A stretch of 39,773 bases of DNA from an uncultured Prevotellaceae bacterium (GTDB lineage Bacteria; Bacteroidota; Bacteroidia; Bacteroidales; Bacteroidaceae). The stretch is from contig CACYKX010000019.1 of NCBI GenBank assembly GCA_902775075.1, forward strand, positions 1 through 39,773, in the 5' to 3' direction. A program made the translations under genes and the position numbers. The notes below the pieces were generated by a model. The model did no database searches and had not been told where the DNA came from. It worked only from the letters and a program-made list of their open reading frames with translations. Shown here piece by piece: positions 1 through 39,773 of this stretch; position 1 is the first letter of the stretch, and every line of letters begins with the position of its first letter.

Positions 1-62
1 ACATAGTTGGCGTCCAATGCTTTTACCATCCTATCAAATATCCCGTGATTATCGTTATTCAT
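1..62 (-). CDS. 5' end of an unidentified gene, cut by the window edge
   Basis: An ATG at 62-60 on the minus strand opens a frame that runs without a stop to base 1, giving about 20 codons beginning MNNDNHGIFDRMVKALDA. It starts 10 bp after the stop of the upstream cupin gene, so it is probably the next gene of the polysaccharide operon. Twenty residues are too few to assign a family. The initiating sugar-phosphate transferase expected for a Wzx/Wzy pathway is not found elsewhere in the window and could lie here or further on, but nothing in these residues shows it. Confidence 0.5.
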   Translation of the reverse strand, partial: MNNDNHGIFDRMVKALDANY

Positions 63-72
63 ATCGTTGTTT

Positions 73-477
73 TTAGCCCTTAACCGTTAATATCCCTTCC
101 ACCTCATGTGGCACAAACGGCCCTTCCTTGCATTCAAAGAATACACTTCCGGGCTCCAAGCTTTCTACATTATGCCAAACTCCCTTGGGTATATCCACCC
201 CATAGAGTCCTTCCTCTGGGCAGAGCACAACGCTCTCTATCACTGTACCATCATCATTATAGGTATTCACTCTAACTCTACCACGAAGTAGCACAAACGA
301 CTCGTCTTTCGTCGGATGACGATGTATCTCAACCTTAGTTCCCGGCTCCACAGCATTTAGAAAGCGATGACACTTATCATCTAACGACTGATGGAAGTTA
401 TAGTTCATCCTCAGCCTTGGTGAATCCTTCGCCTCAGAAGATACTTTATCTAACAATGTGGTATCAATTATCTTCAT
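73..477 (-). CDS. wbuC: WbuC-family cupin-fold metalloprotein
   Basis: A 134-residue single-domain protein. A cupin core at about residues 45-105 carries the metal-binding pattern H52-x-H54 followed by E59, with a later H102 in a PKGVWHN segment. Length and pattern fit the WbuC family (DUF6016-type), small cupins repeatedly found at the ends of O-antigen and capsule clusters. Their exact reaction is not settled; a sugar-modifying or isomerising role is usually supposed. It lies 7 bp downstream of the NTP_transf_5 gene and 10 bp upstream of the next partial gene, so it is in the operon. The family call is fairly sure and the substrate is unknown. Confidence 0.75.
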   Translation of the reverse strand: MKIIDTTLLDKVSSEAKDSPRLRMNYNFHQSLDDKCHRFLNAVEPGTKVEIHRHPTKDESFVLLRGRVRVNTYNDDGTVIESVVLCPEEGLYGVDIPKGVWHNVESLEPGSVFFECKEGPFVPHEVEGILTVKG

Positions 478-484
478 CCGATTC

Positions 485-1585
485 CTATTTTACCTTACCA
501 AGCACATATGTTACATAAAACTTTGGTGCATCCAGAGGAAACACAGGCACCAAAGAAGCAAAATCCTTCAGACGTCTCCATGCAGCCACGATTTTGTATG
601 TCATGCCAGAATATCTTGTCCTATAACTCAAATCTTTATTATGACCAAAGTTGCCACTTTCCAACACTAACTCCATGATCCTGTCTGCCTTCTTATCAAA
701 CCGTGAATCATGAATTGTTAATTCTGAATCCAAATCTGGCATGCCAAGATACCTGCTTGCCAGATTGTAGAATGCTTTCCATTCACTCATCAGCCCCATG
801 GCCTTAATCCGTGATTTCAGAAGTTCGTAGTTCAGCGAATCCCTATAGCTATAGAGTAGCCTGCACCAATCACATATTTGCCTCAATCCTACTCCTTCGA
901 TAAAGAAGTGATGCAGGAAGTGCGTGAATACCAATATCACATCATTGTCAGGGGGCGGCAAGAAGACCTGTGTGCCATTACAATCCCATGATTTTACATT
1001 ACCCCTACAAAACAAATCGTTCAGGATGTCGTTAATACCATTCTCTACGCGCATAGACAATGAAAAAGGCATCTTTCCATGCAGTTCTACATCAAATCCA
1101 TTAATTATCAATGCCTGATGCTTTGTTGTTGTATTTTCATTTGCCACCTCATCAGCAATCGGTATTAACGTGCTTTTTGCCTTATTATAATTGTCGTTAC
1201 TCAACAACAGGTCAATATCTCCGGAGCATCTCCAAAAAGGTTTCTCGTAACACTGAGCAACCCCCTGCCCTTTTACAAGAATTGCATAGACATCAGATTC
1301 CCTCAGATTTTCTATTAGCTCAGCGATATAGGTATTCATCTCCTTATTACGCTGCTCTATCATCTGCACCTCCCCTATCCACTGCAGCAACAACATTTGA
1401 GGTGGTTTCACGTCTGAATGCTCTAATCCTGCAAGAATAAGACCAAGAACAGATTGTTCAGTAGCAAGACGATAAACTTCCTCCCAGTCCGTAGTTCCGT
1501 CAATCCGCATATCCGGATTTCCGTCTCCCCACAACCCTGCTTGTAACAAAGCCAAGAACGCCTGTATGTTATGATCTTTGATCAT
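485..1585 (-). CDS. NTP_transf_5-type nucleotidyltransferase family protein
   Basis: A 366-residue protein. The centre has a nucleotidyltransferase-like signature: a GDIDLLL segment at residues 122-128 supplies the paired acidic residues, and a third acidic residue lies in VELHGKM (E167). Upstream is an all-helical segment, and downstream come His-rich helices (FTHFLHHFF). This matches the 'uncharacterised nucleotidyltransferase' family PF14907, which occurs in capsule, exopolysaccharide and lasso-peptide-like clusters and has no agreed reaction. It sits between the ATP-grasp gene and the cupin, which suggests a late modification step. Function beyond the fold is inference. Confidence 0.65.
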   Translation of the reverse strand: MIKDHNIQAFLALLQAGLWGDGNPDMRIDGTTDWEEVYRLATEQSVLGLILAGLEHSDVKPPQMLLLQWIGEVQMIEQRNKEMNTYIAELIENLRESDVYAILVKGQGVAQCYEKPFWRCSGDIDLLLSNDNYNKAKSTLIPIADEVANENTTTKHQALIINGFDVELHGKMPFSLSMRVENGINDILNDLFCRGNVKSWDCNGTQVFLPPPDNDVILVFTHFLHHFFIEGVGLRQICDWCRLLYSYRDSLNYELLKSRIKAMGLMSEWKAFYNLASRYLGMPDLDSELTIHDSRFDKKADRIMELVLESGNFGHNKDLSYRTRYSGMTYKIVAAWRRLKDFASLVPVFPLDAPKFYVTYVLGKVK

Positions 1586-1629
1586 TCCCTATTTTCCAAT
1601 ACTATTGGTTTATAAGCTTAATGTCAAGA

Positions 1630-1701
1630 TTAAGGTTTCACTATCTCCAGATACAACTCATTGTGGGGTAATTCCTTCACCACCTTCACGTTGCTGCCTG
1701 C
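1630..1701 (-). other. Possible leftover 3' coding fragment in the spacer
   Basis: Directly after the stop of the ATP-grasp gene, in the same frame, the minus strand reads 23 sense codons (GSNVKVVKELPHNELYLEIV and a few more) before a TAA at 1632-1630. The composition looks protein-like, yet there is no start codon. It may be the tail of a lost gene, or an ancestral C-terminal extension cut off by the present stop. The rest of the 116-bp spacer shows nothing. Confidence 0.25.
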
Positions 1702-2826
1702 TTAAGGATTAAGCTTCCCATTTTTAATAAGTTTGCTGAAATAATAGAAAAATTCTCCAATAATAGCTTTTTTGTCATCCTTGAAGTAGTCGTCAAAAGC
1801 ATCAAAACCAGAAAAAGTGAAAACTTGTTTCAACTCTTTCGGATTCCACTTTAAAGACAAGCATCGTCCTACCAACGTAATAACGTCCCCAAGAATCCAT
1901 TTCGTTTTCGTTCCAATCTTTATATTTATTTGTTCTTCATATTTTCCGTGAATAGCCAGATTATATAATATCCAAGGAATATCAAATCCCGCACAGATTG
2001 GTGTTGCTAACCCTCCAGTAAATCGAGCATTAGTTTCAATATACGCTATTTTATTATTCACTGGATCATATCTAAAGTCCATTCCACAGACGCCCTTAAA
2101 ATCTACAGCATCTAACAACTTTCTCGCCTCTGCTTCTAATTGTGGCATATCAACGATCTCGCGTTGGGTTGTGGTTCCGCCGCCATCTGTTTTAGTAACC
2201 AAGGCATGATAAACAGAAGTCTTAACAAATCCTGGCCATCTAACACAATCTACACTATAGTCTGTTCCACCTATCCATTCCTCAATAAGCGTTTCTTCTC
2301 CCTTATGTGACTCTATTAGTTTTCTCAGTTCTTCTTCACTTTTGGGAAAGAAGACACCTTTGGCAGAATTACCGATTACAGTTTTAAAAACGACTGGATA
2401 CTTTTTAATATCTTCCACCGAATGATAGATTTCTGGTATGGGAACTCCTGCTTTATGTGCCAAAATTGACGACTCTGCTTTATTGGCTAAAGTCAGCAAC
2501 AATTCATGGTCAACGTAAGGGATTATCAAATCTTGAGGGAATTCACTTCTGTGTCTCATGATAACTACGCTCTCATCATGAGTAGGCAACAGCATGGTTG
2601 GATGCAACTCATCAACTTTATTCTTCAAGTATGCGATAAACCTCTCCTCATCGTTAAACGGATCTGGATATACAAAACTCCCCGAACAATATTTTGACAT
2701 ACTGCAAATATTTCGCTTGGAAGTATCAGCCACCCATACTTTTAAACCATGAAGAGCTAAACTCCTCATTATATTATATCCCACACGATTCCAACAATAG
2801 GTTATTAAAACATCACATTGACTCAT
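1702..2826 (-). CDS. ATP-grasp domain ligase of the polysaccharide operon
   Basis: A 374-residue protein with the ATP-grasp order: an N-terminal Rossmann-like preATP-grasp part (residues 1-110), the first lysine/glycine-loop region (VVFKTVIGNSAKGVFF, about 144-159), EEWIGGTDYSVD (about 181-192), and the metal-binding strand YIETNARFTGG at 261-271. Enzymes of this type couple a carboxylate to an amine through an acyl phosphate. In a capsule locus this would suit amidation of a uronic acid or addition of an amino acid to a sugar. Substrates cannot be read from sequence. It follows the GT4 gene by about 95 bp, which hold no gene. Confidence 0.75.
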   Translation of the reverse strand: MSQCDVLITYCWNRVGYNIMRSLALHGLKVWVADTSKRNICSMSKYCSGSFVYPDPFNDEERFIAYLKNKVDELHPTMLLPTHDESVVIMRHRSEFPQDLIIPYVDHELLLTLANKAESSILAHKAGVPIPEIYHSVEDIKKYPVVFKTVIGNSAKGVFFPKSEEELRKLIESHKGEETLIEEWIGGTDYSVDCVRWPGFVKTSVYHALVTKTDGGGTTTQREIVDMPQLEAEARKLLDAVDFKGVCGMDFRYDPVNNKIAYIETNARFTGGLATPICAGFDIPWILYNLAIHGKYEEQINIKIGTKTKWILGDVITLVGRCLSLKWNPKELKQVFTFSGFDAFDDYFKDDKKAIIGEFFYYFSKLIKNGKLNP

Positions 2827-2920
2827 TTCGCAATAACAATTCTATTAATTTTTTTCGTTTCCATATAAGCCTCTGGAGAGCAATTGTCTAATGACAAAAA
2901 AGGGTTGCATACTTGTCAAC

Positions 2921-4069
2921 TTAGTCTTCGATTCCCACCAGAGATTTCAACTCTTCATAATAAGCTCTTCTCACATCTTCGCTAGAATAGCGAGAAAGAA
3001 CATAGTTTCTACATCCTTTAGCCATCTCTGCAATATGTTCACGATGCTTCACCCATTCTTTCATCTTATGGTATAGTGCATCAGTGTTTCTTGGTTCTAC
3101 CAATTCTCCATTTACTCCCTCTGTCACTACGTCATTACATCCTATAATATCACTTGCAATACATGGAACATCCATAGCATTTGCTTCCAACAACACCATA
3201 CCTACCCCCTCACGATAGGAAGGCAAGACAAAAGCATCGCTGGCGGCAAGATAAGGACGGACGTCATTCTGACGCCCAACAGCATATATATATTTGTTTT
3301 TAGAAATCAAAATTTGTGTACTCTCATCTATCGGGTCTAAATCATTCTCCTTGGGACCAACTAGCAAGAGATGCACATGATATTCCTGCGATAGTCTATC
3401 AAATGCAGAAACAAGTTCATTGATACCCTTATCTTTTACAACACGCCCCACAAAACAGAAAACAAAATCATTTTGGTGAATTCCCAATTCTGCTCTTTTA
3501 TCAGGTGTATCATATAACGCTTTACGTGAAAAGTAATTCACATCAATACCACCTGCTGTACCATAGCCCACAACTTTTCCCTTACTCTCTTTACAAAGGC
3601 CATCTTTTATCAACTGCTTTCTGACACCTTCACTCACACAGAATACTTGTGTTGCGCAGAAGCATGAAAGTTTCTCCATAAACATGAGAATCCGTCTAAG
3701 GTTGCCTGTTGTTGTCTGATAACGAAGTCCGTGACACATATATATACGTACTGGCCTTTGAGTCAGCCAAGCTGCTACCATCGAAAGCATGGATGCTTTA
3801 GGCGTGTTGCCATGCACGATGTGAGGACGTTCTTTAATAAACAGCCAAATGAAGCGTAATAGGCAACACGCATCAGAGACAAGAGATATCTCCCTATGCA
3901 TCGGCATATAACTATAGCGAATTCCTTCTGTTTGTGCGAAATCAATTAATTTTTCTTTTTCAGAAGAAATTGCACAAACATCAAAAACCTCATTCCACAA
4001 CTTCGTTTGTCCCTTGAAAAAGGGTAATGTACGAGCTGCGGTGGTTGTTATAAACAATTTTGGTTTCAT
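2921..4069 (-). CDS. Family 4 glycosyltransferase
   Basis: A 382-residue GT-B protein. The N-terminal half has the GT4-type acceptor-side region (HGNTPKASML, MCHGLRYQTT), and the C-terminal half has FCFVGRVVKDKGINELVSAF (about 204-223) and the donor-binding EGVGMVLLEAN motif at 287-297. It resembles the WcaL/Cps GT4 enzymes that add sugars to the undecaprenyl-linked repeat unit at the cytoplasmic face. Its ATG follows the stop of the acetyltransferase gene directly, so the two are probably translated together. Donor and linkage are unknown. Confidence 0.85.
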   Translation of the reverse strand: MKPKLFITTTAARTLPFFKGQTKLWNEVFDVCAISSEKEKLIDFAQTEGIRYSYMPMHREISLVSDACCLLRFIWLFIKERPHIVHGNTPKASMLSMVAAWLTQRPVRIYMCHGLRYQTTTGNLRRILMFMEKLSCFCATQVFCVSEGVRKQLIKDGLCKESKGKVVGYGTAGGIDVNYFSRKALYDTPDKRAELGIHQNDFVFCFVGRVVKDKGINELVSAFDRLSQEYHVHLLLVGPKENDLDPIDESTQILISKNKYIYAVGRQNDVRPYLAASDAFVLPSYREGVGMVLLEANAMDVPCIASDIIGCNDVVTEGVNGELVEPRNTDALYHKMKEWVKHREHIAEMAKGCRNYVLSRYSSEDVRRAYYEELKSLVGIED

Positions 4070-4582
4070 CTAAAACTCATTCTTCTCTTCAAGAATTATC
4101 CTTGGTTTCTGCATCACACAGGTGCTATGGTCGGGCATATTCTCTACAACCACTGCATTAGCACCAACATGACAATAATTTCCTATTTTCACATTTGGCA
4201 AGACCTTTGCGCCTGCGCCCAACTCTGTTCTATCACCTATAACCACATTACCACCTGCAATAGTCACCTGATGATAAATGATACACCCCGCTCCAACTTT
4301 TGCGTCATGTCCAACAATGATTCCATGAGGTCCATGAGGTAAGTATGGTGGTGTCGCGAACTGAGCACCATATCCCAGTCCAGTTCCAAAAGAACAATGT
4401 AGTTTTGCATCTTTACGTTTTATATAGAAGAGGTAATACAATTTTATAAGTAATGAAGTTTTTGAATGAGGGTCTATCACAATAGCACGTCTTCGCCAAT
4501 ATTTTTCATGGTTATATCCTTTGATTATGGAAAGGAAAAACCTAGATAAAGATGGGAGATTTTTGCCCCCCCCCAGTGGCAT
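4070..4582 (-). CDS. Serine-acetyltransferase-like O-acetyltransferase with a G9 tract at its start
   Basis: From the ATG at 4582 this encodes about 170 residues. The left-handed beta-helix (hexapeptide repeat) region starts near residue 85 (HGPHGIIVGHDAKVGAG) and contains the catalytic-type His in CIIYHQVTIAGG. It is typical of CysE-like O-acetyltransferases in capsule clusters. The start is uncertain. A better placed ATG lies at 4604-4602, one base after the stop of the preceding gene (TAA-C-ATG), and gives MKRMKFFDATGGG. It enters this frame only if the run of nine G at 4574-4566 loses one base (or gains two). With G9 it stops after 20 codons. The gene as read may therefore be in an 'off' or weakly translated state. 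Confidence 0.75.
   Translation of the reverse strand: MPLGGGKNLPSLSRFFLSIIKGYNHEKYWRRRAIVIDPHSKTSLLIKLYYLFYIKRKDAKLHCSFGTGLGYGAQFATPPYLPHGPHGIIVGHDAKVGAGCIIYHQVTIAGGNVVIGDRTELGAGAKVLPNVKIGNYCHVGANAVVVENMPDHSTCVMQKPRIILEEKNEF
4566..4574 (-). repeat. G9 homopolymer at the 5' end of the acetyltransferase gene
   Basis: Nine C on the plus strand are nine G on the coding strand. The tract lies between the well placed ATG at 4604 and the conserved body of the gene, so a change of one base switches the reading frame. Such tracts mutate by slipped-strand mispairing. Confidence 0.8.
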
Positions 4583-4605
4583 CAAAGAATTTCATTCGTT
4601 TCATG

Positions 4606-5199
4606 TTATCTACATTTCCTTATAAACTTTGCGGGATTCCCTGCCCATATTTCACCTGCGGGAATATCTTTTGTAACAATTGAGCCTGCACCAACCACAG
4701 CCTCATCTCCTATTGTCACACCTTTCAATATGGTAACATTCGCTCCAATAAACACACGCTTTCCAATTGTAACAGGTGACGCTGGTATATCTGTATTCCC
4801 GTTTAAACGATAATCGGGGTTTACAGAATGAAAGTCCGTATCATATATTTTACAACCTGCTCCGATACATGTTTCTTCTCCTATAGTGATACCTATCTGA
4901 GAAAAAACTAAGCAATTAGACATTCCAACACGGTTCCCGACCTCTATATGTCCATGTTGCCCTGCAAATAAGACAGTTTTACCAACTCCTCCAACAGGAT
5001 TAGCTTCCACACACGAATTGATGCTCACATGAGTTCCTAATATAATACCATTCTTGCCTGCATAATTACGATATAAAATTTTACCACACGACATAAAACC
5101 ATTGCCATATTCCACTTGGCCGAGAGCCATACAGCATTGATTCCATAACGTAGAAAGAATCGAATTCAGTTTCCTATGTATGCGATAATAAATAATCAT
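4606..5199 (-). CDS. Hexapeptide-repeat acyltransferase (WbbJ/NodL-like)
   Basis: A 197-residue protein. Most of it (from about residue 50) is imperfect hexapeptide repeats of the left-handed beta-helix type (TIGEETCIGAGCKIYDTDFH, TIGKRVFIGANVTILKGVTI). The DTDFHS segment carries the catalytic histidine of the xenobiotic/maltose acetyltransferase group, and the end IWAGNPAKFIRK is standard for the family. It should O-acetylate a sugar of the repeat unit using acetyl-CoA. Its start overlaps the stop of the GT10 gene by four bases, which points to coupled translation. The acceptor is unknown. Confidence 0.85.
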   Translation of the reverse strand: MIIYYRIHRKLNSILSTLWNQCCMALGQVEYGNGFMSCGKILYRNYAGKNGIILGTHVSINSCVEANPVGGVGKTVLFAGQHGHIEVGNRVGMSNCLVFSQIGITIGEETCIGAGCKIYDTDFHSVNPDYRLNGNTDIPASPVTIGKRVFIGANVTILKGVTIGDEAVVGAGSIVTKDIPAGEIWAGNPAKFIRKCR

Positions 5200-6191
5200 T
5201 TTGTCCGCTTATAAGTTAGCATCGTTCCGGTTTTCAGCCGTACGATTTGGTTTAATATTTTTTTGTAATATTTATATATACGAGTCTCAAAAAACTCATG
5301 CCTTTTCAGCATCTTCTCAAAACTCTTTGCTGGTATTGAGTCAGGACGCCTTCTGGCCTTTTCAATATCCTGATCGATGATATGATAAAGGAAGTTTGCC
5401 AAGCCATTGTCTGTATCCAGACCATTCAATGGATTAGCATTTCTCATCTTTATATATAAATCATCGTTATTATCTATTTCCTTGACGCGCTCAACGACCT
5501 CGTCAAAGGAATTGTAGTCATGTGCATTGATAAATGACTCTGGGTTAAAGTCCTTTACTACACCAGGATCGCCCCAATATATGGGTACTGCTCCCGCAGC
5601 AAAGGCCTCCATCAATTTCTCTGTGCAATAACCGTCGTAACTAGTGTTTTCAAATGCTATGGCAAATTTGTACTCACTTTGAAACTTTTTCTTGTCTGCA
5701 ACAGCACCACCAATGTTGTTTCGGAAGCGACCTCCTGATGCAACAGTCTTGTACTGTGACAGCTTATCATAGAACACTGCACGAACATCATCTGCAAAAC
5801 AGTTTGACACCACAAAGCTGCAAAATCCCTTCTTTGCCTTCAAATCATCTTCTGTAAAAGCCGGTCTGTTCTTTAGCTGCTCATACTCGGATTTATATTG
5901 AAAGATATTATAAAGAGGCAGGCGAAGATATCTGTCACCAAAACTGAGGCGGTCAAATGCTAGTGCATAGTCGCATTCATTGAAATTCGGAGTATAGCAC
6001 TCTCCAGTAAAGAAAATGCGGATGCAATCGTATTTAAGATGTTCATAACCAAAACCCGAATAAAATAAGTAATCAGGATGATCACTCAATTCCACTTCAT
6101 AACGTTCACGCAATGCATCAAGAAAATCATTGCTTGTTGCATCGAAGCCGTCGAAGAAATCAACAAATTTTACCTTTATCTTTCTCTTCAT
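5196..6191 (-). CDS. GT10-family alpha-1,3/1,4-fucosyltransferase
   Basis: About 331 residues from the ATG at 6191; a GTG at 6203 would add four residues but overlap the upstream gene. The GT10 donor-site signature is clear at about residues 180-207 (FENTSYDGYCTEKLMEAF, then AAGAVPIYWGDP). This is the motif of bacterial alpha-1,3-fucosyltransferases of Bacteroides and Helicobacter, which use GDP-L-fucose. The C-terminus is basic and amphipathic (YKYYKKILNQIVRLKTG), as in members that bind the membrane. A GDP-L-fucose synthase gene at 38.2-39.1 kb supplies the matching donor pathway. The product would be a fucosylated polysaccharide, perhaps Lewis-like. Confidence 0.9.
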   Translation of the reverse strand: MKRKIKVKFVDFFDGFDATSNDFLDALRERYEVELSDHPDYLFYSGFGYEHLKYDCIRIFFTGECYTPNFNECDYALAFDRLSFGDRYLRLPLYNIFQYKSEYEQLKNRPAFTEDDLKAKKGFCSFVVSNCFADDVRAVFYDKLSQYKTVASGGRFRNNIGGAVADKKKFQSEYKFAIAFENTSYDGYCTEKLMEAFAAGAVPIYWGDPGVVKDFNPESFINAHDYNSFDEVVERVKEIDNNDDLYIKMRNANPLNGLDTDNGLANFLYHIIDQDIEKARRRPDSIPAKSFEKMLKRHEFFETRIYKYYKKILNQIVRLKTGTMLTYKRTK

Positions 6192-6195
6192 CTTA

Positions 6196-7149
6196 CTAAC
6201 CACGTATTCTATTTACTAATTTAGACGTAAACAAAGGGACGAACTCAAAAGCCTTGAACAAACACTTATACTTATCTTTGATATAAGGTGAATGTTTCAA
6301 CTCCTTCCAATTCTCATTGAACCTTGTTTTTACCTCCAGTCTCTCTTCTTCACTCAGCTTACTATGGCCGTATGTAAGTAGCAACGATTTGCATAACTGC
6401 AAACGGGAACAATGTTCCAAGTCTTTCTCGCCAGTTCCTACAAAGAAACCTATACGTTCATTATATGCATTAATATATCTCAAATCAGGTTTTTTATTCA
6501 ATTTTCCCATAATGCTTGACGGATTGATGGTGTAATAATATAATGCCTGATTTGTAACTACAATAGTCTTTGCTCGATAATATAATTTCCATGCTGTCCA
6601 GTCATCTTCATTATATAGTCCTACAGGCATACGAATTCCATCAAACAGACTGGTTCTATACAACTTGCCACACATAATCACATTGGCCTTTTCTTTGATA
6701 AACACCTCATGATTATCTAAAGCATCAATACTTATAGAATCTTCTATTGGAGGAAATACACTTTCTGAACCTCTAACAAAACCACACTGCACCAAATCGG
6801 CATGATACTTCTGTTGTAAGTTCATTAGTGTTTCTAAATATTCTGGATGCCAGAAATCATCACTATCAAGGAAGGTTACAAATTCTCCTTTTGAGGGATA
6901 GTCAAGACCTGCATTGCGTGCACTTGAGAGACCTCCGTTCTCCTTATGAATTACCTTTATGCGGCTGTCTTTCGCAGCATATTCGTCACATATTTCACCG
7001 CATTTATCTGGTGAGCCATCATCTACGAGAATCATCTCCCAGTTTGTGTATGTTTGATTAATTACACTTTCTATACAGTTGCGAAGATATTGTTCAACTT
7101 TATAAACTGGAATGATAACAGAAACCATTTGCTGCTGTATTATCATCAT
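6196..7149 (-). CDS. GT2 family glycosyltransferase
   Basis: A 317-residue GT-A enzyme. The N-terminal domain has all the usual marks: VSVIIPVYKVEQYLRNCIES, the LVDDGSPD loop, ENGGLSSARNAGL, and the metal-binding FLDSDDFW segment near residue 95. The C-terminal 120 residues are helical and set acceptor specificity. It overlaps the start of the GT10 region and the end of the Wzy-like gene by a few bases. An internal ATG at codon 8 (MVSVIIPVYK) is an equally good start. It transfers one sugar of the repeat unit at the inner membrane; donor unknown. Confidence 0.9.
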   Translation of the reverse strand: MMIIQQQMVSVIIPVYKVEQYLRNCIESVINQTYTNWEMILVDDGSPDKCGEICDEYAAKDSRIKVIHKENGGLSSARNAGLDYPSKGEFVTFLDSDDFWHPEYLETLMNLQQKYHADLVQCGFVRGSESVFPPIEDSISIDALDNHEVFIKEKANVIMCGKLYRTSLFDGIRMPVGLYNEDDWTAWKLYYRAKTIVVTNQALYYYTINPSSIMGKLNKKPDLRYINAYNERIGFFVGTGEKDLEHCSRLQLCKSLLLTYGHSKLSEEERLEVKTRFNENWKELKHSPYIKDKYKCLFKAFEFVPLFTSKLVNRIRG

Positions 7150-8360
7150 TTTGTTTTATTTGTATTCGAATAAATTAAGTTCAATACCGACAACGACAAA
7201 GGCATCATTACCATCATCATCAACCAACTTTCGCTACCCCAATTTCCTTTTTGATATAGGAAAACGATTCCAACAAACAGGCTAAGGATAAAGAAAGTGT
7301 GCAGTGCATAAGAGGCAAACCAACGACACCCCATCTTATAAAAACTTACAAAAATCATAACAAATGGAATTCCCCCCAACAAACCTAATCCGCCAAGACG
7401 GTCGAGTAAGGAAGAATGACCACCGACAGAAGAGCTACCCCATATAGGACTGGAAAAGAAAGCGTTCAGCGAAATTTCATGAAGATTTTGACGAGAGGTT
7501 ATTGTACTACCTTGGAGTTCATCATGTATCATAGACTCCCTAAAATCATCAAGTTTCGGTTGAACCGCTGTGCCGTCAAAAAAAGGATAAATAGCATCAA
7601 CAACCCAAAGAAAGAAGCCTGCTTCATATAACACCCAGATTACCAATGCTAAGATACAGACTGTAGTATAATATGATGAACGGTGACCATTATAAGAAAA
7701 TGCAAACACAATGACTGCGATAGTAATTACCAAACTAGTCGTCACAAATGTAGAATATATCACATAACACAATATTATCAATGCAAAAAAAGATAACATT
7801 TTCTTAATTCCAGTTGACATTTTTACAGCAAAACAAGCTACTGGCACAAGAAGTGTGTAAGCATGCATCAAAGAATAGCTAGGAAGACCAACTACTCTCA
7901 TTGTTTCATCATGTTCAGCCAATGCAGCACGCAACGAACTGTAATACAACATCAAAGGAACTGCAACCACGAAAGATGCATAGAGAATAATATTTGACCA
8001 AATGAAATATTTTTTTGCTAATTCAAAATCTTTAAGGTAATCGAATATGGAGAAAATGCCTATGGCTGGTAAGATATATGCAAATTCAATAAATATCTTC
8101 TTGTTGTCAGCCACTGAACCTATTCCTATAGTCAAAGGTTTTCCTATAATTACATAGATTCCAAGCACTCCTGCATATATCCAAAACCATGTCATCATGT
8201 TATTCGAAAAAGCTTTAGGGTATAATGCGAACATTACAGCCACAGAGAGCATACTTGGCAGCCATACTGGAAGCCTTGTCATATCTCCAAACAAAGGGAA
8301 TATGAGATACAGCGTGTAAAACAATGCCGTATAAAGAAATATGGATTTGCGGGTTTTCAT
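7146..8360 (-). CDS. wzy: Wzy-like O-antigen/capsule polymerase (membrane protein)
   Basis: About 404 residues from the ATG at 8360; an upstream TTG at 8366 is a weaker start. Some 10-12 hydrophobic segments run through the protein (for example ILPAIGIFSIF, LALVIWVLYEAGFF, LSLFVGIVFLY). A long loop near residues 265-330 (DELQGSTITSRQNLHEIS and GGHSSLLDRLGG) resembles the periplasmic loop of Wzy/WaaL-type proteins. The family has little sequence conservation, so the call rests on topology, the loop and the location between glycosyltransferase genes. It would join repeat units on undecaprenyl pyrophosphate in the periplasm. Confidence 0.7.
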   Translation of the reverse strand: MKTRKSIFLYTALFYTLYLIFPLFGDMTRLPVWLPSMLSVAVMFALYPKAFSNNMMTWFWIYAGVLGIYVIIGKPLTIGIGSVADNKKIFIEFAYILPAIGIFSIFDYLKDFELAKKYFIWSNIILYASFVVAVPLMLYYSSLRAALAEHDETMRVVGLPSYSLMHAYTLLVPVACFAVKMSTGIKKMLSFFALIILCYVIYSTFVTTSLVITIAVIVFAFSYNGHRSSYYTTVCILALVIWVLYEAGFFLWVVDAIYPFFDGTAVQPKLDDFRESMIHDELQGSTITSRQNLHEISLNAFFSSPIWGSSSVGGHSSLLDRLGGLGLLGGIPFVMIFVSFYKMGCRWFASYALHTFFILSLFVGIVFLYQKGNWGSESWLMMMVMMPLSLSVLNLIYSNTNKTK

Positions 8361-8362
8361 TG

Positions 8363-9424
8363 TCAATTATCTTTTCTAATATATTTCATATATTCATCCC
8401 AGTTCCCTATATCTGTCCATGCACCTTCACTGATGGGGAAAACACCTACTTTCCGGCCTTCCTTCATCAATTTTTCAATAAGGAAAGTAATGTGATATAG
8501 GCGGTCAGAGGGAATCTCGTTTATAAGATGTGGCTCAAGAATATACATTCCAGTATTTATCTTAAATGTAAGATTGGGTTTCTCGGACAGACCTGTGAGT
8601 AATCCACCTTCTCCTGTTTCTAATGTGCCGTAAGGAATGGAGTAATTCTTCAATGCGGCCACAACGGTTATCTCATTCTTGTTCTGTCGGTGAAAATCAA
8701 GTATCTCAGAATAATCCTCATCAATAATAATATCGCAGTTCGACACAAAAAACGTGCTATTAATTTTGTCTTTCAACAGATGTAGGCTTCCAGCTGTTCC
8801 AAGAGGCTTATCTTCCTGGAAGTATTCCACATGATACTGAGGCTTGTCGAGATTGTCAAAATAGCGACGAATGAAGTCAGCCTTATAGTTGACCGATATA
8901 TAGAAGTCATGACAACCACACTCCACGAACCGATCCATGATATCCTCCATCATCGTCTGATCCCCGATGGGAATCAGAGGTTTGGGTAGCACATTCGTCA
9001 AAGGGCGCAGCCGACTCCCCTGCCCCCCTGCCATGATGACGACAGGGAGGGTGAAAGGAGTCTTGATTCGAGATTCTTTATAAGTGGATATGTCTTCCCA
9101 GAAGATGACATCCACGATATTACCCTCTTCATCCACAATAGGCATAAAGTCATTGCGTCGTTCCTTCATACGAGTGATAATGCGCTCACGGTCGTCACCC
9201 TGCTTTGCCACATTCACCTTGTCACGCAAAATCTTCTCTATTGGCGATTCCAACGGAACATTGGCAATGATCGCCCGTTGTATATCACCTATACTGAGCA
9301 GACTGCAGAACTTGTCGCCATCAGTTACCAGCAACAGTTTCACCTTAATCGCATCCATCTGCTTCAGGGCTGCGATGACGGGCTTTGTCTTCGCTATCGA
9401 AATAGCTTGTATCCGTTTGTCCAT
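8363..9424 (-). CDS. CBS-domain sugar-1-phosphate nucleotidyltransferase
   Basis: A 353-residue protein with two parts. Residues about 1-115 form a pair of CBS domains (LLLVTDGDKFCSLLSIGDIQ, FMPIVDEEGNIVDVIFWEDI). Residues about 126-350 form the nucleotidyltransferase domain with MAGGQGSRLRPLTNVLPKPL at 131-150. This layout matches PtmE of the Campylobacter legionaminic acid pathway, which makes GDP-GlcN(Ac). Here no NeuB-like sialic acid synthase is present, so an activated hexosamine or heptose for another branch is as likely. It overlaps both neighbours by one to four bases. The nucleotide used cannot be told. Confidence 0.8.
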   Translation of the reverse strand: MDKRIQAISIAKTKPVIAALKQMDAIKVKLLLVTDGDKFCSLLSIGDIQRAIIANVPLESPIEKILRDKVNVAKQGDDRERIITRMKERRNDFMPIVDEEGNIVDVIFWEDISTYKESRIKTPFTLPVVIMAGGQGSRLRPLTNVLPKPLIPIGDQTMMEDIMDRFVECGCHDFYISVNYKADFIRRYFDNLDKPQYHVEYFQEDKPLGTAGSLHLLKDKINSTFFVSNCDIIIDEDYSEILDFHRQNKNEITVVAALKNYSIPYGTLETGEGGLLTGLSEKPNLTFKINTGMYILEPHLINEIPSDRLYHITFLIEKLMKEGRKVGVFPISEGAWTDIGNWDEYMKYIRKDN

Positions 9425-10332
9425 TATTGTTTCTTTTCGAGTTTCTTTGCAGGATTGCCTACCCAGGTCTCATGGGCGGGAATATTTTTGACTACCACCG
9501 CCCCCATACCAACAGTTGCTCCTTCTTCAATATGCACCCAGCCTCGGATGGATGAATTGGGAGCTATCCACACATTATCGTCAATGATATTGGAGCCTGA
9601 AATGTTCACGCAACCGGTAATAGTTACATTTTTGCCAATTTTGTTGTTGTGGGCTATATGGCACAGATTATTGATTTTAGTATAGTCACCAATCACGGTA
9701 TCGGCCAAAGCCCCACGGTCTATGCAGGTATTTGAGCCCACCTCCACATAGTTTCCCAGAATGAGCTTACCAATCTGCGGGAAACGGAATTTATTGCCGT
9801 TTTCGTCACGTTCGTATCCAAACCCGGCACCACCAAGAACGGCTCCGGCTTTCACCACACAGTTCTTACCCATCACCACATCATCGTAGATACGCACATT
9901 GCTGTCGATGACGCAACCATCTCCTATTACAGCTTTTCCGATGATGCTGTATGGCCCTATTGTTACATCCTTCCCCAACTGGGCAACAGGATCTATGATA
10001 GCCGTAGGATGAATCCCCGACTTTGGCTTTTCCACAAAAAAATAGTTTCCCACCTCGGCAAGAGCCACCTTAGGATTTTTCACTCGAACAAGTGTTTTGC
10101 CTGCTATAGGTGCAACACTCTCGTCAACCAGCAAAACTCTTGCCTTGCTGGCCTCAGCAATTTCTTGCTTGTTATGCTTTGATGGATTAATCCAGTCGAG
10201 TGTTGTCTCAATCACACGCTCTACTTCAGCCAGATTGTCAATGAAAACATCCTGGACGGCACCATCTACACCAATGACCTTGTCACCTAAAACAGACAGA
10301 ATCTCTGTCAATAATATCTTTTTCTTAATCAT
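9424..10332 (-). CDS. LpxD-like sugar N-acyltransferase
   Basis: 302 residues. The N-terminal part (1-100) resembles the uridine-binding region of LpxD, and the rest is a left-handed beta-helix. LpxD hallmarks are kept: GGAGFGYERDENGNKFRFPQ (about 167-186), VGSNTCIDRGALADTVIG, and HIAHNNKIG with H228 at the position of the LpxD catalytic histidine. LpxD takes a 3-hydroxyacyl group from acyl carrier protein and puts it on an amino sugar nucleotide. An LpxD-like enzyme outside a lipid A gene group, in an operon with two carrier proteins and a ketosynthase, is a good candidate for transferring a carrier-bound acyl group to the 4-amino sugar. It is less likely to be the housekeeping lpxD. Confidence 0.8.
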   Translation of the reverse strand: MIKKKILLTEILSVLGDKVIGVDGAVQDVFIDNLAEVERVIETTLDWINPSKHNKQEIAEASKARVLLVDESVAPIAGKTLVRVKNPKVALAEVGNYFFVEKPKSGIHPTAIIDPVAQLGKDVTIGPYSIIGKAVIGDGCVIDSNVRIYDDVVMGKNCVVKAGAVLGGAGFGYERDENGNKFRFPQIGKLILGNYVEVGSNTCIDRGALADTVIGDYTKINNLCHIAHNNKIGKNVTITGCVNISGSNIIDDNVWIAPNSSIRGWVHIEEGATVGMGAVVVKNIPAHETWVGNPAKKLEKKQ

Positions 10333-11641
10333 CTCTATCGGGATTAAATAAAAGTTCGTGTGGTATTTCTTTATCTTGTTGTTCTTTAGCTATTATTGCT
10401 TTGAAAGTCTCAACGAGTCGACTTCCATTCTGTTTGGCAGCTTCAGCCTTCTTCTCCTGAAATTCGCGGGCGTTTTTCCGTAGTTTTTCTGCCAATGTAG
10501 GATTCTCCATGAGAGAAATCATGTGCTGAGCCAACTCTTCTACATTTCCCTTCTCTGCTATCAAAGCACATTGCTTTTCGCGGTTAAAGGATGGAGTTCC
10601 AGTTGTTTTATAAACGACAAGAGGTAACTCCAACTGCATAGCCTGCGTCATGGTACCAGCAATGTAGTCCATTTTGCAGGGCAACAAGGCAAATCGCGAT
10701 TTCTGTATATGGAGTAGCAGGTCGCAATGTTTCTCAAAGAAGGGGGTAAAGATAATGTTTTCTTTTACCCCCATTTTTTCTGCCATTGCGACTAATTCAG
10801 CCTTATATTCAACGTCCCCCCCCCCAACAAGATTTACAATAATATCGGGATACTTGTTCTTGACTATAGCCGTAGCCTCAATAGTATCCGGGAATCCTTT
10901 ATTTAGAGACATTCCCATTGCAAAGTTTACAAAGTCATATTCCTTTTCGACAGGTATAGGTTCCAACAACACACCCTTAGATGGGAATCCAAATTTAAAA
11001 ATCTTCACATCAGGAGCAATCTGCCGCAATAGGTCATAGTGCATCTTGCAATACACGCCAAAATACCGATGCTCCTTGAATATGCTCTTCTCTGTCGAAG
11101 CATTCTTGCTATCTACAATACCATGTTTGGAACGCTCAGGATTATTATAAATAGTTTGGCAAAGGCCTAATACAGGAACGTCCTTAATACCCAGCACCGT
11201 TGAAGAAATGTAAGCATTCTCCAATCCAACCATAAGCACTAAATCTGGTTTTATCTCATTAACCAACCGATGCACCTGTTTTACCATTGGATTCAGCCTT
11301 CGCCATAAGCAATCACTTTTTATGAGACGTTTCAGCAAAGTAGCTCTATCACAATTCACGAAGTTGTAATGAACATCGCCATCAGTATAGGACACTACAG
11401 ACTTCTTCAAGCCCGAGTGCGCAGAAATCACATGGAGTTCTATCTCGGGGTGCTTCTTAATCTCATCAATTATACCTACATCCCATGCTGCTATGTCACC
11501 ATACCCTTTTCCCTTTGTAGGCATCAGTAACAACCTTCTAATCATGGAATAGAGCCTTCTATCATCCAATGGCAGATGCTTTCGCACCTCAGCGGTACTG
11601 AAGTGGCAAATCATAACTATTTTAATTTTATCTTTAATCAT
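10325..11641 (-). CDS. GT4-like glycosyltransferase with an internal G10 tract
   Basis: 438 residues. The N-terminal half is divergent. The C-terminal half is GT-B/GT4 in style: FAMGMSLNKGFPDTIEA (about 241-257), IIVNLVGGGDVEYKAEL (267-283), and a donor-site region YIAGTMTQAMQLELPLVVYK. The G273-G275 codons are part of a run of ten G (10825-10816 on the coding strand). The reading frame is intact as given, and any slip of one or two bases would truncate the protein at about residue 275. It overlaps the genes on both sides by 8 bp. It presumably adds a sugar to the lipid-linked unit. Confidence 0.75.
   Translation of the reverse strand: MIKDKIKIVMICHFSTAEVRKHLPLDDRRLYSMIRRLLLMPTKGKGYGDIAAWDVGIIDEIKKHPEIELHVISAHSGLKKSVVSYTDGDVHYNFVNCDRATLLKRLIKSDCLWRRLNPMVKQVHRLVNEIKPDLVLMVGLENAYISSTVLGIKDVPVLGLCQTIYNNPERSKHGIVDSKNASTEKSIFKEHRYFGVYCKMHYDLLRQIAPDVKIFKFGFPSKGVLLEPIPVEKEYDFVNFAMGMSLNKGFPDTIEATAIVKNKYPDIIVNLVGGGDVEYKAELVAMAEKMGVKENIIFTPFFEKHCDLLLHIQKSRFALLPCKMDYIAGTMTQAMQLELPLVVYKTTGTPSFNREKQCALIAEKGNVEELAQHMISLMENPTLAEKLRKNAREFQEKKAEAAKQNGSRLVETFKAIIAKEQQDKEIPHELLFNPDRDD
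10816..10825 (-). repeat. G10 homopolymer inside a glycosyltransferase gene
   Basis: Ten consecutive G on the coding strand encode Gly-Gly-Gly and the first base of the Asp codon in the VGGGD motif. It is the longest homopolymer I see in the coding sequence, and with the G9 tract at 4566 is one of two such runs in this operon. A length change would switch the gene off. Confidence 0.8.
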
Positions 11642-13130
11642 GTCTATGTGCTATATTTTTTATCAACAGTTTCTCTTCTTGATTAAAAAGTAAAAAATGG
11701 CAGACCATACCATATACTAATACATAGGCGGTAATACCAACCATAAGTTTAAGCCAACTATCTATAACAAAAAAGGTTGATGCATAATAAGCGATAGCGG
11801 TAACAACTACCAAAACAGGTATTATAAGTGCATGGCACGAAAGGAAAAACAATTTGATATTGATACCCAATTGTTTCTTATAAAACAAGTTTATTACAAA
11901 TTGATAAACACACAATCCGAATGCCGTACCTACAGCCGCTCCAATTGCACCATATCGTGGAGAAAAAACACAAGCGACAATAATACCTAACAACGAGCAG
12001 GCGAATATCCGAATTGCCGTTTCCTTAATTCTGTTCTCCACATATACCAAGTCCTCTGCTATTTTCTGTGTTAACGACACGAGGTTTGATAATATTAACA
12101 AGAGAAGTACCCAATAGACATTGACAAAATCGACACCCACCCACAAATTCAAAAAAGAATGTCCAAATATAAAGAAACCACTGAAAATAATACCTATAAT
12201 AAATAGTTGTATTCGGCCAACGCGAACCATCAAATTCAAAATATCATCTCTTTTATTACCATGTACCATTCTTGATACTGTTGGTAAAAACAGTCCGTTA
12301 ATCGCTGAAGATAACGTATAGACCATCCCTTCAAGAGACATTCCTATAGCAAAAATTGCGATTTCACTACTATTAGATAACACACCCAATAATGATGGTA
12401 CTAATGATAAACGCAACCTTTGAGCTAAGCCACAACCGAATGCCCACACTGAGAAAGAAAAAATTCCTTTTAACTCATTCTTACCGAAGTAGTTCCATTG
12501 AATATTAAGTTTTGATTTCCTCTTGAAAACAATAAATTTAATAATGGAAGTAAGAAGTGCAAAGGCTCCGTTAATGAGAATCAAAGCGAAAACATCTGCG
12601 CCCAAATATAATGCGATACATACACCAAAAACAACTCCGACCCTATTAATCATCTCCAGAGTCCGTTCTTCCACAAAATATTCGTAAGCCATCATGGCTC
12701 CAGCCATTGGCTTAAACACAAAAGAAAGAACACTAAAAAGGCCCGCAATAATATAGAGGCCTTTCAGCCGCTCTACTTCAACAGCTGTAAGACCAGTGAA
12801 AACATCTGTTATAAAGAAATAGAATACAGCAAGGACTATAAATATGACCGCATCAATAATCAGATAAACTCTTGTCGTAATACCAAGCATTTTTTCCACC
12901 TTATCCTTGCTACCTTCAGCCCGATATTTTGCAATAAAGCGCTGAATTGCTTGGTGTAAGCCAAAATCGAGAATAAAATAAGAAATAAAGGAGTAAACCA
13001 AGCTATACAGCCCATAATCTGAAACTCCTATCTTTTTTATCATCCATGGTGTATAGAAGAAAGTTATGGCAATATTTAGGAATATCGCCACGTATGAGAT
13101 GATTGCGCCCTTTTTGATAGAACTTGTCAT
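11634..13130 (-). CDS. wzx: Wzx-type polysaccharide flippase (MOP superfamily)
   Basis: 498 residues with about 12-14 hydrophobic helices spread over the whole length. It begins SIKKGAIISYVAIFLNIAIT, followed by FFYTPWMIKKIGVSDYGLYS, the usual N-terminus of polysaccharide biosynthesis proteins of the MATE-like Wzx group. The FGLHQAIQRFIAKYR segment is also standard. It should move the undecaprenyl-PP-linked repeat unit across the inner membrane before polymerisation by the Wzy-like protein at 7.1-8.4 kb. It lies 5 bp from the upstream glycosyltransferase and overlaps the next gene by 8 bp. Confidence 0.9.
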   Translation of the reverse strand: MTSSIKKGAIISYVAIFLNIAITFFYTPWMIKKIGVSDYGLYSLVYSFISYFILDFGLHQAIQRFIAKYRAEGSKDKVEKMLGITTRVYLIIDAVIFIVLAVFYFFITDVFTGLTAVEVERLKGLYIIAGLFSVLSFVFKPMAGAMMAYEYFVEERTLEMINRVGVVFGVCIALYLGADVFALILINGAFALLTSIIKFIVFKRKSKLNIQWNYFGKNELKGIFSFSVWAFGCGLAQRLRLSLVPSLLGVLSNSSEIAIFAIGMSLEGMVYTLSSAINGLFLPTVSRMVHGNKRDDILNLMVRVGRIQLFIIGIIFSGFFIFGHSFLNLWVGVDFVNVYWVLLLLILSNLVSLTQKIAEDLVYVENRIKETAIRIFACSLLGIIVACVFSPRYGAIGAAVGTAFGLCVYQFVINLFYKKQLGINIKLFFLSCHALIIPVLVVVTAIAYYASTFFVIDSWLKLMVGITAYVLVYGMVCHFLLFNQEEKLLIKNIAHRHD

Positions 13131-13135
13131 TATCT

Positions 13136-14314
13136 CTAAATTAGGTTATTCGAATTGATTGGATATGCTTTGGAACAAGGACCACTCTCAAAGGTTATTT
13201 CATTACCTGACAATATACTTTCTGACAGCTTAACAAGTCTTTCTGCTGCTAGTTTTGCCGACCAGTCAGTTGATATAGTCTGATAGGCTTTCTTGCCATA
13301 CTCTTCACATATTTGTGGATTTTCATACAAATAAGCGACTTTATCAAACAACGACTCGGATGAACCGGATTTGAATACTAATCCGTTCCCTTTATCCTTC
13401 AAAAGGAAAGGCACAGAGCCAATCTCATGCGATGCGACACATGCACATCCAGCCCCCATTGCTTCATTGAGAACTGCTCCCCAGCCTTCGCCACGATCTG
13501 AGGTAAAAATGAAAATGTGGCTTTTACGCATACGCTCCAGCACTTCCAAATTAGGTATACCGCCTGTTAATATTACATATTTTTCAAGATTCTCTTTTTT
13601 CACTTGCTTATTGATTTCTTGCCATAGCGGTGTTGTGTTGGCGCCTATCATCTGTATCTCAAAATTCTTTCGCCCACTTTCCAATAGTCTTTTAGCAAGA
13701 GCAAGAGGAAGTTCGGGATGCTTCAAATCTATAAAACGAGCGCACCAAATAATTTGTATCTTTTCTTTACTTCGCTTTTCTATTACCTTTTCTATGTCAA
13801 TTTCTGGTATTTGTGTAAAATATGCAAACTTGTAACATCTTTCATGGTATAAATTACCTAAAAGACTTAAATCGTTAGCCATAAATGCACTTTGGCATAA
13901 AATACGGTAATTCGGATGAGCAAATTTCAGATATGGAAATAACGCACGTGCTCTAATAATATCTTTATATATTGGGCCTCTGAAATAACGCTCCGTTGAG
14001 CGGAATGTTAGTTTACCTGACTTTATCCGTTCTTTAACAAGTTCAATAGGTTCTCCACCTGTACGCATCACATCTGCTTTAGCAATCAACTCCTTGGCCA
14101 ATCGCTCATTCTCTTTTGATTCGTACATTTTTAGAATAAAAGGGTGGTCTTTGTAATAGTCATTCCCTTTCGAGGATTCACTAAAACAACCATATTGTTT
14201 GGTATTGTGACCAAATTCTATAAAATAGAAATTATCGCCAAGTATTGAGTATAACGCATCTGCCAAGGCTACTTGATGAGCGTTAATACTTGCATTAAGA
14301 TTGACAAATAGCAT
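13136..14314 (-). CDS. GT4 family glycosyltransferase
   Basis: 392 residues, GT-B fold. The C-terminal donor site reads FTSDRGEGWGAVLNEAMGAG (about 273-292), followed by CACVASHEIGSVPFLL. The KIQIIWCARFIDLKHPELPLAL segment near 200-221 is the usual GT4 start of the second Rossmann domain. It lies 2 bp from the deacetylase gene and 5 bp from the flippase gene, inside the operon. An earlier segment, MRTGGEPIELVKERI, may contact the acceptor. Sugar donor and linkage are unknown. Confidence 0.85.
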   Translation of the reverse strand: MLFVNLNASINAHQVALADALYSILGDNFYFIEFGHNTKQYGCFSESSKGNDYYKDHPFILKMYESKENERLAKELIAKADVMRTGGEPIELVKERIKSGKLTFRSTERYFRGPIYKDIIRARALFPYLKFAHPNYRILCQSAFMANDLSLLGNLYHERCYKFAYFTQIPEIDIEKVIEKRSKEKIQIIWCARFIDLKHPELPLALAKRLLESGRKNFEIQMIGANTTPLWQEINKQVKKENLEKYVILTGGIPNLEVLERMRKSHIFIFTSDRGEGWGAVLNEAMGAGCACVASHEIGSVPFLLKDKGNGLVFKSGSSESLFDKVAYLYENPQICEEYGKKAYQTISTDWSAKLAAERLVKLSESILSGNEITFESGPCSKAYPINSNNLI

Positions 14315-14316
14315 TT

Positions 14317-14991
14317 TTACCTCCTTTCGTATAATAATTGGAAAGCTTCAGCATACATCACACCTGCACGGCTGCCCCTCACCCTGGCCAATGCCTTGAT
14401 ACTTGACAGGCTGCGGGGATAGGGTTCTTCCATAACCTCTGTGTCATACATTGACATTATTTCCAATTTTTGATCAACAAAAGGCGTAATATCTACATAA
14501 ACGTTTGGCACAAAAACGTTGGACTGTGTAGCAAGTGCAAACTCGGTTTCAGAAAGTGCTTCTTGCATTAATATCTGTCTTATGAAAGGGAAACGGAACG
14601 ACTTAGTACAACTGTAAACAGCATTGAAAGCAACGCGATGATCAGAATGAACATCATTTGCAAACATCATATAGATAGTGTCAGGCTCTACGTTTTTAAT
14701 CACCTCGGACACTTTAGAAATAATCACACCGAGTTCTACCGTATGAAGAAAAATCGTTGGAAATTTCAAATCATAGGTCTTGGTAAAACCGTAAGTTTTT
14801 GAGATTTTCTCGATTCTTTCATTACGTCTTTTTACGCTTTCTACCGAATAACAGTTTGGATGGTCAGGCAAAATACTAGTGAGTATCATCCAGTATATCT
14901 CATCACCCGCATTCTTGTGTTTTAGTATTGTGCCACCACACCCTAATGTTTCATCATCAGGGTGGACGGCAACAAATAAGACTTTACTCAT
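14317..14991 (-). CDS. PIG-L/LmbE-family zinc deacetylase
   Basis: 224 residues, the common length for the family. The N-terminal zinc motif is AVHPDDETLGCGGTI (H10, D12, D13), and the third ligand region is NDVHSDHRVAF (H115, D117, H118). Members remove acetyl groups from N-acetylated sugars such as GlcNAc-PI, chitobiose and mycothiol precursors. In this operon it stands next to the carrier-protein genes. One reading is that it frees an amine on a hexosamine, which is then re-acylated from a carrier protein. That link is inference; the fold and metal site are clear. Confidence 0.85.
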   Translation of the reverse strand: MSKVLFVAVHPDDETLGCGGTILKHKNAGDEIYWMILTSILPDHPNCYSVESVKRRNERIEKISKTYGFTKTYDLKFPTIFLHTVELGVIISKVSEVIKNVEPDTIYMMFANDVHSDHRVAFNAVYSCTKSFRFPFIRQILMQEALSETEFALATQSNVFVPNVYVDITPFVDQKLEIMSMYDTEVMEEPYPRSLSSIKALARVRGSRAGVMYAEAFQLLYERR

Positions 14992-15010
14992 AATTAGCTA
15001 ATTAAAAAGG

Positions 15011-15229
15011 TCAGTCCATCGCAGTAAGAATATCAGCAACCGTCCTAAAAGAGCGGATTTCCTCACCTGTAAGTTTCTTACCACATTCTTCATCGAAGAG
15101 GACAATCAACGACAGTTTTGCCATCGAATCGTACTCGTCAACGGATGTCAGTTCAGTTTCGGGAGTGAGCGTACCAGCCTCCAACTCCAACATGTCTTCC
15201 AACAATGCAATTTTTTCTTCGTTTGTCAT
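15011..15229 (-). CDS. Acyl carrier protein (first of two in the operon)
   Basis: 72 residues, acidic and helical. The phosphopantetheine attachment site is S35 in DEYDSMAKLS, close to the usual (D)DS(L/M) motif, followed by the helix LIVLFDEECGKKLTGEEI. It differs clearly from the second carrier at 16.0-16.3 kb (DSFDVV), so the two probably carry different groups or have different partners. It lies 52 bp downstream of the reductase gene and 19 bp upstream of the deacetylase gene. It needs a phosphopantetheinyl transferase from elsewhere in the genome. Confidence 0.85.
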   Translation of the reverse strand: MTNEEKIALLEDMLELEAGTLTPETELTSVDEYDSMAKLSLIVLFDEECGKKLTGEEIRSFRTVADILTAMD

Positions 15230-15281
15230 TTCAATAACTAATTAAATGATTATTACTCAATTGTCTATACTTTTCTTTTTT

Positions 15282-16031
15282 TTACACACAGGCCCCACCA
15301 TCTATCAAGATGCTGGTCCCCGTGATTGTCTTGGTGGCATCACTCAGCAGGAAAGCAATCGTGTTTGCCACTTCATAGGGCTCACTGGGGCCAAGCGGTG
15401 CTTCAAAATCCGCTGCACCCACCATTACGTTCGTTTCCCTTGCCTTCAATGCCAACGGTGTAAGCACTTCGGCAGCCATAACCGAGTTGATACGAATCCT
15501 TTTCGGAGCCAGTTCAAGGGCCATACAGCGCACAAAGGCATCCACTGCGGCTTTGCTTACGCAGTATTCCGTCTTGGCCTTATAGCCACGAATGCTGCTG
15601 ATGCTCGACATCACCACAATGCTGCCACCGTCGTTCATATTGCCCTTCTTTGTGAACAGTCGCGTCAGCTCTTCAAAACTGTAGAAGTTCACATCCATCA
15701 CTTTTGAGAAACCTTCCGGGCGAAGCACATTCAGTGGCTTCCGGCTACTTATTCCAGCACAGTGAACAAGGCTATCCACAGCTCCCGTCTCAGCGATGAT
15801 TCCCTTTACGAGTTCAGGTAAGGCTTCAAAGTTCGTTAGGTCTACCGATCGTGTGATATGTCCTTCACCCGCCAAAATGGCTTTTGTTTCGTCCAACCCC
15901 TCTTGGTTAAGATCAAGCATCACGACCTTTGCGCCTTGCTCGCTCAACACCTTGGCCGTTTCACGTCCTATGCCGGAGCCTGCGCCTGTAACCACAATAG
16001 TTTTACATAAGAGATTAACGATATTACTCAT
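15282..16031 (-). CDS. FabG-like short-chain dehydrogenase/reductase
   Basis: 249 residues, typical SDR length. The nucleotide loop is TGAGSGIG at residues 15-22, the NAG-equivalent is CAG near 91, and the catalytic residues are S143, Y156 and K160 (YCVSK). The end GTSILIDGGACV is the usual SDR tail. Closest in style are 3-oxoacyl-ACP reductases. Flanked on both sides by carrier-protein genes and three genes from a KAS III-like synthase, it most likely reduces a 3-keto group on a carrier-bound acyl chain. A sugar reductase role is possible but less supported by the neighbours. Confidence 0.85.
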   Translation of the reverse strand: MSNIVNLLCKTIVVTGAGSGIGRETAKVLSEQGAKVVMLDLNQEGLDETKAILAGEGHITRSVDLTNFEALPELVKGIIAETGAVDSLVHCAGISSRKPLNVLRPEGFSKVMDVNFYSFEELTRLFTKKGNMNDGGSIVVMSSISSIRGYKAKTEYCVSKAAVDAFVRCMALELAPKRIRINSVMAAEVLTPLALKARETNVMVGAADFEAPLGPSEPYEVANTIAFLLSDATKTITGTSILIDGGACV

Positions 16032-16032
16032 T

Positions 16033-16266
16033 TTACTTCTTAAGTTTCTGAATCAGGTTCCAAATCGCCTCTGCCGAGTTGAAGTTATCCGGGTCCAGTT
16101 CGTTGATGCGAATCTGCACACCAAAAGCATTATCGAGTTCTGAGATGATTGCTACTACATCAAACGAATCCAAAATACCATCGTCAATCAGGGCGGTTTC
16201 ATTCTCAAAATCCACATCGGGGCGAACGCCCTTCAAGAGTTCTAATAACTTTTCCATATTGTTCAC
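16033..16266 (-). CDS. Acyl/aminoacyl carrier protein (second carrier)
   Basis: 77 residues. The attachment serine is S34 in DDGILDSFDVVAIISELDN, which resembles DltC-like and amino-acyl carrier proteins more than housekeeping AcpP. Its start codon is 4 bp after the stop of the GNAT gene, and the adenylation gene is one further upstream, so it is the natural acceptor for the adenylated substrate. It ends 1 bp before the reductase gene. The pairing with the adenylation enzyme is inference from order and from the DSFDVV type of site. Confidence 0.85.
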   Translation of the reverse strand: MNNMEKLLELLKGVRPDVDFENETALIDDGILDSFDVVAIISELDNAFGVQIRINELDPDNFNSAEAIWNLIQKLKK

Positions 16267-16270
16267 GTTT

Positions 16271-17086
16271 TTAAAGTTTAATCATTGATAATGAGGATTT
16301 ACCTACATACTTAAATCCTTTCTTTTCGTACATACGCACGGCTGCCTCATTCTGATGCTGCACCCAGAGCATAAATCTGGATTTTTCCGTGACCATATTG
16401 CGTTCCACGAAAGCATCCAGAAGAGCTTGTCCCACGTGATGGCCACGAGCCGCCTCTTTCACAGCCACGTGCGACACCCACGCCACATTGTTCTCGATGG
16501 TTTGGTGCAGCGCACCCAAGAACTGTGCCTCACCCTCGTTCTTTCTCCAAGCAAGCAGGACGGAATGGTTTGCAAACAATCCTTCATAGACTTCCGGCGA
16601 TACATAATCACCGCTGTATTTGTCGAAGGATTGATTGAAAAGTTCAAATGCAGCTTGCACACCAATCAGGGTTTGCGCAGGCTGAACGATGATTTCATCA
16701 TTCTCTATAGCAGGCTTCAAGTCTTTGTACATCCCAGCGTACTGGTCACGGACAAGATGGCGTTTGAAACCACACTTCTCTAAATAGGCCACCACTTCAG
16801 CAGGCTCACCAAGGCCGCCTCTGAACAGGATTTCGTTCTCAAGCACTTCACCATCCAAGGAGAGGACTTCATCAAAGTCATTGAGATAATAATACACTCT
16901 CCAGAAGCCATCCTTCTTCACCAACAGGAAAGCATTCTTCGCTCCACAGAACTCATACAGATTATCGTGGATGATGATGTCAGCCGCTTCCCGCTGGATA
17001 TAGTCGTTGGAGGCACAGCCCTTCTGACCGTATCGTTCAACAATCTCTTGGTATCGCAAGAAAGTCTCAATCTTTTTCAGCTTCAT
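16271..17086 (-). CDS. GNAT-family N-acyltransferase
   Basis: 271 residues. The C-terminal 120 residues are a GNAT domain: strand VAWVSHVAVKEAARGHHVGQ with the acyl-CoA/pantetheine loop ARGHHVGQALLDAF, then MLWVQHQNEAAVRMYEKKGF, the usual motif B. The N-terminal 140 residues (YQEIVERYGQ, NAFLLVKKDGFWRVYYYLND) are not typical of single-domain GNATs and look like a second degenerate GNAT-like half. It overlaps the adenylation gene by 20 bp and precedes a carrier protein by 4 bp. It may move an acyl or aminoacyl group from the carrier, since the GNAT loop binds pantetheine, but acetyl-CoA is equally possible. Confidence 0.75.
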   Translation of the reverse strand: MKLKKIETFLRYQEIVERYGQKGCASNDYIQREAADIIIHDNLYEFCGAKNAFLLVKKDGFWRVYYYLNDFDEVLSLDGEVLENEILFRGGLGEPAEVVAYLEKCGFKRHLVRDQYAGMYKDLKPAIENDEIIVQPAQTLIGVQAAFELFNQSFDKYSGDYVSPEVYEGLFANHSVLLAWRKNEGEAQFLGALHQTIENNVAWVSHVAVKEAARGHHVGQALLDAFVERNMVTEKSRFMLWVQHQNEAAVRMYEKKGFKYVGKSSLSMIKL

Positions 17087-18596
17087 ACATCTTCTTTAAT
17101 TCGATCCTGTCAATCTTCCCATTCAGGTTGTACGGCATCTGCGGAAGATGGTTCACCACCTCAGGAAACATATACACCGGTATGCGTTCCTTCACAAGGT
17201 TGATGATATCCATCGGCTGTCCGTCAGCGGTAGTATAGTACAGAACCAGTTTGTCATTCTCGTGGTCGAAGATGCAGGCAGCATTGGTCACACCGTCTAT
17301 GGCATTCACAGCCACCTCAATCTCGCCCAACTCAATACGGTTGCCCTTGTGCTTCACCTGAAAGTCTTTGCGGGATACGAAAACAAGATTACCATCTTCA
17401 GCAGGTTTCACCAAGTCACCCGTACGATAGATAATATCGTTAAAGAGCGGATTCAACGGATTCTGCACAAACACCTCGTCGGTCTTCTGGCGGTTGCCAT
17501 AGTAGCCGAGGGCCACTCCGGTTCCACGGACACAGAGCTCTCCCACCTCGCCTACTCCGGCTTCTGTATCGTCATCTTTCAGCACAAGTACCTGCATATT
17601 CTGGCAGGCCTTGCCAATGGGGATGTACTCATCGTCGGCATACTGACGCTTTACATCGAAGTAGGTGCAGTCAACAGTAATCTCCGTCGGGCCATACAGG
17701 TTGACGAACCGCACATTGGGCAGTTTCTCTTGCCAGGTCCTGAGCTGCTTGGCAGGCATCGCCTCACCAGCAAAGGTTACCAACCTTAGGTGTTCGGGCA
17801 ATGCCACATTCAGGATGTCACTGTTGCCCACCAGCACAATGGCGGAAGTGGCCCAAAGGATGGCCGTAATCCTGCGGTCGTTCAACAGCGGCATCAACAG
17901 CTTGGTGAAAGTGAAATACTTCTTGCCTATCACATTCAGCGTTGCACCACTCTTGATGCAGATGACGATGTCCTTCACAGAGCCATCAAAATAGAACGGT
18001 GTCTGGTTGCCCAAGGCATCCTTCTCTGTGAAGTCAAAGGTCTCCACCAGCCAGTTAGCCAGGTCTATCATTCCCCGATGCGAAATCACCACACCCTTGG
18101 GAACGCCCGTCGAACCACTGGTAAAGATGCTGTACACTGGATCGAGGTCTATAATCTGACTGCGGATAGTTGCAAGCATCTCTTTGTTTGCGTCCGCATC
18201 TTTCACGTCATTGTAAAGGAATCGAGGCCCGGCAAACTCTATCTGGTCAAGCGTCTTAAGGTCTGCTTCTGTGGTGGCTACAGCAGCAATCGGCTTGCAG
18301 ACATCTGCAATCAGGCGAACCCGCTCGAAGGGCATTTTGCAGTCGATAGGCACGTAGAAGTTACCGCTCTCCACGGCACCCATTGCCCCTACAAGACCTT
18401 CAATGCGACGATCGACAAACACCAGTACGGCACGACGGATGGTGCAGTCTGTAGCCTGGGTAATAGCTGTACCTATGCTTTCTGCCTGCTGAATCCACTG
18501 CCCAAAGGTGAGGCTCAGTTTATCATCAGCCAGAGCTGTTTTGTCGGGCAAACGACTGGAGGTCTGCTCCAGGTAGTCAAGTATATTCGTAACCAT
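17067..18596 (-). CDS. DltA-like amino-acid adenylation enzyme
   Basis: 509 residues, the size of a stand-alone adenylation domain such as DltA. Core motifs in order: TSGSTGVPKG at 159-168, FYFDGSVKDI at 201-210, YGPTE at 301-305, YRTGDL at 390-395, and the C-terminal NGKIDR with the catalytic lysine. D204 in the FDGS segment is the residue that binds the alpha-amino group of amino-acid substrates in NRPS-type and DltA domains, so an amino acid or close analogue is the likely substrate rather than a fatty acid. It should activate the substrate with ATP and load it on a carrier protein. It overlaps the KAS III gene by one base. Confidence 0.88.
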   Translation of the reverse strand: MVTNILDYLEQTSSRLPDKTALADDKLSLTFGQWIQQAESIGTAITQATDCTIRRAVLVFVDRRIEGLVGAMGAVESGNFYVPIDCKMPFERVRLIADVCKPIAAVATTEADLKTLDQIEFAGPRFLYNDVKDADANKEMLATIRSQIIDLDPVYSIFTSGSTGVPKGVVISHRGMIDLANWLVETFDFTEKDALGNQTPFYFDGSVKDIVICIKSGATLNVIGKKYFTFTKLLMPLLNDRRITAILWATSAIVLVGNSDILNVALPEHLRLVTFAGEAMPAKQLRTWQEKLPNVRFVNLYGPTEITVDCTYFDVKRQYADDEYIPIGKACQNMQVLVLKDDDTEAGVGEVGELCVRGTGVALGYYGNRQKTDEVFVQNPLNPLFNDIIYRTGDLVKPAEDGNLVFVSRKDFQVKHKGNRIELGEIEVAVNAIDGVTNAACIFDHENDKLVLYYTTADGQPMDIINLVKERIPVYMFPEVVNHLPQMPYNLNGKIDRIELKKMYEAEKD

Positions 18597-19708
18597 TATT
18601 TCTTCTCGTAAAGTTGGTTAGGGTCGGTAATCAAACCGTCCTCGTAAATCGCATCATCTTCAAAGATAGGCAGGATATCGTCGGTATTCAACTCAAAAGA
18701 GGTGGCACCCAAAGAAATACCGATACCAAAGCCGCAGGCCATCACCTTGATGGTCTTATTCTCCTTTTCGTTGCCATAGCGGTCACAAAGCGACACGATG
18801 GCCGATGCTCCAGAAGTATTGCCATAGCGGTCGAGTGTGATTGGCATCCGTTCGAAGTCTATCTTCGCTTTCTTGGCAATCTGCTTCAGGATATAGAGAT
18901 TGGCCTGATGGAAAGCAAAGCAGTCATACTGGTCGGGTGTGGTATCCGTTTGGGCAAAGAAGTCTTTGATCAGGCGAGGCACATCAAACACCGTGAAGGT
19001 GAACACCGACGTTCCCTGAATGAAGGAGTTCATCAGCGTTCTGGGGTTTCCGTCCTCGCACATCACGACTTCTTCGCTGGCGTGAAGGTTTCTATATCCG
19101 CCTCCGGGGATAATCATATAGCGGTATCCGCTGCCGTCGCTTCGCACCAAGGCATTGATCTCATCCTTCTGGTCATCCGTCTTCTCCAGCAGCATCACGG
19201 CCCCGGCTTCGCCGAAGAGCATTGCCGAACTGCGGTCTTCCGGATAGACCGACTTACCAGCCGTATCGCCCACAAAGAGCAGAGCTTTCTTGATGTCGCC
19301 TGTGTTCATAATTGAGGCTACGGTCTGCATACCCACTACCAGCGATGAACAGCCCAACGAAATGTCATAGCAGACAGCCTCCTTGGGAATTCCTAATCTA
19401 TATTGTAGGACAAATGCCGTGGCCGGTCTGCGATAGTCGGGACTGTGCGACGAGAAGATGCACGCGCCAATCTCCGACGGGTCAACGCCCTTGTGGGCAA
19501 GCAGTTCCTGAGCAGCCCTGAACCCCAGGTCGCTGCAGGTCTGATGCTCCAATGTGCGATGCGAGGCGCGAACGCCAGTCATCTGCATGAACTTCTCAAC
19601 CTCTTCGTCACCAAACAGAGATTTGTACGTCTCTGTTTTTACTTCATTTTTGGGTACTGCACAGGCAACGCCTGCTACACGGATGTTGTTAAACTTGAAA
19701 AATGCCAT
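18596..19708 (-). CDS. 3-oxoacyl-ACP synthase III-like ketosynthase
   Basis: 370 residues, longer than FabH (about 320). The catalytic triad is visible: C120 in YDISLGCSSLVVGM, H267 in CFAFHQANLYILKQ, and N297 in DRYGNTSGAS. The FabH-like N-terminus with SSHSPDYRRPATAF is present. FabH-type enzymes condense an acyl thioester with malonyl-ACP; some relatives only transfer acyl groups. In this operon, with two carriers and a FabG-like reductase, it probably builds a short 3-keto then 3-hydroxy acyl chain for attachment to sugar. It is not expected to serve housekeeping fatty acid synthesis. Confidence 0.88.
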   Translation of the reverse strand: MAFFKFNNIRVAGVACAVPKNEVKTETYKSLFGDEEVEKFMQMTGVRASHRTLEHQTCSDLGFRAAQELLAHKGVDPSEIGACIFSSHSPDYRRPATAFVLQYRLGIPKEAVCYDISLGCSSLVVGMQTVASIMNTGDIKKALLFVGDTAGKSVYPEDRSSAMLFGEAGAVMLLEKTDDQKDEINALVRSDGSGYRYMIIPGGGYRNLHASEEVVMCEDGNPRTLMNSFIQGTSVFTFTVFDVPRLIKDFFAQTDTTPDQYDCFAFHQANLYILKQIAKKAKIDFERMPITLDRYGNTSGASAIVSLCDRYGNEKENKTIKVMACGFGIGISLGATSFELNTDDILPIFEDDAIYEDGLITDPNQLYEKK

Positions 19709-19710
19709 AA

Positions 19711-20346
19711 TTATAAATCTATACGTTTAGCTGGGTTACCAAGAACCAAGTCGTTCTCCTTAACACTTTTAACAACAAAGCTACATGCACCCACTATAGA
19801 ATCATTTTTTAAAATAACCCGATGATTAATAACAGAACTGGTATGAATGGTAACTCTATTTTCAATCTTCACCCCGCCAACACAAACCACATTGCAATCT
19901 ATCCTATTAAAGTCACCTACTATACAATCATGCGAAATAATCGAATTCCTTTGAAAAAGATTATAGTTTCCTACTATCGCACCGGCACCAATTGATGAAT
20001 AAGCAGAAAAAATATTGCCAACACCAATTCTTGCATAGGGAGATATGTCCGCACGTTTATTTATTAAATTGATGAACTTAGCCCCTCTCTCCTTCATTCT
20101 TTCTATGCACTTTATCTTAACTTTTAAGTTCCCTAAAGCACACACAAAGACATCATCTTCTTCAATTAGATAATCATCATCGTTCCCAATAACAGAGGGA
20201 CAGTTAGGATAATTATTAAGAGCATGGGGATTAGGGTCAAGAAAACCTTTAATCACAAACTCTTCATTGTAGCCTTTGGATTGTTGTGCTGCTTCCAAGA
20301 TTCCAATTCCAAAACCACTAGCCCCTAGAATAATTAATTTCTTCAT
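19711..20346 (-). CDS. PglD/EpsM/NeuD-like sugar O/N-acetyltransferase
   Basis: About 211 residues from the ATG at 20346 (MKKLIILGASGFG); earlier in-frame starts lack the family pattern. The N-terminal third is a Rossmann-like nucleotide-sugar binding domain (LIILGASGFGIGILEAAQ), and the C-terminal part is hexapeptide repeats with NSIISHDCIVGDFNRI and the catalytic-type His, ending VLGNPAKRIDL. This is the PglD family, which N-acetylates UDP-4-amino-4,6-dideoxy sugars. The two genes just upstream encode the matching dehydratase and aminotransferase, supporting that role. It precedes the KAS III gene by 2 bp. Confidence 0.85.
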   Translation of the reverse strand: MKKLIILGASGFGIGILEAAQQSKGYNEEFVIKGFLDPNPHALNNYPNCPSVIGNDDDYLIEEDDVFVCALGNLKVKIKCIERMKERGAKFINLINKRADISPYARIGVGNIFSAYSSIGAGAIVGNYNLFQRNSIISHDCIVGDFNRIDCNVVCVGGVKIENRVTIHTSSVINHRVILKNDSIVGACSFVVKSVKENDLVLGNPAKRIDL

Positions 20347-20498
20347 ATTAAAACATAACTTCACTTGTAAAAGTGGCATTTACTTGAACAAAATGTTGAC
20401 CTCAGACTGTTTTTATGTCAATACTTAATCGTTGGCCAGTAACTATCTAACTTACTTCAGCTGGAATCAGTAAAATCAATACTGATGCCTACTGAACA

Positions 20499-21755
20499 TT
20501 ATTCAATAATCAAACTAATTATCGCCTCGCAAATAAACTTCACATCATCGTCTGTCACATAGGGACCTGCAGGAAGGCACATGCCCACCTTGAAGAGTTC
20601 CTCAGAAACTCCATTAACATATGCAGGTGCATCCTTATACACGGGCTGCTTATGCATAGGCTTCCACAATGGACGGCTCTCAATATTCAGTGCATCGAGT
20701 CCCATACGCATAGCTTCCACATTGTCATTGGGTTCGCAATCTGTATGCGCTGATTCTGCAGCATGAATGACACCTGCAGCACCACCGACAGCTCCTGTGA
20801 TGACTTGCCTGTAGGCGTTCTCCTGCCCCTTAACTTTGAGGTCAGGATCAAGAGTCATCGTGCAGAGCCAGAAGTTACTATCGTACTCACCTGTTGCTGG
20901 CTGCGAGTGCACAGTGATGCCGGGAACTCCAGCAAGTAACTCCTCATAGAGTGCCTGCACATGCTTATGGTGGGCGATGTGCTCATCAACGATTGTCATC
21001 TGTCCACGACCAATGCCAGCGCAGATATTCGACATGCGGTAGTTGTAACCTATCTTTTCATGCTGATAGTAGGGATAACTCTCGCGGTACTGGGTGGCGT
21101 ACATCATAATCTCACGCCATTCTTCATCATTCTCAGTGATTAATGCGCCACCTCCAGAGGTGGTGATCATCTTGTTACCGTTAAACGAGAGTACGCCATA
21201 CTTACCAAAGGTGCCAAGAACCTGACCGTTGAACTTAGAACCAAAACCTTCTGCAGCATCCTCAACAACGGGAATCTCATACTCGTTGGCAATCTCCATG
21301 ATCCGGTCAATCTTATATGGCATACCATAGAGTGCGACTGGCACAATGGCAGCTGGCTTCTTGCCTGTCTTGGCAATGCGGTCTTTGATTGCCTCTTCCA
21401 TGAGGTCAGGATCTATGTTCCAAGTCTCACGCTCTGAGTCAACGAATACTGGAGTAGCTCCAAGATATGTGATGGGATGACTCGATGCGCAGAACGTGAA
21501 ACTCTGAACAATGACCTCATCACCAGGCTTTACTCCTGCAGCCAGCAGGCCCAGGTGCACCGCTGCAGTTCCGGCAGAGAGTGCCACCACCCGCTTGTTC
21601 TGACCAACGAACTCCTCCAGGTCTTTCTCAAACCCATTCACATTCGGTCCCAGAGGCACTACCCAGTTGGTATCAAATGCTTCCTGCACAAACTTACTCT
21701 CATTGCCCGACATATGACACAGGCAAAGCAGTATTCTTTCTTTACGTCTTTCCAT
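20499..21755 (-). CDS. DegT/DnrJ/EryC1-family PLP aminotransferase (PglE/EpsN-like)
   Basis: 418 residues. Family residues are clear: substrate loop VVALSAGTAAVHLGL (57-71), VVEDAAEGFG with the cofactor-contacting D166, and the PLP lysine K195 in LSFNGNKMITTSGGG. Enzymes of this group transfer an amino group to UDP-4-keto-6-deoxy-HexNAc to give the 4-amino sugar. It directly follows the dehydratase (12 bp) and precedes the acetyltransferase by 152 bp, a spacer without a gene. The region QVITGAVGGAAGVIHAAES near 310-330 looks slightly longer than usual. Confidence 0.9.
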   Translation of the reverse strand: MERRKERILLCLCHMSGNESKFVQEAFDTNWVVPLGPNVNGFEKDLEEFVGQNKRVVALSAGTAAVHLGLLAAGVKPGDEVIVQSFTFCASSHPITYLGATPVFVDSERETWNIDPDLMEEAIKDRIAKTGKKPAAIVPVALYGMPYKIDRIMEIANEYEIPVVEDAAEGFGSKFNGQVLGTFGKYGVLSFNGNKMITTSGGGALITENDEEWREIMMYATQYRESYPYYQHEKIGYNYRMSNICAGIGRGQMTIVDEHIAHHKHVQALYEELLAGVPGITVHSQPATGEYDSNFWLCTMTLDPDLKVKGQENAYRQVITGAVGGAAGVIHAAESAHTDCEPNDNVEAMRMGLDALNIESRPLWKPMHKQPVYKDAPAYVNGVSEELFKVGMCLPAGPYVTDDDVKFICEAIISLIIE

Positions 21756-21767
21756 ACTGATATTTAA

Positions 21768-22997
21768 TTACATTTTTTGGTCTAGGTTCTTGCCCTTCTC
21801 CTCGTGCTCAAAATTCGGGATAAACTCCTTGATGACCTCTACCACCTGCGCCTTGGTGAAGTCCTCTTTCTGGAAGATGCCTTCCAACTTATCGAAGAAC
21901 CCATTCACCTCAGCCATTTCATGGCGAGTGGTCTGGCAGACTACGCCCAAGGCAGCAAAGCGCTGCATGTCTATCTTCTCACCAGGAACGAAAAATTCTT
22001 CAAAAGACTTTTCCCCCGTCGTATCGGAGGCGAAATATACCGTTGGATATTTCACCGATGTCTGATGGCTGATGTCTGATGGCAGATGTAGATTTGCTGC
22101 TTTGAGTTTTGCTTCGGCGTCGGTGGCGCATGGGTCTTTCTCCATGCCATTGGCAATGACGAAGCGGTCGCAGATGGAAGAGAACGTCAGCATCTGGTCT
22201 TCACCCAACTTCGGGAAGAATACTTCGCCACCCTTGCCAAGGATGCAGGCCAACATACATATCTGGCCGCTTTCCTCGGGGCTTACAAAGTAGCGCTTCA
22301 CGTCAGAAGGTGCTACCAACGGCTGCTTCTTCTGCAGACGGTGAATCCAGCCGTCAGGCAACGAACCATTGCTGAATGCCACATTGGCAAAACGAGCAGT
22401 AGTGACCTTGAAATACTTGTTGTAAGCCATCACCAAGTCCTCCATGATGCGCTTGCTGGCACCCATGATGTTCACAGGGTTTGCTGCCTTATCTGTACTT
22501 ACACAGAAGAAATGCTTAGGAGGATATACCGTCAGCAAATCCATCAGTTTCTTTGCCTTAATATCGTTGTTCTCTATTAGAGCCTGCACGCTGTAGCGGT
22601 CTTTCTCCGAGCGCACATGTTTGTGAGCACTGAAGTTAGCTACAATATCAAAGCCTTTCTCCTCACGGAAGATGCGCTCAAAGATAGGGTCTGCAAAGTT
22701 CAGCGTATAGCAGCGGAACTCATCGGGTACATACAGGCCGTTTGTGCTTCGTACATCGCGCACCAGCTCAGCCAGTCCGTTCTCATTGAGGTCAACTACA
22801 ACCACTGATACTGGCTCAAAGCGTAGAACAGCCTTGATGAAGCTGGAGCCAATAGAACCAGCACCACCTATTACACAGACCTTCTTTCCCTTAATCTCTT
22901 TTGTAAGAGTCTCAGCATTCGCCTTAATATCAAGCTCAAACATACTACTCGGACGGAAGGTCACGCTATCTGAAATAAACTTATCTAAGTTGAACAT
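21768..22997 (-). CDS. UDP-GlcNAc 4,6-dehydratase-like (soluble CapD/PglF group)
   Basis: 409 residues, the soluble short form without transmembrane part. GGAGSIGSS at 44-52 binds NAD. The STDKAANPVNIMGASKR segment at 167-183 carries the MxxxK that replaces YxxxK in inverting/retaining 4,6-dehydratases of this group. The product is a UDP-4-keto-6-deoxy hexosamine for the next two genes. Oddity: residues about 303-314 (LHLPSDISHQTS) are encoded by a short tandem GATGNNT repeat that also occurs in the spacers and in an S23 gene further right. It seems inserted in frame between conserved segments. Confidence 0.88.
   Translation of the reverse strand: MFNLDKFISDSVTFRPSSMFELDIKANAETLTKEIKGKKVCVIGGAGSIGSSFIKAVLRFEPVSVVVVDLNENGLAELVRDVRSTNGLYVPDEFRCYTLNFADPIFERIFREEKGFDIVANFSAHKHVRSEKDRYSVQALIENNDIKAKKLMDLLTVYPPKHFFCVSTDKAANPVNIMGASKRIMEDLVMAYNKYFKVTTARFANVAFSNGSLPDGWIHRLQKKQPLVAPSDVKRYFVSPEESGQICMLACILGKGGEVFFPKLGEDQMLTFSSICDRFVIANGMEKDPCATDAEAKLKAANLHLPSDISHQTSVKYPTVYFASDTTGEKSFEEFFVPGEKIDMQRFAALGVVCQTTRHEMAEVNGFFDKLEGIFQKEDFTKAQVVEVIKEFIPNFEHEEKGKNLDQKM
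22057..22093 (-). repeat. In-frame heptamer repeat (GATGNNT) inside the dehydratase gene
   Basis: The plus strand holds about five degenerate 7-bp units of the form GATGTCT/GATGGCT. On the coding strand they read PSDISHQTS in frame. The same repeat, almost base for base, is inside the S23 gene at 34919-34951, and looser versions fill the spacers at 34.1-34.6 kb. Confidence 0.75.
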
Positions 22998-23027
22998 ATA
23001 TTTTTGTTTTTTATTTTCTTTTATATT

Positions 23028-23040
23028 GGATCGCCTAAGG
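23028..23040 (-). promoter_or_regulatory. Leader motif CCTTNGGCGATCC upstream of the dehydratase gene
   Basis: The minus strand reads CCTTAGGCGATCC about 30 bases before the ATG of the dehydratase, followed by an A-rich stretch. An almost identical motif at nearly the same distance precedes the antitoxin gene at 38.03 kb. CGCCTTAGGCG is also a short inverted repeat. It may be part of a promoter or leader; function not shown. Confidence 0.4.
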
Positions 23041-23118
23041 CGAGAAATTAATCAAAAATCTTATTCAAAATTAAACAAAAGAGAAACACGAATCACACGG
23101 ATTTACACGGATAACAAT

Positions 23119-23260
23119 GGTTTCAAGTTTCAAGATTCAAGTTTCAAGAGATTTAGATTCAGGTTTCAAGGCAGCAAGGCTGCTGGTTTCAAGTTTCAGG
23201 GCAGCGAGGCTGCTGGTTTCAAGATTCAGGTTTCAAGTTTCAAGGTTACTATGCTGCTGG
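23119..23260. repeat. TTTCAAG repeats with two GCAGC-AAG-GCTGC hairpin units
   Basis: The 326-bp spacer upstream of the polysaccharide operon contains many copies of GTTTCAAG. Two 30-bp tandem units (about 23170-23199 and 23200-23229) each hold a perfect 5-bp stem GCAGC/GCTGC. A short CACGAATC/CACGGATTTACACGGAT run precedes them at 23090-23112. No gene is present; plus-strand open frames here are artefacts of the repeat. Confidence 0.8.
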
Positions 23261-23323
23261 AACTGAGTTTTGGGGAATCATATCCGTAATCCCTCATCGA
23301 GAGAATAAAATACCCTCCCCAAA

Positions 23324-23704
23324 TTATCTTTCAATGTAGCTTGGATAGCCATATTCCTGATAGCATTCACTCTGAAGTATTTCCTTATGACCTTCTTCAA
23401 GAAGCCTTCTTGATTCCTGGTCAATGTCGTATTTCATAATGTCCTCATATATCCATTGCATGGAATACTCCGGGCTATACATATCATCAAAATAACAGAA
23501 ATGCTCATCATCCACAAAATGATTCACCATCGACTGCAACAATTGGAGATAGAGCGTAACGGCTTGCTTATACATGCCTACCACCAGAATCTCCTTTATC
23601 TGCATCCGCACAACATCATTGATTTCGTCCGCTATCTTATTGCAATCCTCATCGATGTTCCGAGCATCAAATATTGCTTCATATCGTGGATTAAGTTGGA
23701 GCAT
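23324..23704 (-). CDS. Uncharacterised small helical protein
   Basis: 126 residues from the ATG at 23704 (MLQLNPRYEAIFDAR). An earlier ATG at 23755 would add 17 residues but overlap the upstream gene by 35 bp. The protein is acidic and mostly helical (NKIADEINDVVRMQIKEILV, QAVTLYLQLLQSMVNHFVDD), with many aromatic residues and no signal or membrane segment. I do not recognise a family. It follows the coiled-coil membrane protein closely and probably belongs with it. The pair lies between the IS remnant and the sugar operon. Confidence 0.6.
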   Translation of the reverse strand: MLQLNPRYEAIFDARNIDEDCNKIADEINDVVRMQIKEILVVGMYKQAVTLYLQLLQSMVNHFVDDEHFCYFDDMYSPEYSMQWIYEDIMKYDIDQESRRLLEEGHKEILQSECYQEYGYPSYIER

Positions 23705-23720
23705 TGTTCCTACGCGAACC

Positions 23721-24485
23721 TTATTGCACTTTAAAAGTAAAGAATTCCATTCCATACAACTGTTTCATCCAGCCGCAATACTTTTCCACCTCGGCTTGCA
23801 TCTCATCTCTATAGGGATTTGCTTTGTTACGCATATTCTCTATCTTCTGTTTCGTCATCACACTTCTCTGCATCCAAGCGGCCTTGTCCTCATCTGTCTT
23901 CGCTTGGTGCAGGGCATAGTCAAACTCATTATTGAACTGCTCAACAATGCTGGCCGCATTGGTTGCTGTAACGCTGATGTGTGAACCGTAGAGGGTCACT
24001 ATGACCGACAAATCTTCGATACGCTTGTCTATATCTTCTATAGGCACAGCTACTCTTGTCAGATTGCATGAATGAAAAAAGTGAGTCAGTGTATCGCTGA
24101 CAGTCTCAACCAGTTCGTCAAATTTCTTCCTCGAAGAGGTATCGAATAGGTAAAGAGCTAGTTTGTTCTGTGCTTGGGTTATCTTAGTTGCATCATTCAG
24201 AACTGCTATAAGGAGCTGTTTCTGCTCTAACAGAAGGTCATACTTCTGTTGGTGTGCTAATGAAACCTCCGCTTTTACCTCCTCCACCTTCTTGGTTATC
24301 TCTTCAATATCCTCCTTGGTGGCTAGATTTCTACCCTTCTCGGCTTCATACTCCTTGTCACGATTCTGTAGTATATCAGCATTGTTCTTGGCCAATTGTT
24401 TGGTGTTATTCACCAAGTAAATACAAGACACCTCACCAACTATCAATAGTACAAATATCAGAATCTCAACTCCACTCATATCCAC
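23721..24485 (-). CDS. Membrane-anchored coiled-coil protein of unknown function
   Basis: 254 residues. One hydrophobic helix at about 7-26 (EILIFVLLIVGEVSCIYLV) is followed by a long charged coiled coil (about 28-105, including NLATKEDIEEITKKVEEVKA) and a helical C-terminal region. NLATKEDI plus ITxxVExVK is a pattern seen in several unassigned single-pass proteins in accessory regions. The helix would place a cytoplasmic coiled-coil domain at the inner membrane. It may be a sensor or effector of the nearby defence block, but the IS remnant lies between them and no link is shown. Confidence 0.65.
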   Translation of the reverse strand: MDMSGVEILIFVLLIVGEVSCIYLVNNTKQLAKNNADILQNRDKEYEAEKGRNLATKEDIEEITKKVEEVKAEVSLAHQQKYDLLLEQKQLLIAVLNDATKITQAQNKLALYLFDTSSRKKFDELVETVSDTLTHFFHSCNLTRVAVPIEDIDKRIEDLSVIVTLYGSHISVTATNAASIVEQFNNEFDYALHQAKTDEDKAAWMQRSVMTKQKIENMRNKANPYRDEMQAEVEKYCGWMKQLYGMEFFTFKVQ

Positions 24486-24576
24486 TGCTTTTCAGTTTGT
24501 GACAGATAATCTTGACCAGGTACCATATCACACTCGTTTGGTGAATAATCCCCCAAAAACCACCACCATCATTAAG

Positions 24577-24600
24577 GTAAACTGTCAATTTTGACGTCCA
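24577..24600 (+). repeat. Left terminal inverted repeat of the IS66-type remnant
   Basis: Starts GTAAACTGTCAATTTTGACG. It pairs with the inverted copy at 25381-25404, with one difference in the first 22 bases. Confidence 0.75.
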
Positions 24601-24822
24601 AGCTTAAAAACAGCCTTTTAGGGCAGCTATCGCTACCTGAAGCGTCTAAATCGTATTAAACTTTATTATTTTTTCTCTTCACAAGGCATAGCCCAAACGA
24701 CTATGGCTCTGCTCTTGTTTCATTCGTCGGTTCGTTCCTGCATGATTGCCTTTAGATTAATTTGAGCCAGCTCACGCTCAACAATTCTCGAATTCATTCG
24801 GTACAGTTCTCGCTTAAGCGCC

Positions 24823-25134
24823 ATTGAAGAATTACTTATACCATTTTTGCAGTTCATCAATTAACTGTTGTAGCTTTTTATTATCTGTGGTGAGGTCAGC
24901 CACCTAATTGGTCAGTCTGTCGATAGACTTCAGCAGGTTTGTCTGAGTCTTCACATCCTGCTTATGGGTATCTCTCAGGTCCTTCACCATATCCTTCAGT
25001 TCCTGGTTCTCCTGTGTTCGCTCATCATCGCGTTTAACAAGGAAGTGTATCAATGAAATCAGCTGGTCTTTTTCCATAGAAGCGTATGGATCTTCCGCAG
25101 TCTGCTTATATATCCTAGTCAATGTAACACCCAT
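24823..25134 (-). pseudogene. IS66 transposase N-terminal fragment, interrupted by TAG
   Basis: The first 76 codons (MEKDQLISLIHFLVKRDDER after a short lead, then a coiled coil rich in K, D and Q) look like the N-terminal coiled coil of IS66-family TnpC transposases. A TAG ends the frame at 24904, but the same frame continues readably as VADLTTDNKKLQQLIDELQK before TAA near 24824. The TAG is therefore probably a mutated Gln codon. The catalytic DDE domain is missing altogether. Confidence 0.6.
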
Positions 25135-25363
25135 TAAATTCGATGAATCTAATCATGAACTCCGTGCTATTGTGCTGAAGGTTTAGCTCGACGACCGAAG
25201 GGAAAGTCAATTCCTTTATCGAGATATTCTTCGGAAGGCCCTCAACCTGGTACAGAAACCAAAGGCTCTCAAAATCTTTACTACTGTATACCATTTGTCT
25301 CATTCTTAAAACGAGCCCTAATCGTTTCTTTAGTACGCTTCGCTCGTCGAAGAAAGGTATCAT
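25115..25363 (-). pseudogene. TnpA-like accessory ORF fragment of the IS66 remnant
   Basis: 82 codons including DFESLWFLYQVEGLPKNISI, which resembles the N-terminus of the small TnpA-like proteins that precede the transposase in Bacteroidales IS66 elements. The second half (FPSVVELNLQHNSTEFMIRF) seems to be the end of such a protein, so an internal deletion probably joined the two. It overlaps the transposase fragment by 20 bp. No TnpB is left. Confidence 0.5.
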
Positions 25364-25380
25364 TTTCCCATTTCATACAC

Positions 25381-25404
25381 AAGACGTCAAAATTGACAGC
25401 TTAC
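25381..25404 (-). repeat. Right terminal inverted repeat of the IS66-type remnant
   Basis: Read from 25404 inward on the minus strand it begins GTAAGCTGTCAATTTTGACG and matches the left end. Confidence 0.75.
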
Positions 25405-25441
25405 TGATACTTCACGCCAATCACAACAATTTTTCCACTAC

Positions 25442-28210
25442 TTATGAGCCATGTAATGCGAGACGATACTTATAAAGAAATGAGAACGCGTAAAAATCAC
25501 CATTCCCGCGATTGTTTTTGGCCACTATACCGTTATCTACCAAGATTGACGTTAGCTGTTCCACAGTCATCCCCATCATCTCTTCTTTCTCGGCATTTGA
25601 CCGAATGACTTCTGTCAACAAATCTTCAAAAACCTGCCGTCTCATACTAATTCTATGATAACGCGCCTTTTCTGTAGTTGAAATAAAGTCGAATACATAT
25701 TGTATTGGTAAATTACCCTTCGCATTACGAATCAAATCATTCAGATACCCTTCCACTGCCTCCTTTCTAACCGATGAATTAATATAACAATTCTGATAAA
25801 GCACTGGGTAGCTTCGCCCGTCTTTTGTTATTCCGTCAGCAATCTGCTTTCGGACGGCCAATTGTAGCAAAGAGATAAAAGGACGCAAGCTAATGGTATC
25901 ATCAGCATTTTTTAGGTTTTTATAAAACCAATCATAACTGCGTCCCATGCGTGTTGTACCTTCCATATCAACTGTATCACCGAAGTAGGTGCTCATCATG
26001 GCATCAAGCATTTTCGTTTCATAAAGCGGTACAGCTTTTACTTCATAGTCTTTTCTGAAACTTGAAACAGTGTCAATAGGATATTCGCCATAAAGCTCCA
26101 TTAGCCGCCAGAATTTATTTGCTACTTCTCCTTTAAGCAACACATAGAAGAAATATGAATAAATCTCCTCCTTGTGCCACTCTATATCAATAGCCTGATT
26201 TTCGATGTCATTAATATTTGTCAAGCCGACTAAACCCTTAAACAGGTCGCGTCTAATGAACACCTTCGCTCCTATTCGAGAGAAGCGTCTAACTCTCCAA
26301 TATCTTATTAGTTCAGGGATCCAATTGTTCCACACTGATGGAGACACCATATCATCTAATTGGTCATAGATAATATCCAAATATGTTGGCACCTTTAACG
26401 ACAACAAGTATTCATCAAGTTCTTTCATTTCTTCCTCAATCTGCTTTGAGTACTGATCATCGACAATAAGTTCCAAAAGCTGCTCACGAGCAGTTATTGT
26501 ATCCGAAATATTTATTATCCTCAACGTCTCACTCAATTTATACTCCGGAAACTCTCTTTGTATATCACCAACAACTATGTTCCATGTGTAGATAAGCCAG
26601 AACTTGTATTTTTCTGCTGTATCTAAATCACCTATCTTTCCCACGTCGAAAATGCGATTTATTGACCGATCAATGGCATAAACAAAATGGAATTCATCAT
26701 TCTTCCCTGAGTTCTTTTTTATGAGAGCCACGGCCTGCGGTTGCTTTAAAGCATTGTAAATGTAAGACTTACCAGTACCTTTGCTGCCTATTACAAGATA
26801 CTTGTCGTGGTTCAACAAGTCGTTCATGCAACGACGGTAATAAAAGTGACGGTTACTTATATCATCCAATATCGACTGATTCTCAGCATAAAGATCAATT
26901 CCCGATAATGTTTCTGACGTATCTAACAAAATGGACTCCCTCAAAGCTTCTTTTGAGTGGATGTTATCATCGGATAAAACCCCACTGTGTTTGCGGATAC
27001 TCTTTGTGAGATTCTCGAAGAGTTCCACATATTCACGAAATTCTCCGTTCTTTACCGCTTCCGCAAAATCGCTTACAGTTTCTGCCACACTGCCTAACAC
27101 CTCGAAATCAGGTTGTCTTCCAATTGGATAGCAAGGAAAACTAATATTACTTTCACTGTCAATGGCATTGATAATACTATCCACATCTTTCGTGAACTGC
27201 CCAAAAAGAGCACGTCGTTGTGATCCGGCAGAAGGCAAAATAGAATCAACCAGGAAAGGCTCGACACGACTATTCTCCATCATTGTCTTAATAAAGAACT
27301 GTAATCCGGGCAGTGTTTGAACATCATTTCGGAAAAAACCTACCACAATATCAGCCAATGAACAAACAGCCAACCCCATAACATCATTAATGCCTGTCTT
27401 GGAGTCGATTAGAACGATATCTGGATGGATTGCATTATTAATGTCGTCAATCAAGGATCCGAACAAATCAATGGCATATCGAGTGTTGCTGATGTCCATT
27501 CGCGAAATACCCTCTAAATAATGATCAAAATGAGTATCTGAACTGTCAGCTGATATCCTATCCACACCCATATTACCAGCTGTCATTACAAAAATAGAAC
27601 CTCCGCCACTGAAAATATGGTCTACTTCCTGCAAATAATCTGTCACCATATTGGTATCAGAAAGTCCACATGACTTATCCAAAAGATACTCAACCAAGCC
27701 ATTGTGATTATTAAGTTCACCTGGATATTTCAAGAAAAAATTGTTGAGGCCCGGGGCCTCATAGTCGCAATCTATGGCCACCACTTTCTTTTCATATACA
27801 GATGACAAATACATAGCAAAAGCTGCCATAGCAGTGGTCCGGCCCATACCACCTTTATAGCTATAGAAAGAAACAACAGCAGGGTGAGTCGTTGTGTAAT
27901 TATTTTGTTTTCTTATCTTCAAACTTCCATTACGCCGATGACCACTATCCAGAATAATGGGGCCTTTTTGAGCAAATATTGATTTATAAAAAGGATCCTC
28001 CAATTGTCCATCTGTAAGACATTCCAATTCTGCTTCGTCGTATATTTGATTGATGGCATCCGACAGTTCTTGACTCTTATCTTCCGCCATGACGACATTT
28101 ACGAATAGGTTCTCATTCTTTCTGAGACACACCCTGTAATCCTTTACAGCAGGTCTATAGTTATCAAGCAACCGTGCAATATCCTCACATTTTTTCAATA
28201 TCTTAATCAT
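25442..28210 (-). CDS. Fusion of KGGxGR (ParA-like) ATPase and a second P-loop ATPase
   Basis: 922 residues with two nucleotide-binding units. The first has the deviant Walker A KGGMGRTT at 119-126, the DCDYEAPG switch at 147-154 and IVLIDSKTG near 265-272, the marks of the KGGVGR-variant ParA/MinD-like ATPases. The second has GSKGTGKS at 475-482 and a Walker B-like LDIIYDQLDDM at 611-621, followed by a helical C-terminus, in the style of Sll1717-type P-loop ATPases. The N-terminal 110 residues are unassigned. It is the last gene of a four-gene run, 3 bp after the HEPN-like gene. A role as sensor or motor of a phage-defence system is inferred from the neighbours. Confidence 0.8.
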   Translation of the reverse strand: MIKILKKCEDIARLLDNYRPAVKDYRVCLRKNENLFVNVVMAEDKSQELSDAINQIYDEAELECLTDGQLEDPFYKSIFAQKGPIILDSGHRRNGSLKIRKQNNYTTTHPAVVSFYSYKGGMGRTTAMAAFAMYLSSVYEKKVVAIDCDYEAPGLNNFFLKYPGELNNHNGLVEYLLDKSCGLSDTNMVTDYLQEVDHIFSGGGSIFVMTAGNMGVDRISADSSDTHFDHYLEGISRMDISNTRYAIDLFGSLIDDINNAIHPDIVLIDSKTGINDVMGLAVCSLADIVVGFFRNDVQTLPGLQFFIKTMMENSRVEPFLVDSILPSAGSQRRALFGQFTKDVDSIINAIDSESNISFPCYPIGRQPDFEVLGSVAETVSDFAEAVKNGEFREYVELFENLTKSIRKHSGVLSDDNIHSKEALRESILLDTSETLSGIDLYAENQSILDDISNRHFYYRRCMNDLLNHDKYLVIGSKGTGKSYIYNALKQPQAVALIKKNSGKNDEFHFVYAIDRSINRIFDVGKIGDLDTAEKYKFWLIYTWNIVVGDIQREFPEYKLSETLRIINISDTITAREQLLELIVDDQYSKQIEEEMKELDEYLLSLKVPTYLDIIYDQLDDMVSPSVWNNWIPELIRYWRVRRFSRIGAKVFIRRDLFKGLVGLTNINDIENQAIDIEWHKEEIYSYFFYVLLKGEVANKFWRLMELYGEYPIDTVSSFRKDYEVKAVPLYETKMLDAMMSTYFGDTVDMEGTTRMGRSYDWFYKNLKNADDTISLRPFISLLQLAVRKQIADGITKDGRSYPVLYQNCYINSSVRKEAVEGYLNDLIRNAKGNLPIQYVFDFISTTEKARYHRISMRRQVFEDLLTEVIRSNAEKEEMMGMTVEQLTSILVDNGIVAKNNRGNGDFYAFSFLYKYRLALHGS

Positions 28211-28213
28211 GGG

Positions 28214-28672
28214 TCAATACTCATTAAAAACTGTAACGAAAATCTTCTCTAAATCTTTTTTGAATGGGCCAACTACAGCAGCCGTTTCACTATTGCTCAA
28301 ACTACTGTCATAACGGACTTCTTCAGACCAACCTTTTGTCAACTTTGAGAGTTGCCTCCATTCAACATCCAAAGTCTCACTACCTTCTGTAGCCATTACA
28401 ACCAACTTGTGTAGGTCATGCGTCAATAGTTTTTGGTAGTCTAAATTACTCTTGTTATAACTTCTTGTTAAATGCAATTTATTCATCACATAATATTTCA
28501 GTGCACATTCCATGACGTAACCACCAATATAATAGCAGTCTGATACAACATGATTTCTGTAGTTTGCATCGCTAATGCTTGGAATGAGTCTAAAAATATA
28601 CTGACAATTCAAATAATGCCGTATCGCAGCCCGTCTAAATGAATCACGAGACCATAGTTTTTCCGTAGGCAT
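28214..28672 (-). CDS. HEPN-domain-like protein
   Basis: 152 residues, helical. YIGGYVMECALKYYVMNK (about 48-65) matches the second helix of HEPN proteins, which usually read GYxxECALKxxl. HDLHKL at 85-90 matches the HDLxxL helix that follows. The RNase-type RxxxxH motif is not obvious, so catalysis is uncertain. HEPN proteins often act as toxins or RNases in defence and toxin-antitoxin systems. It stands 3 bp from the double ATPase gene and 17 bp from the nuclease-like gene. It may be the effector controlled by the ATPase, or a structural partner. Confidence 0.7.
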   Translation of the reverse strand: MPTEKLWSRDSFRRAAIRHYLNCQYIFRLIPSISDANYRNHVVSDCYYIGGYVMECALKYYVMNKLHLTRSYNKSNLDYQKLLTHDLHKLVVMATEGSETLDVEWRQLSKLTKGWSEEVRYDSSLSNSETAAVVGPFKKDLEKIFVTVFNEY

Positions 28673-28689
28673 ACAGTATAGAATAATAA

Positions 28690-29355
28690 TTAATTGAAAT
28701 CGAACAAGTAATGCACTATCTGCACTTCTTTATTATCCATATCTGTGTGATGCGAATGACAGTTCATCCAAGGATGAGTGCCGACTGGTTTACTTAGCGT
28801 TTCTTGACTCCGCATCTTTTGGATAAGTCTTGCATTAATGGCATGCGTCACGCTGTCAATAGTCCCATCGAGCACATAACCCAGCAAGCAACCTAAAGGA
28901 TAGCGCTTGTTTAAATAATGGTCAATACCCGTCTCAATGTACCTTTCTATCACTTTTGCTGCACTCGTCTTTGTTTTTCTGCCAGTTTTTTGCACATCGT
29001 TCTCGATGAGATTCTTAGCCTCAACGTAGAACATAAACCTCTGACCGCTCCAGTTGTGCTGAAAAACTAGATCAATTTTGGCTGCCGACTTCGCTTTCTT
29101 CTTATTGTCAAGAATGGCAGGACTAAAGAACGGATGTTCACATTCCGGGTGGATATCATAATCTACTGACTGCTGACTATTATGAATGAGTACATACAGA
29201 TTGGCTGTGATGTTTTCTTCGCCCCAGTCCGAATTTATGCACTTTTCTCGCTTTAGTATCACACATGCCCATTTGAGTAACTCCACACACCTCTGTTCGA
29301 AGACAGCCCGTACTTTGGCAGCTATTACCGGATCCGCATTTCCTATCGCCCCCAT
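28690..29355 (-). CDS. Small PD-(D/E)XK nuclease-like protein
   Basis: 221 residues. The core reads AAKIDLVFQHNWSGQRFMFY then VEAKNLIEND, that is D95, E112 and K114 in the PD-(D/E)XK arrangement (D-x16-E-x-K). An upstream acidic helix (DWGEENITANLY) may supply the further acidic residue. Several Cys and His residues near the C-terminus (HPWMNCHSHHTDMD) could bind metal. It begins 2 bp after the methyltransferase stop, so it is likely to be the cleaving partner of that enzyme or a DNA-targeting effector. No named restriction enzyme family is recognised. Confidence 0.7.
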   Translation of the reverse strand: MGAIGNADPVIAAKVRAVFEQRCVELLKWACVILKREKCINSDWGEENITANLYVLIHNSQQSVDYDIHPECEHPFFSPAILDNKKKAKSAAKIDLVFQHNWSGQRFMFYVEAKNLIENDVQKTGRKTKTSAAKVIERYIETGIDHYLNKRYPLGCLLGYVLDGTIDSVTHAINARLIQKMRSQETLSKPVGTHPWMNCHSHHTDMDNKEVQIVHYLFDFN

Positions 29356-29357
29356 AA

Positions 29358-32330
29358 CTAAAGATTTAAGAAGTCATTCACAATTGATGCTGCATCATCA
29401 TAAGCTTGCATACGAGACCAAAAGCGCTTTTGGTTTGGTTTTATGATGTATGCACGTTTACCATCATAGTACTTGAGCGTCTTATGCATATAGACACTCT
29501 CGGAATGACGCGTCCAAAGAGATTTGTCTATCTTGCGCATAACGTCAGCAAAAGAAGTCATTGATCCTTCCTCAACACCTTCGCTTTCTGTATCGAAATC
29601 AAGAGATATGAGTTGTAAAGGGTCATTAACATTACCGGCATAGACTGTGACCTTGGTGAGAAGTTCAGTTCCTTTTAATAATTTGGATAATGTTGCATAA
29701 AGGGTGTCGGCATAATGTCTCGCTTCTTCCAGAATAACCCTGTGATATCCAACGGCATCAATTCCTTTCTGGAAAATGCCGAAATTATAGTCCAAGGTAT
29801 CATTGACATAAATAATATCACGCTGAGAAAGACCGAGAGCCTTTTCAAACTCTTTCTCAGCTTTCTCTTCCATCTTATGGATTTCTATTGTATTATGAAC
29901 AACCTGACTCGATTCTGAATAAAGAGAATCAAAACAGTCAATAATAACACGCCGAGCCTCATCAGAAAGGCCCTCAAATGGAGACGGAATATTCAATACC
30001 TCGACACTTGTGATTTGCTCTCGTTCAATACCCCAGGATGACGTCGTCAAAAGTAGGAAATACTTAGCCAGGCGCGAATTGAGATAAGTTGTCAATATCT
30101 TTTTGTCATCTAAACTGGCACTATTCAAAACGGTCGCAGTGGATGTACAATATACTTTGTCGGTAAATAAGGAACACGCTATCTCACCTTTATGCTGCCC
30201 TTGTTTGAATACAACATAAGGTAAATCAAACAAGCCATCTTTAGGCATCCTATACTTCCGTGTTGAATTATTCTTAGCAATTGACAGATCTGTCCAATAT
30301 CTAGAGATAGTCTCAGTGCCAATCATCTTTTCCGGAATGAATTCCAATGCTGTAGCATCAGCAATCAGGCCACGGCCTGTAATCCAACCATTATTTCTAA
30401 AGTACTGCTTGAGGGTTCTGCCCGAAAACCTTTCTATTAACTTGTAGCCATAATAGTTTCCCCATGAAGCCACTTTCAGAATATTGGAACGCGGATTCTG
30501 GCAATCGGACATTGGTAATATCTTGACATCACTCTCGTCAATCACCAAAGCATCAATAATATTTGACTTTATGAAAGTCTTAGGAGAATAGTATAGAAGG
30601 ACACCTTCCCTGTCAGCAGGACTGGCCGTAAAATAGGCCACACAGACAGGACAACTTGCACTCGAGAAAAGGCTGCCACCATAAGAGACAGGAGCCTTTC
30701 GGAATATTGAGAGATTATCTATTCTGTGCACCTTGTTCTCATTGAAAAACCATTTTCTGAACTTGGCATAGCCTCCACCTGTATTGAACAGTACTTTGGA
30801 TGTGAAAACAAGTGCTATATCGCCGTTAGGACAAAATTGTGTTGCCTTATGCACAAATGGTAATACATACTCTTGAGCAAAGTGCAGCCGGTTACAATAA
30901 TCCGTGATTTCTGAAGCCAAATTCTTTGTGCCATACGGAGGATTACCCACAAGCAACTTCACTTTGGGGAAATCCTTCACCTCGACCTCTGATATGGTAT
31001 TCCGTCGCCATAAGTTATGTCCCTGTCTTCCCTCCAAGGTATCATCCTCAGGATCATAAATCAGATATGGTAATCTGTGATTTCCGCTGTTCCATAATGT
31101 TTTTGGATCCAATTGGTCAATAAGTGTCAGATATAAACTGAAAGCAGCAACACGAATGGCGGTTGCGTCTATTTCAATGCCATAGATGTTTTCCTTAAGT
31201 ATCGATACCAAATCTTCAAATGTGATGGTCTTCCCTTGATGGTTTTGCTTCCAGCGCCTGATTAAGCGCTTGTATCCCTCAACAAGGAAAATACCCGAGC
31301 CACAAGCAATATCCAGCAAAGGATAGTCACTGACACCCTGAGAAGTAGGAAGGACTTCAGAAAGTATCATATCTGCAAGAGAGAAGGGGGTATAGAACTG
31401 CCCCTTTTCGCGCCTGTATTCTCCCAAAAAATGTTCGTAAATCTCGCTGATGAGACCTATGTGTATAATCTCAAAATTGAATAGTGGTTCACGTTCAAAC
31501 AAGCGGGGCTGGTGAGAGAAATCTCCATCAAGGAAACAATCTCTCACAATATCGAGATGCTCTAAGGTGACAAAAGACTCTTCGTCGTTCACCATTGTGG
31601 TAATATTACCATTAAACTGCTCTTGAAGCTTCGCATACAGACGATAAGTGGCATCTTTATCTTTTAAAACATCGAAATAACTCGTCGCGCCAGGTTTTAT
31701 TGACTCATATAGACCGGCCTCTTTTGCAGCACCTTTGTCTTCTAAAAACAAGATAAACAAAGAACGAATCAGCAGAGAATGAATAACATCGTGATTTAAC
31801 CCTTTGTTCTCAAGTCTCCTTGCTGCTTCGACCATGCTACGTATGAGATAAGCATCTACACGGCGGTCTTTCTTAATCCTTCTCCTAATTGTTACATCTG
31901 CCGTCCAAAGTGTTCCACTATCAACATTAATCCGGCTGAATAGATTCTCAATCAATGCTAAATCCTCGCTTACAGAACCAGCGTGCAACAAAATAGACTT
32001 CAACTGTTTATCATCTTCCTTTTCTGAGTTGAGATTGACGGGCTTCTCATAGCAGTTATATATACGTATCTCCGTATCAGATGTAACATACAATAGCAGG
32101 ATACGCTGATAATTCCATGCATTATGCTGCACCTGAGCTATCCTGCGCATTGCGTTTTCGTCAAATGATTTGACATTTATGAAAAGTACAACTGGCTTAC
32201 CCGCACTGAAATACACACTATCTGCCTGTACCTTGACGATGTCTGCATAGTCGGGGTATCGTGAAGGTACATTAATGGCCGATATGAGATAACCATCGAA
32301 CCCTAATTGTTGTAAGATTGTATTCATCAT
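29358..32330 (-). CDS. Large Eco57I/type IIG-like N6-adenine DNA methyltransferase
   Basis: 990 residues. The order fits type IIG-like enzymes: an N-terminal endonuclease-like region (1-140), a helical linker with SLFILFLEDKG (190-200), motif X GQFYTPFSLADMI (310-322), SAM-binding DIACGSGIFL (340-349), the catalytic NPPYG at 463-467, then about 500 residues for DNA recognition. In the N-terminal region the strand VVLFINVKSF has N52-V-K54 where an active nuclease would carry E/D-x-K, so cleavage by this part is doubtful. A separate nuclease is encoded just downstream. The start may be the first or second Met. Confidence 0.85.
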   Translation of the reverse strand: MMNTILQQLGFDGYLISAINVPSRYPDYADIVKVQADSVYFSAGKPVVLFINVKSFDENAMRRIAQVQHNAWNYQRILLLYVTSDTEIRIYNCYEKPVNLNSEKEDDKQLKSILLHAGSVSEDLALIENLFSRINVDSGTLWTADVTIRRRIKKDRRVDAYLIRSMVEAARRLENKGLNHDVIHSLLIRSLFILFLEDKGAAKEAGLYESIKPGATSYFDVLKDKDATYRLYAKLQEQFNGNITTMVNDEESFVTLEHLDIVRDCFLDGDFSHQPRLFEREPLFNFEIIHIGLISEIYEHFLGEYRREKGQFYTPFSLADMILSEVLPTSQGVSDYPLLDIACGSGIFLVEGYKRLIRRWKQNHQGKTITFEDLVSILKENIYGIEIDATAIRVAAFSLYLTLIDQLDPKTLWNSGNHRLPYLIYDPEDDTLEGRQGHNLWRRNTISEVEVKDFPKVKLLVGNPPYGTKNLASEITDYCNRLHFAQEYVLPFVHKATQFCPNGDIALVFTSKVLFNTGGGYAKFRKWFFNENKVHRIDNLSIFRKAPVSYGGSLFSSASCPVCVAYFTASPADREGVLLYYSPKTFIKSNIIDALVIDESDVKILPMSDCQNPRSNILKVASWGNYYGYKLIERFSGRTLKQYFRNNGWITGRGLIADATALEFIPEKMIGTETISRYWTDLSIAKNNSTRKYRMPKDGLFDLPYVVFKQGQHKGEIACSLFTDKVYCTSTATVLNSASLDDKKILTTYLNSRLAKYFLLLTTSSWGIEREQITSVEVLNIPSPFEGLSDEARRVIIDCFDSLYSESSQVVHNTIEIHKMEEKAEKEFEKALGLSQRDIIYVNDTLDYNFGIFQKGIDAVGYHRVILEEARHYADTLYATLSKLLKGTELLTKVTVYAGNVNDPLQLISLDFDTESEGVEEGSMTSFADVMRKIDKSLWTRHSESVYMHKTLKYYDGKRAYIIKPNQKRFWSRMQAYDDAASIVNDFLNL

Positions 32331-32410
32331 AACAGAGCTCAGTTATATATATGAACGTAGTTTTGCCCTCATTATTGTATTAGCTGGGCATTTTATAGTC
32401 TATTTCGCTA

Positions 32411-32418
32411 CAAAAATA
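32411..32418 (-). promoter_or_regulatory. Candidate Bacteroidales -7 element upstream of the methyltransferase operon
   Basis: The minus strand reads TATTTTTG, a full match to the TAnnTTTG consensus of Bacteroidales sigma-ABfr promoters, about 80 bases before the methyltransferase ATG. The -33 TTTG is not clear. The 136-bp spacer holds no other gene. Confidence 0.35.
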
Positions 32419-32466
32419 CTGCCTATGAAAGACATTGAATCTAAGCATTTTTAGTAAGACTTATTA

Positions 32467-32712
32467 TCATCTTACAGATGACTCGCTTACAACCACTATC
32501 CTCGTCAATCGCTTCACAAAATCTGTGACCTTCTCATGCTTCTCTTTGTCCAGCACATTCGGCAACCTCTTCTTCAATTCGACCAAATCGTGTTCAAGTA
32601 CCGCACGAAAGGAGCTGTCTTCGGCCAAACATTGCTTATAGCACTCCAACTGCTCGTCATAGTGGACATTGTCAAATATGATAATCTTGACTATAGCGTA
32701 GTGCAGGACTCA
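32467..32712 (-). pseudogene. Out-of-frame C-terminal part of the DUF4365-like gene
   Basis: About 81 sense codons follow a TGA that lies in this frame just upstream. They read VLHYAIVKIIIFDNVHYDEQ, then a charged helical tail ending in VVVSESSVR and TGA at 32469-32467. The segment begins inside the 3' end of the 458-codon gene and overlaps its last 13 codons. The composition is protein-like and there is no good start (only TTG at 32649), so it is best read as the displaced C-terminus of that gene. Confidence 0.6.
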
Positions 32713-34048
32713 GCATCGGATATCGCTCGCCTCCTTCAGTGTGATAACGGAAAGAAAAGGCATCGTATGACTTATAGAGTTTTCCACTATAAGGCTTGAA
32801 GAACAACATCAACAGCAACTTGCCCGCTGAAATGACTGAAAAAAATGGCTTTGGTTCTTTAGAGGCATTATTGGGCACACCAGGCTCGCAACGATAGACA
32901 TGCTGGACGACATTGAGGTACTGCTGAAATCCTTGCTCGTCGAAGTCATCGAAGTTGAAAGTGCCCGGTATCTGCATCTGCTTCCACATCGCATCAATAT
33001 CTCTGTAAATGGCATAGGTAGAGGACACTTCTTCTGTAATGCGTTCCATTTCTCCTCCAAAGTCTATTGGAGCCTCATTCTCGCAAAGGGTTAGTTTCTT
33101 TATATTCATCAAAGCCATCAGGAACTCCATCTTATGAAGTGCTTCCGCAATGCCACCAGTTCTGGGGTATTTGATCTCCGCTCTGGATTGTATGGTATTC
33201 TCATACCCCTTTCTGGGTCCAGCCAGAAAGAAGCAGTCACCGATGTTGATTACCTCATACTTTTGCTCGTAACGACGCGTGTAGCCAGAGAAGAAGATGA
33301 CATCTCCCACCTTTACTGGCTCGTCGATATGCGCTGTAGCCCTCGCGGTGACTTCAATATCGCTAACAGGAATACTGGCATAGGGAGTTTCCTGATAGAG
33401 GACAAGAGGGTAATCAATCAGTTGAAGTTCCAAAGGAGTATCTTTCTGAAAACGGAACGATGTCTCCATCTTCAAAAGATAGTTGCCTTTCAATGCTTCT
33501 TCCAAACTCAGACTTGGCTTTCCTACAAAGCTGGTTTGCTTTCTGGCGTCACGAATGAAGTTAACCATCTCGTCTTCAACAATTCGCGTAACGGTAGGCA
33601 ATGGAAGCAGCGTAAACTCCATCGAGTTCGATTCTTTTCCACGATTGTTTTGTCTGGCCTGTTTGACGAGCGCATGGATGGTGTGCGGGGACAATGCCCT
33701 ATAGAATATCTTCCTTTGGTTATAATCGTCCTTTAATAATTCAACGACAAAGAAGAACAGGCCTCCCTCGCTCATAAGGATATTCAACTCATCAAAAGTA
33801 AGGCGGTAATGCTCTTTGTCTTGAAACGCGTCAACTTCCGTTCCCTTAATCTGCGACCGTAGCGTCCCTACGAGATTGGGATTCTTATCCGGCTCCCCAT
33901 CATACACGAAAATGCTGCCATCCCACAGCGGTGTCTTGTCGTTCTCTTCGAGATACGACCTCAAACAAGCCGAGGCATCGACATAGTCGCGCACGGCATT
34001 TACCGCATTCCGTTCTTTCTTCGTAGTGGTGGACATATTGGGGTTCAA
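32672..34048 (-). CDS. DUF4365-like PD-(D/E)XK protein, C-terminus probably frameshifted
   Basis: 458 residues as read. The N-terminal region has WDGSIFVYDGE (D43) followed by GTLRSQIKGTEVD (Q66-I-K68), the D...QxK form of the PD-(D/E)XK active site seen in DUF4365-type proteins of defence loci. A strand GLFFFVVEL follows. The middle has DVIFFSGYTRRYEQKYEVIN and helices without a known family. The frame ends ALRYSQDYHI-stop at 32672, but an adjacent frame continues with about 80 plausible residues from 32712 to 32467. The ancestral protein was probably about 530 residues. It is the first gene of the defence-like block. Confidence 0.7.
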   Translation of the reverse strand: MNPNMSTTTKKERNAVNAVRDYVDASACLRSYLEENDKTPLWDGSIFVYDGEPDKNPNLVGTLRSQIKGTEVDAFQDKEHYRLTFDELNILMSEGGLFFFVVELLKDDYNQRKIFYRALSPHTIHALVKQARQNNRGKESNSMEFTLLPLPTVTRIVEDEMVNFIRDARKQTSFVGKPSLSLEEALKGNYLLKMETSFRFQKDTPLELQLIDYPLVLYQETPYASIPVSDIEVTARATAHIDEPVKVGDVIFFSGYTRRYEQKYEVINIGDCFFLAGPRKGYENTIQSRAEIKYPRTGGIAEALHKMEFLMALMNIKKLTLCENEAPIDFGGEMERITEEVSSTYAIYRDIDAMWKQMQIPGTFNFDDFDEQGFQQYLNVVQHVYRCEPGVPNNASKEPKPFFSVISAGKLLLMLFFKPYSGKLYKSYDAFSFRYHTEGGERYPMLSPALRYSQDYHI

Positions 34049-34087
34049 GACTTAGATTTTATGTTCTGGCAGGCAGTATCGAACGTA

Positions 34088-34154
34088 AGATGTATGATGT
34101 TTGATGGATGATGTAATAAGAGATGTATGATGGATGAAGTATAATGGATGATGA
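34088..34154. repeat. Heptamer repeat tract GATGTAT/GATGGAT (1)
   Basis: Degenerate 7-bp units (GATGTATGATGTTTGATGGA and similar) follow the 3' end of the second partial S23 copy. Confidence 0.75.
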
Positions 34155-34156
34155 CT

Positions 34157-34236
34157 TCATTTCTCACTACCGCCTACATTATCAAGTTTCTTACATCTGT
34201 GCATCAATACTTTCACTAATTCCTCGCAATCGGAAG
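34157..34236 (-). pseudogene. Truncated 3' copy of the S23 gene (shortest)
   Basis: The minus strand reads SSDCEELVKVLMHRCKKLDN and six more codons before TGA at 34159-34157. The DCEELVKxLxHRCKKLD core matches the C-terminus of the full S23 gene at 34607-35092. Repeat tract lies on both sides. Only the last helix is present, so it is not a functional gene. Confidence 0.7.
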
Positions 34237-34267
34237 ATGTATGATGTTTGATGGATGATGTATGATG
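34235..34267. repeat. Heptamer repeat tract GATGTAT/GATGGAT (2)
   Basis: About five units separate the two partial S23 copies. The tract begins directly at the TAA of the longer copy. Confidence 0.75.
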
Positions 34268-34400
34268 TTATTCCACTCCGTCTAGCTTCTTACATCGATG
34301 CACCAAGATTTTTACCAATTCTTCGCAGTCGTTATAGAGAGAATCATGTTGCTTATCGGTCAGATCTGCCCTGAAAGTTTCAAGTCTCTCTCGCTCGATG
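34268..34400 (-). pseudogene. Truncated 3' copy of the S23 gene (longer)
   Basis: About 43 codons on the minus strand, including LTDKQHDSLYNDCEELVKIL then VHRCKKLDGVE and TAA at 34270-34268. They align without gaps to the C-terminal helices of the full gene downstream of LTDVQYQSLYTDCDELVKVL. The 5' end fades into an 11-bp repeat. It lacks a start codon and the first three helices. Confidence 0.75.
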
Positions 34401-34404
34401 TCCC

Positions 34405-34446
34405 CTAAAGGAGGACTAAAGGAGGACTAAAGGAGGGCTAAAGGAT
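34405..34446. repeat. 11-bp tandem repeat CTAAAGGAGGA
   Basis: Three full units at 34405, 34416 and 34427 (the last ending GGG) and a partial fourth at 34438, at the 5' end of the longer truncated S23 copy. Confidence 0.85.
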
Positions 34447-34606
34447 GGATGATGGATGATGTATGATGGATGATGTTTGATGTAAGATGGCAGAGGGATG
34501 AAGTAATCAGATGTATGATGTTTGATGGATGATGGATGATGTATGATGGATGATGTATGATGGAAGATGTAGGATGTAGGATGGATGATGGATGATGTTT
34601 GATGTA
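34444..34606. repeat. Heptamer repeat tract GATGTAT/GATGGAT (3)
   Basis: About 20 degenerate units run up to the stop codon of the full S23 gene. The minus-strand open frame across them (HHTSSIIHHPSS and so on) is a by-product of the repeat. Confidence 0.85.
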
Positions 34607-35092
34607 TCATTTCTTCTTTCCGTCTTTATCTTCATTTTCATCTATCTTTTTGCAACGATGAGTGAGTACTTTTACAAGTTCGTCACAGTCTGTGTACAGA
34701 CTCTGGTACTGCACGTCAGTGAGGTAGTTGTTGCGATGAAGCAAGTCCAGCCAATAGAGGCTTTCGCGAGCTTCTTTTAAGGCTATGTAAGACTTTGCTT
34801 TGAAGTCTGCTGTACTGATGGCACTTGTAGTTTCAGCGTTGTTGGCACCGATACTCGTGCCACTTCTTAGCAACTGGTTACAGAGGACAGCGACTGCCTG
34901 TAGGTGTACTGGCACTCGCGATGTATGATGGCTGATGTCTGAGGGCTGATGTTGTTTGCTGCCGCGATTATACTTCTGACATCTTACATCATACTTCAGA
35001 CTTGCTTGCTCAAGCAGGTAGTCGTTGAGTTTGATCACTCTGTCGCCAAAGGCGAGGCATTTCGCTTGTATCGCGTCTGCTATGCTACTCAT
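34607..35092 (-). CDS. Four-helix-bundle (S23/TIGR02436) protein with a repeat-encoded insert
   Basis: 161 residues against the usual 115-125. Family marks are the QLLRSGTSIGANNAETTSAI segment (about 72-91), KSYIALKEARESLYWLDLL, and a C-terminal DCDELVKVLTHRCKK helix. The excess is mostly an insert at about residues 38-62 (NRGSKQHQPSDISHHTSRVP), partly encoded by the GATGNNT repeat found in the spacers. The family is named after proteins encoded in 23S rRNA intervening sequences and includes the diversity-generating-element protein Avd; no function is known for most. No reverse transcriptase is present. Repeats start at its stop codon. Confidence 0.8.
   Translation of the reverse strand: MSSIADAIQAKCLAFGDRVIKLNDYLLEQASLKYDVRCQKYNRGSKQHQPSDISHHTSRVPVHLQAVAVLCNQLLRSGTSIGANNAETTSAISTADFKAKSYIALKEARESLYWLDLLHRNNYLTDVQYQSLYTDCDELVKVLTHRCKKIDENEDKDGKKK
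34919..34951 (-). repeat. In-frame heptamer repeat inside the S23 gene
   Basis: The plus strand reads GATGTATGATGGCTGATGTC and continues for two further units. It encodes QPSDISHHTS in the S23 protein and nearly equals the repeat inside the dehydratase gene at 22057-22093. Confidence 0.75.
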
Positions 35093-35292
35093 GTTTGCTC
35101 AGTTTTAAAAAGTGGGCCAACGGAATCTTATTGAACCTTTTCTTATGAGAGAATCCCGTTGGGACTTCACTCCTTATATCTGGGTCGTCAGAGTGACATG
35201 ACAGGGGATGGGAAATCTGCTGCACCGCCTCGTTGTATTGTGTGCTCAGTTTGTCTTGCATTGTTGTTATTTTCTATTTAAGGCGTGATTTC

Positions 35293-35339
35293 AACTGGTG
35301 ACAATTTGTTACCAGTTCAGTTGGTTACGTTTTGTAACC
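35293..35339. other. Two adjacent inverted repeats downstream of an unknown gene
   Basis: A 12-bp near-palindrome (AACTGGTGACAA at 35293-35304 pairing with TTGTTACCAGTT at 35306-35317) is followed by GGTTAC/GTAACC at 35323-35339 with a 5-base loop. They lie just after the stop of the gene at 35353 and may end its transcript, though no U run follows on the minus strand. The rest of the 260-bp spacer shows nothing clear. Confidence 0.4.
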
Positions 35340-35352
35340 GTCTTTTTTTCCA

Positions 35353-35724
35353 TCACTTCTTAAAGTCTTTTCCATCAAACTCTGTCAGCAGTCTGTAGAG
35401 TTGTTCTTTCTTCCATTCCTTGGAGCGGTGCTGGCGGAGAACCTTTCTCAGCTGCCAAACGAAATGACGGTCTTCAATCACTCGTTTGTTTGTACTCTCG
35501 AACATCGACCCCAAATAGACCACTTTCTCCGACTTGATTGTCATCAGTTTATCGTCGAAGGCCCCAGGCGTTCCGAAGAAATCGTTATAAATATCGTCAT
35601 AAAAGAACACATGCAACTCGTCCAGCATCGTGTACGTCTCTACCCGTCCGTTAAACGTGCCCCCGACAATCTTCGTATCGGGCGCCACCTTTGAGAGTTG
35701 CTCTATAAGTTCCTTGGCGGTCAT
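35353..35724 (-). CDS. Uncharacterised small protein
   Basis: 123 residues. It begins MTAKELIEQLSKVAPDTKIV, a start shared by several unassigned small proteins, then has an aromatic/acidic stretch (LHVFFYDDIYNDFFGTPGAF) and a basic helical end (WQLRKVLRQHRSKEWKKEQL). No signal peptide, membrane segment or catalytic motif is seen. It stands alone between repeat-filled spacers, downstream of the wza-like gene, and may have its own promoter. I do not recognise the family. Confidence 0.6.
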   Translation of the reverse strand: MTAKELIEQLSKVAPDTKIVGGTFNGRVETYTMLDELHVFFYDDIYNDFFGTPGAFDDKLMTIKSEKVVYLGSMFESTNKRVIEDRHFVWQLRKVLRQHRSKEWKKEQLYRLLTEFDGKDFKK

Positions 35725-35757
35725 TGCTGTTGATTTTTCGGGTTGAGGGGGTAAATC

Positions 35758-35815
35758 ACTATAGTTGACAGTTGACAGTCGAGAGTCTGGAGTCGAGAGT
35801 CTGGAGTCGAGAGTT
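35758..35815. repeat. GTTGACA and GAGTCTGGAGTCGA tandem repeats
   Basis: Two units of GTTGACA are followed by about three units of a 14-bp repeat (GAGAGTCTGGAGTC) in the spacer between the unknown gene and wza. Confidence 0.75.
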
Positions 35816-35842
35816 CTCTCTTTGAGAGTGTGGCGTTCTTCC

Positions 35843-35878
35843 GGTTTACTGTTTACCGTTTACCGTTTACCGTTTACT
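35843..35878. repeat. Heptamer GTTTACN tract at the 3' end of wza
   Basis: Five units (GTTTACT, then GTTTACC repeated) run into the wza-like stop codon, whose bases belong to the last unit. It is the same repeat as the long tract after fcl at 38080-38191. Confidence 0.85.
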
Positions 35879-36662
35879 TGAGGACCATGTAGAGGAGGGA
35901 GCCGAGGGCGACGGTGATGCTGGCACCACGGACCCAGAGGCGGGTGGTCTGACCCATCTGGCTGTTCTGAGCCTTGGCGGGGTTGGGCTCTACATAGAGG
36001 ATGTCACGCTGCTGCATATAATAATAAGGTGAGTTGAGGAGGTTAGCGTCGGTGAGGTCTAACTGATGGATGTCGTACTCGCCATCGGGGCGCTGGCGGA
36101 GGAGCTTGACATTGGTGCGGGTGCCATAGATGGTGAGGTCGCCGGCTCGCGCCAGGGCCTCAAGGACATTGACCTTGTTGGACTCTATGGTAAAGGAATT
36201 GGGATTTTTCACCTCGCCCATGACGGAGACATAGTAGTTGGTGATATAGACCTTGACGCCATAGTCGGCATCAGAGGTGAAGTAGCTACTAATCTTTTCC
36301 TTGATGAAGGAGGCTGCCTGCTCGATGGTCATGCCCTGGATGTTGAGCTTGCCGACGAGAGGAAAGTCTATATTACCCTCGTTGTCCACCAAGTAGAAAT
36401 GATTGGAAAACGTATATGGATTAATGCGAAGGGTTTTAGTATCCAAGGGCGCCGGTTCAGTGACATTAAATTGTGCAGCAGCCTCACCATTAGCGGAATA
36501 GACAAAGATACGCAGCTCGTCCTTGGGCTTGATGGTCATGTCGTAGGGAGGAATGGAGTCGTTATACCGGAACTCGGCGGAGTTCTGGATATAGGGGACT
36601 TCTTTGTAGGAGCCGCAGGAGAGGAGGAGGAAAGAAAGAAAAAAATAAATTTTACTTTTCAT
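35874..36662 (-). CDS. wza: Wza-like outer-membrane polysaccharide export lipoprotein
   Basis: 262 residues. A lipoprotein signal peptide (FFLSFLLLSCGS, Cys16 as lipid site) is followed by the polysaccharide export domain (about 38-130, IKPKDELRIFVYSANGE) and a SLBB-type domain (about 145-215, VYITNYYVSVMGEVKNPNSF). A C-terminal hydrophobic helix (ASITVALGSLLYMVLK) would cross the outer membrane, as in Wza. It exports the finished polymer. The Wzc-type chain-length/kinase partner that normally follows is absent from the window. Codon and base composition look more GC-rich than in the sugar genes. Confidence 0.88.
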   Translation of the reverse strand: MKSKIYFFLSFLLLSCGSYKEVPYIQNSAEFRYNDSIPPYDMTIKPKDELRIFVYSANGEAAAQFNVTEPAPLDTKTLRINPYTFSNHFYLVDNEGNIDFPLVGKLNIQGMTIEQAASFIKEKISSYFTSDADYGVKVYITNYYVSVMGEVKNPNSFTIESNKVNVLEALARAGDLTIYGTRTNVKLLRQRPDGEYDIHQLDLTDANLLNSPYYYMQQRDILYVEPNPAKAQNSQMGQTTRLWVRGASITVALGSLLYMVLK

Positions 36663-36680
36663 TGAATTTATTTTTTTATT

Positions 36681-36717
36681 TAACGAAAACTAATATTAAC
36701 GATAACGATAACGATAA
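36681..36717. repeat. AACGATAAC repeat downstream of the S23 gene
   Basis: AACGAAAACTAATATTAACG followed by three ACGATA units, ending at the stop codon of the S23 gene at 36719. Same repeat as 37092-37283. Confidence 0.85.
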
Positions 36718-36718
36718 C

Positions 36719-37087
36719 CTACAAATCCTTGCGGATTGTTGTTATTAAACCTGATATTTGTCGTTCTATCTCCATTACATTGTCAAGTAATGATTGATAA
36801 TTTTCGTTAGTTAAATATCCAACATTGTTTGCTATAAGCAATTGAGTTTCTACTTCATAGGCACTACCCAAGGCAGTATCGAGGAAATGAGCAAAGTCTG
36901 CATCAGATGGTCTTGCTGAACCTTCAGCTATATTGCTACTAATGCTAACCACTGCTCGTTGAAGCTGGTCGCAAAGGCCTTTCTTTTCAAACCAAGGCAT
37001 GTCCGAAGTGACTTGGTAAACCTTCGATGCATATGCGACAGCATCTTGCCACACCTTGTAATTGCGAAAGTTGCGTGATTTATTCAT
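36719..37087 (-). CDS. Four-helix-bundle (S23/TIGR02436) protein
   Basis: 122 residues, the standard length. The family pattern is complete: FRNYKVWQDAVAYASKVYQV at the start, GLCDQLQRAVVSISSNIAEG in the second helix, ADFAHFLDTALGSAYEVETQ in the third, and a final helix NVMEIERQISGLITTIRK. It is acidic-amphipathic and soluble, and probably forms small ring-like oligomers as Avd does. The function is unknown. Both ends are flanked by the same AACGATAAC repeat, and a truncated copy of its last helix lies upstream at 37284-37388. Confidence 0.85.
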   Translation of the reverse strand: MNKSRNFRNYKVWQDAVAYASKVYQVTSDMPWFEKKGLCDQLQRAVVSISSNIAEGSARPSDADFAHFLDTALGSAYEVETQLLIANNVGYLTNENYQSLLDNVMEIERQISGLITTIRKDL

Positions 37088-37091
37088 TATT

Positions 37092-37283
37092 CAACGATAA
37101 CGGGTTATTAACGAAAACGATAACGATAACGAAAACTAATATTAACGAAAACGATAACGATAACGAAAACTAATATTAACGAAAACGATAACGATAACGA
37201 AAACGAAAACGATAACGATAACGAAAACTAATATTAACGAAAACGATAACGATAACGAAAACTAATATTAACGAAAACGATAA
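37092..37283. repeat. Long AACGATAAC/AACGAAAAC repeat tract
   Basis: ACGATA and ACGAAA hexamers are arranged in about four higher-order units of roughly 34 bp that share ACTAATATTAACGAAAACG. It runs from just upstream of the S23 start to the stop codon of the truncated S23 copy. Confidence 0.9.
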
Positions 37284-37388
37284 CTATTGGCGCAACGAAC
37301 GGATTAATCCAACAAGTTGCTTTTCAATGTTAAGGATTCCATTATGTAATTCATTATATTGTTCATTATCTGTATAATCTATTTTTGC
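37284..37388 (-). pseudogene. Truncated 3' copy of an S23 gene
   Basis: The minus strand encodes about 34 residues, including YTDNEQYNELHNGILNIEKQ then LVGLIRSLRQ and TAG at 37286-37284. They align with the C-terminal helices of the S23 gene at 36719 (YLTNENYQSLLDNVMEIERQ). The first three helices are missing and an in-frame TAA lies upstream. The repeat tract starts at its stop codon, as for the full gene. Confidence 0.7.
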
Positions 37389-37466
37389 GAACACGAATCT
37401 CACAGATTACACGAATGTGATGCTAATTTGTTAACTGTTAATTGAAATGATGTAAGAAGGAAGAGG

Positions 37467-37778
37467 TTATTTACGTTTCCTTTGCTTATCGAAGAGCTTG
37501 GAGTGGGATCCTAGACGCACGAGACGGATTTCTTTATGCTCGGGGTCTTTCCATATTAGTAAGAAGTCATCCTCGATATGACACTCCATACAGTTTTTAT
37601 ACTGTCCCTTTAGGGGATGTGGTAGGTACTCTGCCGGTACAACACCTTCATACCCAAGGTGTTCAAGGACTTTTTGAAGTTCATTAAGTTTATGTTCATC
37701 GAACTTTACAGCCTTTAAGTCCTTCTTAAACTGAGAGGATTGCTTGAGCGTATAGACGTAACTGGGACTCTGTTCCAT
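37467..37778 (-). CDS. YafQ-family RelE-like mRNA interferase toxin
   Basis: 103 residues. It has the YafQ pattern: basic helix SQFKKDLKAVKFDEHKL, LPHPLKGQYKNCMECHIEDD (H54, H67), the strand FLLIWKD, and the catalytic-type RLGSHSKLF (H92, F96) at the C-terminus. Such toxins cleave mRNA at the ribosome and are neutralised by the antitoxin encoded just upstream (5-bp gap). The order antitoxin-toxin is standard, and both genes should be repressed by their complex. Confidence 0.88.
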   Translation of the reverse strand: MEQSPSYVYTLKQSSQFKKDLKAVKFDEHKLNELQKVLEHLGYEGVVPAEYLPHPLKGQYKNCMECHIEDDFLLIWKDPEHKEIRLVRLGSHSKLFDKQRKRK

Positions 37779-37783
37779 CTTAT

Positions 37784-38029
37784 TCAGAGACTTTTTACGT
37801 AGGCTTTAAAGTTAGCCATGTCTAATGTTTCGAGTTCTTTGTCGCTCTCACATTCTTCAATAGCTGCACGGGTCTCTGCGTTTGGAACGTATTCCCACTC
37901 TGCCTTCTCTGCTTTTGCCTTTCGACGAATAGAGCGCACAAACTTGATGGTCTGGGCCATAAGATTATCATTGCCCATGATGTGACTCATTTCATTGAGT
38001 AGGGATTTCTCTAATGTTATTGTTGTCAT
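37784..38029 (-). CDS. Antitoxin partner of the YafQ-like toxin
   Basis: 81 residues. A short N-terminal strand (TTITLEKSLLNEM) could form a ribbon-helix-helix DNA-binding part. A basic helix (FVRSIRRKAKAEKAEWEYVP) and an acidic C-terminal tail (EECESDKELETLDMANFKAY) would wrap the toxin. It is not a close RelB or DinJ match, so the assignment rests on size and on standing 5 bp before a clear YafQ toxin. A leader motif shared with the dehydratase gene lies 28 bases upstream. Confidence 0.7.
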   Translation of the reverse strand: MTTITLEKSLLNEMSHIMGNDNLMAQTIKFVRSIRRKAKAEKAEWEYVPNAETRAAIEECESDKELETLDMANFKAYVKSL

Positions 38030-38056
38030 ATTCTTTATTTTCTTTATTTTTGTATA

Positions 38057-38069
38057 GGATCGCCGAAGG
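38057..38069 (-). promoter_or_regulatory. Leader motif CCTTNGGCGATCC upstream of the antitoxin gene
   Basis: The minus strand reads CCTTCGGCGATCCTATA followed by an A-rich run to the ATG at 38029. It nearly equals the motif upstream of the dehydratase gene (23028-23040) at almost the same distance from the start. Confidence 0.4.
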
Positions 38070-38079
38070 GTATAAATAT

Positions 38080-38191
38080 GTTTACTGTTTACAGTTTACG
38101 GTTTACGGTTTACGGTTTACGGTTTACAGTTTACTGTTTACTGTTTACAGTTTACGGTTTACTGTTTACAGTTTACGGTTTACCGTTTACG
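38080..38191. repeat. Long heptamer GTTTACN tract at the 3' end of fcl
   Basis: Sixteen consecutive 7-bp units GTTTACG, GTTTACT, GTTTACA or GTTTACC end three bases from the fcl stop codon. The same unit stands at the 3' end of wza. The plus-strand open frame across it is an artefact. Confidence 0.9.
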
Positions 38192-38194
38192 GGG

Positions 38195-39139
38195 TTAGCG
38201 CTCGGCGCGCATGGGGTTGTTGAGGAAGTCGGCGTAGGCTAGTTTGATGCCGTCTTCGAGTTCGGTCTTATAGGTCCAGCCGAGTTGCTTGGCCTTAGAG
38301 ACATCGAGGAGCTTTCGGGGGGTGCCGTTAGGACGGGTGGTGTCCCACTCTATGCGACCGGTATAGCCCACGACTTTTGCCACTAACTCAGTGAGCTGCT
38401 TGATGGTGAGCTCCTTGCCGGTGCCTGCATTGACGGTCTCGTTGCCACTGTAGTTGTTCATCAGGAAGACACAGAGGTTGGCGAGGTCATCGACATAGAG
38501 GAACTCACGCAGGGGACTGCCATCGCCCCAGCAGGTGACGCTCTCTGCCCCACTCTCCTTGGCCTCATGGAAGCGACGGATTAAGGCAGGGAGCACATGG
38601 CTGTGCTCAGGATGATAGTTGTCGTTGGGGCCATAGAGGTTGGTGGGCATGACGGAGATATAGTCGGTGCCATACTGGCGGTTGAGGAACTCGCAATACT
38701 TCAGTCCGCTGATCTTTGCCAGGGCATAGGCCTCGTTGGTCTTCTCCAGCTCACTGGTGAGCAGGCAGCTTTCGGGCATGGGCTGTGGTGCCATGCGGGG
38801 ATAGATGCACGAGGAGCCCAGGAACTCGAGTTTCTTGCAGCCATTCTTCCAGGCGGCATGGATGACGTTCATCTCGAGAATCATGTTGTCGTACATGAAG
38901 TCGGCCAAGGCACTCTGGTTAGCGATGATGCCACCGACCTTGGCGGCAGCGAGGAACACGTATTCGGGTTTCTCTTGGGCAAAGAACTGTTCTACTTGGT
39001 CTTGGCGGGTCAAGTCCAGCTCCTTGTGGGTTCGTGTGATGATATTTGTATAGCCTTGGCGCTGGAGTTCTCTAACAATGGCACTACCTACCATGCCTCT
39101 ATGTCCTGCGACATATATCTTTGAATCTTTTTCCATCAT
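38195..39139 (-). CDS. fcl: GDP-L-fucose synthase (GDP-4-keto-6-deoxymannose epimerase/reductase)
   Basis: 314 residues, the family length. VAGHRGMVGSAIV (from residue 10) is the NADP-binding loop, GSSCIYPRMAPQPMPES carries the catalytic serine near 109, and Y138/K142 form YxxxK (YALAKISG). The segment PTNLYGPNDNYHPEHSHVLP and the C-terminal WTYKTELEDGIKLAYADFLN are also diagnostic. It makes GDP-L-fucose from GDP-4-keto-6-deoxy-D-mannose, the donor for the GT10 enzyme at 5.2-6.2 kb. The partner gmd is not in the window; it is probably upstream beyond the right edge or elsewhere. Confidence 0.95.
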   Translation of the reverse strand: MMEKDSKIYVAGHRGMVGSAIVRELQRQGYTNIITRTHKELDLTRQDQVEQFFAQEKPEYVFLAAAKVGGIIANQSALADFMYDNMILEMNVIHAAWKNGCKKLEFLGSSCIYPRMAPQPMPESCLLTSELEKTNEAYALAKISGLKYCEFLNRQYGTDYISVMPTNLYGPNDNYHPEHSHVLPALIRRFHEAKESGAESVTCWGDGSPLREFLYVDDLANLCVFLMNNYSGNETVNAGTGKELTIKQLTELVAKVVGYTGRIEWDTTRPNGTPRKLLDVSKAKQLGWTYKTELEDGIKLAYADFLNNPMRAER

Positions 39140-39150
39140 AATTTTATTTT

Positions 39151-39196
39151 GAACACGGATTGCTCGGATTGAACGGATTATCTTTTTGTATTGATG
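39151..39196. repeat. Direct repeat flanking the GxxExxY gene (left copy)
   Basis: Begins GAACACGGATTGCTCGGATT and ends TATTGATG. A near-identical copy in the same direction stands at 39729-39773, on the other side of the GxxExxY gene. Confidence 0.8.
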
Positions 39197-39197
39197 A

Positions 39198-39271
39198 CAA
39201 TCTTGGGAAAGATTGCTTTGTTTGAGAACAAAGGTTTTGTTTTTCTAAAGTTCTTATGAAAGCTAGCTTTC
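39198..39271. other. Two back-to-back hairpins and a 14-bp palindrome upstream of fcl
   Basis: CAATCTT/AAGATTG (39198-39215, loop GGGA) is followed without a gap by CTTTGT/ACAAAG (39216-39233). GAAAGCTAGCTTTC at 39258-39271 is a perfect palindrome. Together they sit in the 204-bp leader between the GxxExxY gene and fcl. On the plus strand the second hairpin is followed by a T-rich run, but no plus-strand gene precedes it. Confidence 0.45.
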
Positions 39272-39343
39272 AATACACTTAAGCAAAATAAAACTTATCA
39301 TCAATATAAAAACATCTGTGTATATCCGTAAGATCTGTGTTCG

Positions 39344-39715
39344 CTAAACTACTATTCTTTCTTTTTCTAGTTCATCGGAACATCCGAAATTGTAGAGTAA
39401 ACCCAACTTGTAGCCTGTGGCATGAAGGTAATTGTAAACTTGAGACCGGTGAGCATCGTCTAACGCGCTTACCGCCTTCAGTTCTACAATTATCTTCCCA
39501 TAGCATACGAAGTCTGCTTTGTAAGTTTGTTTTAACTCTACCCCATCGTATGTGATTTTCAATTCCTTTTCACGTTCGTACGGAATGTTGCGCCTTTGGA
39601 ATTCTATTTCCAGTGCTTCCTGATAGACAGCTTCAAGGAAGCCGTGACCGAGCTTATTGTAAACATGGAACGCTGCTCCGTTGATTGCATAAGTAAGGTC
39701 ACTGTATAGCAACAT
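39344..39715 (-). CDS. GxxExxY protein (PDDEXK_3 family)
   Basis: 123 residues, the family length. The name-giving motif is G25-F-L-E28-A-V-Y31 in LGHGFLEAVYQEAL. The nuclease-like core reads YKADFVCYGKIIVELKAVSA with D68 and E78-L-K80, as in PD-(D/E)XK folds. It ends GLLYNFGCSDELEKERIVV, the standard tail. Biological role unknown; such genes are often found near polysaccharide loci and rRNA-type insertions. It is flanked by direct repeats of about 45 bp, and the spacer after its stop again has the ACACAGATCTTACGGAT type of sequence. Confidence 0.88.
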   Translation of the reverse strand: MLLYSDLTYAINGAAFHVYNKLGHGFLEAVYQEALEIEFQRRNIPYEREKELKITYDGVELKQTYKADFVCYGKIIVELKAVSALDDAHRSQVYNYLHATGYKLGLLYNFGCSDELEKERIVV

Positions 39716-39728
39716 ATTTCTTTAATTG

Positions 39729-39773
39729 GAACACGGATGACTCGGATTGAACGGATGATCTTTTATATTGATG
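39729..39773. repeat. Direct repeat flanking the GxxExxY gene (right copy)
   Basis: Begins GAACACGGATGACTCGGATT and reaches the window edge. It matches 39151-39196 at all but a few positions and may continue outside. Confidence 0.8.

Follow-up and report, generated by a model that had tools for sequence, protein, structure and literature searches.

The five minus-strand genes g1–g5 (Table 1) probably comprise two independent defence modules—a restriction-modification (R-M) pair, g2 and g3, and a HEPN-ATPase unit, g4 and g5, that would act through a HEPN RNase—together with a shortened neighbour, g1, all lying among polysaccharide genes. The sequence-only reading had taken the five for one composite system; this was not supported by surveys of R-M loci and of loci related to the PADLOC candidate PDC-M28 (M28 loci), where the R-M pair recurred apart from the HEPN-ATPase unit and vice versa, and the five-gene set was not seen together elsewhere. 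Two testable units replace the claimed new system.

Table 1 Genes of the block, with predicted products and positions in the window
Gene	Predicted product	Position	Strand	Details
g1	DUF4365-like protein, C-terminally shortened copy	32672..34048	-	458 aa, listed start TTG
g2	N6-adenine DNA methyltransferase of R-M pair	29358..32330	-	990 aa; N6_Mtase 5.9e-18, Eco57I 4.5e-17 (Pfam)
g3	Stand-alone PD-(D/E)XK restriction nuclease of R-M pair	28690..29355	-	221 aa
g4	HEPN protein, M28A-like	28214..28672	-	152 aa; E55xxxK59, H85, R120-Y121; without Rx4-6H
g5	Fused double ATPase: MinD/ParA-type KGGVGR domain (about 104-315, M28B) and Sll1717-like P-loop domain (about 449-789, M28C)	25442..28210	-	922 aa

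All five open reading frames (ORFs) were present in the window, the whole 39,773-nt stretch of DNA analysed, and every motif named earlier was found in their translations. The gaps given for g2-g3-g4-g5 (2, 17, and 3 bp) proved exact; 341 bp separate g1 from g2. GC contents differ mildly (g4 36.6, g5 39.1, g2 40.7, g3 42.9, and g1 45.8%). In a Pfam scan of 15 flanking ORFs, at least six were polysaccharide genes, encoding a glycosyltransferase, a fucosyltransferase, a flippase-type protein, two epimerase-type proteins, and a polysaccharide export protein. A promoter and terminator scan gave counts at the level of shuffled sequence, an Rfam search no match, and a tRNA search no tRNA.

The surroundings hold further features. 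Just downstream of g5, a 22-nt inverted repeat (24577-24598 / 25383-25404; 95% complementary, 784 nt between the arms) may delimit an insertion element that is small or has decayed. Dense GATG-rich short repeats, spaced mostly by 14 nt, fill 34077-34612 between g1 and the first of two nearby four-helix-bundle proteins of the 23S rRNA intervening sequence type (34607-35092, 36719-37087), and the same region encodes a YafQ-type toxin and a PDDEXK_3 protein (37467-37778, 39344-39715).

Of 63 nuclease loci in other genomes, 62 have the methyltransferase (MTase) on the strand of the nuclease, a count for which the MTase profile included those loci's own MTases (an independent phmmer count was also made) and in which the loci are not all independent, since L022 equals L023 over the compared stretch. 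Five of the R-M loci showed MTase-nuclease overlaps of 130-529 bp, probably an artefact of the longest-ORF starts used. D95, E112, and K114 of g3 are invariant among 35 relatives, and the GNPP and CGSG motifs of g2 are conserved in at least 95% of 54 sequences. With adjacent genes, AdoMet and catalytic motifs in the MTase, a D..ExK nuclease, and near-strict pairing, the restriction-modification pattern seen earlier was borne out, and g2 and g3 would constitute a type II R-M system with separate genes, its activity being predicted. The description of g2 as 'type IIG-like' agreed with its best PADLOC profile but not with its anatomy. Because its N-terminus carries no conserved nuclease motif—across 54 MTases, the positions conserved in 95% do not include an ExK, and the window has N-V-K, L001 D-V-F, and L002 S-V-P there (21 rows, read by eye)—type IIG, which would have nuclease and MTase active sites in one protein, was ruled out.

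For the window nuclease, no Pfam, NCBIfam, or PADLOC model scored above cut-off, and the same held for three relatives (Pfam for L021; NCBIfam for L030 and L012); the nuclease of the R-M pair represents a family for which the libraries searched have no model scoring above cut-off. Its range extends from Bacteroidota to Alphaproteobacteria, and the nearest named relatives come from a Bacteroidaceae MAG (L001, 52%) and a Bacteroidales MAG (L002, 46%), which makes a Bacteroidales host likely. While the window nuclease matched nothing in the phage and plasmid collections, that of L030 had matches on 3 plasmids; the sole nuclease locus from viral_contigs (L058) is the same as L020, a genome locus on a Rhodobacter contig, and a further match, G268 (E 4.5e-4), has a stop inside. 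A PDB sequence search with the nuclease profile returned nothing, and PDB sequence searches otherwise gave a distant type I MTase and ParA matches at E 0.005-0.006. In a re-ranking of Foldseek's own candidates, applied to the nuclease and HEPN fold lists alike, the nearest structure to the predicted g3 model was R.SwaI, a weak match.

Several R-M loci have neighbours of their own. In L030, an OLD-TOPRIM ATPase and a UvrD helicase gene, which we take to be Gabija-like, lie downstream of the pair (10695-14554), and similar-sized ORF pairs occupy that spot in several other alphaproteobacterial loci (L030 alone was scanned). L030 also has a 158-aa ORF (6313-6789) that shares 4 bp with the start of the MTase gene and matched neither Pfam nor NCBIfam; ORFs of this size are seen in many alphaproteobacterial loci. 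In L001, a small ORF judged by eye to resemble four-helix-bundle proteins adjoins the R-M pair.

Judged by the profile matches of g5 and the HEPN gene beside it, g4 and g5 are probably a fused version of PDC-M28. g5 matched the PADLOC profiles PDC-M28B (7.4e-28, residues 104-315) and PDC-M28C (3.2e-20, residues 449-789) as well as NCBIfam AAA_KGGVGR (123.7 bits, above the cut-off of 90), and scored below cut-off against Sll1717 (51 bits; cut-off 75). The set had been regarded as unassigned; its second half matches this named candidate, and the earlier view that HEPN plus ATPase resembles an effector-type unit was supported. Of 46 M28 loci examined, window included, 11 lacked B+C and were excluded (L063, L121, L137, L142, L146-L150, L152, and L153); the remaining 35 consist of 30 loci from 24 genomes, four plasmids, and the window. 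A HEPN gene lay within 200 bp in 34 of these 35 and B and C were fused in 20 (window counted both times), the A-B-C adjacency being a conditional count since genome loci were picked by a C or g5 match. Plasmid relatives share the gene order; B and C form one gene in Pantoea and Nostoc and two genes in Calothrix and Enterobacter, and a Pseudomonas plasmid relative has HEPN and B only.

Matches to the unit were frequent in the genomes sampled: the C profile hit 23 of 299 genomes in the phylum of G006 and none of 14 controls, and g5 hit 16 of 393 genomes in the order of G001, four over most of its length. g5 matched nothing in the phage collection, and no hit was confirmed when viral_contigs were scanned for HEPN and g5. 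Aligning the HEPN against 399 genomes from the family of G002 gave 0 matches, an empty result that carries no weight. The assignment of g4 is less direct: it had no direct PADLOC match and was grouped with M28A through a profile iterated on its own matches and seeded partly with g4 itself. By phmmer, g4 matched the Pantoea HEPN protein of L060 (5.6e-8), itself without a PDC-M28A match. The PDC-M28A profile recognised the HEPN proteins of Calothrix, Nostoc, and Enterobacter and gave no match to the Pantoea, Pseudomonas, and window proteins; the two cyanobacterial HEPN proteins reached or exceeded the Pfam HEPN cut-off.

The neighbour scan of M28 units covered ten neighbours. The PDC-M28C domain also occurs fused to a calcineurin-like metallophosphoesterase and NACHT in proteins of 1328-1790 aa (L126:6607-11979, L127:6157-10143, L128:6016-11091, and L137:2943-7220), with HEPN and KGGVGR ATPase genes upstream in L126, L127, and L128. 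The names 'PDC-M28', 'KGGVGR', and 'Sll1717' were not mentioned in the literature searched. PDCs are present in rumen genomes, as excerpts of one study report (PMC13356809), and validation is pending for most of those in the core defensome, according to sections of another (PMC12988326). Passages of further sources cover MinD/ParA-like as well as calcineurin domains of other conflict systems (PMC7159879) and four validated systems that contain HEPN domains, in a source that mentions neither ParA nor MinD (PMC13092281).

The best alignments of the predicted g4 model were to solved HEPN structures, supporting a HEPN fold. The canonical Rx4-6H motif is absent from g4 and occurs in 2 of 37 distinct M28A sequences, two others being too short to tell (the alignment has 42 rows, five of them repeats of the same gene). 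Among the 36 distinct sequences with the respective residue, E55 is kept in 36, K59 in 33, H85 in 36, and R120 in 35, distant rows being aligned less surely near H85. It is doubtful, if conceivable, that the HEPN protein is no enzyme but a subunit that binds nucleotides or acts as a scaffold, with the work done by the two ATPase halves, as the unconserved Rx4-6H would suggest: E55, H85, R120, and Y121 are near-invariant down to distant aligned members 13-27% identical to g4, in the manner of an alternative site proposed for AF0298-type HEPN proteins. That site, as given in the portions consulted of a 2013 survey, retains the R, has an upstream H, and includes Ex3[KR] (HEPN-T; PMC3710099). E55xxxK59, H85, and R120-Y121 of g4 resemble it, and by sequence the g4 residues appear to supply each of its elements, with the same reservation for distant rows near H85. 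The conserved E/K/H/R set gives a concrete active-site hypothesis.

Building on the genes, their families, predicted folds, conservation, and separate recurrence, we infer the activities as well as the trigger and the way control runs between ATPase and HEPN as follows. In the R-M pair, g2 would recognise a site and methylate adenine in host DNA, and g3, encoded by its own gene, would cut unmodified DNA; this is suggested by the families of the two proteins, their conserved catalytic residues, and the near-strict pairing. In the second module, the two-domain ATPase g5 would hold or sense an infection signal through its nucleotide state and release or activate g4, which would most likely cleave RNA via the alternative site E55, K59, H85, and R120-Y121 and so stop growth of the infected cell.

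Somewhat less probable than a non-enzymatic HEPN subunit is a toxin-antitoxin or element-maintenance role, with the ATPase as antitoxin for a HEPN RNase. Such a role was proposed in 2013 for a dyad of HEPN (MAE_18760) and ParA/Soj (PMC3710099, in part), and relatives of the unit are plasmid-borne, with integrase genes nearby and, in Pantoea, a ParB gene. However, the MAE_18760 HEPN is listed there as retaining Rx4-6H, as against 2 of 37 distinct M28A sequences, the dyad as described in that excerpt has no second P-loop domain, and the fusion of C to metallophosphoesterase and NACHT in the four long proteins examined is more like a sensor-effector design.

The defence reading with two independent modules leaves the matter of their contact in this block. 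Functional coupling in this lineage is possible, because four genes are packed like one transcript. PrrC, for instance, guards EcoprrI. A coupled two-layer system, in which phage inhibition of restriction prompts the HEPN-ATPase unit, as guard of the R-M pair, to kill or stall the cell, would fit the one-strand gaps, the several PF05168-type HEPN genes reported, in the passages available, to cluster with R-M operons (PMC3710099), and the longest contig listed as 48434 both for a nuclease relative (P0010) and for a partial HEPN relative of 99 aa (P0084), not necessarily one contig. We nevertheless consider it unlikely: neither M28A nor M28C occurred within 6 kb downstream at any of the 55 R-M loci whose downstream sequence spans at least 2.5 kb, a lone M28B-like match in L031 being the sole such case, and 34 of 35 B+C loci are without this R-M pair, the window being the one that has it, in a survey that is a weak test of the window's own lineage as few loci are close to it, and that would miss an R-M pair further off in the several short M28 loci. 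In L001, the R-M pair stands without a HEPN-ATPase unit, amid genes that look glycan-like by eye. Slightly less likely still is the specific version in which a PDC-M28 unit was captured by an R-M operon as a guard, such that blocked or overwhelmed restriction makes the double ATPase unleash a non-canonical HEPN RNase.

g1 appears, from its sequence relatives, to be a neighbour not tightly linked to either module: none of the fetched R-M or M28 loci held a relative of it (single-sequence profile). Most of its 61 relatives are near 510 aa and share the conserved core NDKTP..DG followed by Q-x-KG. Longer intact copies exist among them; compared with P0088 (99% identical, 522 aa) g1 ends early, and P0087 (100% identical, 454 aa) has the same early end. 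Counted along the listed ORF, the relatives begin at residue 5, and the true start is probably an ATG 12 bases inside the listed TTG. g1 had no direct Pfam match at E 0.1; a distant relative, P0143 (31% identical over 36%), has a precomputed match to PF14280 (DUF4365).

With respect to other named systems, the earlier exclusion of BREX stood. PglZ, BrxC, the DUF499 ATPase, and a helicase were all missing from the five proteins (Pfam, E 0.1), and distant PglX-type matches of g2 (PADLOC, up to 39.8 bits; NCBIfam, 48 bits, far below the cut-off of 500) were the sole trace, so that a BREX or DUF499 system was rejected on the basis of these five proteins. DISARM, Zorya, Septu, and Druantia models were absent from the PADLOC matches of g1 and g3-g5, and for g2 from the best 25 of 46 families. 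DUF499-centred BREX-related systems likewise unite HEPN, ATPase, and N6-MTase; theirs, in the part of the source consulted, are built on a DUF499 ATPase and a helicase, neither of which was matched among the five proteins (PMC12839542). The MAE_18760 dyad resembles g4 and g5 in placing a small HEPN gene beside a SIMIBI ParA-like ATPase, but its HEPN is listed with an intact Rx4-6H, and the sections seen mention no second P-loop ATPase (Anantharaman et al. 2013, PMC3710099). As for PDC-M28, its B and C profiles match g5 and a HEPN gene lies directly upstream in the same order, whereas in the window B and C are fused, g4 is too diverged for the PDC-M28A profiles, and the unit sits behind an R-M pair. 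That pair, in turn, shares two adjacent genes, N6-MTase motifs, and a PD-(D/E)XK motif with type II R-M systems of separate genes, and differs by its 990-aa Eco57I-type MTase, whose N-terminal region carries no conserved nuclease motif. The block is thus an unusual juxtaposition of known kinds of module.
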